A stretch of DNA of 64,000 nt from Deltaproteobacteria bacterium (GCA_029552245.1 JAKPDW010000064.1:1-64000), one strand, 5' to 3'; positions 1 to 64,000 are shown, numbered from the stretch's first letter. Notes: generated by a model not told the origin, from the letters alone. Made by a program: numbers and translations.

Positions 1-678
1 CGTCGCCTCAAGATCCATGGAAAAATACCTCACAATAAGACGAAAAACCCTCTCGGAAATGTGCGAACGATGACAGTACCTGTTAACCTTGTCCATAAGC
101 CAACTTATAGCACTTTTCACGTGCCAAAGTTGTCATGAACCCAACAAAATATCATACCCCAAAAAGGCAGATCTGTCAATTCGTGCCATTGACTGTCTCA
201 AATAGACTATCCTGCGGCATCTTCGTGGCCGCACCCAGCGTTCTACCGCAGGCATCTAAGCCCTCGACGTCGACGAGGCGACGGGTGGCCGCCGTGAGCT
301 GTACCCCCGCGGCATCATCGAGGGGGTGATCAGGAAACGACCCTCTTGTGGACACCCCATCCCGAAGTTCCAGATCGGGATAGGATGCCTCACGGCCTCA
401 GTCACTGGATTTCTGGCGGGCGTCGCCTCTCGGGCTGCAGTGGCTCCCCCTATTCATCATTCCGCCTGGGGAATCTCACTCCTACGTGCGATGCGGCAGG
501 GGCTGCGGGGCCGCCATGTCCCCTGGTGTTTGCGCGGGTGTTCTCCCAGTTTCGCGCCTTGTCCATGGAAACCCCCTCTCCCTGCAGGAGACAGCTCATG
601 GAGCGGGAGCCGACCGGGCATGAACTTCTCTGGCAGTATGTTTCTCGAGCAGCCCCTGGAACGCGTCGGACCGCTCGT
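1..678. other. Intergenic / no confident gene
   Basis: I see no convincing gene in this stretch. The first 200 bases or so are AT-rich compared with the rest of the window. They contain a small inverted repeat, GTCAAT/ATTGAC with a 7-nt loop, at 175-193. A second, ATCCCGA/TCGGGAT with a 9-nt loop, lies at 359-381. Neither is followed by a T-run, so neither is a clear terminator. A 38-codon minus-strand ORF at 450-566 has an acceptable ribosome-binding site but no recognisable product. Confidence 0.4.
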
Positions 679-1182
679 TCACCCAATCTTTGAGGATGAG
701 CCTGTGCCCCTCTTCCCCAGGGCGAAGAGCCCCCTGTCGTAGAAGAGCACGCCGAGCGCGGCCACGAGCAGGGAGCCGTCCCGCAGCAGGTACCACCAAG
801 TGATTCTCTCCGCCGTGGGGGAGCTGCTGAAGCACCCGCAGGCGATGTCGAGGCCACGGGAGAGGTTGAAGCCGAGCGCGAGGGTGAAGACGAAGAGCAG
901 GCTTGAGACGATGAGCGCGCCGCCCGGCGTCCACAGGCCGAGCACCAGGCACGCACCGGCTGTGACCTCCACCCAGGGCAGGACGACGGCCGTGAGGTTC
1001 ACGAGCTGGGCGGGCAGGATGTGGTAGTTGTAGACCGCCAGGGCGAAGCCCGCGGGCGCGACGATCTTGGTGAGGCCCGCATAGACGAACATGACGCCGA
1101 GCGCGATGCGCACGATCGCCACCACAGCCTGGAAACCCTTCGCATCCACGAGTTCTTGCATGACGCGTTCCTGCTCACTCAT
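679..1182 (-). CDS. MauE/DoxX-like membrane protein
   Basis: A 167-residue integral membrane protein with about four hydrophobic segments and the spacing of the DoxX/MauE family. A Cys-x-Cys (ACGCF) after the third segment resembles the cysteine pair of MauE-type proteins. I chose the MSEQERV start at 1182 because the longer ORF upstream has coding character only in the rhodanese frame; this start overlaps the rhodanese stop by 8 bp. It is the last gene of the ArsR-controlled operon. MauE-type proteins are linked to thiol-disulfide chemistry in the envelope, which fits the neighbouring thioredoxin-like and rhodanese genes, but the exact role is unknown. Confidence 0.75.
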   Translation of the reverse strand: MSEQERVMQELVDAKGFQAVVAIVRIALGVMFVYAGLTKIVAPAGFALAVYNYHILPAQLVNLTAVVLPWVEVTAGACLVLGLWTPGGALIVSSLLFVFTLALGFNLSRGLDIACGCFSSSPTAERITWWYLLRDGSLLVAALGVLFYDRGLFALGKRGTGSSSKIG

Positions 1183-1654
1183 AGGGATACCCCCTGTCCA
1201 GCCAGCCTGTCCAGCCCTCGGGCATGACCTTGATCGGCGAGGCACCCAGCTTGCCGAGTTCCTTGACCACGTCCGCGGCCAGGGGGCAGTCAACGTCGTA
1301 GCAGTATGCGATCACGGTCTTGCCGGTCGCGAGCATGGCACGGACCTGCCCGAGCATGCCGGCGGCCTTCCCTGGGGGGATGTTCAGCGCGCCAGGGATG
1401 TGCCCCGCTGCGAAGGCCGCTTCCTCCCGTGCGTCCAGGAACAGGGCCCTGCCCTGCGACAGCAGCGCAAAGGCATCGTCCACGTGGATGACTTCCAAGT
1501 CCCCCGCGTGCAGCCTCGTCACCGCCTGGGGGCTCCAGTCACCCACGAAGGGGATGCCCGCAGGCCTGACCAGGTTGAACACCACCCCGATGACGGCGGC
1601 GAGCGCCGCCATCCAGAAGGCCTGGATCACACCCTGCCTGATCCTGTCCATCAT
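1175..1654 (-). CDS. Membrane-anchored rhodanese-domain protein
   Basis: A 159-residue protein with an N-terminal hydrophobic segment (about residues 8-28), then a rhodanese domain. The domain shows the LFLDAREEAAFAAGHIPGAL signature and an active-site-like loop, AYCYDVDCPLA. The first loop cysteine is the likely sulfur-accepting residue; the loop lacks the usual C-x4-R pattern. The domain probably lies outside the cytoplasm. The start is the tandem ATG at 1654/1651, preceded by a purine-rich GGGGGA; it overlaps the upstream thioredoxin-like gene by 4 bp. The context suggests sulfane-sulfur or disulfide handling with the two CxxC proteins. The substrate is unknown. Confidence 0.85.
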   Translation of the reverse strand: MMDRIRQGVIQAFWMAALAAVIGVVFNLVRPAGIPFVGDWSPQAVTRLHAGDLEVIHVDDAFALLSQGRALFLDAREEAAFAAGHIPGALNIPPGKAAGMLGQVRAMLATGKTVIAYCYDVDCPLAADVVKELGKLGASPIKVMPEGWTGWLDRGYPYE

Positions 1655-1908
1655 GAAGCTTTCCCCCTTGTGATGAGGGCATGGATCTTTTCCTTGTTCG
1701 GGAGCCACTTGCCCCGGTGCACCACCTCGCCGTCCACCTCGAGCGCCGGGGTGAAGGGAAAGCGCCTCATCACGACCTTCAGCTGGGTGACGTGTTCCAC
1801 GTCCGCATCGATCCCCTTCTCGCCCACCACCTCTTTCACCCATTTATAGAGCGTCTTGCAGAAGGGGCACCCCGGGCCGGTCACCTCGATGTGCATTCTG
1901 TAAGCCAT
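1651..1908 (-). CDS. Small thioredoxin/glutaredoxin-like CxxC protein
   Basis: An 85-residue cytoplasmic thioredoxin-fold protein. The redox motif CPFC sits at residues 14-17, and a cis-proline-type FTPALEVDGEVV segment follows near residue 52, as in the thioredoxin_3 (small redox-active disulfide) family. It probably cycles electrons or thiols for the operon's permease and rhodanese partners. The stop codon overlaps the rhodanese start by 4 bp, implying coupled translation. It is not a close copy of the second CxxC protein at 2106. Confidence 0.85.
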   Translation of the reverse strand: MAYRMHIEVTGPGCPFCKTLYKWVKEVVGEKGIDADVEHVTQLKVVMRRFPFTPALEVDGEVVHRGKWLPNKEKIHALITRGKAS

Positions 1909-2105
1909 GTAACTCCCCCCATTTCAACCCCGGAACCGGTTGGGCATTGTTCAGCCCCAGACTCACGGATCCCTGACAAGGTGAGCGGTCATGAGACACA
2001 CCCCGAGAGGGATGATCTCCAGTCTTCTCGTGGGCCACTTTCCCGTGGGCATTCCAACGCCACTCATGGGCTCACCTCGTCGATGAACCCTGCCCGGGGC
2101 ATTCC
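1909..2105. other. Intra-operon gap between the two CxxC genes
   Basis: About 200 bases separate the two thioredoxin-like genes on the minus strand. I see no gene here and no strong promoter or terminator. It is the only sizeable gap inside the arsR operon, so an internal promoter or RNA-processing site is possible but not evident. Confidence 0.3.
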
Positions 2106-2345
2106 TCAACCCTTGATCAGGTTTTCGAGTTCGGCAGGCGGCAGGACCTTGCCCACGAGCTTCACCTTGCCGTCCACGGCGAGCGCCGGGGTCATCATGA
2201 CGCCGAACTTCATGATCTGGTTTATGTCCGTGACCTTTTCTATCTCGTAGTCGATACCCGCCCGCTTCGCCGCCTCCTCGACGTTGGCGGCGAGCTTGAT
2301 GCACTTGGCGCACCCGGTACCCAGGATCTGGAGTTTCTTCTTCAT
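2106..2345 (-). CDS. Redox-active disulfide protein (thioredoxin family)
   Basis: A 79-residue thioredoxin-fold protein with the CAKC motif at residues 12-15 and an MTPALAVDGKVKLVGKV segment. This pattern is typical of 'redox-active disulfide protein 2', which is often encoded next to YraQ/DUF318 permeases. The longer upstream ORF is a shadow of the permease; the real start, MKKKLQILGTG, lies at 2345, preceded by GAGGAAGCC. It follows the permease gene by 32 bp in the same operon and probably works with it in a thiol-dependent step. Confidence 0.88.
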   Translation of the reverse strand: MKKKLQILGTGCAKCIKLAANVEEAAKRAGIDYEIEKVTDINQIMKFGVMMTPALAVDGKVKLVGKVLPPAELENLIKG

Positions 2346-2377
2346 GACGGCTTCCTCCCCTTTCTCTCTTGGTCCGC

Positions 2378-3676
2378 TTAAAAGACGGTTCCGTACACAT
2401 ACCCGGACAGTGTCGCCATGACGATGACCAGCGTTACATACACGATTGTTTTCCCCGTGCCGATCACGGACCGGATCACGAGCATGTTCGGCAGCGACAC
2501 GGCCGGGCCGGCCAGCAGCAGGGCCAGCGCAGGCCCCTTGCCCATGCCCGAGCCCATGAGCCCCTGGAGGATGGGCACCTCGGTGAGCGTTGCGAAGTAC
2601 ATGAAGGCGCCGGCCACCGAGGCGACGAGGTTGGCGAACAGGGAATTGCCGCCCACGAGCGAGCTCACCCATACCGAGGGGATGATCCCCTCGTAGCCGG
2701 GCCTTCCCAGCAGGAAGCCCGCCACCAGGACGCCGGAGAACAGGATGGGCATGATCTGCTTGGCGAAGCCCCAGGAACCGGAGAACCACTCCTGCATCTC
2801 ACCCTCCTGGGTGCTCGTGAGGTACGACAGGCCGATGACGCCCACCGCGAACCCCACCGTGGGGGTGTGCGGGAAGGTCAGGGAGAAGGCCGCGGTGACG
2901 GCGGCCACGGCCGCCACCTTGACCACCGGCACGGAAAACCACGCCACGAGCATGACGCCCAGGCCAGCCGCGCTGAGAGCCGTGATGGCCCATTTCGATG
3001 CGTAGACCAGGTGCCAGATGCCTGTCTCAGACTGGGGCTTGCCCCAGTTGGCGAACACGAGCACCGCGATCATGGCCGCGAAGTACAGCACGTTCTGCCA
3101 CAGGGGCCGCATGCCGTCGTCCGCGCCCAGCATCATCTTCGGCCCGTCCTGGCCGTCCTTCTCCTTGCGGTAGATCACGTGCATGACGAGCCCGATGACG
3201 ACGCTGAAGGCTATGGCGCCCACGGCCCGTGCGACACCCATTTCGATGCCGAGCACCCGCGCGGTCAGGATGATGGCCAGCACGTTGATGGCGGGCCCGG
3301 AGTAGAGGAAGGCGATCGCCGGGCCGAGCCCGGCGCCCATGCGGTAGATGCCCGCGAAGAGCGGCAGGATGGTGCAGGAGCACACGGCGAGGATGGTGCC
3401 GGACACCGACGCCACGCCGTAGGCCAGCACCTTCTTTGCGTCAGCTCCCAGGTACTTCATGACCGTGTTCTGGGACAGGAACACTCCGATGGCGCCCGCG
3501 ATGAAGAAGGCGGGCAGCAGGCACAGGATCACGTGTTCCCGCGCATAGGACTTCGCCAGGTACAGGCCTTCGAGGACGGCGTTGTCGAACCGGGGCACGC
3601 CCACGGGGAGGTAGAACAGCACCAGGAAAACACCTGCAAGCCCGGCAAGCCACTTCCATTCATCTTTCCAGTTCAC
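2378..3676 (-). CDS. YraQ/ArsP-family permease
   Basis: A 432-residue polytopic membrane protein with about ten transmembrane segments in two halves. Each half carries a family motif, such as VCSCTILPLFAGIYRMGAG and the later LLAGPAVSLPN. This matches the DUF318/ArsP_1 permease family. A CSC motif lies inside the first half. Some members export trivalent organoarsenicals or arsenite, but many have unknown substrates. It follows the ArsR-type regulator by 16 bp, so expression is probably induced by the metalloid or thiol-reactive ligand the regulator senses. The arsenic assignment is inference from family and context. Confidence 0.88.
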   Translation of the reverse strand: MNWKDEWKWLAGLAGVFLVLFYLPVGVPRFDNAVLEGLYLAKSYAREHVILCLLPAFFIAGAIGVFLSQNTVMKYLGADAKKVLAYGVASVSGTILAVCSCTILPLFAGIYRMGAGLGPAIAFLYSGPAINVLAIILTARVLGIEMGVARAVGAIAFSVVIGLVMHVIYRKEKDGQDGPKMMLGADDGMRPLWQNVLYFAAMIAVLVFANWGKPQSETGIWHLVYASKWAITALSAAGLGVMLVAWFSVPVVKVAAVAAVTAAFSLTFPHTPTVGFAVGVIGLSYLTSTQEGEMQEWFSGSWGFAKQIMPILFSGVLVAGFLLGRPGYEGIIPSVWVSSLVGGNSLFANLVASVAGAFMYFATLTEVPILQGLMGSGMGKGPALALLLAGPAVSLPNMLVIRSVIGTGKTIVYVTLVIVMATLSGYVYGTVF

Positions 3677-3692
3677 GGGTATTTCTTTCCTT

Positions 3693-4046
3693 TCACGAGC
3701 GTATGGGAGACCTGAGGCAGCACGCCATCTTCATGTTCTCGTCCGCCATCATGTAGAGCGCCTGGTTGACACACTCGATCATCGAGACGAGGCATGGCAG
3801 GGAGTTGGCATAGTACACGTTGAGGCCGTCCTTCCTCGTCTTCACGAGGCGGGCCGACCTGAGCACCGCCAGGTGCCTGGAGACGTTCGCCTCCTTCTCG
3901 CCCGTCATGGCGACGAGCTCGCCGACCGTCTTCTCCCCCGAGGCGACGGCCTCGAAGAGACGCACACGCAAAGGATGCGCGAGCGCCTTGAAGACGAAGG
4001 CCTTGAAGTCCGCCGCCATCACCGCATTGTCTTGCCGCCTCGCCAT
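3693..4046 (-). CDS. ArsR/SmtB-family transcriptional regulator
   Basis: A 117-residue winged-helix repressor of the ArsR family. It shows KALAHPLRVRLFEAVASGE, then a recognition helix KEANVSRHLAVLRSARLV and wing residues TRKDGLNVYY. Cysteines cluster at the C-terminal end (LPC, IEC and ACC), where family members often bind metalloids; the usual ELCVCD-type pair in helix 3 is absent. It heads the minus-strand operon and sits directly downstream of a promoter-overlapping 12-2-12 inverted repeat, so it probably represses its own operon. The inducer is unknown, with a trivalent metalloid the first guess. Confidence 0.9.
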   Translation of the reverse strand: MARRQDNAVMAADFKAFVFKALAHPLRVRLFEAVASGEKTVGELVAMTGEKEANVSRHLAVLRSARLVKTRKDGLNVYYANSLPCLVSMIECVNQALYMMADENMKMACCLRSPIRS

Positions 4047-4067
4047 GGAACAGGCCCCCTTATGTTT

Positions 4068-4106
4068 ACTAGTTTACTATTTAGTTGATTAGTAGTTCTC
4101 GGTCAA
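4068..4106 (-). promoter_or_regulatory. arsR operon promoter with 12-2-12 operator
   Basis: On the minus strand a -35 TTGACC (4101-4106) and a -10 TAAATA (4078-4083) are separated by 17 bp. Over the -10 lies an imperfect inverted repeat at 4068-4093. Its plus-strand arms are ACTAGTTTACTA and TAGTTGATTAGT, separated by TT; 9 of 12 positions pair. A 12-2-12 dyad is the classic operator geometry of ArsR/SmtB repressors. The start codon lies about 30 bp downstream. Confidence 0.75.
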
Positions 4107-4750
4107 GGCCCTACCACACCGCAGTCCGGCTGTCAAGCAAACCCACAACCGCGCCTTGCGCCGGGCCTTGCCTGTCCTCGGGTGCAGCATGGCTGAAAAC
4201 ATCTCGATCATCCATCGCCCGGGGCAATCGGCAACCCCTGCGCTCGAGCATGCATTGCCTGGGTCTCGCCACCAAGACAACCAGGCCCCCCGTCGTACAC
4301 GTCTGCCGGGTTTCCCCCCGGCAGGTTCACGCCCTCGCGCCTGATGCCCCTGCCAGGACCACGGCCAACCCGTCCACAAGGCGTGTCACGGGATCGGCAA
4401 CCATCGGGCTCGAGCATGCCCCCGGCTGCCGGCATCCTCGTCCCACGACTTTCACACTTACTGCGGCACCATCCGGAGCAGAGCCTGTGCCTTCGCGTTG
4501 TTGGTCAACGTGGGGCACGGGCTTCTCCAGGCCGCGCGAACACGGGATGAACGCGCGGGAGAAGGCGAAGAAGATCGTCGAGATGCCCCAGCCGGCGCGA
4601 AGACGGGATGAACGTCGAGGTGCCGATGCCTGCTGCCGGCTTTTCCCCCAGCCCACGCGAACACGTCATGAACGAAGGCCTCCATCGTTACTGACGTCAA
4701 CACCCAGGGCCAGGGGGACATCCGCATGCAGAATGTTCGCTTGAAGAATC
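4107..4750. other. Intergenic region, no gene recognised
   Basis: Several overlapping ORFs cross this stretch on both strands. None has a recognisable domain, a good ribosome-binding site or consistent codon use. The region carries a three-copy degenerate repeat (listed separately). It separates the ArsR operon from the divergent MarR operon. Confidence 0.5.
4528..4674. repeat. Three-copy degenerate repeat with ~60-bp period
   Basis: Three related 26-bp blocks begin at 4528, 4589 and 4649, so the spacing is 61 and 60 bp. Each starts with CAG and carries a GCGAANACG core, and ends in ATGAACG. The sequence between the blocks is much less similar. There is no CRISPR-like regularity and no transposase nearby. 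They could be remnants of a tandem duplication or protein-binding sites. Confidence 0.6.
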
Positions 4751-4753
4751 TAC

Positions 4754-4782
4754 TTGACAATAATTTTCGTTTACGAAATATT
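4754..4782 (+). promoter_or_regulatory. marR operon promoter with operator palindrome
   Basis: A perfect -35 TTGACA at 4754-4759 is followed 17 bp later by an AT-rich -10 (AATATT). Between them, at 4765-4778, is the inverted repeat TTTCGT-TT-ACGAAA, with perfect 6-bp arms. MarR repressors bind short palindromes that block the -35/-10 region of their own promoter, so this is a likely autoregulatory operator. Confidence 0.7.
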
Positions 4783-4813
4783 TGCCTGAGAAAGGAACAG
4801 GTACGGACCTCGC

Positions 4814-5308
4814 ATGAAAGACACCAGGACAGACACCTCTCAACTCTACAAGTACTTCTCGTCGAACCCCACGGAGTGCCCCTACTACCTCGTGACGCGC
4901 GCCTCCCTAGCAGCCACGTCGCTCTTTAAGAAGGCCTTCGCAGAGGAAGGCCTGACTGACCTCAAGCCCGCCTACCTCGGCACCCTCCTGAGCCTGTGGA
5001 AGGATGACGGGCTCAAGATCATCGAGCTCGGCCGCAGGGCGGGCCTCGAGCCCTCGACCATGACAGGCCTCATCGACCGCATGGAAAAGGACGGCCTCGT
5101 ATCGCGCGTGCCCGACCCCGAGGACAGGCGCGTGATCCGGGTGTTCCTCACAAGTGAAGGCAGGGACATCGAGCTGAGCGTCGCATCGGTGGTCGAAAAG
5201 GTGATGGCCAAGATCCTCTCCGGGTTCGAGGACGACGAGGTGGCGCTCCTCAAGGAGTCGCTCAGGAAGATGCTCTCGAACATCCACCAGGAGAACGCCG
5301 ATGAGTAG
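4814..5308 (+). CDS. MarR-family transcriptional regulator
   Basis: A 164-residue winged-helix regulator. The DNA-binding core is LKIIELGRRAGLEPSTMTGLIDRM, followed by the wing DPEDRRVIRVFLTSEGR, a textbook MarR pattern. It is the first gene of the dehydratase operon and overlaps the next gene by 8 bp. MarR proteins usually respond to small aromatic or CoA-thioester ligands, so it probably represses the operon until its substrate or product appears. The ligand is unknown. An operator-like palindrome lies in its promoter. Confidence 0.92.
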   Translation: MKDTRTDTSQLYKYFSSNPTECPYYLVTRASLAATSLFKKAFAEEGLTDLKPAYLGTLLSLWKDDGLKIIELGRRAGLEPSTMTGLIDRMEKDGLVSRVPDPEDRRVIRVFLTSEGRDIELSVASVVEKVMAKILSGFEDDEVALLKESLRKMLSNIHQENADE

Positions 5309-6347
5309 ACCTATCCCCGGGCACGTGGGATACGCGTGCTCGTACACGCCGCTTGCCCTCGTCCTCGCCTCGGGTTTCACCCCATACCGGGTGCTCCCCG
5401 TGACGTCGGGCCCCGACCAGGCGGGGCTTCACCTCCACGACAACCTGTGCCCGCACGTCAAGCGCATCCTCGACAGGGCGCTGGCAGGCGACCTCCCGGA
5501 CATGGCCGGCATGATCTTCATGAACAGCTGCGACCCCATGCGCAGGCTCGCCGACGCATGGACCAAGGTCAAGGGCGGAAACGTCGCGATGGTAGACCTC
5601 CCCGTAAACGGCCTTTCGCGCTCGGTGGACTTCTTCGCCCGGGAACTCGGGCGCCTGGCGGGCATCCTCGAATCGTGGGGCGGCGATCCGGTCACGCCGA
5701 AGAGGTTGGCCTCGGGAATCGCCGCCACGAACGAGATCGCCAATGCGCTCGCGGGGCTCGAGAATCACCCGCCGTGCGGCCTCGGCGGTTCGGTCATCTA
5801 CGAAGCGTACACGGCCTGCGCCACGTCGCCGCCGGCAGAGGCCCTGGCCTTCGTGAAAGGGATCGTGGGGAGCCGTTCGACCAGCATGGCGGATAGTGAC
5901 GCCCCCAAGGTCTTCGTGTTCGGGAACGTATTGGTCGGCAGCGAGGCAATCAACCTCATAGAGGCCTGCGGCGCCAGGGTGGCGCTCGAGGACACGTGCA
6001 TGGGGTCCCGCATGTTCAGGCGCATGGAGATGGCAGAGGGCGAGGTGTCGTTCACCGCGCTCGCACGTGCGATCCTCTCGGGAAAGGCCTGCGCCCGCAC
6101 GTTCGACCCGGCCCGCCCGGGCGGGATAGCCCTGGATATGCTCGAGGCCGCGAGGGGCTGCGGCGCCAGGGGTGCCATATGCCACACAGCCAAGTTCTGC
6201 GACCCGTACCTTTCGCGCCTGCCACACATAAGGGAGGTCTTCAGAAAGGAGGGGATGCCCCTGCTGGTCCTCGAGGGGGACTGCACCGCGAGGTCCATCG
6301 GCCAGCACTCCACCAGGATCGAGGCCTTCCTCGAGATGCTGAGGTGA
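5301..6347 (+). CDS. 2-hydroxyacyl-CoA dehydratase-family subunit (HgdB/FldC-like)
   Basis: A 348-residue member of the 2-hydroxyglutaryl-CoA dehydratase D-component/benzoyl-CoA reductase subunit family. Conserved cysteines that could ligand a [4Fe-4S] cluster appear in MNSCDPMRR (near residue 75) and in ICHTAKFCDPY (near residue 295). The C-terminal LEGDCTARSIGQ also fits the family. In characterised systems two such subunits receive an electron from an ATP-driven activator and perform radical dehydration or ring reduction of a CoA thioester. The next two genes are the partner subunit and the activator. The substrate cannot be told from sequence. Confidence 0.85.
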   Translation: MSRPIPGHVGYACSYTPLALVLASGFTPYRVLPVTSGPDQAGLHLHDNLCPHVKRILDRALAGDLPDMAGMIFMNSCDPMRRLADAWTKVKGGNVAMVDLPVNGLSRSVDFFARELGRLAGILESWGGDPVTPKRLASGIAATNEIANALAGLENHPPCGLGGSVIYEAYTACATSPPAEALAFVKGIVGSRSTSMADSDAPKVFVFGNVLVGSEAINLIEACGARVALEDTCMGSRMFRRMEMAEGEVSFTALARAILSGKACARTFDPARPGGIALDMLEAARGCGARGAICHTAKFCDPYLSRLPHIREVFRKEGMPLLVLEGDCTARSIGQHSTRIEAFLEMLR

Positions 6348-6351
6348 AACC

Positions 6352-7590
6352 ATGCTGGGACAGTACTTCGAATCGCTCGAATCCGGGATCCTCTCCTCCA
6401 TCGAGAAGGACGGCGGCAAGGCCAGCCCGAGGAAGCTCTACGCACTGGAGATCGCGAGGCTCGGCAGGAGGCTGTACGACGGGGGGCACAAGGTCGCCTG
6501 GTGCGGGGTCGCGGCGCCCTTCGACCTCTTGAACGCCATGGGGCTCACCTCGTGCTTCGTGGAGTTCGTGGGCGCCATGCTCGCATCCACCGGCATGGCG
6601 GGGAACATCATCGAGCAGGCGGACCATTGGGGCTACTCCTCGGACGCCTGCAGTTACCACAGGTCGGTCACGGGGGCGGCGTTGGCAGGCCTCATGCCCG
6701 TGCCCGAGATCCTGGTGGGAACCACCTGCCCGTGCACCGGGGGCCTCGGCGTCATCGAGAACCTCGCCAGGCACTTCGGCAAGCCCCTCTTCGTGCTGAA
6801 CATCCCGCAGAACGACACGGTGGAAGACGTCCGGTACCTCGCCGACCAGCTGAGGGACCTCGTGGGGTTCGCAAGCGGGCATACCGGCATCCCCTTCGAC
6901 CAGGAAAGGCTCACCCGCGCAATCGAAAACACCAACGCAGCAAGGGAGCTGTTCGTGGAGATCTTCGACCTCGCATCCAGGGTGCCATCTCCCGCCAGCA
7001 GCAAGGACCTGAACAACTTCATGATCTCGCTCGCGCTGCTCCTGGGCACCAGGGAGTGCGTGGATCTCGCAAGGGCCTTCAAAGACGAGTTCGCGCGCAG
7101 GGTAGAGACGGGCTCGGCCGGTGTGAAGGGGGAGGAGATCCGGCTGCTGTGGATCCAGAACCGCATCCAGTTCAAGAACCCCATCGAGAAGATGCTCGAG
7201 GACGAGTTCAGGGCGTGCATCGTCATCGACGAGCTCAACGACATCTACTGGGACCCCATCGACCCTGACGACCCCTTCGAGGGCATCGCCAGGAGGTGCA
7301 TCCTCATCCCCTTCAACGGCCCGTCGTCCAGGCGCATCGAGCACCTCAAGAAACTCGCGCTCACATATCGCGTGCACGGCGCCATAAACCCCTGCAACTG
7401 GGGGTGCAGGCAGGGCACCGGCATGAGGGGGCTCATAGAGGCGGGTCTCAGGGAGGTGGGCGTGCCTGTCCTGAACCTGGAGGTGGACTGCGTGGACGAT
7501 CGAAAGTTCACCGAAGGCCAGTTCAGGACGCGGATAGAGGCCTTCATGGAGATGATCGGTTCGAACCGGTCTTCCCGGCGCGACAGCTGA
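6352..7590 (+). CDS. 2-hydroxyacyl-CoA dehydratase-family second subunit
   Basis: A 412-residue paralogue of the preceding gene, in the same family (PF06050-type). Candidate cluster ligands lie in TTCPCTGGLG (near residue 122) and NPCNWGCRQGTGMRG (near residue 348), with LEVDCVDDRKF near the C-terminus. It starts 4 bp after the upstream gene and ends 13 bp before the activator gene, so the two subunits and activator are probably made together. The heterodimer could be a dehydratase, a reductase or a double-cubane-cluster enzyme; no CoA-transferase or ligase is nearby to narrow this. Confidence 0.85.
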   Translation: MLGQYFESLESGILSSIEKDGGKASPRKLYALEIARLGRRLYDGGHKVAWCGVAAPFDLLNAMGLTSCFVEFVGAMLASTGMAGNIIEQADHWGYSSDACSYHRSVTGAALAGLMPVPEILVGTTCPCTGGLGVIENLARHFGKPLFVLNIPQNDTVEDVRYLADQLRDLVGFASGHTGIPFDQERLTRAIENTNAARELFVEIFDLASRVPSPASSKDLNNFMISLALLLGTRECVDLARAFKDEFARRVETGSAGVKGEEIRLLWIQNRIQFKNPIEKMLEDEFRACIVIDELNDIYWDPIDPDDPFEGIARRCILIPFNGPSSRRIEHLKKLALTYRVHGAINPCNWGCRQGTGMRGLIEAGLREVGVPVLNLEVDCVDDRKFTEGQFRTRIEAFMEMIGSNRSSRRDS

Positions 7591-7603
7591 GAGGAGGGGA
7601 CCC

Positions 7604-8449
7604 GTGTACTACCTGGGCATAGACATAGGCAGCCTGTCCTGCGACGCGGTCCTCCTCGACGGGCACGGGCGTGTGGTCGCCGACGCCATCGTGCCGACGG
7701 GGGCGAAGAACGCCGAGGCCATAGCGTTGGCCACCGAGCTCGTCCTGAACAGGGCGGGAGCCACGAGGGAGAAGGTCAAGGCCGTCGTGTCCACCGGTTA
7801 CGGCCGCGACAGGGTGGAGGGCAGGCTGGCATCGGTAACGGAGATCACCTGCCACGCAAGGGGCATGCGGCACCTGAACGAGAAGGCGCGAATCCTCATA
7901 GACATCGGAGGCCAGGACAGCAAGTGCATCCTCATGTCCGAGACGGGCGCCGTCGTGAACTTCGCCATGAACGACAAGTGCGCCGCCGGGACCGGCCGCT
8001 TCCTCGAGGCCATGGCCAGGGTCCTCCAGGTGGACATCGACGAGATGGGCGAACTCGACCGAGGCGCGAGGGGAGACGTGACCATAAGCAGCATCTGCAC
8101 GGTGTTCGCCGAGAGCGAGGTGGTCTCGCTCATCGCCCGGGGAGAGAACATCTGCGAGATAGCGTTGGGGTTGAACCGCTCCATCGCGTCGCGGACGGTC
8201 TCGCTCGTCAAGCGCGTCGCTCCCGACATCGACGGCATGGGCATCGCCATGTCGGGTGGCGTCGCGAGGAACAGGGGCGTCGTCAGGGCCCTCGAGGAGG
8301 CGCTGGGTCGCCCGATCTTCGTCCCCGAGGCGCCGGACCTCGTGGGCGCCCTGGGCGCCGCCCTCTTCGCCCTCGAGAGGGGGGCCCGTCGGGTTTCGAG
8401 GGATGACGGCAGGCATGCCGACGGTCGCCGGGAAGGAGAATGTGCATGA
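7604..8449 (+). CDS. Dehydratase/reductase activator ATPase (HgdC/BadF family)
   Basis: A 281-residue actin-fold ATPase of the BadF/BadG/BcrA/BcrD/HgdC family. It shows the phosphate-1 motif GIDIGSLSCDAVLLD at the N-terminus, DIGGQDSK near residue 100, and NDKCAAGTGRFLE with the cluster-binding cysteine near residue 124. A second candidate cysteine is in SSICTVFAESEV. The homodimer of such proteins bridges one [4Fe-4S] cluster and uses ATP to fire low-potential electrons into the dehydratase subunits. GTG start preceded by GAGGAGGGG. Its stop overlaps the next start by 4 bp. Confidence 0.92.
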   Translation: MYYLGIDIGSLSCDAVLLDGHGRVVADAIVPTGAKNAEAIALATELVLNRAGATREKVKAVVSTGYGRDRVEGRLASVTEITCHARGMRHLNEKARILIDIGGQDSKCILMSETGAVVNFAMNDKCAAGTGRFLEAMARVLQVDIDEMGELDRGARGDVTISSICTVFAESEVVSLIARGENICEIALGLNRSIASRTVSLVKRVAPDIDGMGIAMSGGVARNRGVVRALEEALGRPIFVPEAPDLVGALGAALFALERGARRVSRDDGRHADGRREGECA

Positions 8450-9240
8450 ACACAGACGCGAAGGAAAGAATCAAGGAGTTCGCCCTCAGCCTGGGCGTGG
8501 AGGACGTTGGGATCGGCTCGGTCAGGGACTACAAGAGCCCCAGGTCGCCTTCCATAGAGTCCATCTTCGCGGGGGCGCGATCGATGGTGGTCCTCGCGTT
8601 CTCCGAGCTTTCCAACTACCTCAGCACAAACAAGAGGATCGCCATGGCGGGCAGGATCGATTCCCTCGCGTTCGCCAGGGCGTGCGTGTACCGCATCACC
8701 CGGTTCATCGAGAAGGAGTTCGGGGCCCTGTCCATGTCGACGCCCTTCTCGTATCCCCTGAACATGAGCCCCGAGAGCAAATTCGGCCTCATCGCGGACT
8801 TCTCCCAGCGTCACGCCGCGGTCGCCGCCGGCCTGGGGACCATAGGCAGGCACAACCTCGTGATCCACCCCCGGCTCGGCACGAGGGTCGTCTTCTCCAC
8901 CGTGCTCACCGAGCTCGAGCTCGAACCGGACAGTCCCGTGACCGAAGACCTGTGCACGCACTGCAACCTCTGTGTCGAGGCCTGCCCGGCCCACGCCCTC
9001 GACGAGGAGGGCAAGACGCACGAGTTCAAGTGCCTGAGCTGTTCCCAGCCCAACGGGCTGGCATCGAGCATCGCGTTCTGGCTCAGGTTCGTCGACAGCC
9101 CTCCCGAGGTGCAGAAGCGGATGATAGCCAGCCCCGAGTACATGAGCCTGTACCAGGCCCAGTCCCTCGTGCTCGAGTATCACTGCTTCGCGTGCTACCT
9201 GGCCTGCCCGGTGGGGGTCAAGAAGGGCGCATCCGCGTGA
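8446..9240 (+). CDS. QueG-like 4Fe-4S protein
   Basis: A 264-residue iron-sulfur protein of the epoxyqueuosine-reductase-like (COG1600) group. A cluster motif CTHCNLCVEACP sits near residue 167. A second set is formed by CLSC, near residue 190, and CFACYLACP, near residue 248. I chose the ATG at 8446 because the AGGAGA box lies at the right distance and it gives an ATGA overlap with the activator gene; the track's ATG at 8440 sits directly on that box. As the last gene of the dehydratase operon it may reduce the activator. True queuosine synthesis seems unlikely here. Confidence 0.8.
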   Translation: MNTDAKERIKEFALSLGVEDVGIGSVRDYKSPRSPSIESIFAGARSMVVLAFSELSNYLSTNKRIAMAGRIDSLAFARACVYRITRFIEKEFGALSMSTPFSYPLNMSPESKFGLIADFSQRHAAVAAGLGTIGRHNLVIHPRLGTRVVFSTVLTELELEPDSPVTEDLCTHCNLCVEACPAHALDEEGKTHEFKCLSCSQPNGLASSIAFWLRFVDSPPEVQKRMIASPEYMSLYQAQSLVLEYHCFACYLACPVGVKKGASA

Positions 9241-9759
9241 GGCGCCATGGCAGGTCAACGCCCCCGTCGCACCGGGAAGAGCCCAGGCGGGCGCGATGGC
9301 AGCATGTCGGGAGCGGCCCTTGCAGACCCGGGACGCACCGTGACGGGCAAGAGGGCCGCAGCGGAAGGGGACGAGGATCCCCCGGCGGCCCCCGGTGGCG
9401 GGAGCACTCGCAGCCGGCCCGGCATTCATGCAGGAACGCTCGCCCCGGCCTGAAAGACAGGGTGTGTGCATGCACTGGCGACGCCCAGGGATTGCCGCAT
9501 GCATCGAAGGCCGCCTAGGGGCTGGACGGTCGTCCTGCCTGCACAGGGCCGCGGCAGTCCCCCTGGCCAGGCGTTCATACAAGAAGGCGGGGCGGAAGAA
9601 AGAACGGTCGACCTGCAGGCTGGGACCAGGGTGGACGTCGGCACTCCAGGACGAGGGGTTATACGGGGGAACCTCCGGGGCAAACCGTCAGACACCACGG
9701 TCGACGGCGGGCGACACCGGACGAGGTGCATAGATCGTCAGCAATGGAAGGAGAAACGC
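9241..9759. other. Intergenic region, no gene recognised
   Basis: About 520 bases between the dehydratase operon and the first Cys-rich ferredoxin gene. The long ORF that runs through it (from 9466) has no domain and no coding character before the true start at 9760. Two loosely similar blocks, around 9421 and 9569, share a TTCAT-CA-GAA pattern. I see no clear terminator. Confidence 0.4.
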
Positions 9760-10836
9760 ATGGGGGACATCGACAAAAAGACGCTCTACGAAAACCTGGC
9801 AAGACACCTGCACCAGGGCGTGATCGGCGCACCCTTGTCGCCGTCGCTCTTGAAGATTCTCGAGATCATGTTCACCGAGGAGGAGGCGGAGGTGGCCTTA
9901 AGGCTGCCCTTCGAGAACAAGACCCTGGGCGAGATCGAGCGGCTGATCCCCGATAAGGCGCCCAGGCTCGAGAACATCCTCTCGGCCATGGCGAAAAACG
10001 GCACGGTCTTTACCCTGCAGAAACCCGGGAAGAAAAGGGTCTACCGCCTCCTGCCGACGGTGGTGGGCTTTGCCGAGGCGCCCTTCTGGCCGGGTGTCCC
10101 CTCGGAGAAGGCCAGGAAGCTGGCCCCGCTGTGGATCCAGTACCGGAACGAGGGCTTCGGAGAGGAGCTGTCGCGGAACATCCCCGCGGTGAGGGTCATA
10201 CCCATCGACCGCTCGCTGAGGAACAGCTCCGAGATCCTCCCCTTCGACCGCATACGCGAGAAGATGAAAACGGTCAAATACTTCGCGGTGAGCAAGTGCC
10301 CATGCAGGCAGATGATGGCCTACGAGGGCAAGGGCTGCAGCCACTCGCTGGAGAACTGCCTGCACTTCAACGACATGGGCCGCTACGTGGTGGAACAGGG
10401 CATGGGCAGGGAGATCTCCATGGAAGAGGCCGTCAGGATCCTCGAGGAGGCCGACGGGGAAGGCCTCGTGCACACCGTGGAAAACCTGGACGGCTTCATG
10501 TCCATGATCTGCAACTGCTGCGGGTGCTGTTGCGTGTTCCTCCAGACGCAGAAGAAGATGAACCTGAGGATGATATCCTCGTCGAACTACGTATCGAAGG
10601 TGGACAGCGAGTCGTGCGCAGGCTGTGGGACATGCTGCCGAAGGTGCCCCATGGACGCGGTGGCCGTGGACGATTCGGGCACCGCGAAAGTGGACGCCGA
10701 ACGGTGCATAGGGTGCGGCGTCTGCGCCCCGACCTGCCCCACGGGGGCCATCGCCCTGGTCCTCAGGCAGGACGTGTCGGCGCCGCCGGACGTGGGCGAG
10801 TTCCTGGCCAAACGCTACCTCGCGCCGGCAGGGTGA
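9760..10836 (+). CDS. Cys-rich ferredoxin-like protein with winged-helix-like head
   Basis: A 358-residue protein. The first ~110 residues look like a small helical or winged-helix domain with no cysteines. A middle part carries CPCR and later CNCCGCCC, near residue 250. The C-terminus has two [4Fe-4S] motifs, CAGCGTCCRRCP and CIGCGVCAPTCP. The start MGDIDKK follows GGAAGGAGA. It is a paralogue of the next gene. Both may form an electron-transfer or sensing pair serving the upstream dehydratase system, but that link rests only on adjacency. Confidence 0.8.
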   Translation: MGDIDKKTLYENLARHLHQGVIGAPLSPSLLKILEIMFTEEEAEVALRLPFENKTLGEIERLIPDKAPRLENILSAMAKNGTVFTLQKPGKKRVYRLLPTVVGFAEAPFWPGVPSEKARKLAPLWIQYRNEGFGEELSRNIPAVRVIPIDRSLRNSSEILPFDRIREKMKTVKYFAVSKCPCRQMMAYEGKGCSHSLENCLHFNDMGRYVVEQGMGREISMEEAVRILEEADGEGLVHTVENLDGFMSMICNCCGCCCVFLQTQKKMNLRMISSSNYVSKVDSESCAGCGTCCRRCPMDAVAVDDSGTAKVDAERCIGCGVCAPTCPTGAIALVLRQDVSAPPDVGEFLAKRYLAPAG

Positions 10837-10915
10837 GGCTCGTCCGAGCGCCCTGCATGGCTCGGGGGGGTTCGGACGGCTCGCTTCACCGGGACGGAGG
10901 GCAGATGCCCGGGAG

Positions 10916-10944
10916 TTGACAATGCCCTTGCTGGCCGCATTATC
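10916..10944 (+). promoter_or_regulatory. Candidate sigma-70 promoter
   Basis: A consensus -35 TTGACA at 10916-10921 is followed by a 16-17 bp spacer and the -10 candidate CATTAT/ATTATC inside an AT-rich patch of an otherwise GC-rich spacer. It lies about 110 bp before the 436-residue ferredoxin gene, giving that gene its own transcription start. The CCGAGC/GCTCGG hairpin upstream (10844-10865) has no T-run. Confidence 0.5.
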
Positions 10945-11054
10945 CATTACGTTGGCGAGCTTCCACACGGCCCTGCGTGGAGAGTCCATCAACAGGCGCC
11001 GTTGAAACGGCAGGGCGGCGCACCAGGTCTCCGTGCACGGACAAAGGAGGGGTC

Positions 11055-12365
11055 ATGGACCGGGAAGGAGAGAAAACCGTATACAGGGAGCTCGGCCGCA
11101 AGATCGACGGGATCGTGGTGAGGGCGCCATGGAACGAAACCCTCCACGGGATCTTGAGGGAGCTCTACACCCCGGAGGAGGCCATGCTCCTTGTCAAGAT
11201 GCCGTACACCCTCTCGACGACAGAGAGGATCGCGCGCGTCTCCGGCATGAACGAACCCAGGGTGCGCCGGCTCCTCGAAGGCCTGTGCGGCAAGGGCCTC
11301 GTCATCGACCTGTGGAACGAGCAGGAAGCCCGGTACTACTACATGCCATCGCCCATGGTGATCGGGATCTTCGAGTTCACCATGATGGGGCGGGCGGCCG
11401 ACGTCGACGGGAAGAAGCTCGCCGCCCTGTTCCACGAGTACTTCGAGCGCTTCTACGAAGCCAACTTCTCCAACGGCGAGCGGATGTCCATCCTGAGGGT
11501 GATCCCGGTGGAGGAGACCGTCGATGCAGGGGGGGCGATCGAGTTCCTCGACCACGAGAGGGTCTCGCACATCATCGAGGAGGCGGGCAGGTACGCCATC
11601 GGCACGTGCTCGTGCAGGAACGAGAAGTCCCTCCTGGGCAAGAAGGTGTGCGACACGCCGATAGCGAACTGCAGCGCGTTCGGGTACGGGGCGGACTACA
11701 CGATCAGGTACGGTTTCGCCAGGGAGGTCTCCCGCTCGGAGATGGAGGAGAACTTCACGAGGTCGAGGGAGATGGGCCTCGTGTTCTGCGCAGACAACAC
11801 GAAGAGGATGCCCACAGTCGTCTGCCACTGCTGCAAGTGCTGCTGCAACTACCTCTCGGGCCTGACGAGATTCGGGTTCACCAACAGCGTGGTCACCTCC
11901 AATTACCTGTCGAGGGTCGACGAGTCGAAGTGCACGGCGTGCCTCAGGTGCGTGGATGTATGCCCGGTCAACGCGGCGAGCCTGGTCTCCTCGAACGACG
12001 CCATGCACCCCAAGAAGCGAAGGGCGCGGATAGACGCCGGGCTGTGCGTTGGCTGCGGTGTCTGCGTGTCCAAATGCCCGTCGGCAGCGCTCACCATGGC
12101 GCCGCGGCCCAAGAGGGTCATCCACCCCGAGAGCGTCTTCGAGAGGATCATGCTGTCGAGCCTCGAGAGGGGAACGCTCCAGAACCAGATCTTCGACGAC
12201 CCCCAGAGCGTGACGCAGAAGGTGATGAGAACGGTCATCGGGGCCTTCCTCAGGCTCGACAGCGTGAGGAAGGCCCTCGTGAGCGACCTGTTCAGGTCGT
12301 CCTTCCTGGGGCTCATGAAGGCGGGCGCCGCCCTGCAGGGCAAGGGGTGGATGACGGAGCTCTAA
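11055..12365 (+). CDS. Cys-rich ferredoxin-like protein, paralogue with C-terminal extension
   Basis: A 436-residue relative of the gene at 9760. It has the same order: a helical or winged-helix-like head, a CSCR motif, the cluster CHCCKCCC near residue 261, then two [4Fe-4S] motifs, CTACLRCVDVCP and CVGCGVCVSKCP. About 100 extra residues follow, ending in a predicted helical tail. The start at 11055 follows AAAGGAGGGGTC. The last codons and stop are duplicated just downstream (see the repeat at 12351). Function is unknown; electron transfer or redox-controlled regulation are the two obvious options. Confidence 0.8.
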   Translation: MDREGEKTVYRELGRKIDGIVVRAPWNETLHGILRELYTPEEAMLLVKMPYTLSTTERIARVSGMNEPRVRRLLEGLCGKGLVIDLWNEQEARYYYMPSPMVIGIFEFTMMGRAADVDGKKLAALFHEYFERFYEANFSNGERMSILRVIPVEETVDAGGAIEFLDHERVSHIIEEAGRYAIGTCSCRNEKSLLGKKVCDTPIANCSAFGYGADYTIRYGFAREVSRSEMEENFTRSREMGLVFCADNTKRMPTVVCHCCKCCCNYLSGLTRFGFTNSVVTSNYLSRVDESKCTACLRCVDVCPVNAASLVSSNDAMHPKKRRARIDAGLCVGCGVCVSKCPSAALTMAPRPKRVIHPESVFERIMLSSLERGTLQNQIFDDPQSVTQKVMRTVIGAFLRLDSVRKALVSDLFRSSFLGLMKAGAALQGKGWMTEL

Positions 12366-12458
12366 AGGAAAACGGCCGGGCCACGACAAGCCCTGCGGAA
12401 AGCTTTGCGCCGTCCCAAGAAAGAATGACGGAGCTCTGAAGGAAAACGGCCGGGCCAC
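12351..12458 (+). repeat. 34-bp direct repeat copying a gene's 3' end
   Basis: The 34 bases at 12351-12384, which hold the last four codons and stop of the 436-residue gene plus downstream sequence, recur at 12425-12458. There is one mismatch, changing the stop from TAA to TGA. The copies are offset by 74 bp. Both end in AACGGCCGGGCCAC. This is a local duplication. Confidence 0.9.
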
Positions 12459-13016
12459 ACCGACGATCATGCCCCCTGCATCAAGCAGCCTCGCGATGCA
12501 ACCCCTCCGGATCATGGGGCGTCCAGACCGCCATGGCCCCACTGCCTGAAGACCTGGATTTCATGTCCTTGAAGGCCCCCTGAAACCCCGTCTCACGGGA
12601 CACGAGACGCACATGGTCCCGCGCCTCTTTCGGGAGCGAACGACCCTGCCGCGGCCAGGCTTGAGGGCCGGCTTCCACGGCCCACATCCGGGCCGCGCGC
12701 CACCACCTCCGCTCTGTACGTCTTGGGCGCCTTCAGGGGTCTTCCCCCGGGTCTTGTCACACAGGGTCCAGTCGCGTCCGACATCCTCGCGCACCGGGCA
12801 GCGGCCGACCGGCTCGAGCGATGACAGGCTTCCCGGGCCCGACATCCTCGCGCACCTGCTCGCGGCAGGCCGTGCACGAGGGGCGACCGGGTCGACCGGG
12901 CTGCAAGGGGGACGGGCGCGCACCCTTGAACAGGGACCGCACACCCCCTACAGTACGAAGCCCGGCGTGCCGATAAGAATGATTATCCGTCAGGGACGAT
13001 GGGAAGGAGATCAGGG
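12459..13016. other. Intergenic region with short repeats
   Basis: No gene is recognised. An 18-bp sequence, CCGACATCCTCGCGCACC, occurs exactly at 12778-12795 and again at 12839-12856, 61 bp apart. An AT-rich dyad GATAAG-AATG-ATTATC lies at 12972-12987, 30 bp before the small ORF at 13017, and stands out from the GC-rich surroundings. Confidence 0.5.
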
Positions 13017-13133
13017 ATGACGAAACGGGAAAAAGAGATCGTGAAGTGCCTCATCCTGAGCCCGTGCTACCTGAGGATCAAGCTCAAGGAACGGGCGAGG
13101 CTGGTCAAGAAGCTGTCCTGCAGGAAACCCTAG
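13017..13133 (+). CDS. Small 38-residue hypothetical protein
   Basis: A 38-codon ORF absent from the supplied track. It reads MTKREKEIVKCLILSPCYLR and continues with a basic amphipathic stretch (LKERARLVKKL). It is preceded by GGAAGGAGATCAGGG, a strong ribosome-binding site at good spacing, and by an AT-rich dyad. It ends 9 bp before the convergent priA stop. The composition (charged, with an ILSPCYL core) looks like a real small protein rather than noise. I do not know its function. Confidence 0.55.
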   Translation: MTKREKEIVKCLILSPCYLRIKLKERARLVKKLSCRKP

Positions 13134-13142
13134 CGATCCCGC

Positions 13143-15287
13143 TCAGAGCATGGTGTAGGGATCGACGTCCACCCTCACCTGCACACCGGGGCCGAGGCCG
13201 CGGGGATCGAGAGCGGAAAGAGCGCGGTGCAGGCGGCTCCTGTCCTGGGACCTGGTCAGCAGGTGCCACCTGTGGCGGTTCCTGATGAGCGAGATGGGCG
13301 CAGGAGCCGGCCCGATCACCTCGACGCCCGGCGACTTCAGGGCGTGCGCCGCCGCCAGTGAGGCCTCCCTTGCGGCCTGCTCCGAACCCGCGCTCACGAC
13401 GCACCTCGCGAGGTGCGCGTACGGCGGGAAACCCGCCGCCCTCCTCGTCTCGGCCTCGAGCTCGACCATGGCCCGGTAGTCGTGGCCGGCGATCGCCTCG
13501 ATGAGCGGGTGGTCAGGGATGAGCGTCTGGATGATGACCTGGGTGTCCGACTTTCTCCTGCCAGCCCGGCCGGCGACCTGGACGATCTGCTGGAACATCC
13601 TCTCCCCGCTCCTGAAATCGGGCAGGTGGAGGAGCTGCTCCGCGTAGACCACGCCCACGAGCGTGAGGTGGGGGAAGTCGTGCCCCTTGGCGATCATCTG
13701 GGTCCCGACCACGATGTCCACCTCCCTCGAGCGGATCCTCTCGAGGGCCCACTCGAGCTTCCGTGCGGTCGTCATCTCGTCCGAGTCCATGCGCAACAGC
13801 CTGCCCTCGGGAAAGGCGCGCCTCACCGCGTCGATCACCTGCTCGGTGCCGATGCCCAGGGGCTTCATGTCCAGGCAGCCGCAGAAAGGGCACACCTCGG
13901 GCAGCCTCATGGAGAAGCCGCACCAGTGGCAGAGCGCCTCCCCGCGGCCCCTGTGGTAGGTGAGGCTCCGCTTGCACCTCACGCACGAGAGCACCTTCCC
14001 GCACCCCGGGCACACGATCGCTGCGGAGTACCCCCTGCGGTTGATGAAGAGCAGCACCTGCTCGTGCCGCTCCAGGGTGTCCTTCATCTCCGAGACGAGC
14101 ACGTCGGAGACCGGCGCCCTGACCGACCGCATGTCCACCACCCTCACCCTGGGCAGGCCCGCCCCGCCCACCCTGCTCCCCATGACGAGCAGCCCGTACT
14201 TCCCGCTCAGGCCGTGCTCGTAGCTCTCAAGGCTCGGCGTCGCCGAGCCGAGCACGACGCAGGCGCCGTGGTTCGAGGCCCTCAGCACGCCGAGGTCCCG
14301 CGCGTTGTACGGGACGCCCTCGTCCTGCTTGTAGCTGTGGTCGTGCTCCTCGTCGACCACCACGAGCCCTATGCCCGTGAGGGGGGCGAACACGGCGCTG
14401 CGCGTGCCGAGGACGAACCTCACCCCTCCCTGGGCCACCCTGAGGAACGCCCGCGCCCGCTCGATCTCGGGCAGCCCCGAATGGAACACGGCGATCTCCT
14501 CCGGGATCCTCCTCCTGATCATGGCCACGGTCTGGGCGGTAAGCGCGATCTCCGGCACCAGGTAGAGCACCGATCGCCCCCTCCTGAGCGCCTCGAGGGC
14601 GCAGGAGAGGTACACCTCTGTCTTGCCGGAACCCGTTATCCCGTGGAGCAGGAAGGCGCGGAAGCCGCCCTTCTCTATGGCCGCGCATATCTCCTGGATC
14701 GCCCGGCGTTGGTCGGGCGAATGCTCGGGCGCGGGCTCGCCCCGGGGGCCTCCATCCCCTTTCCGTGCGGCCAGGGCATGCAGCGCGCCCTTCGCCACGA
14801 GCCCCCTAATCACGGAGGATGAGCCGGGGAAGCGCTTGGCGAGCTCGCTCATGAGCACCCCCCCGTCACCGACGGCGTCCAGCACCTTTTTCTGGACCGA
14901 GCCCAGCCGCGAGGGGGTGACCCCGGTCTTGACGAGCACCGGGTCTTCCTCGAGGACGACGCCCCTGGCCCTCCTGAGCGCCGGCGGGAAGGCGAGCGCC
15001 ATGCAGGGGCCTATCCCCGCGTGGTAGTAGCCGGACGTCCACCTGACGAGCCCTATGAGCTCGGGGGTCAGGAGGGGTCGGTCGTCGAGCACGGAGTGGA
15101 TGTCCTTGAGGGGCACGACCTCCTCGAGGGCCTCCCTGACCTCGATCACCACCCCCACCCTGAGGGTAGAGCGCACGGGCGCCGTCACCCTGCACCCGGG
15201 CATGGCCTCCATGCCCGGAGGTACGCTGTAGGTGAGAACCACGGGGATGTTCGAGAACATGACGACATCGGCAGCCATGCGCGCCAT
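13143..15287 (-). CDS. priA: Primosomal protein N' (replication restart helicase)
   Basis: A 714-residue PriA. The N-terminal DNA-binding domain is followed by Walker A GITGSGKTEVYL (near residue 215), the DEEH box VVDEEHDHSYKQDEG, and helicase motifs through LRMDSD and QMIAKGHDFPHL. Between them is the zinc-binding insert with CPGCGKVLSCVRC and CHWCGF...CPFCGC. PriA recognises stalled forks and loads the replicative helicase. The ATG at 15278 is an alternative start. It is divergent from the HEAT gene. Confidence 0.96.
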   Translation of the reverse strand: MARMAADVVMFSNIPVVLTYSVPPGMEAMPGCRVTAPVRSTLRVGVVIEVREALEEVVPLKDIHSVLDDRPLLTPELIGLVRWTSGYYHAGIGPCMALAFPPALRRARGVVLEEDPVLVKTGVTPSRLGSVQKKVLDAVGDGGVLMSELAKRFPGSSSVIRGLVAKGALHALAARKGDGGPRGEPAPEHSPDQRRAIQEICAAIEKGGFRAFLLHGITGSGKTEVYLSCALEALRRGRSVLYLVPEIALTAQTVAMIRRRIPEEIAVFHSGLPEIERARAFLRVAQGGVRFVLGTRSAVFAPLTGIGLVVVDEEHDHSYKQDEGVPYNARDLGVLRASNHGACVVLGSATPSLESYEHGLSGKYGLLVMGSRVGGAGLPRVRVVDMRSVRAPVSDVLVSEMKDTLERHEQVLLFINRRGYSAAIVCPGCGKVLSCVRCKRSLTYHRGRGEALCHWCGFSMRLPEVCPFCGCLDMKPLGIGTEQVIDAVRRAFPEGRLLRMDSDEMTTARKLEWALERIRSREVDIVVGTQMIAKGHDFPHLTLVGVVYAEQLLHLPDFRSGERMFQQIVQVAGRAGRRKSDTQVIIQTLIPDHPLIEAIAGHDYRAMVELEAETRRAAGFPPYAHLARCVVSAGSEQAAREASLAAAHALKSPGVEVIGPAPAPISLIRNRHRWHLLTRSQDRSRLHRALSALDPRGLGPGVQVRVDVDPYTML

Positions 15288-15340
15288 ACACCAAGCCTAC
15301 CACGGGCAGGTGACCCATGGAAGCCCTCTCGTGGTCGTGC

Positions 15341-15370
15341 TTGACTCTCCTCGACCTTCACCCGTATATT
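15341..15370 (+). promoter_or_regulatory. Sigma-70 promoter for the HEAT/ParA operon
   Basis: A -35 TTGACT at 15341-15346 and a -10 TATATT at 15365-15370 are separated by 18 bp. They lie 32 bp before the TTG start of the HEAT-repeat gene and face away from priA. Confidence 0.65.
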
Positions 15371-15401
15371 CGAGAACACGGAGTTTTGAGGGGGCCTCTT
15401 C

Positions 15402-16058
15402 TTGAAGGGTATCGCCTTGGACCAGATGCTGAAGGATCTGCTCGACCCGGACCCCACCATCAAGAAGATGGCGGCCCGGGCCATCCTCAGGGAGTCCGAC
15501 GACCCAGGACAGGTGCTGGCGGGGGCGCTCGACGGGGCCGACACGCAGACCCTCGAGGCCGTGCTCGACGTCCTGTTCAACTCCGACGGCGACTTCACCG
15601 AGATCTTCTCCGGCATGACCAGGCACGAGGACGCCTCCATACGCGCCAAGGCGATCAGGTACCTGTTCAGGAAGGGCGCGTTCACCCCGGCCGACGCCGT
15701 GGCCTGGCTCGAGGACGCGGACCCGTACGTGAGGAGGAGGGCCATCAGCTACCTCTTCTGGATGAACGACGCCCCGTCGCTGGCCTCGGTCTCGAGGATG
15801 TGCACCACCGACCCGGACGAGTCGGTGAGGAAAGACTGCCTGCGCCTGTTGTCGATCTGGGGAGGCGAGAAGGACCTGGAACACGTGATCAAGGCGCTCG
15901 AGGACGAGTCCTTCGAGGTGAGGCTCCAGGCGGTGCAGACCCTCAGGAGGCTCACCGGCGAGGACTTCGGCGACCCTGCCGGGGCCGCCCCCGACGAGTT
16001 CGAGTGGATCGTGGCCAAGTGGCAGGGCTGGTGGGAGCTGACGAGGAAGCAGCAGTAG
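15402..16058 (+). CDS. HEAT-repeat protein
   Basis: A 218-residue all-helical protein with about four to five HEAT-like repeats, recognised by phrases such as DPDPTIKKMAARAIL, HEDASIRAKAIRYLF, DADPYVRRRAISYLF and DPDESVRKDCLRLLS. The TTG start follows GAGGGGG. HEAT repeats form protein-binding scaffolds. It is the first gene of an operon and ends 4 bp before the ParA gene, so it may bind or position that ATPase. No enzymatic motif is present. Confidence 0.8.
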   Translation: MKGIALDQMLKDLLDPDPTIKKMAARAILRESDDPGQVLAGALDGADTQTLEAVLDVLFNSDGDFTEIFSGMTRHEDASIRAKAIRYLFRKGAFTPADAVAWLEDADPYVRRRAISYLFWMNDAPSLASVSRMCTTDPDESVRKDCLRLLSIWGGEKDLEHVIKALEDESFEVRLQAVQTLRRLTGEDFGDPAGAAPDEFEWIVAKWQGWWELTRKQQ

Positions 16059-16062
16059 ACGC

Positions 16063-17022
16063 ATGGAACAGCCGGTATACACAGCAAAGGATTTCGCGAC
16101 GCTCCTCGGGATAACCAAGCCGCAGCTCCTCAAGATGGAGAACGAGGGGATCCTGCCCGCGCCCAGGACGGAAAACGGGGTGCGCGTGTACTACCCGCAC
16201 GACATCCCGCTCTACCTCAGGCTCCTGGGTAAGCCGCAGCTGGTCTCGTCGAAAAGGAGGCAGATCTTCCTCAACTTCAAGGGCGGCACGGGCAAGACGA
16301 GCATCTCGGCGTTCTACGCCTACAGGCTCGCCTGCCTGGGCATGAAGGTCCTCCTCGTCGATCTCGACCCGCAGGGCCACCTCACCCAGTGCCTGGGCAT
16401 CGACCACGAATCCTTCGAGGCCACCCTCTACAACGTGCTCATCGAGCGCACGGACATCCGCGACGTGATCATGCCCACCCGCATGGAAAACCTGAAGCTC
16501 GTCCCCGCGAACCTGGACCTGTCGCCGGTGGAGCTCGCGCTCACGTCGATGAACGCCAGGGAGCAGCGCTTGAGAAAGGCGCTCGCCCCCATCCAGGACG
16601 AGTACGACGTCATCGTGATGGACGCCTCCCCGTCGATCGGGCTCTTGAACCTGAACGGCATCCTCGCGAGCAACGACCTCTTCGTGCCCGTGCTGGCCGA
16701 CTTCCTGTCCTACCACGGGCTCAAGATCCTCTTCGAGACCCTGGCCACCATCGAGGAGGACTTCGATTTCATCTTCGAGAACATCTACATCTTCCTGAAC
16801 AACTACAACGCGTCGCACAACATCTGCCAGCGTGCCAAGGAGGCCCTCCAGACCCACTACGACGGCTACCTCATGAAGACGATCATCCGCCAGGACATCA
16901 AGATCGCAGAGGCGGCGAGCGTGGGCATGCCCATCCACCAGTACGCGCCCAAGAACAGGGGCTCGGTGGACCTCAACGAGTTCATCAAGGAAGTCTTCCC
17001 CAATCTCCCGATTGTGTTTTGA
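16063..17022 (+). CDS. ParA-family ATPase with MerR-like N-terminus
   Basis: A 319-residue protein. Residues 1-65 resemble a MerR-type helix-turn-helix (YTAKDFATLLGITKPQLLKMENEG...VRVYY). A ParA/Soj ATPase domain follows, with the deviant Walker A FKGGTGKTS near residue 70, VDLDPQGHLTQ and VIVMDASPSIG. ParA proteins form ATP-dependent gradients on DNA to segregate or position cargo. No parB or parS-like site lies nearby; instead, two coiled-coil genes follow. The cargo may therefore be a protein complex rather than the chromosome. DNA binding by the N-terminal domain is likely but unproven. Confidence 0.9.
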   Translation: MEQPVYTAKDFATLLGITKPQLLKMENEGILPAPRTENGVRVYYPHDIPLYLRLLGKPQLVSSKRRQIFLNFKGGTGKTSISAFYAYRLACLGMKVLLVDLDPQGHLTQCLGIDHESFEATLYNVLIERTDIRDVIMPTRMENLKLVPANLDLSPVELALTSMNAREQRLRKALAPIQDEYDVIVMDASPSIGLLNLNGILASNDLFVPVLADFLSYHGLKILFETLATIEEDFDFIFENIYIFLNNYNASHNICQRAKEALQTHYDGYLMKTIIRQDIKIAEAASVGMPIHQYAPKNRGSVDLNEFIKEVFPNLPIVF

Positions 17023-17110
17023 CCGGTTTTGTGCTTAATGGAGGTGGTGCCTCCTGGGGAGGTCCCTTGTATTCAATGACCCCGGAAATTGACATGAGGA
17101 GCAACTACCC

Positions 17111-17971
17111 ATGAAAGACGGTTTCGACAGGAGCATCGCCGAGCGGATGCCCAAGATGCAGAAACGCAGGCCTTCCAGGCCCTGGAACGTCGATCCGGTA
17201 CTCATACGGGAACAAACCGACGAGGAACGGGCCGAGACCCAGACCCCCGTCGCCGCAGCCGAGGCGCAGCCGAACCCCGAGGCCTTCCAGGAGGTCGAGG
17301 GCGCAAAGGCGCAGGCCGCAGCGGCGACGGCGGACGCCCGGCCCGCACCGGCGCCACAGGCCTCGGTTTCCACGCAGGTGGGCACAACCTCGGTCGACAT
17401 GGTCTCCATGGCCGTGGAGACCATCGAGGACATCAACGCCGAGTTCTCCCAGATCCTCTTCGAGAGGAGGGATATCAAGCGCAGGCTCGAGGAACACGAC
17501 CGTATCGTGGAGGAGTACGAGCGCGAGAACGAGAGGCTCAGGGAGAACATCGCCAGGCTCGAGCGCACCGCCGGGGAGCATCCCCACCTGAGCCGGGAGA
17601 TCACCTTCCTCAACGAGCAGATCGAGGACGCCGACCACTACATCAGGCGCGTCATGACCATGCTCGGCACCGTCAACGCCAGCTACGACTCTGAACTCGC
17701 CAAGAGCAGGGCCCTCGAGGAGCGCCTCGAGCGCATGAGCAGGGACCTCAAGGAAAAGGCCAGGCTGGACGTGAAGGTCTCGATCCTCGAGAAGGACCTG
17801 AGCTTCTCCACGGCCCGCATCCGCGAGCTGGAGAGCAGGCTCGAGGAGGAGGCCATGAAGAGGAGACCCCTCGAGGAAGAGATCGCAGAGCTCAAGAGCG
17901 CACTCGACAAGGTCTACTCCTCCCTCTCGCACATCCGCCTCAAGGCGAAACGCGAGGTGTATGGATCCTGA
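17111..17971 (+). CDS. Coiled-coil protein
   Basis: A 286-residue protein with a basic N-terminal tail, an Ala/Pro/Gln-rich linker (about residues 38-95) and a long coiled coil from about residue 100 to 275, rich in Glu, Arg and Leu heptads. It has no signal peptide or membrane segment. It lies 88 bp after the ParA gene and overlaps the next coiled-coil gene by 11 bp. The architecture, a flexible basic tail plus coiled coil, resembles partner or adaptor proteins of ParA-type positioning systems. This is inference. Confidence 0.7.
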   Translation: MKDGFDRSIAERMPKMQKRRPSRPWNVDPVLIREQTDEERAETQTPVAAAEAQPNPEAFQEVEGAKAQAAAATADARPAPAPQASVSTQVGTTSVDMVSMAVETIEDINAEFSQILFERRDIKRRLEEHDRIVEEYERENERLRENIARLERTAGEHPHLSREITFLNEQIEDADHYIRRVMTMLGTVNASYDSELAKSRALEERLERMSRDLKEKARLDVKVSILEKDLSFSTARIRELESRLEEEAMKRRPLEEEIAELKSALDKVYSSLSHIRLKAKREVYGS

Positions 17972-18191
17972 CACCACCAAGAAGGTCGACGACCTGCTCG
18001 GAATGGTAGAGGGGATCTCTTCCGAGATCGACGTCAAGGCGGAGCTGGACAGGATCGTGGAGCGTCTGGGAGCGATCGAGCAGAAGGTCGAGAGGCTCGC
18101 CAGGCGCGTGGAGGCCCTGGAGCGCGACCAGCGGGAGCGGAAGAAGGCCGCCCAGAAGCTGAAGGAGGAGCTCGAGGACCTCGCCAGGTGA
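17961..18191 (+). CDS. Small coiled-coil protein
   Basis: A 76-residue highly charged helical protein; heptads run through almost its whole length (LDRIVERLGAIEQKVERLAR). It overlaps the longer coiled-coil gene by 11 bp and could form a heteromeric coiled coil with it. No known domain is recognised. It is the last gene of the HEAT/ParA operon. Confidence 0.7.
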   Translation: MDPDTTKKVDDLLGMVEGISSEIDVKAELDRIVERLGAIEQKVERLARRVEALERDQRERKKAAQKLKEELEDLAR

Positions 18192-18531
18192 ACAGCCCCG
18201 CTCGCCGTGGGAGCGGGCGGGGCGTCAAAAGTCCGTGGCGCCAACGATGGGCGCGGGCAAGTCCTTTGCGATGTGGGCGTCACAGCGGGCGAGACGCCGG
18301 TCGTTCGTGGCGCCGGGGCTGCACCGCGTGTCGTGCCGGTGAAGTTCCCGCCTGTTGAAAACCGAGGCCGTGTCCCCTAGGCCGCCCCATGCTCGACTGC
18401 CGGGCCCGGTGCCCGGTGAGAAAGGGTGCCGAGGGCCGTGGCGTATCCATGGCGCCCGCGGCTTCCGTGTTTCTGGAGACCTCGACAGCCGGGAGGCCTG
18501 ACCACCCTCTAGGGGGCGAAGAGGCGATCCT
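18192..18531. other. Intergenic region, possible hairpin
   Basis: This 340-base gap lies between convergent operons. A GC-rich hairpin CCCGCTC/GAGCGGG at 18197-18217, right after the small coiled-coil gene, could end transcription, but no T-run follows. No gene is recognised in the rest. Confidence 0.4.
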
Positions 18532-19896
<1,365 letters not shown>

Positions 19897-19911
19897 GTCT
19901 TGGGCGTCTCC

Positions 19912-22002
19912 TCATGGCGTACGGGGTTTCGAGTCCCCCTGCTGCTGCGTCTTGAGCCTCACCGTGAACGTCACTCCCCTGTCCGGGTTGGGCCTGACGG
20001 CCACCTGTGCGCCGATCTTCTCGGCCAGGTTCTTCACCTGCCACAGGCCGAGCCCGGTCCCGCGCTTCTTGGTCGTCTGGAAAGGCCTGAACAGCCTTTC
20101 CTGGAGGAACTCCTCGCTCATGCCGCACCCGTTGTCCGAGACCCACAGGCAGACCCCTTCCCCCTCCCTGCGGGCGCCGACGACGATCCTCCCCCCCTCG
20201 TCCACCGCCTCGACCGCGTTGACCAGGATGTTCTCGAGGATCCTCTCCAGGATCTCCGGGTCCGTGCCGATCTCGAGGCCGTCATCGATCCTGGAGGCGA
20301 GCTCTATGCCCCTCATGCGCGGGCTTATCCTCTCCAGCAGGCGCTCCAGGAACCCCCCGAGCGATACCTGGCAGAAGGAGGGCTCCTCCGGCCTGTCCGC
20401 CGCGCAGAGCTTCGAGATGACCTTGTCGATCCGGGTCAGGGCCTGGCCGATGGTCTCGAGCATGTCGCTCCTGAACTCGGGGCTGTCCATGTGGCGGGGG
20501 GCGTTCTGGAGGACGAGGGAGAGGTGGCCGGCCGCGTTCTTGAGATCGTGGAGCAGGGTGGCGGACATGCGGTTGTAGGTGTCGATCTCCTTGTTCTCCG
20601 CCAGCCTCTGTGCGAACCATGCCTTGGCGAGGGCCGAGCTCGCCTGGGAGGCGATGGCCGTGAGGAGGTCCACGTCGTCCCGGCCGTATGCGGTGCCCGG
20701 CCTCTCCCTGCCCACGGCCATGAAACCCACGAGGTCGTTGCCCACGAACATGCCGACGGCCAGTTCTATCCTGTTGGCGTCGAGGAAGCGGGCGTGGTCC
20801 TTGACGAGGACTCCCCACAGCTCGTCCGCGCCTGCCGGCGGCGTCCTCCTGAGGAAATACCTCCGCGAGGAGAGGAAGACGACCAACGGGTGCGTGCCCT
20901 CTACGGTAGAGTCCCCGGTTTCCGAGGGGAACGAAAGCACCCGCAGGTAGTCGCCCTCCCTGTGCAGCCAGATGGAGAGGTCCGAGGTGTACATGCTGTC
21001 GAGCACCACCTGGGCGGTGACGTGCAGGATCTGGCGCTGGGTGTTCGCCACCGTGAGGGCCCCGCTGAGCTCCATCCACTCCTTCCGGTAGTCGTACTTG
21101 TTGGCGAAGAAGTGGGTGTCTATGAAGAAGCGGAGGCGGGCCCTCGCCTCGGGCGAGAGCGAGAGCACGAAGAACACCACCAGCGCGAGAAAGGCGATGA
21201 AACCCGTGACCACCACCGGCGACTTCAGCCCCAGCCGCTGGACACCGAGGATCGCCGCCCCGGTGAGCACGAGGTAGAGCCCCATGCTGAGGAGGGTGAG
21301 GGAGTGGTACACCACGTAGCGGGAGACGAACACGTCCAGCTCGAAGAGCCGGTGACGGATGGAAAAGAAGACGAGCAGCGAGGACCCGACGAGGACCATG
21401 AGCGAGCCCAGGGCGGTCACCTCCACGCTCAGCGTGCTCGTGGCGAGCCTGTGTATGGCGAGCAGGCAGGATGCGCCGAGGATCGAGACGAGACCGACGG
21501 CCGGGAACCTGAACACGGTCCTCGTCCGGCCCGTGGAAGACCTCAGGATGTTCTCGACGAGCCAGACCCCGCTGGTCGACACGAGGAGCAGCGCCACGGC
21601 ATGCGCCCTGCCCAGCCTGTCCAGGGCGATGGCGCCCTCCGGCGAGAACAGCGCGAAAGAGGCTCTCGTGAACACGAGGATGCACGCGTAGCCCGCGCAG
21701 AGCGCCGTGACGCCGACGGATGCGGCCCTCATGAGCCGGCCGCGCGACGCGAGACCCCGCTCCATCCCGATCATGGCGCAGACGAGACAGCCCGCGCCCA
21801 CGAGCTCGAAGACGGAGGCGGCCTGGGCCGCAAGGATCTGGTTTCTCCCGAGCAGGAACACCGAGTCGCACGCCTGCACGGCGGAGACGGCGAGGAGGCC
21901 GCAGGCGAGGGCCCTGCCGGACCTCGCTCCGCTGCGCACGAGGATGATCGCGCCCCCGAGCAGGCACACCGCGGCTGCAGGCAAGCTGAAGAAGAAGTAC
22001 AT
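19912..22002 (-). CDS. prsK: PEP-CTERM system histidine kinase PrsK
   Basis: A 696-residue membrane histidine kinase. About eight to nine N-terminal transmembrane helices cover roughly residues 1-290. A GAF-like sensor region follows, then the dimerisation helix with the phospho-acceptor in LLHDLKNAAGHLSL, and a HATPase domain with NILVNAVEAVDEGG, DNGCGM and GTGLGLWQ. This layout and the companion regulator identify it as PrsK. PrsK/PrsR pairs control expression of PEP-CTERM surface proteins in exopolysaccharide-associated systems. The stimulus is unknown. It is divergent from the PEP-CTERM gene. Confidence 0.9.
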   Translation of the reverse strand: MYFFFSLPAAAVCLLGGAIILVRSGARSGRALACGLLAVSAVQACDSVFLLGRNQILAAQAASVFELVGAGCLVCAMIGMERGLASRGRLMRAASVGVTALCAGYACILVFTRASFALFSPEGAIALDRLGRAHAVALLLVSTSGVWLVENILRSSTGRTRTVFRFPAVGLVSILGASCLLAIHRLATSTLSVEVTALGSLMVLVGSSLLVFFSIRHRLFELDVFVSRYVVYHSLTLLSMGLYLVLTGAAILGVQRLGLKSPVVVTGFIAFLALVVFFVLSLSPEARARLRFFIDTHFFANKYDYRKEWMELSGALTVANTQRQILHVTAQVVLDSMYTSDLSIWLHREGDYLRVLSFPSETGDSTVEGTHPLVVFLSSRRYFLRRTPPAGADELWGVLVKDHARFLDANRIELAVGMFVGNDLVGFMAVGRERPGTAYGRDDVDLLTAIASQASSALAKAWFAQRLAENKEIDTYNRMSATLLHDLKNAAGHLSLVLQNAPRHMDSPEFRSDMLETIGQALTRIDKVISKLCAADRPEEPSFCQVSLGGFLERLLERISPRMRGIELASRIDDGLEIGTDPEILERILENILVNAVEAVDEGGRIVVGARREGEGVCLWVSDNGCGMSEEFLQERLFRPFQTTKKRGTGLGLWQVKNLAEKIGAQVAVRPNPDRGVTFTVRLKTQQQGDSKPRTP

Positions 22003-22392
22003 GGTACTCGCCTCTCGACCCCTTCCTACCAGATATCGTCAACGGTGTCGAAATAATTTACAGGTTTCCCCCGGGGTGTCGGGATCGGCCGGAACCTCGC
22101 ACGGCCGATCACTGCACGCAGCTTGCCGCCTACAGGAGACCGCCCGTCGATAGACCTCGAGAAGGCCGCCCGCCCTCAAGGCGGCGCGCACCCTCGATCC
22201 AGGCCCGAAGGCGATCCCTGCCCCATGCACCCAGGACCAGACGGGGCGGTGCTGTCGGCGGATTTTACAGTCACCCATTCCCGGCAGCCCGTCATATCTC
22301 ATAACCATTTGATTTTTATGATTTTCCTGCCATGGCATGATCATTGCTTTCCCCGGGGGACTGAATACTTTTTTCACATGGAGGCTTGCATC
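22003..22392. other. Divergent regulatory spacer prsK / PEP-CTERM gene
   Basis: The 390-base spacer holds the sigma-54 promoter listed separately and must also hold the prsK promoter, which I could not place with confidence. Its promoter-distal part (22080-22270) is GC-rich, and the last 130 bases are AT-rich. Enhancer sites for PrsR are expected here. Two TTTACAG blocks, at 22057 and 22264, are possible but weak candidates. Confidence 0.35.
22333..22348 (+). promoter_or_regulatory. Sigma-54 promoter (-24/-12)
   Basis: TGGCATGATCATTGCT matches the sigma-54 consensus, with GG and GC separated by exactly 10 bp. The expected start point is about 12 bp after the GC, leaving a leader of roughly 35 bases before the ATG at 22393. 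The neighbouring PrsR is a sigma-54 activator, so regulator and target promoter sit side by side. Confidence 0.8.
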
Positions 22393-23199
22393 ATGGCACG
22401 AAACGTTCGACTTGTTGTGTTGGCCCTGGCGGTGCTTGCAACGGCATCTTCCGCCTTCGCCATTCCCCTGGGCACGAACATCACGATCAACGACCTCGTC
22501 AACGGCAGCTCGAGCTGGTACGGCAGCGCCGCCAACACGAGCGTGGGCCGAGAGGACCAGGAGGTCGAGGTGAATTGCTTGACAGGGCAGTCGTGGGACC
22601 TCGAGGCCTTCTTCCTCGACGGCTACATCCTGAGCCTCGTGGGCGGGTTCGACTTCGTGAACGGCTATGGGGGCTACCGCGCGGGTGATATCTTCATCGA
22701 CATCAACGGCGACGCGAAATACGGCACGGCCAACACCAGCAGCGGATCTGGCAACAGCGTCGTTAACAACACCTTCGGCTATGACTTCGTGATCGCCTGC
22801 GACTTCTCCCAGATGAGGTACGATGTCTACCAGCTCTTCGACGGCGTCTCGACGGTCACGGTCTTCTACTCCCAGAACGACGAGTCGAACCCGTGGGTGT
22901 ACAACGATGGCGGAACGCTCGTGGCCTTCGGCGACATCACCTACTCTAGCGGACTTTCCGATGCGGATGCCGGCTACCTCTTGGGCGGCTCCCACAACGT
23001 GGCCCGGTTCGACCTGGGGTTCCTCCAGTATTTCGAGGGCTTCAACGGCAGCTTCCTCGCCCACACGACGCTCGAGTGCGGCAACGACAACCTCATCGGC
23101 ACAGGCACGGCGCCCGTGCCCGAGCCGGCGACACTGCTCCTTCTGGGCTCCGGCCTGATCGGGCTTGCGAGCATCGGGAGGAGGAAGAGGACACGGTAA
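22393..23199 (+). CDS. PEP-CTERM sorting-domain protein
   Basis: A 268-residue exported protein. The N-terminal signal peptide MARNVRLVVLALAVLATASS... ends in SSAFA. The C-terminus carries the sorting signal VPEPATLLLLGSGLIGLA followed by a basic RRKRTR tail. In this system an exosortase removes the signal and anchors or releases the protein with exopolysaccharide. The central part is rich in Asn, Gly and Tyr and looks like a beta-rich adhesive domain. I preferred the ATG at 22393, placed 8 bases after GGAGG, over the ATG at 22378. No exosortase is in this window. Confidence 0.92.
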   Translation: MARNVRLVVLALAVLATASSAFAIPLGTNITINDLVNGSSSWYGSAANTSVGREDQEVEVNCLTGQSWDLEAFFLDGYILSLVGGFDFVNGYGGYRAGDIFIDINGDAKYGTANTSSGSGNSVVNNTFGYDFVIACDFSQMRYDVYQLFDGVSTVTVFYSQNDESNPWVYNDGGTLVAFGDITYSSGLSDADAGYLLGGSHNVARFDLGFLQYFEGFNGSFLAHTTLECGNDNLIGTGTAPVPEPATLLLLGSGLIGLASIGRRKRTR

Positions 23200-23230
23200 C
23201 AAGGCTCATCTCTTCAAGGACGGCACCTGC

Positions 23231-23264
23231 GGGGCCCGGCACTCAGCCGGGCCCCTGTTTTTTT
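23231..23264 (+). terminator. Rho-independent terminator after the PEP-CTERM gene
   Basis: A perfect 10-bp GC stem (GGGGCCCGGC/GCCGGGCCCC) with the loop ACTCA is followed by TGTTTTTTT. This is the clearest intrinsic terminator in the window, 31 bp after the stop codon. Confidence 0.95.
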
Positions 23265-23281
23265 CCGGCGGGAAGGATGCC

Positions 23282-23424
23282 GCCTGCGTGCGGGGGAACG
23301 TCACGAGACGAGTGCAGCTGCCGCCTCGTGCCCGGACATCCCTCAGAGAGCCATGGCGCTCATTACGACCATACTGCCGCCGCCTTGTGCCCGGACATCA
23401 CGCCTGCGGGCGGGGGAACGTCAC
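23282..23424. repeat. Two interleaved imperfect direct repeats
   Basis: A 23-bp block GCCTGCGTGCGGGGGAACGT(CAC) begins at 23282 and recurs at 23402 with one change, 120 bp apart. A 21-bp block GCCGCC(T/C)TGTGCCCGGACAT begins at 23320 and recurs at 23379, 59 bp apart. The order is A-B-B-A. The second A block runs into the 3' end of the thioesterase gene. Confidence 0.7.
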
Positions 23425-23849
23425 CGGTCGGGTCGGGCAACCGGGTCCCCCTTGATGTAGACCGTGCCCTGGAACAGGCAGAGGACCTCGCCCGGTTCGT
23501 CCATGACCTCCACGAGGTAGGTGGCGAGCCTGCGGTTCCTCGAGACCTCCCGTGCCCTTGCGTAGAGCACGTCGCCGTAGGCCGCCTTCATGAAGGTCAT
23601 GGTGGTGTTGACGGCCACCGCCGAGAGCCCGCGGGTGTGCGAGGCCACGGCGAAGGCCATGTCCGCGAGCGTGAAGAGGGCGCCGCCGTGGGCCATGCCG
23701 AGGCTGTTTCTGTGCCGTTGGTCCACCCGGAGCCTCACGAGGGCGGTACCGGGGCCGGTATCCACGATCTCCACCCCCACGAACGCGGCGAAGTAGTCCT
23801 TCTCGAAGTATGCCCTGAGGGCCTCGATCCCGATCGCATCGTGCGCCAC
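23421..23849 (-). CDS. PaaI-type hotdog-fold thioesterase
   Basis: A 142-residue hotdog-fold acyl-CoA thioesterase of the PaaI/4HBT family. The central helix motif HRNSLGMAHGGALFTLADMAFA carries the typical HGG-x-hydrophobic-x(2)-D/A signature. Such enzymes hydrolyse phenylacetyl- or hydroxyphenylacetyl-CoA and related thioesters. It follows the FdhD-like gene by 6 bp. The C-terminal end overlaps a repeat block. The substrate is unknown. Confidence 0.88.
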   Translation of the reverse strand: MAHDAIGIEALRAYFEKDYFAAFVGVEIVDTGPGTALVRLRVDQRHRNSLGMAHGGALFTLADMAFAVASHTRGLSAVAVNTTMTFMKAAYGDVLYARAREVSRNRRLATYLVEVMDEPGEVLCLFQGTVYIKGDPVARPDR

Positions 23850-23855
23850 GGCCGC

Positions 23856-24611
23856 TCACCCCCGGGACGCGCCCAGGCCCCGGATGCGCTCCGGGTGGGC
23901 GTACACGTTGAAGGCACCGTCCTTGGCGCGGCACACGAGCGTGACCCCGTGCGCCCTCGCCAGGCGCACGCCCTCGTCGGTGGTAGCCGCCTTGCTCACG
24001 ATCACCGGGATGCCGGCGTTCACGGCCTTGACGACCATGCCGGCCGGCTGCCTCCCCGTGCAGCCGAGCACGCACCCGGACAGGTCCACCCCGGCCAGCA
24101 CACCGCTGCCGATGACCTTGTCGACGGTGTTGTGCCTCCCCACGTCGCTGCTCTTGGCCACCACCTCCCCGTCCTTGTACAGCACCGAGCAGTGGGCGCC
24201 TCCTGTCCGTTCCCACAGCGGGGAGACGATCGACGCCATGACCCGGGCTATGTCTTCCACGTCGATACGTACCCGGGATGCGACCGCGCCCACGATGCGG
24301 CCCGTTGACAACCCGCCGCTCGTACCCGTCACCCCTGCGCCCGGCGCCTCGACGGCCGTGCCTCTCACCATGATCCTGGAACCGTCCACCTCCACGTCCT
24401 CCACCGAGCGGGCGAGCCCCTCGCTTATCGCGAAGCCAGCCCCCAGCTCCCTCAGCATGCCGGGGCTCGCAACCAGCGCCCCCACCGCAGCGCCGTTGAA
24501 AGAGAGGGTGTAGGTCCGCTCCAGGCAGACCTCGTCCACGAAAGCAGAGACCCCTTTCTCGTCCCTGCGCACCGCATCCACGCGGACTAGCAGCGAACCC
24601 GTGTCTTCCAC
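23856..24611 (-). CDS. fdhD: FdhD-like sulfurtransferase lacking the CxxC motif
   Basis: A 251-residue FdhD-family protein, recognised by SVLYKDGEVVAKSSDVGRHNTVDKVIG and CTGRQPAGMVVKA. FdhD passes sulfur from a cysteine desulfurase to the molybdenum/tungsten cofactor of formate dehydrogenase. The catalytic loop, normally CxxC or at least SGCGGG, reads GVTGTSGGLS here and has no cysteine. A remaining Cys lies in GCVLGCTGR. Starts with GTG, 1 bp after the methyltransferase gene. No formate dehydrogenase is in the window. It may bind the cofactor without sulfurating it. Confidence 0.85.
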   Translation of the reverse strand: MEDTGSLLVRVDAVRRDEKGVSAFVDEVCLERTYTLSFNGAAVGALVASPGMLRELGAGFAISEGLARSVEDVEVDGSRIMVRGTAVEAPGAGVTGTSGGLSTGRIVGAVASRVRIDVEDIARVMASIVSPLWERTGGAHCSVLYKDGEVVAKSSDVGRHNTVDKVIGSGVLAGVDLSGCVLGCTGRQPAGMVVKAVNAGIPVIVSKAATTDEGVRLARAHGVTLVCRAKDGAFNVYAHPERIRGLGASRG

Positions 24612-24612
24612 G

Positions 24613-25392
24613 TCACGTCACCCCTTTCCTTGCGGCGAGTTCGAAGAGGGCTATCGATGCGGCCTGCGACACGTTGAGCGAGTTGAACGCGCCCTGCATG
24701 GGGATCCTCGCGAGCGCGTCCAGCCCGTGCGCGATCACGGGCCTTATGCCCCTGTCCTCGCCGCCCACGACGATGGCCGCCTTCCCGAAGGAAGGCAACG
24801 TCCTGATATCCGCGCCTAAGGTCGCGTCGAGCCCGACGAGCCAGAAGCCTTCGTCCCTGAGGGCCTCGAGCGCCTGCCTGAGGTTCGTTACCCGCGCGAT
24901 GCGGGTGTGCTCGGAGGCGCCCGCAGAAGCCCTGACCACGGCCGGGGTGACCGGGCACGCCCGGTGTCTCGGTATCACTACCCCGGCGCCTGCCAGCGCG
25001 TGCGCCGCCCTGATCGCGGCCCCGAGGTTCTGCGGGTCCTCGACGGAGTCGAGCACGAGGACGACGTCGAGCCCGAAGAGGTCTTCCAGGGCCGCGTACG
25101 GATAGTCCGAGACCCTGGCCGCCACCCCCTGGTGTTCCCTCGTCCCGGCTATCCTGTCGAGCTCGCGCCTGTCCACGACCCTCAACGCCTGGTGCCACGG
25201 CGTGTCCCGCCATCTCGGGGCGCTTTCCTCCAGTGCGAAGACCTCGTAGACCGTCCTCCTGCCGGAGCGGAACACCTCCTCGAGCGCGTTTCTGCCCGAG
25301 ACGACCTCTCCCCTGTGACGGTGCTCGGGACCCGAGCGTTGCACGGCGGGCTCCGGGCGCCGCCACGGTTTCTTCGGGGGCCTCGGTTTCAT
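24613..25392 (-). CDS. rlmB: TrmH/RlmB-type RNA 2'-O-methyltransferase
   Basis: A 259-residue SPOUT methyltransferase. A short basic tail precedes the substrate-binding domain (VVSGRNALEEVFRSGRRTVYEVFA), then the catalytic domain with DSVEDPQNLGAAIRAAHALAGAGVV, VVGGEDRGIRP and the knot motif IPMQGAFNSLNVSQAASI. The family methylates ribose of a 23S rRNA guanosine (RlmB) or tRNA. The start overlaps the nitroreductase stop by 4 bp. The exact target cannot be told from sequence; rlmB is the most likely. Confidence 0.85.
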   Translation of the reverse strand: MKPRPPKKPWRRPEPAVQRSGPEHRHRGEVVSGRNALEEVFRSGRRTVYEVFALEESAPRWRDTPWHQALRVVDRRELDRIAGTREHQGVAARVSDYPYAALEDLFGLDVVLVLDSVEDPQNLGAAIRAAHALAGAGVVIPRHRACPVTPAVVRASAGASEHTRIARVTNLRQALEALRDEGFWLVGLDATLGADIRTLPSFGKAAIVVGGEDRGIRPVIAHGLDALARIPMQGAFNSLNVSQAASIALFELAARKGVT

Positions 25393-26237
25393 GGCACGAA
25401 GCTCGCGACGTACTCCATGGCCCCGGCGCGGACGTCCCCCGACGGGGCGGCGGTGCGCCAGGAGCCCTGGACCCCCTGTTCGCACAGGGTCTGCTCGAGG
25501 TGGAACATGGCGATCCCCATGTCCAGCCGCTGGAGGTCCACCTTGGGGAACAGGAGCGAGTACAGGGGCGTCCTCCTGAGGTAGAAGTGGTATGCCCCGT
25601 CCTTCACGAGCACCCTCCACGGCTGCCGGTTCGACGAGGAGGGCGCGAGGCGGACCATCTCGAGGGCCGCGAGGTGGGACCCGGCCGAGCGCTCGTTCAT
25701 GGGGCTTTCGAAATCGTCCATGAAGAAGAGTTCCGCGAAGGGCTTCCTCGTGTGCGACCCGGCCGTGGCCGCAAACAGCCTGTCGATGGTCGAGCGGGCC
25801 TTGGCCGGCACCCCCACCGGGCTGACGGCGCAGACCGTCTCTCTCCCGGCAAGGCCCACGGCGTCGGCGAAGGCCGACCTGTCGAAGGTCCCGCCGACCC
25901 AGCACGTTCCGTACCCCAGGGAGGTCGCGCACAAAATCACCGACTCGAAGAGGTACCCGAAGTCTTCGGGCCTGGACTCGGACTGGTCCATCGCGCCCAC
26001 AAGAAAGCTCCTTGCGCCCGAGATCACGCCGTAGGTGCCCTTTACCCTGTCGCCGACTGTATGACCGAGCTCGGCGAGCACGATCCTCACCCTCGAGCCG
26101 AACGGCGGCCTGCCGAGCCCGGCGATGAAAGAACGGATCTGCTCGGCGTCCTCGGGCCTGGGCCGGGAGGCCTGGTAGGTCCTCCACGAGCGCCGCGCGC
26201 GGATGAGCTCCGTCACCGGCCGTACGTACGACACCAT
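25389..26237 (-). CDS. Nitroreductase-family protein (TM1586-like)
   Basis: A 282-residue flavoprotein of the TM1586-type nitroreductase group, longer than classical nitroreductases because the fold is duplicated in one chain. The N-terminal IRARRSWRTYQ matches the FMN-binding start (RRSxRxF), and SSSNRQPWRVLV and GYGTCWVGGTF are typical core segments. It probably uses FMN and NAD(P)H. The physiological substrate is unknown. It heads the run with rlmB and fdhD. Confidence 0.85.
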   Translation of the reverse strand: MVSYVRPVTELIRARRSWRTYQASRPRPEDAEQIRSFIAGLGRPPFGSRVRIVLAELGHTVGDRVKGTYGVISGARSFLVGAMDQSESRPEDFGYLFESVILCATSLGYGTCWVGGTFDRSAFADAVGLAGRETVCAVSPVGVPAKARSTIDRLFAATAGSHTRKPFAELFFMDDFESPMNERSAGSHLAALEMVRLAPSSSNRQPWRVLVKDGAYHFYLRRTPLYSLLFPKVDLQRLDMGIAMFHLEQTLCEQGVQGSWRTAAPSGDVRAGAMEYVASFVP

Positions 26238-26275
26238 CTCCCCGGCGCACCTCCTCTTGCCATCGGCTTGGACAC

Positions 26276-26674
26276 TCAGAGCAGGGTGACGATCACCCGC
26301 CTCGACCTGCGGGGTCCGTCGAACTCACAGAAGAAGATGTTCTGCCACGTCCCGAGCATGAGCCTCCCGTCTTCCACGGGGATGACCTCGGAAGGCCCCA
26401 CGATGCCCGCCTTGATGTGGGCGTCGCCGTTCCCGTCCTCCTCGTCGTGGAGCCAGGCGCCCCTCGGCACGAGGTTCCTCAGGCAGCCGAGCACGTCTTT
26501 CGGGATGTTCGGGTCCCAGTTTTCCTGGATCATCAGCGCCGCGGTTGCGCCCTGGGCGAAGAGCGCGCACAGCGAACACCGCTCGCCGTGCCTGGCGACG
26601 AGATCCCTCACCCGAGCGGTGATGTCCACGAGTTCCTCACGGGCGCTCGTGGAGAACTCTATCACGTGACGCAT
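26276..26674 (-). CDS. YjbQ-family protein (UPF0047)
   Basis: A 132-residue YjbQ/UPF0047 protein. Conserved positions include DITARVRDLV, GATAALMIQEN, HIKAGIVGPSEVIPVEDGRL and the GTWQNIFFCEFDGPR ending, with histidines that form a metal or ligand site. Members have weak thiamine-phosphate synthase activity in vitro; the true role is unclear. I prefer the start MRHVIEF because it fits the family's N-terminus. The upstream ATG at 26698 is possible, and neither has a strong ribosome-binding site. Confidence 0.88.
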   Translation of the reverse strand: MRHVIEFSTSAREELVDITARVRDLVARHGERCSLCALFAQGATAALMIQENWDPNIPKDVLGCLRNLVPRGAWLHDEEDGNGDAHIKAGIVGPSEVIPVEDGRLMLGTWQNIFFCEFDGPRRSRRVIVTLL

Positions 26675-26740
26675 GGTGGGGATATACCACGCGGCCATCC
26701 CTGCTTCAAGGAATCCCTTCCTGCGCGACGCCCGCGCGAC

Positions 26741-27358
26741 TCAGGGTACCCGGAGCAGGGCCCGGGACTCGAGCATGCGGTACACCCTCTCCGCCTGGGC
26801 GCGGGTGCTCTCGAGCGGCCCGCTGTTGTCGATGACGAGCGTGGCGATCCGCCTCTTCTCCTCGATGGGGATCTGCGCCCTCACGCGCGCAAGGGCCTCC
26901 TCCACGCTCAACGAGTCCCTCAGCACGAGGCGGCGGACCTGCTCGTCCTCGGGGCAGTACACCACGATGACCTCGTCCAGGCCCTCGTGCATGCCCGTCT
27001 CGAAGAGCAGGGGGACATCCAGGATGACCACGGCGTCGGGCCTGGACGAGGCGACGCCCGCCACCTGCTCGCTCATCCGCTTCATGACCTCTGGGTGCAC
27101 GAGGGCCTCCAGGGCCCTGCGCATGCCCTCGTCCCTGAACACGATGCGGGCGAGCCGCGCGCGGTCTATGGCGCCGTCGGGACCGAGGATCTTTTCCCCG
27201 AACAAGGACACGATCTCCTCGAACGCCCTGCTGCCCGGGAGCACCACCTCCCGGGCGGCCCGGTCCGCGTCCACGATGAAGGCGCCCAGGTCTTCGAGGA
27301 TGGAGCTGACCGTGGACTTGCCGGTGGCTATAGAGCCGGTAAGCCCGGCAACGAACAT
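26741..27358 (-). CDS. coaE: Dephospho-CoA kinase
   Basis: A 205-residue P-loop kinase performing the last step of coenzyme A synthesis. It has Walker A GLTGSIATGKSTV at the N-terminus, DADRAAREVV, and the lid/adenine region VYCPEDEQVRRLVLRDSLS. Length is normal. Its start lies inside the 3' end of pgeF (31-bp overlap). coaBC at 60938 supplies the earlier steps. Confidence 0.95.
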   Translation of the reverse strand: MFVAGLTGSIATGKSTVSSILEDLGAFIVDADRAAREVVLPGSRAFEEIVSLFGEKILGPDGAIDRARLARIVFRDEGMRRALEALVHPEVMKRMSEQVAGVASSRPDAVVILDVPLLFETGMHEGLDEVIVVYCPEDEQVRRLVLRDSLSVEEALARVRAQIPIEEKRRIATLVIDNSGPLESTRAQAERVYRMLESRALLRVP

Positions 27359-28083
27359 GCGTCACCCCCTATCAGCGAGAGGTTCCTCCCCGCAGCCGGG
27401 CCGTCCCTCCGGTAGGAAAAGTACGACGCCGTGCAGCAGGTGCACGAGCGAAGGACGTGTATCCGCGAGGGGTCAACCCCGAAGGCCGTCACCTGCCTGA
27501 GCGCCACGGCGTGGAGGTCCACCGAGAGGGAGCCCGTGCTCGACGTGGAGGGCTCTGTCCCGAGCGCCCTCACCACCTCGGGGCCGACCGTGTAGCAGCA
27601 TGGGCCTATGGCGGGGCCGAGACCCACGTGGATGTCTCGGCACCCCATGGACCGCATCAGGTCCAGGCCCTTGGCGACGATGCCCAGGGCGAGGCCACGC
27701 CAGCCGGCATGGAGGGCGCCCGATACCTGGAGGACCTCGTCCCAGAGGAGGACGGGAACGCAGTCCGCGGTCCTGATGCACAGCACGGTCGAGGGGTCTG
27801 CACTGACCACGCCGTCGGCCTCGGGGAAACCCTCAAAGGGTGCGTCGTCCACCGTCACGATACGGTCCGAGTGCACCTGTCTCAGGCAGACGATGCGGTT
27901 GTCGGGGAGGAGCTCGCCGAGCCTCGCCCGTACGCTCTCGGGGCCGCCGTCGATCCCCTCGGTGAGCTCTCGGGAACAGAAAATCCCTGGCATGAAGCCC
28001 CTATACCCCACCGAACCCACACGTGACAAGTGAAAGCCCTTGAAATCGAGCGATTCAGGGCCCTTTTCTTTCTTGACATCCAT
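27328..28083 (-). CDS. pgeF: Multi-copper polyphenol oxidase-like / PgeF (YfiH)
   Basis: A 251-residue YfiH/YlmD-family protein. Signature segments include CLRQVHSD, IRTADCVPVLLWD, GALHAGWRGLALGI and GLGPAIGPCCYTVGPEV, with the conserved His-Cys-His zinc site (H in QVHSD, C in ADC, H in HAGWRG). E. coli PgeF edits misincorporated serine from peptidoglycan precursors; other members act on purine nucleosides. The -35 box of the divergent rpmH promoter falls just inside its first codons. Confidence 0.92.
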   Translation of the reverse strand: MDVKKEKGPESLDFKGFHLSRVGSVGYRGFMPGIFCSRELTEGIDGGPESVRARLGELLPDNRIVCLRQVHSDRIVTVDDAPFEGFPEADGVVSADPSTVLCIRTADCVPVLLWDEVLQVSGALHAGWRGLALGIVAKGLDLMRSMGCRDIHVGLGPAIGPCCYTVGPEVVRALGTEPSTSSTGSLSVDLHAVALRQVTAFGVDPSRIHVLRSCTCCTASYFSYRRDGPAAGRNLSLIGGDACSLPGLPAL

Positions 28084-28102
28084 TCTCCCGCATGTAAATA
28101 CT
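28073..28102 (+). promoter_or_regulatory. rpmH operon promoter
   Basis: A -35 TTGACA at 28073-28078 and an AT-rich -10 (TAAATA with a 16-bp spacer, or AATACT with 18 bp) precede rpmH by about 35 bases. The -35 lies inside the start of the divergent pgeF gene. Confidence 0.55.
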
Positions 28103-28136
28103 TACCGCTCAAAATCACTCGATCTCGGAGTACGTC

Positions 28137-28271
28137 ATGAAGCGGACATTTCAGCCTCACAACACCAGGCGCAAGCGCACGCACGGGTTTCTCGTCCGCA
28201 TGCGCACCAAGGGGGGAAGGCTCGTCATAAACCGGAGGAGGGCGAAGGGCAGGAAGCGCCTGTCTGTCTGA
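28137..28271 (+). CDS. rpmH: 50S ribosomal protein L34
   Basis: The 44-residue bL34, too short for the ORF track. The sequence [20 protein letters not shown] is diagnostic, and the C-terminal [12 protein letters not shown] is typical. A ribosome-binding site GGAG precedes it. The stop TGA overlaps the rnpA start by one base. Highly basic, normal length. Confidence 0.97.
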
Positions 28272-28639
28272 TGCCGGACGAGAGGTTTCCCAGCCGGGAG
28301 CGACTGCGGAAGAGGGCCGAGTTCAAGCGGGTGGAACAGTACAAGACGGCAAGGATCAACACCAGGCACCTCGTCATCGTCGCCGCACCCAACGACCTGG
28401 AACACACGCGTATCGGGATAACGGCAAGCAGAAAGATAGGGGGCGCAGTCTCGCGGAACAGGGTGAAGAGGCTCTTGAGGGAGGTCTACAGGAGGAACAA
28501 GCCGTCCTTCCCGCGTGGACACGACGTCGTCCTCATCGCAAAGAACGACATGTCGGACATCACCTACCACGACCTCGCAGGCGAGGTCACAGCCGCGCTC
28601 GGTTCTCTCCCATGGGAAAGAAAGCCCTCATCGCACTGA
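28271..28639 (+). CDS. rnpA: Ribonuclease P protein component
   Basis: A 122-residue basic protein that binds RNase P RNA and helps cleave tRNA 5' leaders. The signature is [31 protein letters not shown], including the RNR box. The ORF-track start at 28040 is too long; [18 protein letters not shown] at 28271 fits the family and the position directly after rpmH. It overlaps yidD by 28 bp. Confidence 0.95.
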
Positions 28640-28851
28640 TCAGGATCTACCAGGCGATCGTCTCACCCATGCTCGGCCCGGCCTGCAGGTTTCACCCCTC
28701 GTGCTCGGCTTACGCGATCGAGGCCATAGACACCCACGGCCCGTTGCGCGGAACGATCCTGGCCGCCTGGAGGATTCTACGCTGCAACCCCTTCTGCAAG
28801 GGGGGGTTCGACCCGGTTCCCGGCACGAAGACACCCGGAGAATGCACATGA
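28612..28851 (+). CDS. yidD: Membrane protein insertion efficiency factor YidD
   Basis: A 79-residue YidD. The family core [25 protein letters not shown] and [17 protein letters not shown], with its conserved cysteines, is complete. It is membrane-associated and helps YidC insert proteins into the inner membrane. It overlaps rnpA upstream and yidC downstream, as is common in this cluster. Confidence 0.95.
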
Positions 28852-30479
28852 TGGATGAAAACCAGAGGACGATGCTCGCGCTGGCAATCAGCGCCCTGAT
28901 CCTTGTCGCTTGGTTCGCCTTGTTCGACTCCCTGAACATCGGCCGGAAGGAAGCCCCCGAGACGGCTCCCCAGGAAAAGAAGGCGACCTCGGCCCCACAG
29001 ACCCTCCAGGGGAAACCCGGCCAGGCGCCGGGCAACCTGCCGGCCGGCCCGGCGCCCGTGCAGGCCGCTGCACCCCAACAGGAAACGGAGCGCACCATCG
29101 TCGTTGACACCGACCTCTACCGGGCAACCTTCTCCACGAGGGGGGCCAGGCTCACCTCCTTCAAGCTCAAGAAGTACCCCATCACCATGGAAAAGGGCTC
29201 CGACCCCGTCGAGATGATCAAGGCCCCCGTCCCCGGGCTCGACATCGAGGGGATAGGGAGCGATGCGGGGCTCGTCTTCACGACCCCGGCGCGAGACAGG
29301 GTGACGCTCAACGGGTCCGGCGGGTCGATCGAGTTCAGGAGGGAGGTCGCTGCCGGCGTCACCCTCGTGAAGACGTTCACCTTCCAGCCGGGGTCCTACC
29401 TGGTCGGCTTCCGCGTGGGCCTTTCCAACGCGACCGGTTCCCCCGTGCGGCTCTCGGGAAGGCTCGTCTTCGACAGCGTCTACCCCTTGAGCGAGAAGAT
29501 CAAGGGCTATGCCTTCCAGGGCCCGGTCCTCCTGAACGACAACCGCCTGGAGGAGTTCAAGATCGACAAGGTCAAGAAGCCGGGGGCGTACCGGGAATTC
29601 ACCGGGAGCATCGGGTGGTTCGGGGTCGAGGACAAGTACTTCCTCCACACACTGGTCATCCCGAGGCCCTACCAGACGACGGTCACCGTGAGGCGCCTCG
29701 ATGACCGCGTGGTGGAACTCTCCTGCGCGCTGCCCACCCTCACGGTGAAACAGGCCACGGCCGTCGCGATCGACCATTCCCTGTTCATAGGCCCGAAGGA
29801 ACTCAACACCCTCAAGGCGGCGGGGAACGAGCTGGCAAGGGCGCTCGACTTCGGGTTCTTCGACTTCATAGCGAAACCCCTGCTCGTGGCGATGAACTGG
29901 ATCAACCGCTACACCCTGAGCTACGGCATCAGCATCATCGTGCTCACCGTGATCATCAAGATCCTGCTCTACCCGCTCACCCTCAAGAGCTTCAAGTCCA
30001 TGAAGGAGCTGCAGAAGATCCAGCCGCTCATGAAGGAGATCCAGAACCAGTACAAGGACGACAAGCAGAAGATGAACCAGGAGCTCATGCGCCTCTACCA
30101 GGAGCACAAGATCAACCCCATGGGAGGCTGTCTCCCCATGCTCCTGCAGATCCCCATCCTCTTCGCGCTCTACAGGGTGTTCTACCAGGCCATCGAGCTG
30201 AGGCACACGCCCTTCCACATCGTGGGCACCTGGCTGCCGGACCTCTCCGAGAAGGACCCCTACTACATCACGCCCATCCTGATGGGTCTCACCCAGTTCG
30301 TCCTCCAGAAGATGACGCCTGCGACCGGGGACCCGACCCAGCAGAAGGTCATGCTGATGATGCCGATCGTCTTCACGTTCCTGTTCTTGAACTTCCCGTC
30401 CGGCCTGGTCATATACTGGCTCGTGAGCAACCTCCTGTCCATCGTGCAGCAGGCGTACATCAACCGGAAACACGCATAG
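28848..30479 (+). CDS. yidC: Membrane protein insertase YidC
   Basis: A 543-residue YidC of the Gram-negative type. The N-terminal transmembrane helix (about residues 9-26) is followed by a Pro/Ala/Gln-rich linker, a large periplasmic beta domain (about 80-330) and the C-terminal insertase domain. That domain shows [43 protein letters not shown] and further helices to [18 protein letters not shown] chose ATG 28848 because it overlaps the yidD stop by 4 bp and follows GGAG at good spacing; the track's start at 28515 lies in rnpA. Confidence 0.96.
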
Positions 30480-30489
30480 GAGCTGTGTT

Positions 30490-31236
30490 ATGGAAGACCA
30501 CGCACAGGAATTCGAGGCCAAGACCGTGGACGAGGCCATCATCCTGGCCATGAAAACGCTCCACGCGGATTTCGAAGACCTCGACATAACGGTCGTCTCG
30601 GAGGGATCGAAGGGCCTCTTCGGCATCGTGGGCTCGAAGAACGCGAAGATCCTCGCGCGCAAGAAGGGCCCGGGCTCAAGGCCGGGAACCGACAGGGTCG
30701 TCCCGCCGCCGGAGGCCCCGGCCCCGCGGCAGCCGGTGGACACAGGCCGCCCCGGCTCACCCGACACCCAGGCGGCCCCGGCGCAAGACGTCCTCGAGCA
30801 GGCAAAGGAGGTCGTCTCGAGGATACTCGGGCTCATCGGGCTGAGAGCGGAGGTCAGGCCTCGAGACGACGGGATGCTGGAGATCGTCGGCGACGGGTCC
30901 GGCATCATCATCGGCAAGCACGGCCAGACCCTGGACGCCCTGCAGTTCATCGTGAACCGCATTGTCAACAAGTCGAGGCAGGACCAGGTCCACGTCACCA
31001 TCGACACCGAAGGGTACCGCAAGAGGCACATCGACCACCTGAAGGCCCTGGCGATCAAGATGGGCCAGAAGGCGAAGAAGACCGGGCACCCGGTAACCCT
31101 AGAGAAGATGAACCCTTACGAGCGGAGGATCATCCACCTCGCCCTCAAGGATGAGCGCTTCCTGGACACCAAGAGCATCGGCGAGGGGGTGTACAAGAGG
31201 GTCATGATCGTCCCCAAGAGGGCCTCGAGGCGATAA
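30490..31236 (+). CDS. jag: Jag/KhpB RNA-binding protein
   Basis: A 248-residue protein. It has an N-terminal Jag-N domain (FEAKTVDEAIILAMKTL...GSKGLFGIVGSKNAKI), a Pro/Ala-rich linker (about 55-100), a KH domain with GIIIGKHGQTLDALQFIVN, and a C-terminal R3H domain with MNPYERRIIHLALKD. KhpB-type proteins bind RNA and influence envelope growth. The stop TAA overlaps the apparent first codon of mnmE. Confidence 0.93.
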   Translation: MEDHAQEFEAKTVDEAIILAMKTLHADFEDLDITVVSEGSKGLFGIVGSKNAKILARKKGPGSRPGTDRVVPPPEAPAPRQPVDTGRPGSPDTQAAPAQDVLEQAKEVVSRILGLIGLRAEVRPRDDGMLEIVGDGSGIIIGKHGQTLDALQFIVNRIVNKSRQDQVHVTIDTEGYRKRHIDHLKALAIKMGQKAKKTGHPVTLEKMNPYERRIIHLALKDERFLDTKSIGEGVYKRVMIVPKRASRR

Positions 31237-32552
31237 GGATCGAAGACACCATCTATGCCGAGTCCACACCGCACGGCACGGGCGGCATAAGCCTCGTGCG
31301 CATCAGCGGACCCAACACGTCCGCCGTCCTCTCGAGGATCTGCTCGAGGCGCTCCTTCGCCCCCCACGTGCAGCACCTCACCGTCTTGCGGGACGAGGCG
31401 GGCGCCACCGTGGACCAGGTCACCGTCGTGTTCAACCCACAACCACGCTCGTACACGGGCGAAGATCTCGCGGAGATCGGCTGCCACGCCAACCCCATCG
31501 TGGTGGAACGCATCCTGGGGGTCATAGCATCCACGGGGCTCGCCAGGCGGGCCGCCCCCGGCGAGTTCACCATGCGGGCGTTTCTGAACGGGAAGATGGA
31601 CCTCGTCCAGGCCGAGGCGGTGAGGGCCTTCATCGAGTCGACGACCGACGCGGGGTGCGACATGGCGCGCAGGCTCCTAGAGGGCGGGCTCTCCTCGAGG
31701 ATCAAGAAACTGAGGGCCTCGATCTCGGAGATCCTCGCGGACATCGAGGCGTCCTTCATCTCCGAGGACGAGGTCGTCGCGGCGGAGGAGCTCGCGGCGA
31801 GGATCGAGCCCCTGGCGGCAGAGCTTGCGGGGATGTCGGGAGACGCATGCCGCGGCCTCAAGGTCTACGGCGGGGTCACCACGACCATCGCGGGGCTCCC
31901 CAATGTGGGGAAGTCGTCCCTCTTCAACGCCATCGTGGGCAGCGACCGGGCCATCGTCCACCACGAGGAGGGGACGACCAGGGACGTGATCAGGGAGCGC
32001 GTCACCATCGACGGGATGGACTTCCTCTTCCACGACACGGCCGGCATCAGGACCACGCCCTCGGGGCCGGAACAGGCCGGGGTGGAACGGGCGATCGCGG
32101 CGGTGAAGGCATCTGACCTCCTCCTCTACGTCGTGGACGCGCGCGTGGGGCTCCAGCCGCACGAGTCACAGTGGCTGGGGCTCGGCGGGACCACGATCCT
32201 GGTGGTGAACAAGATCGACCTCGTGAAGGAGCCGGCGATCACCGAGACAGGGTATCGCACGGTGATGGTATCTGCCAAGCATTCCACCGGGATCGACGCG
32301 CTCAAGTCGGCCATGGTGGAGACGTTCAGGCCGGCGAACCCGGAGGTGTTCCTGGACAGGCACGCCCACCTCCTCTCGGAGGCATCCCGGCACCTCGACT
32401 CGTGCCTCTCGGCCCTGTCCCAGGGGATGACCCTGGACGTGGCGTCGATCGAGCTGTCGGGCGCGCTGCGCGCGCTCGGCGCGATCACGGGCGAGTCGGC
32501 GGACATGGACATCCTGGAGCAGGTCTTCTCGAGGTTCTGCATAGGAAAGTGA
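31233..32552 (+). CDS. mnmE: tRNA modification GTPase MnmE, apparently with AUA start
   Basis: MnmE forms the wobble-uridine 5-carboxymethylaminomethyl modification with MnmG. Visible are the folate-binding N-terminal domain, the G domain (GLPNVGKSSLFN, DTAGIR, NKID) and the C-terminal CIGK box. The family's first segment, DTIYAESTPHGTGGISLVRISG, is encoded upstream of the GTG at 31296. In that frame there is no ATG, GTG or TTG between the stop at 31152 and 31296. The codon at the expected initiator position is ATA (31233), inside ATAA where most such junctions have ATGA. Starting at GTG would remove about 21 conserved residues. Confidence 0.9.
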   Translation: MRIEDTIYAESTPHGTGGISLVRISGPNTSAVLSRICSRRSFAPHVQHLTVLRDEAGATVDQVTVVFNPQPRSYTGEDLAEIGCHANPIVVERILGVIASTGLARRAAPGEFTMRAFLNGKMDLVQAEAVRAFIESTTDAGCDMARRLLEGGLSSRIKKLRASISEILADIEASFISEDEVVAAEELAARIEPLAAELAGMSGDACRGLKVYGGVTTTIAGLPNVGKSSLFNAIVGSDRAIVHHEEGTTRDVIRERVTIDGMDFLFHDTAGIRTTPSGPEQAGVERAIAAVKASDLLLYVVDARVGLQPHESQWLGLGGTTILVVNKIDLVKEPAITETGYRTVMVSAKHSTGIDALKSAMVETFRPANPEVFLDRHAHLLSEASRHLDSCLSALSQGMTLDVASIELSGALRALGAITGESADMDILEQVFSRFCIGK

Positions 32553-32553
32553 C

Positions 32554-33096
32554 ATGGATGACCGTCTCGCCAAGTGGATGGGGGAACTCAGGAGATTCAA
32601 CCCCAGGCTGCACCTGGTTGGCCCCTCCATGCTCGAGCACCTCGAGGAGGAGGTCGAGGTCACGTCCCGTCTTCTCGAGGGCATCACCGAGCCGGCGATC
32701 GCGGATCTCGGTTCCGGTTCGGGGCTCATGGCCTTCGTGTACAAGGCGCTCCACCCCGACTCCATCGTGACGTGCGTCGAGAGGAGCGTGAAGAAGTGCG
32801 ACTTCTTGAGGCACACCGCGGAGGTCCTCGGCCTCGAGGGTTTCTGTGTCCTGTGCGAGGACCTGCTCGCGAGCGGGCGCCGGTTCAAGGCGGCCATGGC
32901 CCGCTCGTTCTCGCCGGTTGCGACCCTCGGGAAGATATGCTCGAGGGTGCTTGTCGAGGGGGGGAGGCTCTACTACCTCTCCTCGTCGAACCCGCAGGAG
33001 ATGGGAAGCGGCTTCAGGCTCGACGGCATCCAGACGGCCCGGTCGGGCACCGGGCTGACCCTCAACCTTTGGAGATTCACCCGGCTTCGCCCGTGA
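32554..33096 (+). CDS. rsmG: RsmG-like 16S rRNA methyltransferase
   Basis: A 180-residue Rossmann-fold methyltransferase similar to RsmG (GidB), which makes m7G527 in 16S rRNA. It contains IADLGSGSGLMAFVY and the following VTCVERSVKKCDFLRHTAEVLGL, both typical. It is shorter than the usual 200-240 residues, with a reduced N-terminus. It directly follows mnmE (1 bp gap); mnmG, usually between them, is absent. Its last 20 bp overlap the convergent hsp20 gene. Confidence 0.85.
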   Translation: MDDRLAKWMGELRRFNPRLHLVGPSMLEHLEEEVEVTSRLLEGITEPAIADLGSGSGLMAFVYKALHPDSIVTCVERSVKKCDFLRHTAEVLGLEGFCVLCEDLLASGRRFKAAMARSFSPVATLGKICSRVLVEGGRLYYLSSSNPQEMGSGFRLDGIQTARSGTGLTLNLWRFTRLRP

Positions 33097-33520
33097 CGGG
33101 TATCTTCCTGGACACCCTGGTTTCCAGCCTGGGCAGCGATATCTCGAGGACACCTGCGTTGAAGCTGGCCTCCACCCGGTCGAGGTCGATCGACTCGGGC
33201 AGGCTGAACGACCTCCTGAACAGACCGTACTGGCGCTCCACCAGGTGGAAGTTCTCCGCTGCGTCCACGTGATCGCACGGCTTGGTGCCGCTGATGGTGA
33301 GCACCCCGTCCGTGATGTCCAGCGCGATGTCCTCCCGCCTGACCCCCGGCAACTCGATCTTGACGTAGAGGGTCGAGTCGTCCTCGTATATGTCCACGCA
33401 GGGCACGAACCTCCCAGGCCCTGCCACCATGACGCTGTCCTGCATGCTCTCCTCGAACGCCCTGCTCATCCTCTCCCTCAGAAAGAGGAGGTCGCCCCTG
33501 AGCGAGTGTGACGACGCCAT
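33077..33520 (-). CDS. Hsp20/alpha-crystallin small heat shock protein
   Basis: A 147-residue small heat shock protein with an alpha-crystallin domain (about residues 38-130). It shows VDIYEDDSTLYVKIELPGVRREDI, the GVLTISGTK strand and the consensus FNAGVLEISLPRL (A-x-x-N-G-V-L type). It holds unfolding proteins in an ATP-independent way. It starts 13 bp after rpoH, so the sigma factor and a typical client gene of that sigma factor are co-transcribed. Confidence 0.93.
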   Translation of the reverse strand: MASSHSLRGDLLFLRERMSRAFEESMQDSVMVAGPGRFVPCVDIYEDDSTLYVKIELPGVRREDIALDITDGVLTISGTKPCDHVDAAENFHLVERQYGLFRRSFSLPESIDLDRVEASFNAGVLEISLPRLETRVSRKIPVTGEAG

Positions 33521-33533
33521 GGCCCGTACCGCC

Positions 33534-34391
33534 TCACTGCAGCATGAGCTCGAGGTTCCCGGCGAGCGCCTTCTTGAGCTTCCCCTTGGCTGCGTTCTCG
33601 ATCTGCCTCACGCGCTCCTTGGAGATCGAGAAGCGCCTGCCGAGATCCTCGAGGGTCATGGGCTGCTCGGCCATGAGCCTGTGCCTCGCGATCTCCCGCT
33701 CACGCTCTGTGAGCTTGGCGAGGGCGGACTCTATCTGCCTTTTCACGAACGCAGACCTCTGCGACTCGATCACCCTGTCCTCGGGGCCCGGCCTCGTGTC
33801 GGCGAGAAAGTCGAGGAAGCTCGAATCGCTGTCTTCCGCCATGGGCGTGTCGAGGGACTGGTCTCTCCCCGTGAGCCTGGAGATGATCTCCTCGATCCTC
33901 CTCGGGTCGGCGTCGAGCCGCGCGGAGAGCGCCCTTGACTGCTCCCCGATAGGTTCGTGGTTCACCTCCTCCTCGCTGGACATGCGGTTCAGGCCGTAGA
34001 AGAGCTTCTTCTGCAGCTTGGTCGTCCCGAGCTTGACCTGCGAGAAGAACCTCAGGATGTAGTCGTGGATCATCGCCTTGATCCACCACACCGCGTACGT
34101 CATGAGCCTGTAACCCTTGTGGGGGTCATACTTCTTGACCGCGATCATGAGCCCGATGGTGCCTTCCTGGATGATGTCCTCGAGGGGCAGGCCGTACCCC
34201 GCGTAATCCATCGCGATCCGGACCACGTTGCGGAGGTTCGCGGTGATGAGCCTGTGGGCCGCGTCCACGTCCCCCTGTTCCCTGAGCCTCACGGCGAGCT
34301 CGAACTCCTCCTCCTTGGTGAGCGCTGGGATCTGGTCGAACTTGGCGACCAGGGCAGCCACTTCATGATGGTAAGGTACTGGAAGATGCAT
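33534..34391 (-). CDS. rpoH: RNA polymerase sigma-32 factor
   Basis: A 285-residue group 3 sigma-70 factor. Region 2 contains LEDIIQEGTIGLMIAVKKYDP and YAVWWIKAMIHDYIL. The RpoH-box-like QKKLFYGLNR follows near residue 128, which separates RpoH from other alternative sigmas. Region 4 has TLEDLGRRFSISKERVRQIE. It directs heat-shock transcription. The start follows GGAGTGGAGAC. An 8-bp inverted repeat lies upstream. Confidence 0.93.
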   Translation of the reverse strand: MHLPVPYHHEVAALVAKFDQIPALTKEEEFELAVRLREQGDVDAAHRLITANLRNVVRIAMDYAGYGLPLEDIIQEGTIGLMIAVKKYDPHKGYRLMTYAVWWIKAMIHDYILRFFSQVKLGTTKLQKKLFYGLNRMSSEEEVNHEPIGEQSRALSARLDADPRRIEEIISRLTGRDQSLDTPMAEDSDSSFLDFLADTRPGPEDRVIESQRSAFVKRQIESALAKLTEREREIARHRLMAEQPMTLEDLGRRFSISKERVRQIENAAKGKLKKALAGNLELMLQ

Positions 34392-34410
34392 GTCTCCACT
34401 CCTTTGTTTT

Positions 34411-34454
34411 CTGAACCGCCCATGAAAAATCTCAATGAAAATCTATCGGTTCAG
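34411..34454 (-). promoter_or_regulatory. Inverted repeat upstream of rpoH
   Basis: Perfect 8-bp arms, CTGAACCG at 34411-34418 and CGGTTCAG at 34447-34454, flank a 28-base AT-rich centre that itself contains two related ATGAAAAATCT-like blocks. The repeat sits 20-63 bases before the rpoH start. It could be an operator, or it could form a stem in the leader RNA. Confidence 0.5.
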
Positions 34455-34484
34455 CCGGTCCGTAATTTTAGATGAAAAAAAGGG

Positions 34485-34514
34485 TTGAAGGTTTCACCCG
34501 ATCCGGGGTATAGG
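34485..34514 (+). promoter_or_regulatory. Promoter for the MltD-like gene
   Basis: A -35 TTGAAG at 34485-34490 and a -10 TATAGG at 34509-34514 are separated by 18 bp. The predicted transcript starts about 20 bases before the ATG at 34539 and includes the GGGGAGA ribosome-binding site. Confidence 0.6.
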
Positions 34515-34538
34515 TCTGCCCATTCGGGGAGACATGCT

Positions 34539-36077
34539 ATGATGTCATTCAGGGCAGTGATCATCTCCGGTGTCGTATTCGCTGTCATGGGGTGCTCATC
34601 GGGGCTCCACTACACCTACCCCCCGCCACACCACCCGAGTCCTGTACTGGACCTGGCCAAGGTACAGGACATGCAGGAAACGAAACCCAGGGACCATCAC
34701 CAACCACCCCACCAATCACCAGCAATCCCCACCACGGAAGAGACCAAGGCCATCCCCAGGGGGAACCTCGCCTCTCTCGGCGTGGCACCGGACCAATCGG
34801 TTTCCCGACACCCGGCCTCATCCAGCCCGGAGGACGAGCACGATCGAGCCCCGGCGGGCAGGGGCGAGATTCGGGACACGACCACGGCCGGTGAGGCCTT
34901 GCCGGACGGGACGTGGCTTCCCGCAGGCGGCCTGAGGCCCAGGGTGAACGCCTGGATCGAGCGGCTCACGGGCAAGGAAAAAGACACGTTCTCCAGCCAG
35001 CTGGCGAGGCTCGAGAGGATCCGGCCGACCATCGAGCGCATCTTCTCCGAACAGGGGGTGCCCGCCGAACTCTCCTACCTCTGCCTCGTGGAGAGCGGCG
35101 CCAGGCCGGACGCCATGTCGCCCTCAGGCGCTGTGGGCTACTGGCAGTTCATGCCGGACACCGCCCGGAGGTTCGGGCTCCAGGTGAACAGGTACGTGGA
35201 CGAACGAAAGAACCTCGAGAAGTCGACCCTGGCTGCCGCGTCGTACCTCAAGCACCTCTACGCCATGTTCGGGGACTGGTACCTGGCCATAGCGGCCTAC
35301 AATGCCGGCGAAGGGACCGTCATGCGCCTCATGCAGGCCCACCGGTTACGCTCCTACTGGGACATCGACGCCGGGATGGCCATCAAGTACGAGACCATCG
35401 ACTTCGTACCCAAGTACATCGCCACGGTCATCATCGCGCACACCTATGAGCGGTACGGGCTGAAACCACCCTCTTCGCCCTTGAGCCGCGGTCTCGGGAT
35501 CGCCTCTGGGGGGTATCTCCCGGGGTCCGAGCCGTACGGGCAGTCCTCGCGGTCCCGCATGGCCCTGGCACCGCCTCTGGCCGTCACCGACGCACCCCTG
35601 GGAACCAGGACCTCATCGGAGCGCGACGCCCCCCAGGCGGGCGACACAACGGCGGACGCTGGGGGACGGGATTGCTTGCGGCCCCTGACCCACACCGTGA
35701 AAAAGGGCGATACCCTCTACTCGCTCGCGAAGAGGTACGATACCACGGTGAAGTCCTTGTGCGAGGCCAACCACCTGAAATCCTCCAGGCACATCCACCC
35801 GGGCATGAGACTCGAGATCCCCGCGGCCGGAAAGACCCCTCCCCGGGGGACACCTGACCGGGAACCCCGGGTGAGCGGCGCCGCACAGATGAAGGCGAAA
35901 GGCGGGCCGGCCCGCGAAGGAAAGAACACCCCGACCTACACCGTGAAGAAGGGCGACACCCTCTGGTCCGTGGCCCGCCGCTACGAAGTGAGGCCTGCCG
36001 ACCTGGCGGCATGGAACGACATCGGGCCCGACGGCGTCATCAAGCCTGGAGAACGGCTGGTGATCCGCCCCAGGTGA
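34539..36077 (+). CDS. MltD-like lytic transglycosylase with LysM repeats
   Basis: A 512-residue lipoprotein. The lipobox VMGC lies at about residue 18-21, giving outer-membrane attachment. A Pro/His/Thr-rich linker leads to an SLT domain with ERIFSEQGVPAELSYLCLVESGA, SPSGAVGYWQFMPDTARRFGL and AIAAYNAGEGTVMR. Two LysM domains follow: HTVKKGDTLYSLAKRYDTTV and YTVKKGDTLWSVARRYEV. The enzyme cleaves glycan strands of peptidoglycan, as MltD does. The start at 34539 is a tandem ATG; the upstream GTG-like track start is not needed. Confidence 0.92.
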   Translation: MMSFRAVIISGVVFAVMGCSSGLHYTYPPPHHPSPVLDLAKVQDMQETKPRDHHQPPHQSPAIPTTEETKAIPRGNLASLGVAPDQSVSRHPASSSPEDEHDRAPAGRGEIRDTTTAGEALPDGTWLPAGGLRPRVNAWIERLTGKEKDTFSSQLARLERIRPTIERIFSEQGVPAELSYLCLVESGARPDAMSPSGAVGYWQFMPDTARRFGLQVNRYVDERKNLEKSTLAAASYLKHLYAMFGDWYLAIAAYNAGEGTVMRLMQAHRLRSYWDIDAGMAIKYETIDFVPKYIATVIIAHTYERYGLKPPSSPLSRGLGIASGGYLPGSEPYGQSSRSRMALAPPLAVTDAPLGTRTSSERDAPQAGDTTADAGGRDCLRPLTHTVKKGDTLYSLAKRYDTTVKSLCEANHLKSSRHIHPGMRLEIPAAGKTPPRGTPDREPRVSGAAQMKAKGGPAREGKNTPTYTVKKGDTLWSVARRYEVRPADLAAWNDIGPDGVIKPGERLVIRPR

Positions 36078-36725
36078 ACCCGGGCGGAAAGGCCTCACGG
36101 CGATCCAGAAACCTCGACGGGTCTCCCCGGTGCGGTCGGGACCGCCCGGTAGGCTCGCTTTGAAGATGCAGAGGGCGGACGTTTCCCTGTCCCCGCCCAG
36201 GAAAGCAGGATACCCCGATGCAAAGGCCGCTGGAGCCGGTGTCCTGCCGATCCCTCGTGAACAGGGGGGAACCGCGTTCGTGAATCCGTAAGCGCGGAAT
36301 GGGAGGCGCCGGACCTGCTCGCAGGCGAGCGCCCCCCTGTGCGGGAGCTGCGGGCACACTCCCGGTCTCAGGCGAAGCCGGTCGAGAACCCTCACGGTCT
36401 CCTGCAGGATCGATCGCCCCGGCGTTGGCGTCGTCGTCTCCGGTTTTCTTTCGATGCGGGCTTCGGATACTTCGAGCCAGTTCTTCCTCCCGTCGTCCTC
36501 ATTCACGTTCTCGGCTTTCTCTCCCTTTGCGGTGAACTCTTCCCGCCTTTGGACGCCCGGCCATCAGCCGCACGCCTCACCCCCTTCCCGCCGGGACCGG
36601 GATCGGGACGCAACCACACCGCAAAGCCTTTTCTTTTCACCCTTCAGGATGTATTACAACCATGGGAAGGGCCGGAAGGTCCGGGTACGCCCGTCTCGGA
36701 CCCAGGAAGGCCCGGGGAGGACCAG
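36078..36725. other. Intergenic region, no gene recognised
   Basis: About 650 bases with only unconvincing ORFs. A perfect palindrome GCGGTC-GG-GACCGC lies at 36132-36145. A pyrimidine-rich stretch near 36633 precedes the beta-propeller gene. I could not place a clear promoter or terminator. Confidence 0.35.
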
Positions 36726-38021
36726 ATGAAGAAGTTGTCTTTCGCCCTCGCATGCATGTGCACCCTCGCCCTGACGATCGGCGCCCCGCGGCACCTCCAG
36801 GGGGAAGCCACGTGGTCGCAGGCCTCGTATGTGACCGACGAGGACCTGTTCTGTGTGACCGGGTGGTCGGACGGCGAGATCTATGCCTGCGGGGAGGACG
36901 GGGAGCTCGTCGGTTTCGACGGGGTGTCCTGGGACGAGTACCCTGTCCCCAGGGCCTTCGATCTCAGGGCGATCGCCCTGCTCGCAACGGGCGACCTCCT
37001 CGTCACGGGCGACATGGGGATCGTGCTCACGGGTTCCCCCGGGGGGGTCCTGGCCGAGGCGTACCCCGTGCTGACGGATCTCAACGCCCTGTGGCTCTCT
37101 TCTGACGACGCCGTGATCACCTGCGGTGATCTCGGGAAGGTGCTCGTCTCGGACGGCGACTCGTGGAGCGACATGAGCCCCGAAAACGCCCAGGCGTTCG
37201 ACCTCTACTGCGCGTGGGGCACCGGGGAGGAGGACTTCTGGGTCGGCGGCTCCTTCGGACGTCTCTGGCACTACCGTTCGGGGAGATGGGCGTCATATCC
37301 CATGACCGACCTCACCACGCAGACCTTCAGGGCCCTGTGGGGCGCATCCGAGGACGCCGTGTTCGCTGCGGGGACGCTCGGCCACATCCTCGCCTACGAC
37401 GGATCGTCGTGGTCCATCGTGCACACGACCGACGGGCTCGCCGTCTACGCCCTCTGGGGCACCTCGGACGACGACATCTTCGCATCCGGGGAGATGGGGT
37501 TCGTGTACCACTACGACGGCGGCACCTGGAGCCGTATCCGCAGCCCCGGCACCCTGGACATCTACGCGATCTGGGGCGGGACCTCTGGCAGGGTGTATTT
37601 CGTGGGTGAGAATGGCCTGTTCCTCGTGTACTCCAGGGAAGACACGTACGCCCCGTCCGTGGTGCACACAAGCCCCACAGGGGGGTCCACCGGCGTACCG
37701 AGGGATACGTCCGTGGTCTTCGTGCTGAGCGAGGAAGTCGATCCCTCGACCGTCGACAACGCCTCGGTCAGGCTCACTGACGGGAACCAAGAAGTGCAGG
37801 CGAGGGTCTCGAGCTCGGCGAACAGGGTGACCCTGACACCGGAGGAGGCCCTCGAGCCATCCACCCGCTACACCGCGACGTTGTCCCAGCAGGTGGCGGA
37901 CCCGAGCGGGAACCGCCTCGGGCAGGCCTACACCATCAGCTTCACCACCGCTGCAACCACCGGGGAAGACGATGGGGGCGGGGGCTCTGGCTGCTTCGTG
38001 GCGTGCTGCTCGGCGTACTGA
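36726..38021 (+). CDS. Secreted beta-propeller protein with Ig-like domain
   Basis: A 431-residue protein with a signal peptide (MKKLSFALACMCTLALTIGA). About six to seven repeats of a propeller blade follow, with recurrent phrases such as LYCAWGTGEEDFWVGGSFG, LRALWGASEDAVFAAGTLG and VYALWGTSDDDIFASGEMG. Next comes a Big_5 domain (about residues 310-410: VVHTSPTGGSTGVPRDTSVVF). The end is Gly-rich with the abrupt tail GGGGSGCFVACCSAY. The start follows GGGGAGGACCAG. The upstream ORF-track extension lacks coding character. The function is probably binding at the cell surface. Confidence 0.85.
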   Translation: MKKLSFALACMCTLALTIGAPRHLQGEATWSQASYVTDEDLFCVTGWSDGEIYACGEDGELVGFDGVSWDEYPVPRAFDLRAIALLATGDLLVTGDMGIVLTGSPGGVLAEAYPVLTDLNALWLSSDDAVITCGDLGKVLVSDGDSWSDMSPENAQAFDLYCAWGTGEEDFWVGGSFGRLWHYRSGRWASYPMTDLTTQTFRALWGASEDAVFAAGTLGHILAYDGSSWSIVHTTDGLAVYALWGTSDDDIFASGEMGFVYHYDGGTWSRIRSPGTLDIYAIWGGTSGRVYFVGENGLFLVYSREDTYAPSVVHTSPTGGSTGVPRDTSVVFVLSEEVDPSTVDNASVRLTDGNQEVQARVSSSANRVTLTPEEALEPSTRYTATLSQQVADPSGNRLGQAYTISFTTAATTGEDDGGGGSGCFVACCSAY

Positions 38022-38354
38022 CCGAAGCGGGGAAAGACCACGTGTAAAAAATCATGCGGAGCGCTTCTCCCCGACAAGGGGAATCCCCGCAAACCCGGCC
38101 TCTGGGCGCCAAGACCGCGGGCAGCCTTTTGCAGCCGTCTTCGGGTTCGTGCGGCCGGCATCCCGGGCGGCCTGCCGTTCGCGCGCAACGCCTGGACAAG
38201 CAGGAGAAGGCCTCCTCGGGCTTCCTTCGCACCCGGGGGCTCGTTCGGCCCTAAGCCACGGCGCCGGGCTGAATCGCCGGAGCACCTCGAACGTCCGGGA
38301 GAAGGCCGAGGCAGGTTCCTCAACGTCTCACGGAAGGCTTGGCCTGCCCACCGC
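38022..38354. other. Intergenic region between convergent genes
   Basis: 333 bases between the beta-propeller gene and the convergent LysM gene. No gene is recognised. A short stem (GGAG-AAGCG-CTCC) followed on the minus strand by GATTTTTT near 38045-38080 is a weak terminator candidate for the LysM/PBP transcript. Confidence 0.35.
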
Positions 38355-40013
38355 TCACCACACGATCAGCCTGTAGCCGAGCGATGCGATATACTGCTGG
38401 ATCACCTGGTCGATCCTGCTCAATAGGATCATGGTGGCGCCGGTCTTGACAGCCGGGATCTCGAGCTCGGCCTTTCCCTGGGCCACCTTGAGCCTGACGG
38501 GCGGCCCCTCGAGGGTGAAGCCGAGGCCCGCCAGGACCTCCTGGGGGCTCGCGCGAGACCCGTCGAACACCTGGAACGACCGCTTCGAGAGCAAGGACGC
38601 GGTCTGGGCATCCGGTGACCCATCGGCCACGATCACCCTGCCGGACACCACAGGGGCCTTGTACACGATGCGCACGGGTCCGCCGGAGACGAGCTCGATC
38701 TCCTTGTCCCTCTCGAAGGGTATGGACAGGGCCTTGAACAGCTCCCTGTAGGAACCGCTCACGCTCACCGGCGCCATGGGCCTGTCCGTACGCACCCTCG
38801 GCTCGACGCCCCCGATCTCGACGATGTCGATGCCGAAAGCCTGGACGTAGCGCCTGATGGGCTGTGGGATCTTGCTGTCCCTCTCGCCGAGGAGGTTGAT
38901 CACGTACACGTTCCTCCGCGAAAAGTCCTTGTATACAAGCCACTTGCCGAACAGGGAGACCTTCTCCTCCGAGCCGACCATCAAGGGGGCCGGGTCCTTG
39001 TTGACCGAGAAGAACCCGGACACGCTCAGGACCCTGTCAATGAGACTCTCCATGTCCGCCTCGGGCCCGCTGACAACGGAGATCGACGGGAAGGCCTTCT
39101 CTATGTACGATCTCACCTCGGGGGTGATCTTCCCCTCCAGGTCGAGGATGATCTTCTTGCCGGTGTCGAGTTCCATCACGGGGATCTCCCGGGTGTCTAT
39201 GGCCATGCCGGCCCCACCCGTGACCGGGACGTAGTACGTGCCCGTGCCCTGACTGGACCCCCCCATTGCCTCCAGGGCGGGAAGGAGTTTCCCCTTCACG
39301 TCTTTGGCCCGCGCGACCCTGCCTGTTTCGTTTGTGGCCCCTGTCGCCTGGTCCGCACCCGCTCGCGGCCCTGCGTCTTGCCCGCCGTTTTCCCGATCGA
39401 CCGCAAGGGCCTCGTCCCCTGCAGGACCCGCCTTCCGGCCGTTCTTTCCCTGGCCCTGCTTCGAATCCGCGAGGATCTGTCTCACGCTCGGGATCCGTAT
39501 CTTCTGGCCCGCGAGGATCCTGTTGGGGTCGGTGATCTGGGGATTGAGCCTCTTCACCATCTCGATGTACCTGCTGAACACGAGATCGTCGGGCACCCCG
39601 TAGATCTCCTTCAGGATCTTGGAGAGGTACTCCCCCTGCCTCACCACGTACTCCTCGGCGGAGACCTCTTCCACCCCCAGCCGCCCGCTCGGCGTGCCTG
39701 CAGGCGCGCGCTCCCTCCCTGCCACCGAGTTTACGGGTATCTTTATGGACTTGCCCACCATGAGGGAATCGAGGTCCGCTATGTCCGGGTTCAACTGCCT
39801 GAATCGGGCGTAGAGGTCTGGAAGATCGTTTTCCCGAGCCCGGTATACCTCCATGAGGATCCTTCGCAGGGTGTCACCCTGCTTGACGACGTAGGTGTCG
39901 CCGGGCGGGGGTGCGATACGCCTCGCGTGTTTGACCAGGGTGATGTCCTGTGCATGGGGAGACACAGGGGACAGCAGGACCGCCGCGAGGAAGGCCGCAA
40001 TGCCCCACCGCAT
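38355..40013 (-). CDS. Exported double-LysM protein of unknown function
   Basis: A 552-residue exported protein. After a signal peptide come two LysM domains, YVVKQGDTLRRILMEVYRA near residue 42 and YVVRQGEYLSKILKEIYG near 122. A low-complexity linker (about 175-240) follows, then an unrecognised ~300-residue C-terminal domain. It lies 72 bp after the class A PBP in the same direction. LysM anchors it to peptidoglycan, so it may be a periplasmic partner of the PBP. The C-terminal domain has the alternating hydrophobic pattern of a beta-rich fold. Confidence 0.75.
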   Translation of the reverse strand: MRWGIAAFLAAVLLSPVSPHAQDITLVKHARRIAPPPGDTYVVKQGDTLRRILMEVYRARENDLPDLYARFRQLNPDIADLDSLMVGKSIKIPVNSVAGRERAPAGTPSGRLGVEEVSAEEYVVRQGEYLSKILKEIYGVPDDLVFSRYIEMVKRLNPQITDPNRILAGQKIRIPSVRQILADSKQGQGKNGRKAGPAGDEALAVDRENGGQDAGPRAGADQATGATNETGRVARAKDVKGKLLPALEAMGGSSQGTGTYYVPVTGGAGMAIDTREIPVMELDTGKKIILDLEGKITPEVRSYIEKAFPSISVVSGPEADMESLIDRVLSVSGFFSVNKDPAPLMVGSEEKVSLFGKWLVYKDFSRRNVYVINLLGERDSKIPQPIRRYVQAFGIDIVEIGGVEPRVRTDRPMAPVSVSGSYRELFKALSIPFERDKEIELVSGGPVRIVYKAPVVSGRVIVADGSPDAQTASLLSKRSFQVFDGSRASPQEVLAGLGFTLEGPPVRLKVAQGKAELEIPAVKTGATMILLSRIDQVIQQYIASLGYRLIVW

Positions 40014-40085
40014 TCAGCAGATCCCCGCAAGCGGTATCATGAGACGACCCTTTCGGGGCAACCAGACCGCAAGACTTCCCTGCAT

Positions 40086-42410
40086 TCAGAAGACCTCCTT
40101 GAGGAGCTGATCCGAACTGCTCTGCTCGTCCTGCACGGGCACGGAATCCTCCTTGAAGACCTCGAACCGCGACTGGTCGTCCATGGATTGCTGTACCTTT
40201 CCCGTCCGTGGATCCACCCGCGCGAACACCACCCCCTCCGGGACGTTGAAATCCTTCGCCTGCCTGTCCCTGAGGGCGCTCACCATGAAGTCCACGAACA
40301 CGGGGCACGCCGTCCTGCCCCCTGTCTCGCTGGCACCCAGCGACCTCATGTCGTCGTACCCTATCCACACACCGCACAGGACGTCTGGCGTGTACCCCAC
40401 GAACCACGTGTCGCGGCTGTCGTCGCTGGTCCCCGTCTTCCCTGCCACCGGCCTCCCCAGAGCCTTCGCCCTCCACCCGGTACCCTCCCTCACCACGTCC
40501 TTGAGGATGTCGGTGACGATGTAGGCCGTCTGGGGCGATATGACCTGCTCGTACACGGGGCCCCCCGGCTCGCCTGTTTGGGCCACTTGCCTGATGGGCG
40601 GGGGGGCCTGCAGGATCGTCCCCTTGCCGGACTGGACGACGCTCTCGATGAGGTGGGGCTCGAATCTCCGCCCATAGAGCGCGAATACCGCGTACCCCTT
40701 GAAGAGGTTGTACGGGGTGACGTCCGCTGAGCCGAGGGCTATGGAGAGGTTGCGGGGGAGCTTCGTCTTCATGTCGAAGCGGTCGATGTATTCCCTCGCG
40801 TAGTCGATGCCGATCTCCCCGAGGATCTTGATGGTCACCACGTTCCTCGACAGCACGAGGCCTGTCCTGAGCGACGTGGCGCCGAAGAACTTGTTCTCGA
40901 AGTTCTTCGGCTGCCATGGCTCCTCGTCAGCACCGGCGTTGTAGCTCACCGGCGCGTCGAAGACGATGGTCGCGGGTGTCATCCCCTTGTCGATGGCCGC
41001 GGCGTAGATGAAGGGCTTGATCGCGCTGCCGCTCTGCCTCTTCGCGAACACCGCCCTGTTGAACTGGCTCTGGGAATAGTCCACCCCGCCCACCATCGCA
41101 AGTATGCCGCCCGTGTTCAGGTCGAACGCGAGGAGCACCCCTTGGACCGTCGGCTTCTGGGATATCACGAACCCCTGCGGGGTGTAGCACACCATGATGA
41201 GGTCACCCGGTCTCAGGTGCTTCGCCGGGGACCACCTGCCCTTCGGGTTTATCCACTCGTAACTCGCGGGCCCCAGCTCGACCCTCCTGGTCCCGAGCTT
41301 CACGACCAGGGGTTCCACCGACACGACCTCCGCCCAGTACAGCTCGTAGGGCTCGTACCCCTTCCACTCGATCTGGTTGGTCTGGAACGAGAACAACCTC
41401 TCCTTGTCCTCTATCGTGAAGGGCTTCATGGAACCGTCCGGCTGGATGACGCCCCGGACGGGACCGGCGTACTTCCCCTGCCTCATCTCGAGCTCCATGA
41501 CGCCCTTGCGGACCGCCCGGTACGCCGCCCGTTGGAGCGAGGGGACGATGGACGTCCGCACGACTATGCCCCTGTCGAAGATCTCCTCCCCCAGCTGCTG
41601 GACCACGAGCGTCCGGGCGTATTCCGTGACGTACGGCTCCTCCGTGAACAGCGCCGATTCCTTGGCCACTATCCTCAGCGGTTCTCCGTACGCCGCCCTC
41701 GCCTCTTCCTCGGTGATGTAGCCCTCCTCAACCATGCGGTTCAGGACGTACCACTGCCTCCTCTTGCACGCGGTGAAATCGTTCAGGGGCGAGTAACGCG
41801 CAGGGGCCGGCGCGAGACCCGCGATCATGGCCATCTCCGAGAGCTCGAGCTCCCGGCACTCCTTGCCGAAATAGCGCAGGCTCGCCGCCTGCACGCCGTA
41901 GGCCCCGCTGCCGAGATAGACCCTGTCGAGGTAGAGGTTCAGGATCTGGGGTTTGGTCAGCGCCCGCTCGATCCTGAGGGCGAGCACGATCTCCTTGATC
42001 TTCCTGGTCAGGGTCTTCTCCCTGGTGAGGAGGTACGACCTGACGACCTGCTGGGTGATGGTGGAAGCCCCCTGCACGAACGAGTTGGCCCGGATGTCCG
42101 CGACGAGGGCGCTCAGGATCCTGCGCGGCTCGAGGCCTATGTGGTCGTAGAACGTCGAGTCCTCGGCCGCGATGATGGCCTGCTTCAAGGTGAGGGGGAT
42201 GCCGTGGCCGTTCATCACGACCCTGCCCTCGGGTATGAAGTAGCCCAGGACCGTTCCATCCTCGGCCGTCACCTTGCTCACCCTCGTCGACTCGGGGGCC
42301 TTGAGGTCCTCTATGGAGGGGAGGTCCCGGAAGATAATGAGGTACGTCCACAGCGAGACGAAGCATACCGTGATGAGGAGAGCCAGCAGGACGAACTTGA
42401 GCCATCTCAT
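40086..42410 (-). CDS. Class A penicillin-binding protein (PBP1A type)
   Basis: A 774-residue bifunctional peptidoglycan synthase. An N-terminal membrane anchor is followed by the transglycosylase domain with AAEDSTFYDHIGLEP, GASTITQQVVRSYLL and LYLDRVYLGSGAYGVQAA. The transpeptidase domain has SGSAIKPFIYA (SxxK), LSRNV (SxN) and GKTGTSDD (KTG). An OB-like insert lies between them. I chose the start MRWLKFVL after AAGGAATCAC; the longer ORF start adds only non-homologous residues. It heads the operon with the double-LysM gene. Confidence 0.93.
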   Translation of the reverse strand: MRWLKFVLLALLITVCFVSLWTYLIIFRDLPSIEDLKAPESTRVSKVTAEDGTVLGYFIPEGRVVMNGHGIPLTLKQAIIAAEDSTFYDHIGLEPRRILSALVADIRANSFVQGASTITQQVVRSYLLTREKTLTRKIKEIVLALRIERALTKPQILNLYLDRVYLGSGAYGVQAASLRYFGKECRELELSEMAMIAGLAPAPARYSPLNDFTACKRRQWYVLNRMVEEGYITEEEARAAYGEPLRIVAKESALFTEEPYVTEYARTLVVQQLGEEIFDRGIVVRTSIVPSLQRAAYRAVRKGVMELEMRQGKYAGPVRGVIQPDGSMKPFTIEDKERLFSFQTNQIEWKGYEPYELYWAEVVSVEPLVVKLGTRRVELGPASYEWINPKGRWSPAKHLRPGDLIMVCYTPQGFVISQKPTVQGVLLAFDLNTGGILAMVGGVDYSQSQFNRAVFAKRQSGSAIKPFIYAAAIDKGMTPATIVFDAPVSYNAGADEEPWQPKNFENKFFGATSLRTGLVLSRNVVTIKILGEIGIDYAREYIDRFDMKTKLPRNLSIALGSADVTPYNLFKGYAVFALYGRRFEPHLIESVVQSGKGTILQAPPPIRQVAQTGEPGGPVYEQVISPQTAYIVTDILKDVVREGTGWRAKALGRPVAGKTGTSDDSRDTWFVGYTPDVLCGVWIGYDDMRSLGASETGGRTACPVFVDFMVSALRDRQAKDFNVPEGVVFARVDPRTGKVQQSMDDQSRFEVFKEDSVPVQDEQSSSDQLLKEVF

Positions 42411-42541
42411 AGTGATTCCTTTTCTATCAGCCCATGCACGAAATGCAAGCGCCAATACCCCCTTCAAGGGTTCGAGCGCTCTGGACTCGCAAGACCCCGA
42501 TATGGTAATGATGCGGCAACCATCGCACAGGAGGCGCCAGG

Positions 42542-45025
42542 ATGTCCCGCGAGTACAGTCCGCAGGCCGTTGAGACCAAGTGGCAGAAGATATGGGAAGA
42601 GAACAACCTCTTCAGGGTCACCGAGGACCCCTCCCGCAGGAAGTACTACCTCCTCGAGATGTTCCCGTATCCCTCCGGCCGCATCCACATGGGTCACGTG
42701 CGCAATTACACGATAGGCGACGTGGTCGCCCGTTACAAGAAGATGCAGGGTTTCAACGTGCTCCACCCCATGGGCTGGGACGCCTTCGGCATGCCGGCCG
42801 AGAACGCCGCCATCGCGAGCGGGGTCCACCCCAAGAAGTGGACGTACGAGAACATCGCCTACATGAAGGCTCAGCTCAAGCGCATGGGGTTCAGCTACGA
42901 CTGGGAACGCGAGATCTCCACCTGCGACCCGGACTACTACAGGTGGGAACAGCTCTTCTTCATCCAGATGTTCGAGAGGGGGCTCGTCTACAGGGACAGG
43001 ACCTTCCTCAACTGGTGCGACAGCTGCAAGACGGTCCTCGCGAACGAGCAGGTGGAGGACGGCCTGTGCTGGCGCTGCGGCACCCAGGTCTTCCTGAAGG
43101 AGCACGACCAGTGGTTCTTCAAGATCACGAGGTACGCCCAGAAGCTGCTCGACAACATCGAGCGGCTGAAGGAAGGCTGGCCGGAACGCGTGCTGACCAT
43201 GCAGCGCAACTGGATCGGGAGGAGCACGGGGTCTCTCGTCAGGTTCGCCATCGAGGGGACGGGGCAGGACATCGAGGTCTTCACCACCCGTCCCGACACC
43301 CTCTACGGAGCGACCTTCATGAGCATAGCGCCCGAACATCCCCTGGCCAAGACCCTCCCGGAAGGCACCGGCCAGGAGAAGGCGGTAAGGGCCTTCGTGG
43401 AGAAGACCCTCAAGGAGGACAAGATCACCCGCACCTCGGAGACGTACGAGAAGGAAGGCGTGTTCACGGGGAGGTACTGCATCAACCCGCTGACGGGGTT
43501 CAGGATGCCCATATACGTGGCCAACTTCGTCCTCTACGATTACGGCACCGGCGCGGTCATGGCGGTGCCGTCGCATGACCAGAGGGACTTCGAGTTCGCC
43601 AAGAAGTACGGCCTGAAGATCATCGTGGTCATCCAGCCGGAGGGAGAGCCTCCCCTCGAGGCGGACACCATGGAATGCGCGTACGAGGGGGAAGGTGTCC
43701 TCGTGAATTCCGGCACGTTCACGGGCATGAAGAACACCCTCGCCATGAAGGCCATAACCGACCATCTCCAGTCCATGGGACGGGGCGAGGCCACCGTGAA
43801 CTTCAAGCTTCGCGACTGGGGGATCTCGCGCCAGAGGTACTGGGGGGCTCCGATCCCGGTCGTCCACTGCGCCCGGTGCGGGGTGGTCCCCGTGAGGGTG
43901 GAGGACCTGCCGGTGACCCTGCCCGAGGCGGTCACCATCACCGGGACCGGCGAGTCGCCCATCGCCCAGGTATCGTCGTTCGTGGAGACCGCCTGCCCGA
44001 GGTGCTCCGGGCCGGCGCGCCGCGAGACCGACACCATGGACACCTTCGTGGAGTCTTCATGGTATTTCATCAGGTACTGCAGCCCCAACCACAAGGACAG
44101 GCCCTTCGACAAAGGCGAGGTGGCCTACTGGATGCCCGTTGACCAGTACATAGGGGGCATCGAGCACGCGATCCTGCACCTCATGTACGCCAGGTTCTAC
44201 ACCATGGTCCTCAAGGACCTCGGTTACGTCGATTTCGAGGAGCCGTTCCTGCGCCTGCTGACGCAGGGCATGGTCATCAAGGACGGGGCCAAGATGTCGA
44301 AGTCCAAGGGCAACGTGGTGGACCCCGAGGACATGATACAACGCTACGGCGCGGACGCCACGAGGCTCTTCACCCTGTTCGCCGCCCCGCCCGAGAAGGA
44401 CATGGACTGGACCGACCAGGGCATCGAGGGGACCTTCAGGTTCCTCTCGAGGCTCTGGAGGCTCGTGATGGAGATCAAGGACATGCCCGGCACTCCCTCG
44501 GCCTCGTCGGTGCCCGCATCCATGGCCCCCCTCATGCAGAAGACGCACCAGACGATCAAGAAGGTCACCGACGACATAGAGAAGCGGTTCAGGTTCAACA
44601 CCGCGATCGCGGCCATGATGGAACTCGTCAACGACCTGTACCGGTTCAAGGAGAAGGCGGGCTCGGGTGAGGAGATCTCCGTGCTCAAGCACTCGGTGGA
44701 GCAGCTCTTGGTCATGCTCTCCCCCTTCGTCCCCCACATCGCCGACGAGCTCTGGGAAGCCATCGGCAACCAGGGCATGCTCTTCGACCACCCCTGGCCG
44801 AAGGAAGACCCCGCATGGGCGAAGTCGAAGACCTCGACGGTCGCGGTGCAGGTCTCCGGAAAGCTCAGGGCGACCATCGAGGTCCCCGAGGGCTCACCCA
44901 AGGAAGCGGTGGAGCAGAGGGCCCTGGAGGAGCAGAACGTCAGGCGCTTCACCGAGGGCATGAAGGTCGTGAAGGTCATCTATGTCCCGGACAAGATCAT
45001 TAATTTCATTGTTGCTCCTTCTTGA
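42542..45025 (+). CDS. leuS: Leucyl-tRNA synthetase
   Basis: An 827-residue class I synthetase that charges tRNA-Leu. The HIGH-type motif [12 protein letters not shown] lies near residue 45, the editing domain with [12 protein letters not shown] near 245, the KMSKS motif [14 protein letters not shown] near 580, and a C-terminal anticodon domain follows. Length is normal. AGGAGGCG precedes the start. The 3' end overlaps the next gene by 44 bp. Confidence 0.97.
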
Positions 45026-45455
45026 GCTGGCCGGGTGCGCCTATAGCTTCTCTCCCGGGGTGAACCAGGCGACCATGTCCGTCGACCTGGCCCCAAGCGC
45101 CAACACAACCCAGCTCGTCGAGGCGGGCATAGCCCTCGACAGGCAGCTCGAGCTCTCCCTCAGGCAGCTCGGACTCCTGTCCAACCCCCATGCCGACCGC
45201 GTCCTCCGATGCACCGTCGTGGAGGCACGGACATCGAGGATATCAACGGCATCGCTCGCAGCGACCGACCGATACCGTCTCGCCCTCACGGTCAACGCCT
45301 CCCTCATGACCAGGGGCGGGTCCGTCCTCTGGGAAAGGACCTTCACGGACTGGGGCACGTACTCCGAGGGCCAGGCCGCGGAGGCGGCCCTCCATGAAAC
45401 GTGCGCCAGGATATCCAGGCAGGTCGCAAGCTCCATTGCCTCCCTGAGCCCATGA
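44982..45455 (+). CDS. lptE: LptE-like LPS-assembly lipoprotein
   Basis: A 157-residue lipoprotein with signal peptide and lipobox LAGC at residues 16-19. The mature part shows the LptE pattern of an YSFSP start and an alternating beta/alpha layout, and the gene sits between leuS and holA, the standard location of lptE. LptE plugs LptD in the outer membrane. The ATG at 44982 lies inside the leuS end; it is needed to encode a full signal peptide. Sequence similarity alone is weak, so the location carries much of the assignment. Confidence 0.75.
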
Positions 45456-46429
45456 AGAAGAAGCCGACCTCGTCCGGGCGGGGCCCGAACTACGTGTTCG
45501 TGGGCATCGAGGAGTTCCTCCTCGAGGAGGAGCTCTCGAGGATCAAGCAGTCCATAGACGGCGACGAGCTCATGAACTGGAACGTGTTCAACGCCGACGA
45601 GCCTTCGAGGATCAATGCCGACGAGATCGTGGCACTGTGCAACACCCTCCCCTTCCTCGCATCGAGACGCGCGGTGGTGATCCGCAACGCGCAGAACCTC
45701 AAGGCGGACCAGGCGGGAAGGATCGCCTCGTACATGGACGACCCGTGCGACGCCACGACCCTCGTTTTGTGCCTCGACATGGTGGATTCCGAGCGCGGCG
45801 TGGAGGGTGTACTGAGGGCGTTCAAAGGCAGGGCGGACATCGTGAGGTTCGAGCCCATGAAGGACAAGAACGAGCGCATACGGTGGATCCTCGAGAGGGC
45901 GAGGGGCCTGGGCAAGACCATGGAGAGGGATGCCGCGGCGATGTTGGCCGAAACGGCAGGCACCTCCCTCTGGCAGCTCAAGGGCGAGATAGAGAAACTC
46001 TGCCTGTACGTGGGTCACAATCCCACGGTCACCATACAGGACGTCAGGGAGGTCGCCATGGGCTCGGTGGAACCCGCGGTCTTCGCCTTCCTGGACAGCC
46101 TGGTCGAACGCAGGAAAGACGCCATCGTGCGCCTGGGGGATCTCGAGGGCTGCGGGGTGTCGGATCTCGAGCTCACGGGAAGGCTCGAAAACGAGATCAT
46201 CGTGCACTACGTGGTGCTCACCGGCCAGGACGCCCGCAAGCTGAAGATCCACGATTTCAGGATCCAGAAGGCGTCGCGCAGGAAACACCACTGGAACGGC
46301 GACGAACTCCTCGAGCTCCTCGGGGAGACGAGACGTATCGAGCAGGGCATCAAGTCGAGCGCGTCAACGGGCGGTTACGGCGCCCTCGCGGAACTCGTGG
46401 GAAGGGTGGTTCTCGGGCACCGGTCCTGA
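45452..46429 (+). CDS. holA: DNA polymerase III subunit delta
   Basis: A 325-residue clamp-loader delta subunit. It contains YVFVGIEEFLLEEELSRIKQ, a degenerate P-loop region as expected for delta, and the conserved TSLWQLKGEIEKLCLYVG in the third domain. Delta opens the beta clamp. The start overlaps the lptE stop by 4 bp; the upstream track residues are in lptE. Confidence 0.9.
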   Translation: MKKKPTSSGRGPNYVFVGIEEFLLEEELSRIKQSIDGDELMNWNVFNADEPSRINADEIVALCNTLPFLASRRAVVIRNAQNLKADQAGRIASYMDDPCDATTLVLCLDMVDSERGVEGVLRAFKGRADIVRFEPMKDKNERIRWILERARGLGKTMERDAAAMLAETAGTSLWQLKGEIEKLCLYVGHNPTVTIQDVREVAMGSVEPAVFAFLDSLVERRKDAIVRLGDLEGCGVSDLELTGRLENEIIVHYVVLTGQDARKLKIHDFRIQKASRRKHHWNGDELLELLGETRRIEQGIKSSASTGGYGALAELVGRVVLGHRS

Positions 46430-46466
46430 GAAACCGGTCAAGGGGCAAGGCGGTCCGTGCGCCCGC

Positions 46467-46733
46467 TCACGCGAGCTGGGCGCCGATCTTCTTCATGAGC
46501 CTGGAGATCTTCCTGGAGGCCGTCCTCCGGTGGAGAATGCCCTTGGTCACCGCGCTGTCCAGCCTGGAGACCGCTTCCTTGGCGAACGCACCGGCCTTGT
46601 CGGTATCTTTCTCGCCGAGCGAGGCGAATATCTTCTTGATGGTGGTGTTGATGGCGGACTTGTAGCTCCTGTTCCTCATCCGCCGCTTACGGCTCTGTCG
46701 CTGCCTCTTCAAGGCCGACGGGTGATTGGCCAT
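46467..46733 (-). CDS. rpsT: 30S ribosomal protein S20
   Basis: The 88-residue bS20. The start MANHPSALKRQRQSRKRRMR is diagnostic, with the basic helical body and the SRLMKKIGAQLA end. AAGGAGGG precedes the start. The track's longer ORF adds only leader sequence. It is convergent with holA, 37 bp apart. Confidence 0.97.
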   Translation of the reverse strand: MANHPSALKRQRQSRKRRMRNRSYKSAINTTIKKIFASLGEKDTDKAGAFAKEAVSRLDSAVTKGILHRRTASRKISRLMKKIGAQLA

Positions 46734-46773
46734 GGACGCGAATCCCTCCTTCTTTCGTGAATCCGAGGTGTTT

Positions 46774-46802
46774 CTTCTATCCGCTCGATCTCTGCGTGTC
46801 AA
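46774..46802 (-). promoter_or_regulatory. rpsT promoter
   Basis: On the minus strand a consensus -35 TTGACA (46797-46802) and a -10 TAGAAG (46774-46779) are separated by 17 bp. The predicted start leaves a leader of about 35 bases before the rpsT ATG. Confidence 0.7.
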
Positions 46803-47388
46803 GCGTTTTCCTGTCGGCGGCCGAAGGGTGTGCCGAGAACGGGCCCAAGCACCCGGTCCTTGCCAGAGCCGCGCATCTTCCCAAGGACACGCTCAGGACC
46901 TCGGCCTGCCCGAAGCCGCGTGTGACCCACCGCCATGCGCCAGACCGACGTGAGCGGACTCAGGGCCGGCGCTCACCCGGAGACCTCGGCGCGCGGCCTC
47001 AGGCATGTGGCGTTCCGGATCTCCAGGCCTGTGCGCTCGGGCCCGGGGATCAACGCCGTGAGGCAGACTCTCTCTGCACGTGGATGACGATATCCCCCGC
47101 ACCTTGGCGGGCCCGAGGCCCGCACGACATCCGGATCCCGGTGCGGGGTGCATCGCACGACATCGGCACCATGCGCCCTCGGCGGCTCGAAGGTCTCCCC
47201 GCATCATCACCCCTCCCAGCGATCTCGGGGCTTACGGGGGCTGCTCGGACGCCATGGGCGGGCGCGTCCCGACGTTGTGGATCGTGCCCCAGGGGCCGAA
47301 AGGTCGACTCCTTCCCTCGTTCTCCGTGATGTTCTCCAATTCCGTCTGGCCGAGCGGGACCGCTCGGGCTCAAGAGGCGTCCTTTCGG
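46803..47388. other. Intergenic region, no gene recognised
   Basis: About 590 bases between rpsT and the ABC transporter gene. Several ORFs cross it but none is convincing. The short direct repeat CGCACGACATC occurs at 47121 and 47154 (33 bp apart). I see nothing else of note. Confidence 0.4.
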
Positions 47389-48351
47389 TCACAGGAGGTG
47401 ACAGGCGGCGAAGTGCCCGGGCTTGACCTCGACCAGAACCGGCCGCTCCCTGGAACACCTCGGGCGCGCCCCAGGGCAGACGGCGGCGTGGACGCACCCG
47501 GAGAGGTCATGCCCTTCCTGGTCAGGGTCGGGCCGCGACGTGACGGCCGGGGAGAACCTGGGCCCCTCGATGTCGGGGACCGCCTCCAGGAGCGCCTTGG
47601 TGTACGGGTGCAGGGGGTCGTCGAAGATGTCCTCGCACCTCGCGAGCTCCACGATGCGTCCCTTTTCCATGACCGCCACCCGGTGCGAGAGGTACCCGAT
47701 GACCGAGAGGTCATGGGAGATGAAGAGGTACGACAGCCTGAGACGTTCCTGCAGGTCGGTCAGGAGGTTGATGACCTGGGCCTGGATGGACACGTCGAGA
47801 GACGAGACAGGCTCGTCCAGGATCACGACCCTGGGCTCGATGGCGAGGGCCCTCGCGATGCAGATCCTCTGGCGCTGGCCGCCCGAGAACTCGTGCGGGT
47901 ATCTCCGCAAGAGCTCGCCGTCCAGGCCCACCATGGAGGCGAGCTCCTCCGCCCTGCGCCCTATCCAGGCCCTCGGGCCCGTACGGTGCACGATCATGGG
48001 TTCTTCGATGATATCGCGGACCTTCATCCTGGGGTTGAGGGAACCGAAGGGGTCCTGGAAGACCACCTGCATCCCCCTCCTGCACTCCATGAGGTCCCGG
48101 CCTCGAGCGCGCAACACGTCGCGCCCGTCGAACACCACGCTCCCCCCATCTGGCTCCATCAGCCTCAGCACGAGCCTGGCGAGCGTCGATTTCCCGCAAC
48201 CGGACTCACCCACGAGGCCGAGGGTCTCGTTCGGGAACAGGTCGAGATCGACCCCGTCGACGGCGTGGACCACACCCCTGGGGCCGCCGAAGATGCCTTT
48301 CCTCAGCTCGAAGGTCTTTGTGATGCCCCTTACCTGCAGGAGGGGATTCAT
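47389..48351 (-). CDS. Oligopeptide/dipeptide ABC transporter ATPase (OppF-like)
   Basis: A 320-residue ABC ATPase. It shows Walker A GESGCGKSTLARL near residue 55, the Q-loop FQDPFGSLNPR, signature FSGGQRQRI, Walker B VVILDEP, and the C-terminal oligopeptide-transporter domain with PHPYTKALLEAVP-type residues (DPLHPYTKALLE) and conserved cysteines in SGCVHAAVCPGARPRC. The ATG at 48351 overlaps the stop of the small ORF by 4 bp; the track's start is a GTG 12 bases upstream. No permease or binding protein is adjacent, so it may energise a transporter encoded elsewhere. Confidence 0.9.
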   Translation of the reverse strand: MNPLLQVRGITKTFELRKGIFGGPRGVVHAVDGVDLDLFPNETLGLVGESGCGKSTLARLVLRLMEPDGGSVVFDGRDVLRARGRDLMECRRGMQVVFQDPFGSLNPRMKVRDIIEEPMIVHRTGPRAWIGRRAEELASMVGLDGELLRRYPHEFSGGQRQRICIARALAIEPRVVILDEPVSSLDVSIQAQVINLLTDLQERLRLSYLFISHDLSVIGYLSHRVAVMEKGRIVELARCEDIFDDPLHPYTKALLEAVPDIEGPRFSPAVTSRPDPDQEGHDLSGCVHAAVCPGARPRCSRERPVLVEVKPGHFAACHLL

Positions 48352-48440
48352 ACGCCCTCGCACCTCCCGTCGCTTTCGGGCTTCCTTGCGCCTGCCGTGC
48401 GCAGCGCGTCACTGGAGGCACCCGCGGTGTTCACGGTCAT
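48348..48440 (-). CDS. 30-codon ORF bridging the two ABC ATPase genes
   Basis: A 30-residue ORF whose start overlaps the OppD-like stop (ATGA) and whose stop overlaps the OppF-like start (ATGA). Its first five residues, MTVNT, and its first 14 bases are identical to the start of the OppD-like gene. It may be the original N-terminus of the OppF-like protein, split off by a frameshift, or a coupling leader peptide. It has no known domain. Confidence 0.5.
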   Translation of the reverse strand: MTVNTAGASSDALRTAGARKPESDGRCEGV

Positions 48441-49471
48441 GCATACCTCCAACACCTGACCACACACCCGGCACCGACCTCGTATGCAGGCGGGGGCTCC
48501 TGCCTGCAGACGCCCATCACCTCCGGACACCTCGGGTGGAAGGTACAGCCGCCGGGCATGTCGCTCGGGGTGGGCACGCTGCCCTCGATGGCCGGGAGGC
48601 GTTTTCCCCTGCGAGAGCGGCCGATCCTGGGAACGGACTTCAGGAGCCCCTTCGTGTAGGGGTGGAGCGGCTCCTCGAAGAGCCTCCCGGCAGGAGCGCT
48701 CTCGACGACGCGGCCTGCGTACATGACCGCCACGTCATCGCAGAACCCGGCGACGATCCCGAGGTCGTGGGTCACGAAGACGATGGACGTCCCCGAGGAC
48801 GCCCGGAGCTCGTCCATGAGGCCGAGGATCTGTCTCTGCGTGGTCACGTCGAGGGCCGTGGTGGGCTCGTCCGCGATCAACACCGCCGGCCTGCAGGCCA
48901 TGGCCATGGCGATCATGACCCTCTGCCTCATCCCGCCGCTCAGCTGGTGCGGGTAGTCGTGCACCCTCCTGGCGGGGTCCTTGATGCCGACCGTGGCCAG
49001 CATGTCGATCACCAGGGGGAGCGCCTCGCGGTAGCTCCTCGCCATGGTGCGCCGGTGGAGGAGGAAGACCTCCGCCACCTGTGAACCTATGGTGAACACG
49101 GGGTTCAGCGAGGTCATCGGCTCCTGGAAGATCATGGATATCCTGTCTCCCCTCACGAGCCTCATCTCGCGCTCGGAGAGGCCCAGCAGGTCCACCCCGT
49201 CGAACAGCACCGCACCCTTGACGATCCTGCCCTGCGGCCTCGGCACGAGTCGCATGACCGACAGGGAGAGCACCGTCTTTCCGCAGCCGGACTCACCGAC
49301 GATCCCGATCGTCGTGCCCCTTGCGACCCTGAGATCCACGCCGTCGAGCGCCTTGACCGTCCCCCCCGGGGTGGAAAACCACGTGTGGAGATCCCGCACC
49401 TCGAGCAGGGGCGAGCCTTGGGCTCCGGGAGAGACTCCCTCCCAGGGGGTTCCTTGCGTGTTCACGGTCAT
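48437..49471 (-). CDS. Oligopeptide/dipeptide ABC transporter ATPase (OppD-like)
   Basis: A 344-residue ABC ATPase. It shows Walker A GESGCGKTVLSLSVMRL near residue 60, Q-loop FQEPMTSLNPVFTIG, signature LSGGMRQRVMIAMAM, Walker B AVLIADEPTTALDV and H-loop VTHDLG. The C-terminal domain has EPLHPYTKGLLKSVPRIG and a cysteine set (GGCTFHPRCPEVMGVC) that often binds an Fe-S cluster in this family. It is paired with the OppF-like ATPase through a 30-codon ORF. A TATAAC box lies about 10 bases before the start, without a clear -35. Confidence 0.92.
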   Translation of the reverse strand: MTVNTQGTPWEGVSPGAQGSPLLEVRDLHTWFSTPGGTVKALDGVDLRVARGTTIGIVGESGCGKTVLSLSVMRLVPRPQGRIVKGAVLFDGVDLLGLSEREMRLVRGDRISMIFQEPMTSLNPVFTIGSQVAEVFLLHRRTMARSYREALPLVIDMLATVGIKDPARRVHDYPHQLSGGMRQRVMIAMAMACRPAVLIADEPTTALDVTTQRQILGLMDELRASSGTSIVFVTHDLGIVAGFCDDVAVMYAGRVVESAPAGRLFEEPLHPYTKGLLKSVPRIGRSRRGKRLPAIEGSVPTPSDMPGGCTFHPRCPEVMGVCRQEPPPAYEVGAGCVVRCWRYA

Positions 49472-49820
49472 GAGGGGTGGTTATAGCAGAAACCGGTGCC
49501 TCGGGGTACCACCTCTCGATCGGTGCGATCGCTAAACGCGCGTGGAGACCGGCACGCCCACCCCACGGCCCGTCGGCCTCCCCCTGGGCGGCCTCGGGCG
49601 TCGAGACGGGGCTCGTCTTCCCGAGACCGCAAAGGACCCCTGCTCAGTGAGTGACTGCTCCCTCGTGCGGTCCCCGGGAAGGAGTGTCAGCGGGATCATC
49701 GGTGGAAGAGGGATAAGGGCGATCGCCTGGTCAAAGGCGCCGAGCGCGGCCCCCTTCTTTCCCGCCAGTCAGCGCCTGGGTCACTGCACGGTCACAGGGT
49801 CGACCCAGGGCGGGGTTTCT
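49472..49820. other. Intergenic region, no gene recognised
   Basis: About 350 bases between the OppD-like gene and the small Cys-rich gene. The plus-strand ORF that crosses it is a shadow. No tRNA, terminator or repeat is evident. Confidence 0.4.
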
Positions 49821-50219
49821 TTAGAAGAACACGTCTGTCCCCCCGCCGGCGAGGAGGAAATGCACCTGTCCCACGGGTTCCATGGCCTTGAGCGCCTCTG
49901 CCAAACCCTTCCTCATCCTGTCGGGGATGCACTCGACCGTGACCGTCTCGTTGCCGACACAGGGCCCGCCGCGCTCATCGTGCGCATCAAGCCTCGATCT
50001 CAAGAAGCCTGCAACCAGGACGAAGGCGCATCCAGCCTGACCGCAGCAGGACCTGTCCGTGACCGCGCAACCGACGAGGTAGAGGATCTCCCCCTCGTCG
50101 CGACCCAGGACACCCTGTCTGACGAACACGTACCGGCCGCCTATGGCCTCCACCTCAACGCCGAGCGGGGGCACCCTGAACTCCACCACCGCACCTCCCG
50201 GAAGGACATCGCCTGTCAT
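49821..50219 (-). CDS. Small Cys-rich protein of unknown function
   Basis: A 132-residue protein I do not recognise. A cysteine-rich segment, GCAVTDRSCCGQAGCAFV, sits near the middle, with a further CVGN and ECIP later. This could bind metal or an Fe-S cluster. The rest alternates hydrophobic and polar residues like a compact beta/alpha fold, with a Gly-rich C-terminus. The ATG at 50219 has AGAGGA at good spacing; the ATG at 50225 lies on top of it. It stands alone between the ABC genes and the TPR/MglA operon. Confidence 0.6.
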   Translation of the reverse strand: MTGDVLPGGAVVEFRVPPLGVEVEAIGGRYVFVRQGVLGRDEGEILYLVGCAVTDRSCCGQAGCAFVLVAGFLRSRLDAHDERGGPCVGNETVTVECIPDRMRKGLAEALKAMEPVGQVHFLLAGGGTDVFF

Positions 50220-50225
50220 GCGCAT

Positions 50226-50639
50226 TCCTCTCCCCTTATGCCCCAACGCCTCGTGCTCATGCAAGGGGCAGGACCTCGCAGCGGGCCGTCGCCTTTCCCA
50301 TGCCCGGGTGTACCGCCCGGGTGGACGCGGAGGTGCCGGCAAAGTGTGCGGCCCGAGCGCTCGTGTCCCTCGACCGGTCCGGTATCGAGCCAGGGTCCCG
50401 TGCGGTTCACGAACGGGGTCGGTCGTGCGCTTTCTGCAGGGGTCAACCCGCCTGTGTGGTTCATCCGCCACCCAAACAGCCCTTCATCGGGGGCGTCACG
50501 GAGAGGACGACCCCCCTTTTCCTTCTTGTAATCCCTTATCCTCCCAACTAAAGTTTGCATACTGTAACACCGATGAGCCATATACGCACTCGGGGTGTCG
50601 CTGAGTGCGTACGGTCCTCGGAGAGGGTTGAGAGAGAAT
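50226..50639. other. Divergent spacer before the TPR/MglA operon
   Basis: About 414 bases, AT-rich at the right end. A possible promoter, TTGCAT near 50555 and CATATA about 18 bp later, precedes the TPR gene by roughly 60 bases. No gene is recognised; the plus-strand ORFs here are shadows. Confidence 0.35.
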
Positions 50640-51680
50640 ATGAGCCTGTTCGATAAGCTCTTCGGCCGGTCCAAGCTGTCGAAGGAGATCTCCGCCTGCG
50701 AGTCGGCCCTGGAGAAGAGACCAAACGACCCGGTCATCCTCAAGAAGCTGGGGGATCTCTACCTCAAGGCCGAAGACATGAAGAACGCATCCGAGGTGTA
50801 CGTGCGCCTGGGGGAAGTCTACACCACCAGGGGGTTCTACCCCAAGGCGGTGGCCCTGTACAAGCAGGCCATCAAGATCAACGCCTCGTGGGAAGAGCCG
50901 TACGTGAAGCTCGCCGAGCTCTACCAGATGCAGGGGTTCATCCGCGAGGCGGCCACCCAGTACATGAGGCTCTCCGAGATGCTCGCCAAGAGCGGGGACA
51001 GCCTGGAGGCCACCATGTACATGCAGAAGGCCGCGGAGCTGGACCCGGCCATAACCCAGGTCAGCAGGCAGGTCCACTCCTTCAAGGTCAAGGAAAAGGC
51101 CATGGTCGAGCCGGTGCCCGGCTCTTCCCCGAGACCACAGGTCGAGCGGACGGACTTCTATGACCTCACCAAGGAACTCGAGGGTCATTTCGACTCCGCC
51201 CTGGAAGCGGCAGCCCAAGATCATCCCACCGACGGCGGGGAGGTCGAGGACACCACGGGCGTCGAGTCGGTGTTCAAGGCCATCGAGGAGAACGCCGCCA
51301 GGGAAGGCAAGGACGACCCCCTGTTCCTGTACAACATGGGCCTCGCGTACAGGGAGACAGGCCTCCTCGAGGATGCGGCGGACTCGTTCAGGAAGGTGCT
51401 GCTCTTGGGGGAGAAGCTCCTGGACGCACACATCATGCTCGGCATCACCTACAGGGAGTTGGGGCTCTTCAGCGAATCGCTGGATACGCTCAAGCAAAGC
51501 CTCGCCCTCGAAGAGGCCTCCCAGGAGATGAAGATGGGGATCCTCTACGAGATCGCACAGACATACAAGGCCATGGGCGACAACGAAAACGCTCTGTCCA
51601 TATTCCGCGAGATCCAGAAGGATCATCGGGATTTCAAGGACGTGGAGCTCGAGATCATCAGGCTGGCCGGGGGAGGATGA
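50640..51680 (+). CDS. TPR-repeat protein
   Basis: A 346-residue tetratricopeptide protein. TPR-like helices run from the N-terminus (DPVILKKLGDLYLKAEDMKNASEVYVRLGEVY, then YPKAVALYKQAIKIN and EEPYVKLAELYQMQGFIREAATQYM). A linker of about 60 residues is followed by more repeats (PLFLYNMGLAYRETGLLEDAADSF). TPRs bind partner proteins. It begins an operon, 1 bp before the MglA-like GTPase gene. The start at 50640 follows a purine-rich GAGAGAGAAT. No membrane segment. Confidence 0.85.
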   Translation: MSLFDKLFGRSKLSKEISACESALEKRPNDPVILKKLGDLYLKAEDMKNASEVYVRLGEVYTTRGFYPKAVALYKQAIKINASWEEPYVKLAELYQMQGFIREAATQYMRLSEMLAKSGDSLEATMYMQKAAELDPAITQVSRQVHSFKVKEKAMVEPVPGSSPRPQVERTDFYDLTKELEGHFDSALEAAAQDHPTDGGEVEDTTGVESVFKAIEENAAREGKDDPLFLYNMGLAYRETGLLEDAADSFRKVLLLGEKLLDAHIMLGITYRELGLFSESLDTLKQSLALEEASQEMKMGILYEIAQTYKAMGDNENALSIFREIQKDHRDFKDVELEIIRLAGGG

Positions 51681-51681
51681 C

Positions 51682-52872
51682 ATGGCGGTGATCAACTATT
51701 CCAAGAAGGAGATCTCTGCGAAGATCGTTTATTACGGACCCTCCCTGTGTGGAAAGACCACCAACATCCAGTCGATCTACACGAGCATCAAGCCCGAGCA
51801 GAAGGGGAAGCTCGTCTCGCTGGCCACCGAGGCGGACCGCACCCTGTTCTTCGACTTCCTTCCCATAGAGATCGCGAACATCCGGGGATTCAAGACGAGA
51901 CTCCACTTCTACACGGTCCCCGGCCAGGTCTACTACAACTCCACGCGGAGGGCGGTCCTGACGGGCGTGGACGGCATCGTCTTCGTCGCCGACTCCCAGC
52001 GGGACAAGATGGAGGAGAACGTCGAGAGCCTCAACAACCTGGAGGAGAACCTCAACTACTACGGCAAGAGCATCAAGACCCTGCCCATGGTGTTCCAGTA
52101 CAACAAGAGAGACCTCCCCGACGTCTCGTCGGTCGCCGAGCTCGAGCAGATCCTCAACCCCTACGGGTACCCCTTCTTCGAGGCGGTCGCGACGACAGGC
52201 GAGGGGGTCCTCGAGACCCTCACGAGGATAACCAAGCTGGTGCTGCAGCACATCGAGATGGGGACGAGCGGGAAGCAGCAGAGGCCTTCGTCCGTGCCCT
52301 TCGGGACGGCCCCACGGGGCATCCCCGAGCCCCCCGACGTCTTCCAGCAGAGACCCGCGCCTGCCGGGCCGGGTCCTGTCGAGCCCCCGCGGCCTCGCGA
52401 CCTCGCTGGTCCTGAACCGTTCGAGCCCGGCCGTGCATTCCAGGCCGAGAAGCCTTCCCGCCCGCTTGCTCTGGGACCGGAGGACGGCTCGATCGCAGCT
52501 CGCACGACCCAGGAGACAAGCGCGGCTGTGCGGCCCGTCGGCCAGGCCACCCCCTCAGACCTCCTCTCGGAGGCGGGGCCTTCTGCAACCTACGGAGAAC
52601 TTGCCGAGCCCGCCGGTGTCGAGCGGTCAGGGTACCCTCGCGAGACAGGCGGGCTGGAACCCGGTCTCGCCGCGAAACCGCTCGAGACCTTCCAGGACGA
52701 CACCGCCCGCGTCATGGAACAGGCGCTCGGCAGGATCCAGATCGTGGGCACGGAAAATGCAGAGATTCTGTCCGCCAACGCGCTCTGCATACCGATCAAG
52801 GTGAAGATAGAGGGGGATCAGAAGGTGTACAGGCTGGATTTGGCCATCAAGATAGACGGCCTCAAGCCGTAG
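51682..52872 (+). CDS. MglA-type Ras-like GTPase with C-terminal extension
   Basis: A 396-residue protein. Residues 1-195 form a Ras-like GTPase of the MglA group, with P-loop YYGPSLCGKTTNI, the switch region TEADRTLFFDFLP and QYNKRDLPD. MglA GTPases set cell polarity and motility in Myxococcus. A Pro-rich, disordered stretch of about 130 residues follows, then a predicted short domain ending VKIEGDQKVYRLDLAIKI. Classical MglA has no such extension. The operon context of TPR and DUF4388 proteins fits a polarity or signalling hub. Confidence 0.9.
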   Translation: MAVINYSKKEISAKIVYYGPSLCGKTTNIQSIYTSIKPEQKGKLVSLATEADRTLFFDFLPIEIANIRGFKTRLHFYTVPGQVYYNSTRRAVLTGVDGIVFVADSQRDKMEENVESLNNLEENLNYYGKSIKTLPMVFQYNKRDLPDVSSVAELEQILNPYGYPFFEAVATTGEGVLETLTRITKLVLQHIEMGTSGKQQRPSSVPFGTAPRGIPEPPDVFQQRPAPAGPGPVEPPRPRDLAGPEPFEPGRAFQAEKPSRPLALGPEDGSIAARTTQETSAAVRPVGQATPSDLLSEAGPSATYGELAEPAGVERSGYPRETGGLEPGLAAKPLETFQDDTARVMEQALGRIQIVGTENAEILSANALCIPIKVKIEGDQKVYRLDLAIKIDGLKP

Positions 52873-52881
52873 GGAGGCAGA

Positions 52882-54378
52882 TTGCAGGCGGATCGCTTCC
52901 TGACCGGCTTCACCCCGGACGTGACGATCCTCGGCACGGGCCTGTCATGGCCCGTGGTGAACGCCGTCCTGGGAAACTGTTACCTTTTCGTGATCGTCGT
53001 GTCCCTTTTGTGCTTTGTGATCGTGGGTGTCTTCTGCCTGGTCAAGTACGCCCCCCTCATGCTCCACGACATCAAAAACATCACCAACAACGAACTCCCA
53101 CAGGCCGGGCTCGTCGCCTGGATGTGCCTCGTCTTCGCCCTCCCCCTGTTCTTCGACGTGGGCGCAGGCATACTCGTGGCCTGGTGGTTCCTCGTTCTGT
53201 GGAACTACCTGTTGGCATCCGAGAAGCGCATCGTGTATGCATTCATCTTCGTCGTGCTCATATCGGGGTGGCTCACCCACGTGGCGGCGGGCTTCATAAC
53301 GTACCCCGAGACACAGCTCAGCAGGGAGATGTTCTCGGTCCAGAACCGGAGCGCGACCCAGGCCGACCTCGACTCCCTCGCCTCGTGGTCGCGCCAGCAC
53401 CCGGACGACGCCGAGCCCTTGAACGCGCTCGCGCTGCATGCCATCGCCAGGTCCGAATGGCAGGAGGGGATCAGGCTCCTTGAGGCCTGCATAGACCTGG
53501 AGCCCGCGAACCCCCGCTATTACAACCATCTCGCCGTCGCCCTCATGGGAACCGGCAGGACCAAGGAAGCCCTCAAGGCGCTCGACTACGCCGCCAAACT
53601 GAAGCCGGACTCCGTGATCTATTACTACAACATGAGCAGGATCTACCAGTCCACCTACAACTTCTACGAGAGCGAAAGCGCGATCGCACAGGCGAGCGGG
53701 ATAGACTCCAGGCTCGTCAGGCAGCTCCTTGACACAGAGAACAAGGTAGGCAGGACCCGTCTCATCCTCGAGAAGACCCCGGTCTCGAGGTACCTCGCCC
53801 GGCAGATGAGGCCTTCCCCTGTCCTCGGGGAGGCCGCGGACGCCTTGTGGCACTGGGTCTTCGGGCTGATACCGAGACGCGCCTCGGCCTTCTTGGGAGC
53901 GGGGTTCTTCGTCACCCTCCTCCTCATGAGCTTCATTCCCAGGGACAAGTTCTCGAAGCAATGCGCCCGGTGCGGGAAGGTGTACTACTCCGGCACGTTC
54001 ACGAAATCCGGCAGCCCGATGTGCCTGCAATGCTCGTGGCTCGACTCGAAGGCCAAGAAGCAGGAAGTGACGATCGTCCAGCACAAGTCGGAGGACATCA
54101 GGAGTTTCAAGGCCCAGAGCTTCCGGAAACTCCTCAGGCTCGACATGGTCCTGCCGGGGCTGGGCTGCTTCATGGCCCACCGCACGGGCACGGCCCTCAT
54201 CAGGCTCGTCGTCCTGTGCGCATGCCTCGCGGCGCTCGCCATGGGCAGCGGCGTCATCGTATCCTTCGTGCCGGTCCACGTAAACGCCGGGCTTGCGATT
54301 CGAACGGCTGCCGTAGTCGTCTGGGCGTCACTCCTGCTGAGGGTGTACAGGCGCCCTCCCCTCAGGTTCGGAGGCTGA
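52882..54378 (+). CDS. TPR membrane protein with zinc ribbon
   Basis: A 498-residue protein starting with TTG after AGGGAGG. The N-terminus holds about four transmembrane segments (roughly residues 20-135). A middle domain carries TPR repeats (EPANPRYYNHLAVALMGTGRTKEALKAL). A further membrane segment lies near residue 340. A zinc ribbon CARCGKVYYSG...MCLQC comes next (near residue 358), followed by two C-terminal hydrophobic helices. It sits 9 bp after the MglA-like gene. It may anchor the TPR/GTPase complex at the membrane. Confidence 0.8.
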   Translation: MQADRFLTGFTPDVTILGTGLSWPVVNAVLGNCYLFVIVVSLLCFVIVGVFCLVKYAPLMLHDIKNITNNELPQAGLVAWMCLVFALPLFFDVGAGILVAWWFLVLWNYLLASEKRIVYAFIFVVLISGWLTHVAAGFITYPETQLSREMFSVQNRSATQADLDSLASWSRQHPDDAEPLNALALHAIARSEWQEGIRLLEACIDLEPANPRYYNHLAVALMGTGRTKEALKALDYAAKLKPDSVIYYYNMSRIYQSTYNFYESESAIAQASGIDSRLVRQLLDTENKVGRTRLILEKTPVSRYLARQMRPSPVLGEAADALWHWVFGLIPRRASAFLGAGFFVTLLLMSFIPRDKFSKQCARCGKVYYSGTFTKSGSPMCLQCSWLDSKAKKQEVTIVQHKSEDIRSFKAQSFRKLLRLDMVLPGLGCFMAHRTGTALIRLVVLCACLAALAMGSGVIVSFVPVHVNAGLAIRTAAVVVWASLLLRVYRRPPLRFGG

Positions 54379-54379
54379 C

Positions 54380-55348
54380 ATGGCGCTTCTGGGCACACTC
54401 AAGGGTTTCGGTGTCACGGAGATCTTCCAGCTGATCTCCCAGCAGATGAAGACGGGGTCTCTCGTGCTCACCTCGACGAAGGCCACGGTCACCATCAACT
54501 TCGAGAACGGGGTCATCGTCGGTCTGAGTTCGAACACATGGGAACGAGACCCCATGGCCGACGTGCTCATGAAGGCGGGGTTCCTCCAGGAGAAGGACTT
54601 CAAGGCCGCCCTGGAGAGCGCCAAGAAGAACTCCCAGCCCTGGTACGAGATCCTCGTATCCAAGGGCCAGCTCAAACGGGTGTTCGTGGAGAGGGCGTCG
54701 AACACCGTCATCAGGCAGACGCTGCTGGAGATATTCCAGTGGCCCGAGGGGGGCTACCGGTTCGAGGACTGGGAAGGCGAACACGAGAGCATGCTCACCT
54801 GCCACATACCCACCGAGAGCGCCATCCTCGATACCCTCCGCATCATCGACGAGTGGCCGACCATCAAGCAGAAGATCCCGCCGGTCGACTACTGCCCGGT
54901 GACCGTGATCCCCATCACGGAGGAGATCGTCAAGCACCACGAGCTCTCGGAGGTCGACCTCCACATCTACGACCTGATCGACGACAAGAGGACGGTCGAG
55001 AGGATCGTGCGCGAATCCCTCGAACCGCCGTTCGAGGCCCTCAGCTCGCTCGTGAGGCTCATGGACCTGGGCCTCGTGGAGGTGTTCCCCCAGGGCGCAT
55101 CGGATGTCAGGGACTCGACCATCGCCCGCGGGAAGACCATCGCGGGCCTGAAGAAGGCGGCCCTCTACGGCGCGTTCGTCCTGTGCTTGGCCGCACTCGC
55201 CTTTTCGGGACAGTCGAGGCTGCTGCACCAGGACCTGGTGCCGAAGGTGATCGTCTCGCACCTCGAATACCAGCACAAGCTCGCCGCGACGTTCAGCGCG
55301 CCCGGGCCAGGGCCTTCAGGGACAGATACAGGTAGTGGTGGCCGTTGA
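54380..55348 (+). CDS. DUF4388 (PATAN-type) protein with a C-terminal membrane helix
   Basis: A 322-residue protein with an N-terminal DUF4388 domain (LGTLKGFGVTEIFQLISQQMKTGSLVL, residues 1-100), a second alpha/beta region, and a hydrophobic helix at about residues 262-280 (ALYGAFVLCLAALAFSG). DUF4388 proteins are found in delta-type bacteria with response regulators and MglA-like GTPases. It starts 1 bp after the membrane TPR gene. Its last 56 bp overlap the convergent recJ gene. Confidence 0.85.
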   Translation: MALLGTLKGFGVTEIFQLISQQMKTGSLVLTSTKATVTINFENGVIVGLSSNTWERDPMADVLMKAGFLQEKDFKAALESAKKNSQPWYEILVSKGQLKRVFVERASNTVIRQTLLEIFQWPEGGYRFEDWEGEHESMLTCHIPTESAILDTLRIIDEWPTIKQKIPPVDYCPVTVIPITEEIVKHHELSEVDLHIYDLIDDKRTVERIVRESLEPPFEALSSLVRLMDLGLVEVFPQGASDVRDSTIARGKTIAGLKKAALYGAFVLCLAALAFSGQSRLLHQDLVPKVIVSHLEYQHKLAATFSAPGPGPSGTDTGSGGR

Positions 55349-56984
55349 GGCGCACCTTCACCGGCGTGAACGCAACGTCGAGAAACCTGCCCCGCTCGTA
55401 GAGATCCTCCTTGAACGGCGTCTTCAGCGTGTGGAAGAGCCGGTTGGAGTGCCTGAGAACGAGCTTCGCCAGGCCGTCTTTCGCGACCCTCGCATCCACC
55501 ACCTCCATGGCGGGGATGAGGAACACCGGTTCGGGATTCCCCTCGCCGTATGGGGCGAGGAGTTCCAGCTCGTCCATGAACGCGGGCGTGAGGTCGAAGG
55601 GAGAGATCTTGAGGTCCACCTCGTAGGGGCCGTCCTGCCCCCACTCCACCCCTTCGAGCGCCTCCCCCAGCGCGGAGGCGAGATCCGGTATCTTCGGCGC
55701 GTCCAGCGTGAACCCCACCGCCATCCTGTGGCCGCCGAAGGTGTTCAGCAGCGATGATACCGAGCCCAGGGCGCGGTGCAGGTCCACCCCCGCGACCGAC
55801 CTCCCGGACCCCGTGCCCTGTGCGCCAGACACCGAGATGACGATCGCGGGCCTCGACAGGATTGCGGCCAGGCGCGATGCGACGATCCCGAGCACACCCA
55901 CGTGCCAGCCCTCGCCCCACACGAGGGCCACCCGGGGGTGCGGCGGGTTGTCCCTCAGCATGTTCAGGGCGTCCTCGAGGACCTTCTGCTCGTGGGCCTG
56001 CCTGGACCTGTTGAGGGAATCGAGCTCCAGGGCGAGCCGCCGGGCCACGCCGGCGTCATCGGTGGTGAGGAGGTCGAACGCCTTGCGGGCGTCGGCTATC
56101 CTGCCCGCGGCATTGATCCTCGGCCCGATGACGAAACCCAAATCCCGCGTCAAGAGCCCCTTTCTCAGCCCGGCCACCTCGGCGAGCGCCGAGATGCCCG
56201 CCCGCGAACGAGAGTTGATGACCGTGAGGCCCTCTTTCACGAGTATGCGGTTGACACCGGAAAGCGACACGGCGTCCGCGACCGTGGCCATGGCCACGAT
56301 GTCGAGTTCCTCCTTGAGGTTGGGCAGGGCCGTGTGACCCCGCTCCCTCAGCGCCTTCCTCAAGGCTATGATGAGGTGGAAGACCACGCCCGCACCGCAG
56401 AGATCCTCGCCGAAGAACAGGCAGTCGTTCTGCTTCGGGTTGATCACCGCGCACGCATCGGGAACATCCCCGTCCGGCTCGTGGTGGTCGGTCACGATCA
56501 CGTCCATCCCGAGGAAACGGGCGTAGGCGACTTCCTCGCGGGAGCAGACGCCGCAGTCGGCGGTGATCAGGAGCGACACCCCCCGCGCGGCGAGTTCGTC
56601 GATCCCCCTCCTGTTGAGTCCGTAGCCGTCGCTCGACCTGTCGGGGATGAAGACCATCGGCGGCTTCGCCCCGACACCCACGAGAAACCTGTGGATGAGA
56701 ACGGCGGAGCTCACCCCGTCAACGTCGTAGTCCGTGAACACGCCGATGGTCTCGTCGCGCTCGAGCGCGCGGACGATGCGGTCGCACGCCTCGGCCACCC
56801 CTTTCATGTCCACCGGGTCCCTGAGCTGGCCCAGGTTCGGCGTGAGAAAACCCATGACCTGGTCTGGATCGACCATGCCCCGTATCTTCATGAGGGAACG
56901 GAAGGCCGCCGTGAAGTTCAGGGACTTCAGGGCCTCCTCGTCAACGCCCCCGCGGATCACCCACGATCGGGCAACGCGTACCAT
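55293..56984 (-). CDS. recJ: Single-stranded-DNA-specific exonuclease RecJ
   Basis: A 563-residue DHH-family 5'-3' exonuclease used in recombination and mismatch repair. Motifs include FTDYDVDGVSSAVL, ADCGVCSREE, VTDHHEPDG, the DHHA1 domain with SGRSVAGVDLHRAL and the GGHRMAVGF motif. Start MVRVARSWV follows CAGGGGGC. It lies 97 bp after the isomerase gene and overlaps the DUF4388 gene tail-to-tail. Confidence 0.95.
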   Translation of the reverse strand: MVRVARSWVIRGGVDEEALKSLNFTAAFRSLMKIRGMVDPDQVMGFLTPNLGQLRDPVDMKGVAEACDRIVRALERDETIGVFTDYDVDGVSSAVLIHRFLVGVGAKPPMVFIPDRSSDGYGLNRRGIDELAARGVSLLITADCGVCSREEVAYARFLGMDVIVTDHHEPDGDVPDACAVINPKQNDCLFFGEDLCGAGVVFHLIIALRKALRERGHTALPNLKEELDIVAMATVADAVSLSGVNRILVKEGLTVINSRSRAGISALAEVAGLRKGLLTRDLGFVIGPRINAAGRIADARKAFDLLTTDDAGVARRLALELDSLNRSRQAHEQKVLEDALNMLRDNPPHPRVALVWGEGWHVGVLGIVASRLAAILSRPAIVISVSGAQGTGSGRSVAGVDLHRALGSVSSLLNTFGGHRMAVGFTLDAPKIPDLASALGEALEGVEWGQDGPYEVDLKISPFDLTPAFMDELELLAPYGEGNPEPVFLIPAMEVVDARVAKDGLAKLVLRHSNRLFHTLKTPFKEDLYERGRFLDVAFTPVKVRLNGHHYLYLSLKALARAR

Positions 56985-57081
56985 GCCCCCTGTGTATCCC
57001 CAGGCACCCCCCAAGTCAAGGGGGCTCGACCCGGGGCCACCCTATGGATTCACGGCATCGCGGGAGCACCCGCGGGCCTCG

Positions 57082-57846
57082 TCACTCGATGCACCCGAGG
57101 AGCGCCTCCCTGGTCCTGGGCATGTCGCAAAGCGCCACCTCCATGGTCACGGTGGAGTCGTACCCCGAGGCGACGAGGGCCGCCATGATGGTGCGGTAAT
57201 CCACCATGCCGTCTCCCAGGGCCAGGTGGAGGTCGTCCTTCACGCTGGTCCCGCCGTGGTTGTCATGCACGTGCACGTGGGCTATCCTCTCCCTGCACCG
57301 CTCGATGAAACCGAACGAGGTGTTCGTCCTGCTCAAGAGCTGGGCGTGCCCGATGTCGAGCGTCATCATGAGCCCCGGGATGGCCCTGAAGGCGGGTTCG
57401 AAGCTGTCCACCCGCTCGCTCAGGTTCTCTATGCAGATGACCACCCCCTTGCCCTGCGCGTGCTCGACGATCTCCGCAAGGATCTCGAGCTTCCTGGACA
57501 CCAGATCGACGCCCGCGAAGCGGCCGTCGATCCAGAAGTGCACGGTCGCCTTGTGGATGCCCAGGCCCGGGCACAGGTCTATGAGCGACTTGATCCTCGG
57601 CAGGAAGCCCGCCCTCAGGACACCGGCGTCGAACGGGTTGTCCTCGTTGGGGAAGTGCGCGAGGAGATCGATGCCGTACTCGCTCCTGAGCTCGAGGAGC
57701 CGCGGTGTGTGGGACGTGACGAGGCCCGGGTCCTCGAGGGATACCTCCACGAACGGGTATCCCATTGCGGCGACCTCCCATGCCTCCTCGAGGGTGTGCG
57801 CCCTGCCGCCGATGGTGATCACGGGTTGCCCATCCTTTCGCTCCAT
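57082..57846 (-). CDS. Sugar phosphate isomerase/epimerase-like TIM-barrel protein
   Basis: A 254-residue protein of the xylose-isomerase-like/AP endonuclease 2 superfamily. Metal-ligand-like positions include VEVSLEDPG, HFWIDGRF, ICIENLSER, TLDIGHAQLL and the HVHVHDNHGGT motif. The substrate is unknown; such proteins act on sugars, inositols or DNA abasic sites. It follows mnmA by 85 bp. Confidence 0.82.
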   Translation of the reverse strand: MERKDGQPVITIGGRAHTLEEAWEVAAMGYPFVEVSLEDPGLVTSHTPRLLELRSEYGIDLLAHFPNEDNPFDAGVLRAGFLPRIKSLIDLCPGLGIHKATVHFWIDGRFAGVDLVSRKLEILAEIVEHAQGKGVVICIENLSERVDSFEPAFRAIPGLMMTLDIGHAQLLSRTNTSFGFIERCRERIAHVHVHDNHGGTSVKDDLHLALGDGMVDYRTIMAALVASGYDSTVTMEVALCDMPRTREALLGCIE

Positions 57847-57931
57847 GCCGATCCCGCAGGATTCTCTCTCCTCTCCAGGCCGCCTACCGGGCGGATGCCC
57901 GCCAAGTCAGGCGCAGTGAGCACCTTACCGG

Positions 57932-58975
57932 TCACGCCCCGGGGTCAAACGCGCCCGGCCGCTCGATGACACCCGCGAACAACACGTCGCCGTCCTCGTC
58001 GGAGAACACGGCGAGCTGCCCCGGCGCGACGATGCCCCCGAACTCCACCCATGCGCCGCCCCCCCTGAGCGGGTGCACGACTGCCGGCTGGGCCTCCTGG
58101 CGGTAGCGGACCCTCGCCAGCGCGGCGATCGGCCCGTCGAGCGAGCCCGCCTTCATGAAGTTCAGCTCGTGGATAAAGAACCCGGGGTGCACCCACTCGG
58201 CCTCGTCTCCCACGACCACCGTGTTCGTTCCCGCGTCCACGGAGAGCACGTACGTCCTCGACCCCCTTGCCAGCCCGAGCCCTTTTCGCTGTCCCACGGT
58301 GTAGTGCGTCACCCCCCTGTGATACCCGAGCACGACCCCCCTCACGTCGCGGATGGGTCCGGGTCTCGCATCCACCCCCGTGCGCCTGTGCACGAACCCC
58401 GCGTACCCCCTCCTGGATGCGAAGCACACGTCTCTCGACCTCAACCGACCGGGGTCAGCGATCCCCGAACGCCGGGCGATCCTGAGGGCGTCCTTCTTCG
58501 GCACATTCGCAAGGGGGAACACGGCGCGGCCGAGCGCCTCCTGGGAGAGCATGGCGAGAAAGTACTCCTGGGACTTCGTCTCGGCGGCACGCGAGACGAA
58601 GAACCTGCCCAGGCCTGTCTTGCGGGAGGCGTAATGCCCCGTCGCCAGGGCGTCTGCCCCCTCCGAGAGCGCGAGCCTCAAGAGCAGGCCGAACTTTATC
58701 TCCCTGTTGCACTCGACGCACGGGTTCGGGGTCCTCCCGGAAAGGTACTCCCTGCAGAAGTAATCCTTGACCTGTTCGAACGCCCCGCGCGCATCCACCA
58801 CGCGATGGCCTACGCCCAGGCGCCGGCACAAGGCCCGCGCCGCCTCGACGTTTGCGGGCGGCGGGACGTCGCCGTCCAAGAGGAGCGTCAGGCCGAAGAT
58901 GCGCTCGCCGGACTCGTGGAGGAGCACCGCCGCGGCCGTCGAATCCGCCCCCCCCGACAGGGCGACGGCGATCAT
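57932..58975 (-). CDS. mnmA: tRNA 2-thiouridylase MnmA
   Basis: A 347-residue ATP-pyrophosphatase that thiolates uridine 34 of tRNA-Lys, -Glu and -Gln. The PP-loop SGGADSTAAAVLL lies at residues 7-19, the first catalytic cysteine in NPCVECNREIKF, and the second in DVCFASRRGY. GQRKGLGL near residue 230 is typical. The start overlaps nfeD by 4 bp. Its partner pathway gene mnmE lies at 31233. Confidence 0.93.
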   Translation of the reverse strand: MIAVALSGGADSTAAAVLLHESGERIFGLTLLLDGDVPPPANVEAARALCRRLGVGHRVVDARGAFEQVKDYFCREYLSGRTPNPCVECNREIKFGLLLRLALSEGADALATGHYASRKTGLGRFFVSRAAETKSQEYFLAMLSQEALGRAVFPLANVPKKDALRIARRSGIADPGRLRSRDVCFASRRGYAGFVHRRTGVDARPGPIRDVRGVVLGYHRGVTHYTVGQRKGLGLARGSRTYVLSVDAGTNTVVVGDEAEWVHPGFFIHELNFMKAGSLDGPIAALARVRYRQEAQPAVVHPLRGGGAWVEFGGIVAPGQLAVFSDEDGDVLFAGVIERPGAFDPGA

Positions 58976-60327
58976 GGCATGTCACCGCCGGTGGTGGCGC
59001 GTTCGCTCACCTCGAGGTTCAGCCCCCTCACCCTCGTCACCACGACCCTGTCGTCCGGCCTCAGCGACGCCGGTCCCACTGCATCCCAGTACTCACCGTG
59101 GCAGAAGACCTTCCCGGTCCCGTCCGCGTTCCACACGGCCACGCGTGCGGTCTCCCCGACGAGGCTCTCGACCCCGCTGCGCGGGGCTGACCTGTGCGCC
59201 TTCACCACGAGGAAGACCGTCAGCGCGATGAACGCCGCGAACACGACCGTCACGGGAAGGATGACGCCGAACGAGACCTGGGCGGAGATCTGTGGGTCCC
59301 TGAAGAGCAGCAGGGCGCCGAGCACCATCGACACGATGCCCCCCACCGTCAGGAGGCCGTAGCTCGGCACCTTGATCTCCGCGATGAACATCACCGCTGC
59401 GAGCAGGATGAGACCGAAGCCAGCGTAGTTCACGGGCAGGGACTGGAAGGCGAAGAAGGCGAGGATCAGGCAGATCCCGCCGACCACGCCCGGCAGCACG
59501 GCCCCCGGGCTCGAGAACTCGAAGTAGATCCCTGCGAGCCCGATGAGCATGAGGATGTAGGCCACGTTGGGGTTCGCTATCGCCGCGAGAAAGCGCTCCC
59601 TGAAACCCATCGGCCGCTCGACGAGCACCGCGTCCTTCGTCTTCAGGGTGAAGACCGAGGAGTTCTTCTTGATCTTCCTGCCGTCCAGCTTGGCGAGGAG
59701 GTCCTGCATGTCTTCGGCAACGATGTCGACCACTCCCTTCTCGAGGGCCTCGCGTGCGGGCGTCGAGACGCTCTTTCGCACGATATCCTCGGCCCACCCC
59801 TCGTCCCTGCCCCTCTCCCTGGCTATGCTGCGGGCGTAGGCGACGGCGTCGTTCGTGACCTTCTCGGTCATGGTCTTTCCCTCGCCATCGCCGCCGCCGT
59901 CACCTCCCCCCACGCTCACCGGGTGCGCCGCCCCTATGTTCGTGCCCGGCGCCATGGCCGCCACGTCAGAGGCCAGGGTGATGAGCGCCCCCGCGGAAGC
60001 CGCGCGGGCGCCCTTGGGGTACACGTACACGATCACCGGCACTCTCGCCCCCATCATCTTCTGGATGATCGTCCGCATCGCGTCGTCGAGACCGCCGGGG
60101 GTGTCGAGCCGTATGATCACCGCGGCCCTGTTCGTCTCGATGGCCTCGTCGATGCCCGACACCAGGTACTGCGCCACGGGGGGGGTGATGGCGTCCTTGA
60201 CGTCGAGGACCATCACCTCCGCCGCAAGGGAGAGGCTCGGCGCGAGGAGGGCTACGACCGCCCAGGCGAACCACGCTGCACGCGCTTCAATCCCAGCACG
60301 TACATGACCTTCTTCATGTCTTCCCAT
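58972..60327 (-). CDS. Long-form NfeD/ClpP-class membrane protease
   Basis: A 451-residue protein. A signal peptide (about residues 15-36) precedes a ClpP/crotonase-like serine protease domain with the catalytic serine in GARAASAGALITLASD, and an aspartate- and glycine-rich insert (GGGDGGGDGEG). A four-helix membrane region (about 250-385) and an OB-fold NfeD tail follow (SLVGETARVAVWNADGTGKVF). Such proteases cut stomatin-type proteins. No slipin partner is adjacent. The start, 76 bp inside the udg gene, follows GAAGGACGT. Confidence 0.9.
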   Translation of the reverse strand: MGRHEEGHVRAGIEARAAWFAWAVVALLAPSLSLAAEVMVLDVKDAITPPVAQYLVSGIDEAIETNRAAVIIRLDTPGGLDDAMRTIIQKMMGARVPVIVYVYPKGARAASAGALITLASDVAAMAPGTNIGAAHPVSVGGGDGGGDGEGKTMTEKVTNDAVAYARSIARERGRDEGWAEDIVRKSVSTPAREALEKGVVDIVAEDMQDLLAKLDGRKIKKNSSVFTLKTKDAVLVERPMGFRERFLAAIANPNVAYILMLIGLAGIYFEFSSPGAVLPGVVGGICLILAFFAFQSLPVNYAGFGLILLAAVMFIAEIKVPSYGLLTVGGIVSMVLGALLLFRDPQISAQVSFGVILPVTVVFAAFIALTVFLVVKAHRSAPRSGVESLVGETARVAVWNADGTGKVFCHGEYWDAVGPASLRPDDRVVVTRVRGLNLEVSERATTGGDMP

Positions 60328-60941
60328 ACGTCCTTCTTTCTCGCCTCGTTCTGGAGGAGGTAGCTTGGGTGGTAGGTCGGCATCAGCGGGATATCCCCGT
60401 ACCTGCGGAAGGTCCCCCTGAGCCTGCCGATGGGGGTGGTCTCGTCCAGGAGGGCGTGGGAGGCCACCCTGCCCAGGGCCACGATGACCTGCGGGCCGAC
60501 CAGCCGGATCTGGTCTTCCAGGTAACCCATGCATGCGCGGATCTCGTCCGGTTCGGGATCCCTGTTGCCGGGCGGGCGGCACTTGACCACGTTCGCGATG
60601 TAGACGTCCTTCCGGTCGAGCCCCATGGCCGCTATGATCCTGGTGAGGAGTTCACCGGCAGGGCCCACGAAAGGCCTGCCCGTGTCGTCCTCGACCGCAC
60701 CAGGCCCTTCCCCTATGAACATGAGCCGGGCCCTCGGGTCCCCCTCGCCGAAGACCGTGTTCTTCCTCGTCGCCGCCAACCGGCAGGCCCTGCAGGTGCG
60801 CACCCGGAGCTCGAGGCTCTCAAGGTCGAGCCCGGCGGCCGGGTGTTCCGAGGAAGGGTCTCCGCTGTTTTGCGGCAGTACGAGGAAGGGCCCGCCCCAT
60901 CTCAGTTCGTCCATGAGGAGCTGAACGATGTGTTCCCTCAC
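60252..60941 (-). CDS. Type-4 (Fe-S) uracil-DNA glycosylase
   Basis: A 229-residue glycosylase that removes uracil from DNA. Cluster cysteines appear in CRACRLA, NVVKCRPPGN and IRACMGYL. Catalytic motifs are GEGPGAVEDDTGRPFVGPAG and PTYHPSYLL. This matches UDGa of thermophiles and many anaerobes. A GTG start overlaps the coaBC stop by 4 bp; an ATG at 60914 is an alternative. The 3' end overlaps the nfeD gene by 76 bp. Confidence 0.92.
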   Translation of the reverse strand: MREHIVQLLMDELRWGGPFLVLPQNSGDPSSEHPAAGLDLESLELRVRTCRACRLAATRKNTVFGEGDPRARLMFIGEGPGAVEDDTGRPFVGPAGELLTRIIAAMGLDRKDVYIANVVKCRPPGNRDPEPDEIRACMGYLEDQIRLVGPQVIVALGRVASHALLDETTPIGRLRGTFRRYGDIPLMPTYHPSYLLQNEARKKDVWEDMKKVMYVLGLKRVQRGSPGRS

Positions 60942-62152
60942 AGCCTCTCTTTCACGAGATCGAGTATCCTGTGGGCAAGGAGGTCCTTTCCCATGTTCTC
61001 GAAGTCGTACATCACGCCTTCGGGAGAGAGGATGACCCCGCTGTTGGTGTCCGAGGCGAACCCGCTGTCCGCGTCCCCGACACGGTTCGCCACGATCATG
61101 TCGAGGCCCTTCCTCACCATCTTGTCCTGTGCGTAGGTCTTGAGGTTGTCGGTCTCCGCCGCGAACCCCACGAATACCTTTGACTCCTTGAAGGGTCTTA
61201 TGGTGGCGAGGATGTCCGGGGTCGAGGTGAGCTCGATGTGGGCCGTCTTCTCCCCCTTCTTGATCTTCCTGGTCGAGTAGGTGTGCGGAGTGTAGTCGGC
61301 GACGGCGGCAGCCATGATGAGCACATCCACCTCGCCGAGACAGTCCTTGACCGCGTCCAGCATCTCGCGCGCCGATCTCACGCTGGTGATTTCCGCCCAC
61401 GGGGCGTAGTCCACGGCCACGGGGCCGCTTACCACCTTGACGCGCGCGCCCCTGATGCACGCCGCCTCCACCAGGGCGGCGCCCATCTTCCCGGTCGAGC
61501 GGTTCGTGATGAATCTCACCGGATCGATGTCCTCGCAGGTGGGGCCGGAGGTGATCAGCACCCTGATGCCCGAGAGGTCGTGTTCGCTCATGAGCATCCT
61601 CACCTCCTGGACTATCCGTCCGGGCTCCGGCAGCCTCCCCGCGCCTTCCCAGCCGCACGCGAGCTCGCCCGTCGTCGGCTCGAGGACGTGGAAACCCCTC
61701 TGCTTCAGCCTATCCAGGTTTTCCTGGGTGACCCTGTTCTGGAGCATGTTCACGTTCATGGACGGGCACACGAGCACGGGCGCCCTGGTCGCGAGGATCG
61801 AGCATGACAGCAAATCGTCCGCCATGCCGCATGCGAGCTTCGCTATGAAGTCCGCCGTCGCCGGCGCGACGAGGAAGAGGTCGGCCCTGTCGGCCAGCGA
61901 TATGTGGTCGATCTCGAAGCTCGAACCCATGGTCTCCGGGAACATCTCCACGTGGACCTCGTTTCCCGTGAGGGTTCTCATCACGAGGGGCGTGACGAAG
62001 TGGAGCGCGGCGTGGGTCATCACGGCGTGCACGTCCACGCCGAGGGCCTTCAGGCCCCTCGCCACAAGCGGGGCCTTGTACGCGGCTATCCCGCCGGTGA
62101 CGCCGTAGACGACCGTCTTGCCTTCTAGATCTTCTCCTGCGGTATGACCCAT
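60938..62152 (-). CDS. coaBC: Bifunctional phosphopantothenoylcysteine decarboxylase/synthase
   Basis: A 404-residue flavoprotein for two steps of coenzyme A synthesis. The CoaC half has VTGGIAAYKAPLVARGL, the His-type region and PATADFIAKLACGMADDLL with CPSMNVNM. The CoaB half begins at about residue 190 with VLITSGPTCEDIDPVRFITNRSTGKMG and ends with FVGFAAETDN. Start at 62152 overlaps the lipoprotein end by 28 bp. coaE at 26741 completes the pathway in the same window. Confidence 0.96.
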   Translation of the reverse strand: MGHTAGEDLEGKTVVYGVTGGIAAYKAPLVARGLKALGVDVHAVMTHAALHFVTPLVMRTLTGNEVHVEMFPETMGSSFEIDHISLADRADLFLVAPATADFIAKLACGMADDLLSCSILATRAPVLVCPSMNVNMLQNRVTQENLDRLKQRGFHVLEPTTGELACGWEGAGRLPEPGRIVQEVRMLMSEHDLSGIRVLITSGPTCEDIDPVRFITNRSTGKMGAALVEAACIRGARVKVVSGPVAVDYAPWAEITSVRSAREMLDAVKDCLGEVDVLIMAAAVADYTPHTYSTRKIKKGEKTAHIELTSTPDILATIRPFKESKVFVGFAAETDNLKTYAQDKMVRKGLDMIVANRVGDADSGFASDTNSGVILSPEGVMYDFENMGKDLLAHRILDLVKERL

Positions 62153-62553
62153 ATCTCCACCCGCGTCGACAAGGGATCCTCGGTCACGAGGATGGTGGCG
62201 AACCTGTCCGGCTTCTTGAAGAAGAGCTTGGTGGAACCCTGGAACTTGTACTGGTTGAGGGAGACCCAGCCGTCCTGGTTCATGGAGGTGAGGAAGAACT
62301 GGGCGAGGGACTCGGCCTGGACCCTTCCTGAGACGACGAGCCTTCCGAACCCGTTCGAGATGAAGCAGTCCTTGTTGACCCGCTGGAGCTCGCCGGGAAC
62401 GAGGACGTCGGAAAAGTCGAGGAACCGCGGCGCCGGCCTGGCCTCTTCGCCCGCCGGCTTTTCCGCGCCCAGCCCCATGGACTTCATCTGGGCGCACCCG
62501 GAAAGCAGGAGTATCACCGCAACGATCGCCGGTAGTGTTCTGCGCATCTTCAA
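62125..62553 (-). CDS. Lipoprotein of unknown function
   Basis: A 142-residue lipoprotein with a signal peptide and lipobox LSGC at about residues 17-20. The mature domain, with VSGRVQAESLAQFFLTSM and WVIPQEKI, resembles small lipoproteins of the DUF4810/PilP-like kind but I cannot name a family. Its start overlaps the MBL gene by 4 bp and its end overlaps coaBC. Envelope-associated role likely. Confidence 0.7.
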   Translation of the reverse strand: MKMRRTLPAIVAVILLLSGCAQMKSMGLGAEKPAGEEARPAPRFLDFSDVLVPGELQRVNKDCFISNGFGRLVVSGRVQAESLAQFFLTSMNQDGWVSLNQYKFQGSTKLFFKKPDRFATILVTEDPLSTRVEIWVIPQEKI

Positions 62554-63185
62554 CCTCCCACCAGGAATGGATTGTACCTTCGTTCGGCGCCGAGCGTGGT
62601 GGCGGGACCGTGACCGGGCAGCACCCTCACGTCGTCGCCCAGCGGCAAAAGCCGCCTCTTGATGGAGTCGAGCAGCGTCCGGTAGTCGCCCCCCGGCAGG
62701 TCGGTCCTGCCGATGGATCCGGCGAACAGCGTGTCACCCGCAAAGCACGTCTTCCCGTCGGCGGTGACCAGGGATATGCCGCCGGGCGAGTGTCCCGGCG
62801 TCTCTATGACCCTGAGTCCCAGGGAATTGCCGAGGGATATCTCGTCGCCCTCGGCCACGAAGCTGTCAGGGTCGCCCGGCTGCTCGACGCGGATGCCGAA
62901 GAGCCTCCCCATGCGAGAGGCGGCCTGGTAGAGGGGCAGCTCCAGCCTGTGGAGCATCACCGGTGCGCCGGTTTCGGCCTTGATCTCGCGGACGGCCCCT
63001 ATGTGGTCCACGTGTGCATGCGTCATGATCACCGCGGCCACCTCCATGCCGGCGGCCTCCACCTGCTTCATGATCTTCCCGGCTTCCCCGCCCGGGTCGA
63101 TGATGAAGCATCTCCCCACGTGCTCATCCCCCAGGATGAAGCAGTTGGTCATGAAGTCGGTGACCACTACCGTCTTGAGAAACAT
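62550..63185 (-). CDS. MBL-fold metallo-hydrolase (GloB-like)
   Basis: A 211-residue metallo-beta-lactamase-fold hydrolase. The motif THAHVDHIG (H-x-H-x-D-H) lies near residue 55, with GHSPGG, AGDTLFAGSIGRTD and GHGPATT further on, as in the glyoxalase II-like group. It binds two metals and hydrolyses a thioester or related bond; the substrate is unknown. It heads the minus-strand run down to recJ and is divergent from the response regulator at 63353. Confidence 0.88.
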   Translation of the reverse strand: MFLKTVVVTDFMTNCFILGDEHVGRCFIIDPGGEAGKIMKQVEAAGMEVAAVIMTHAHVDHIGAVREIKAETGAPVMLHRLELPLYQAASRMGRLFGIRVEQPGDPDSFVAEGDEISLGNSLGLRVIETPGHSPGGISLVTADGKTCFAGDTLFAGSIGRTDLPGGDYRTLLDSIKRRLLPLGDDVRVLPGHGPATTLGAERRYNPFLVGG

Positions 63186-63352
63186 TCTCGCCTTTTCCTC
63201 CTTCGCACAGCCCGCGAGGCACTCCCGAGCGGGCCCGGCTTCACCATAGTATACCGCCTTGATCAGGTCAACAGCGAGGGCTTTCTCCGCGCCGGGAGAT
63301 GATTACAGAATTGTAAAGTTTGCGGTGCGACCTGCCGATCACTACATCACCC

Positions 63353-64000
63353 ATGGCACACATACTCATAGTCGAAGACGACATCAACCTGGGGCAGGTC
63401 ATCTTCCAGGAGCTGAAGCGTCACAACCACGAGGTCGAGCTGGTCGAAAACGCTGAAGCCGCCCTGGTGAGGGTGAACAAGTACATCTACGACCTCATGA
63501 TCACCGACCTGAAGCTCCCCGGCATAGACGGCATCGAGCTGCTCAAGAAGGTGAAAGCCACGAACCAGGGCACCATCGTGCTCGTCATGACCGGGTACGC
63601 CTCGGTGGACACGGCGGTGGTGGCCATGAAGCACGGGGCGCAGGATTTCATCCAGAAGCCCTTCGGGCTCAGCGAGCTCGTGCAGAAGATCGACGACGCC
63701 CTCTCGATCAAGCGCATGCGGAACGAGATCGACTACCTGCGCCACGCCCAGGAAGACATTATCTATCGCACCAGCGACATCGTGGGTGTGAGCTCGGCGC
63801 TCAAGAAGGTCCTCAAGATGGCGGAGAAGGTGGCGAAGGCGGACTCCACCCTCCTCATCACGGGCGAGACCGGGGTCGGGAAGGGCCTCATCGCCGGCGC
63901 CATCCACCACAATTCGTCACGCGCTTCCAACAACTTCGTCCAGGTCAACTGCGCGGCGCTCCCGCACAACATCCTCGAGAGCGAGCTCTTCGGGCACGAG
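63353..64000 (+). CDS. NtrC-type sigma-54 response regulator (partial)
   Basis: The first 216 codons of a response regulator, cut by the window end. The receiver domain (ILIVEDDINLGQV, phosphorylation site in LMITDLKLPG, MTGYAS and the conserved lysine in IQKPFG) is followed by a linker and the start of an AAA+ domain with Walker A GETGVGKG and the SELFGHE motif. It is not in the ORF track because it has no stop in the window. A partner kinase may lie beyond the edge. It is distinct from PrsR at 18532. Confidence 0.92.
   Translation, partial: MAHILIVEDDINLGQVIFQELKRHNHEVELVENAEAALVRVNKYIYDLMITDLKLPGIDGIELLKKVKATNQGTIVLVMTGYASVDTAVVAMKHGAQDFIQKPFGLSELVQKIDDALSIKRMRNEIDYLRHAQEDIIYRTSDIVGVSSALKKVLKMAEKVAKADSTLLITGETGVGKGLIAGAIHHNSSRASNNFVQVNCAALPHNILESELFGHE

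Follow-up and report, generated by a model that had tools for sequence, protein, structure and literature searches.

Bacterial polarity is usually explained via an MglA-GTP/MglB-GAP cycle, and the locus studied here raises the question of how an MglA-type GTPase may act when it is encoded together with three other proteins but without MglB. The window, the whole stretch of 64,000 nucleotides analyzed (Deltaproteobacteria bacterium, GCA_029552245.1, JAKPDW010000064.1:1-64000), contains four plus-strand genes at 50640-55348 that are separated by gaps of 1, 9, and 1 bp according to the ORF calls. They encode a TPR protein (TPR1), an MglA with a C-terminal extension, a membrane TPR protein (TPRm), and a protein with a DUF4388 domain (PF14332), which we take to be the PATAN domain (Table 1). 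The initial annotation had described the locus gene by gene in the same way, and ORF and domain calls showed this description to be accurate. The convergent recJ gene overlaps the 3' end of the DUF4388 gene (55293-55348). No Rfam elements were found in the window, and a promoter scan gave no signal beyond chance.

Table 1. Features of the four-gene cassette (positions in the window)
Feature	Position	Strand	Properties and basis
TPR1	50640-51680	+	346 aa, TPR repeats
MglA with tail	51682-52872	+	396 aa
MglA GTPase domain, residues 1-195	51682-52266	+	Ser21 in P-loop GPSLCGKT, Arg53 and Gln82 present
MglA codon 21 (TCC, Ser), position of Ras Gly12	51742-51744	+	alignment
MglA linker, Pro-rich in the window, predicted disordered	52267-52734	+	alignment, AlphaFold2 confidence
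MglA C-terminal beta domain, ~45 residues	52735-52872	+	pLDDT 95-97, alignment
TPRm, 498 aa, TTG start	52882-54378	+	TPR, Cys4 zinc ribbon, ~7 membrane helices
DUF4388 (PATAN-type) protein, 322 aa	54380-55348	+	MshEN-like helical insert, C-terminal membrane helix

In a neighborhood search, the order TPR1-MglA-TPRm-DUF4388 was collinear in 20-21 loci of the family to which the window belongs (one DUF4388 gene is cut by a contig end), and the cassette was syntenic in every family genome in which MglA was detected. In the window, as in most loci of the family, the TPR1 gene has dppD and mglA as its neighbors. TPRm and MglA were found in all sampled family genomes but two, G006 and G015 (77 and 82% complete), for which the TPRm search gave no match and a short TPR match only, respectively. 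Beyond the family, the same gene order was found in five or more families of the phylum. Complete non-family cassettes were identified in G074, G097, and G049 (L059, L063, L072), and in G086 (L128) the series MglA-TPRm-DUF4388 begins at the contig end, with the position of TPR1 off the contig; the TPRm genes of L059 and L128 had been missed by the first BLAST search and were recognized via profile and position. Six named genomes from a separate collection also carry the cassette (L171-L174, L177, L180) and are labeled Deltaproteobacteria, Thermodesulfobacteriota, Proteobacteria, Candidatus Tharpella, or plain bacterium. Finally, 395 genomes of the phylum were searched for DNA encoding the P-loop motif YYGP[A/S]xCGKTTN irrespective of neighboring genes. 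Outside the family, this search gave 19 loci in 18 genomes beyond the first sample, of which 17 represented TPR1-MglA-TPRm-DUF4388, some with a gene cut at the contig end; the remaining two were cut off after MglA (L322) or contained TPR1-MglA only (L315). Apparently five of these 18 genomes underlie the named loci, for which the gene order was known already and only the Roadblock status is new. The proposal of a single conserved four-gene cassette, which depended on co-occurrence of the genes elsewhere, thus stands. That they are adjacent through shared descent or shared transcription only, without forming one pathway, appears very improbable: the neighboring synteny (holA, rpsT, dppFD, recJ) is largely kept within the family too, but outside the family the flanks differ and the four genes are still together in order, and even in family genomes whose TPRm is 33-55% identical, the gaps remain at ~1-20 bp.

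Residues 1-195 of the cassette MglA comprise a full G-domain (E = 3e-71 versus Myxococcus xanthus MglA) with the TVPGQ motif (Thr78), the intrinsic Arg53 finger, and Gln82 of the MglA GTPase family. Residue 21 is Ser in all cassette MglA proteins of the family and Ala in those of non-family cassettes, giving Ser/Ala in 38 of 38 rows, of which ~33 are distinct as some represent duplicate contigs across the two collections. Of 70 Roadblock-coupled MglA proteins, 68 have Gly at the same position and the other two have Ala; Gly is also present in 24 of 28 long MglA proteins associated with neither cassette nor Roadblock. In a tree built with column 21 masked, the cassette MglA proteins formed a single clade (SH-aLRT 97), and the cassette label required one change; Ser/Ala21 is therefore explained most simply by one ancient event retained since, rather than by many independent ones. 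G-domain identity to the window's MglA is 86-94% across the family, far above the identities of TPRm (33-55%) and of RecJ (roughly 50-70%), which argues for an unusually strong constraint on the MglA switch. In MglA, a G21V exchange reduces GTP hydrolysis (PMC3000849); with Arg53 and Gln82 intact, hydrolysis by the cassette MglA may nevertheless persist. Ser21 without MglB was noted before in Bdellovibrio, and Ala or Ser21 in five of nine species with MglA but no MglB (PMC3983030). The correlation of Ser/Ala21 with MglB absence is thus already known; new are how strong it is and how it is linked to this cassette, by which a remark on a single species becomes a statistically testable rule. The substitution at residue 21 was overlooked in the initial annotation and is the strongest clue as to why MglB is missing. 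The Ser/Ala21 exchange is of the same kind as one that jams human Ras in the 'on' state.

The annotated lack of an MglB-type activator was assessed with the Roadblock/MglB family PF03259, for which it holds: no match at E ≤ 1 was found in the window's own genome, and none at E ≤ 0.01 in 24 family genomes. PF03259 was likewise absent from the four non-family cassette genomes of the first sample (G049, G074, G086, G097) and from all 18 genomes added by the P-loop search. Outside the family, 35 of 43 genomes with MglA contained PF03259 versus three of 32 without MglA, and the eight MglA genomes lacking it include all four with the cassette; the difference between 0/18 and 35/43 is significant when kinship is ignored (Fisher p = 1e-9). 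The sole Roadblock carrier among the Ser/Ala21 cassette-type genomes checked was G064, in which TPR1-MglA and TPRm-DUF4388 lie on separate contigs. Roadblock is also present in G072, where the Ala21 MglA belongs to another operon type.

A diverged Roadblock-type protein encoded elsewhere might still act on MglA in trans, and the GTPase would then not be GAP-free; we consider this unlikely. The candidate for such a role is a 105-residue protein encoded on contig C53 (L074:11559-11873, minus strand) beside two DUF4388 genes, within a DUF4388/REC-DUF4388 cluster. Of the 19 family genomes tested, 16 have this protein; PATAN genes frequently adjoin MglB genes (PMC4316618), and the secondary-structure pattern of the candidate (GVxGYxI...; ...TMLMVLSSTRVNLALLRM) appears Roadblock-like by eye. 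However, a profile-profile comparison with 70 MglB proteins gave nothing significant, whereas half-sets of these MglB proteins matched each other with a probability of 99.95, and the Pfam Roadblock model found no match in the candidate even at E = 10. Moreover, its gene lies away from mglA, and Ser/Ala21 should by itself blunt a GAP. With the profile test negative, the 105-residue protein is retained as a caveat, as it may be a strongly diverged Roadblock protein.

TPR1 consists of two TPR blocks flanking a conserved non-TPR stretch (...TDFYDLTKELE...GVESVFKAI...) and is predicted to be cytoplasmic, with neither a signal peptide nor a membrane helix seen. When the SgmX model was run against the whole genome, residues 6-137 of TPR1 matched SgmX positions 12-143 (72 bits) and residues 152-346 matched positions 816-1017 (52 bits); these two halves ranked on top, and the next protein scored 26 bits. 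The SgmX model NF052243 was matched by 18 of 18 aligned TPR1 homologues and was the top family for the window's TPR1 and for four distant homologues scanned singly, although repeat similarity can inflate matches between TPR proteins, including that of TPR1 to SgmX. With 120.6 bits, the score is far below the equivalog cut-off of 1800, and we therefore refer to TPR1 as SgmX-like rather than as SgmX. As it aligned to both ends of SgmX only, TPR1 looks like an SgmX without its middle region ('mini-SgmX'). In M. xanthus, TPR12-14 of SgmX, which a truncation after Gly802 of 1060 removes, bind MglA-GTP directly (PMC7668184); the eight N-terminal TPRs activate pili, and three middle TPRs bind FrzS (PMC11580455). 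TPR1 thus resembles both the pilus-activating N-terminus and the MglA-binding C-terminus, and is more likely an effector of the GTPase than its regulator. Under the earlier suggestion that one of the partners may control the GTPase, TPR1 is accordingly a less likely candidate, and we propose TPRm-DUF4388 as input or anchor.

Known MglA systems were compared with the cassette. The G-domain of its MglA is ~55-60% identical to that of the Myxococcus xanthus MglA-SgmX system (PMC7519303, PMC7668184, PMC11580455). In contrast to this system, the cassette genes are adjacent, MglA carries a 200-residue tail and Ser/Ala21, MglB is missing, the 346-aa TPR1 lacks the FrzS-binding middle region of the 1060-aa SgmX, and TPRm and DUF4388 are added as partners. 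The nearest precedent is the MglA of Bdellovibrio bacteriovorus (Bd3734), which likewise has Ser21, no MglB, and a TPR partner of ~350 aa: Bd2492 (353 aa) was shown to bind Bd3734, and pilus formation is MglA-dependent (PMC3983030). Ser/Ala21 together with MglB absence, as defined for Bdellovibrio in that work, is found in the cassette; the placement of the TPR partner among TamAB-like genes is not, since Bd2492 belongs to a TamAB operon that is separate from mglA, whereas TPR1 mostly adjoins dppD and mglA. Bdellovibrio also has RomR, and the description of its system (PMC3983030) includes neither a tailed MglA nor a TPRm or DUF4388 cassette. An MglA-family GTPase is also the central switch of canonical mglBA modules and actinobacterial conservons (PMC4316618), but the cassette has no PF03259 gene alongside MglA, a residue 21 other than Gly, no CvnA histidine kinase, and an effector-type TPR gene in the upstream slot. 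Membership in the actinobacterial conservons was rejected, as histidine kinase, Roadblock, and CvnC are absent from the cassette. The claim of a system not yet described must therefore be narrowed: MglA-SgmX of Myxococcus and MglA(Ser21)-Bd2492 without MglB of Bdellovibrio are close precedents, and the cassette is an unstudied variant.

The genome of the window contains matches to the PilT and PilM families on contig C43, where the ORFs read pilM-Q and pilB-T-C by eye. Outside the family, strong PilT matches were found in 42 of 43 genomes with MglA versus 19 of 32 without (p = 3e-5, kinship ignored), and in the sister family f2 the ratio of genomes with and without PilT was 8/0 in the presence of MglA versus 2/8 in its absence, again with kinship ignored. 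In G021, a cassette carrier of the family that is 93% complete, no strong PilT match was found. Physical linkage between cassette and pilus genes was considered and dismissed, as the PilT and PilM genes are located on other contigs. The initial annotation named polarity or envelope signaling as the possible output; as TPR1 is more likely an SgmX-like effector than a regulator, an output via type IV pili and polarity is more probable than a new envelope pathway. We favor, with a probability of roughly 0.6, that the four genes encode a module of MglA-SgmX type for the control of type IV pili and polarity, which works without an MglB GAP and has the membrane pair TPRm-DUF4388 as input or anchor.

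TPRm comprises approximately four N-terminal membrane helices, a TPR block (residues ~142-328), a further membrane helix, a zinc-ribbon linker (~351-402), and two membrane helices. The four zinc-ribbon cysteines (C361, C364, C381, and C384) are invariant in all 25 aligned homologues. Lys and Arg account for 20-25% of the short loop before the fourth hydrophobic core, 18-20% of the zinc-ribbon linker, and 14-18% of the C-terminus; the TPR block has an acidic net composition, and signal-peptide-like stretches are found at the start of distant homologues. Based on these features, the TPR block is predicted to be periplasmic and the zinc ribbon with its basic linker cytoplasmic. A fold assignment by Foldseek was discarded, as it mostly gave generic TPR and MamA matches. 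The fourth protein scored 79.9 bits with the DUF4388 model (cut-off 25) and has one membrane helix at residues ~257-280. In profile comparisons, its helical insert resembled the MshEN modules of PilF, PilB, and MshE (PilF 6f8l, E = 5.5e-23); binding of c-di-GMP was rejected, as the motif model NF053729 gave 12.7 bits at a cut-off of 38. PATAN response regulators control cyanobacterial type IV pili, and PixE was reported to bind PilB1 (PMC7690835). The cassette protein shares the PATAN-type domain with PixE and PixG but lacks their receiver domain, is membrane-anchored, and is encoded beside MglA.

The TPRm-DUF4388 pair is more widespread than the cassette. It occurs without MglA in three genomes (G048, G053, G090), is without an adjacent MglA in most non-family genomes, and also stands alone in housekeeping contexts, e.g. 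between guaB and guaA or in a PhoH/HD-hydrolase/lnt region (gene names by eye). The pair may thus be the core of the locus, an ancestral envelope-sensing or maintenance module to which MglA and TPR1 were added later to serve the envelope rather than pili, as would also suit the predicted periplasmic TPR block and the signal peptides of TPRm homologues. We regard this as unlikely, since the TPRm genomes tend to carry MglA (17 of 20, p = 0.004), all 20 have PilT, and TPR1 is SgmX-like.

The anatomy of the cassette and its co-inheritance are shown; by homology to Myxococcus and Bdellovibrio, on which the functional claims rest, we infer the following sequence of events for the preferred pilus/polarity module. 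Ser/Ala21 would slow GTP hydrolysis and keep MglA mostly GTP-bound, and MglA-GTP would bind the C-terminal half of the adjacent TPR1. Binding would free the N-terminal TPRs of TPR1 to act on the pilus extension machinery (PilB), either localizing or activating it. With no GAP cycle, the place and timing of MglA action would be set by the tethered beta tail and the membrane pair; TPRm and the membrane-anchored DUF4388/PATAN protein would hold MglA-TPR1 at an envelope site and relay a periplasmic signal. An MglA clade that lacks MglB, has fixed a Gly12-type substitution, and shares an operon with a minimal form of SgmX would demonstrate that the GAP cycle is dispensable for polarity or pilus control. 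The two uncharacterized membrane proteins are candidate replacement regulators, and MglA with the 346-aa TPR1 offers a minimal MglA-effector pair for structural work. Only tentatively do we go further and suggest that MglA of the cassette represents an ancient, naturally Gly12-substituted Ras-like switch set by its own beta domain and TPRm-DUF4388 rather than by a Roadblock GAP. If true, this would be a new mode of control for a bacterial small GTPase, connecting a periplasmic sensor to pilus polarity.

The Pro-rich and beta-rich MglA extension of 200 residues reported before is indeed present (201 residues beyond the G-domain) and resolves into a flexible linker and a small folded domain. AlphaFold2, run with 24 relatives, predicted residues ~198-346 (about 140-150 residues) with very low confidence, and residues 352-390 as a four-stranded beta domain of ~40 residues with high confidence. 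In agreement, the alignment showed a linker whose length and sequence differ among species, and the last ~45 residues, the sole conserved part of the tail, are conserved in other families as well. Among the matches listed, a Foldseek search with the MglA model returned MglA/Ras-type GTPase folds only and no fold match for the beta tail. The tail might tether MglA to TPRm or DUF4388. Extended MglA proteins from another operon type have similar C-terminal ends by eye, and the tail may therefore be older than the cassette.

A rival reading holds that a diverged Roadblock protein (the MglB-type GAP family) acts in trans on the cassette MglA. Its candidate, a 105-residue protein encoded on contig C53 of the same genome, resembles a Roadblock domain when its sequence is judged by eye; this identity was supported neither by Pfam nor by profile comparison. 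One DUF4388 gene and one REC-DUF4388 gene neighbour its gene.

Positions of the features discussed (L-numbers, comparison loci)
Feature	Position	Strand	Remark
105-residue protein	L074:11559-11873 (C53 161559-161873)	-	conserved; by-eye likeness to Roadblock domain
459-aa protein	L075:8779-10158 (own-genome contig C56)	+	DUF4388 and DnaJ domains, TPR repeats
DUF4388 gene 3' end/recJ overlap	window 55293-55348	- (recJ)	56 bp
Second MglA-like gene, Geobacteraceae MAG	L234:6230-7066	-	degenerate P-loop GPAGCGKN

The convergent overlap of recJ with the DUF4388 gene is similar in most family loci.

Extended MglA (G-domain plus C-terminal tail) was also found outside the cassette. A second class occupies a different operon type (L126, L127, L129, L131, L133, L134); here residue 21 is mostly Gly, the preceding gene encodes an uncharacterised protein, often of ~350 aa, coaX-like and elongation-factor-G-like genes lie close by in several loci, and the genomes also contain a Roadblock gene. 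In L182, L229, L235, L237 and L239, from Planctomycetota, a BRC1 bacterium and one further bacterium, a Roadblock gene follows extended MglA, with a DUF4388 protein (up to ~1100 aa) nearby in four of the five. Two Roadblock-coupled MglA proteins (L163, L233) carry Ala21, as exceptions to the rule that Ser/Ala21 marks cassette MglA.

The gene pair for the membrane TPR/zinc-ribbon protein and DUF4388 stands between guaB-like (IMP dehydrogenase) and guaA-like (GMP synthase) genes in several genomes (L057, L061, L064, L065, L066) and adjoins a guaB-like gene in L060, the names being what the genes read as. Both are GTP synthesis genes.
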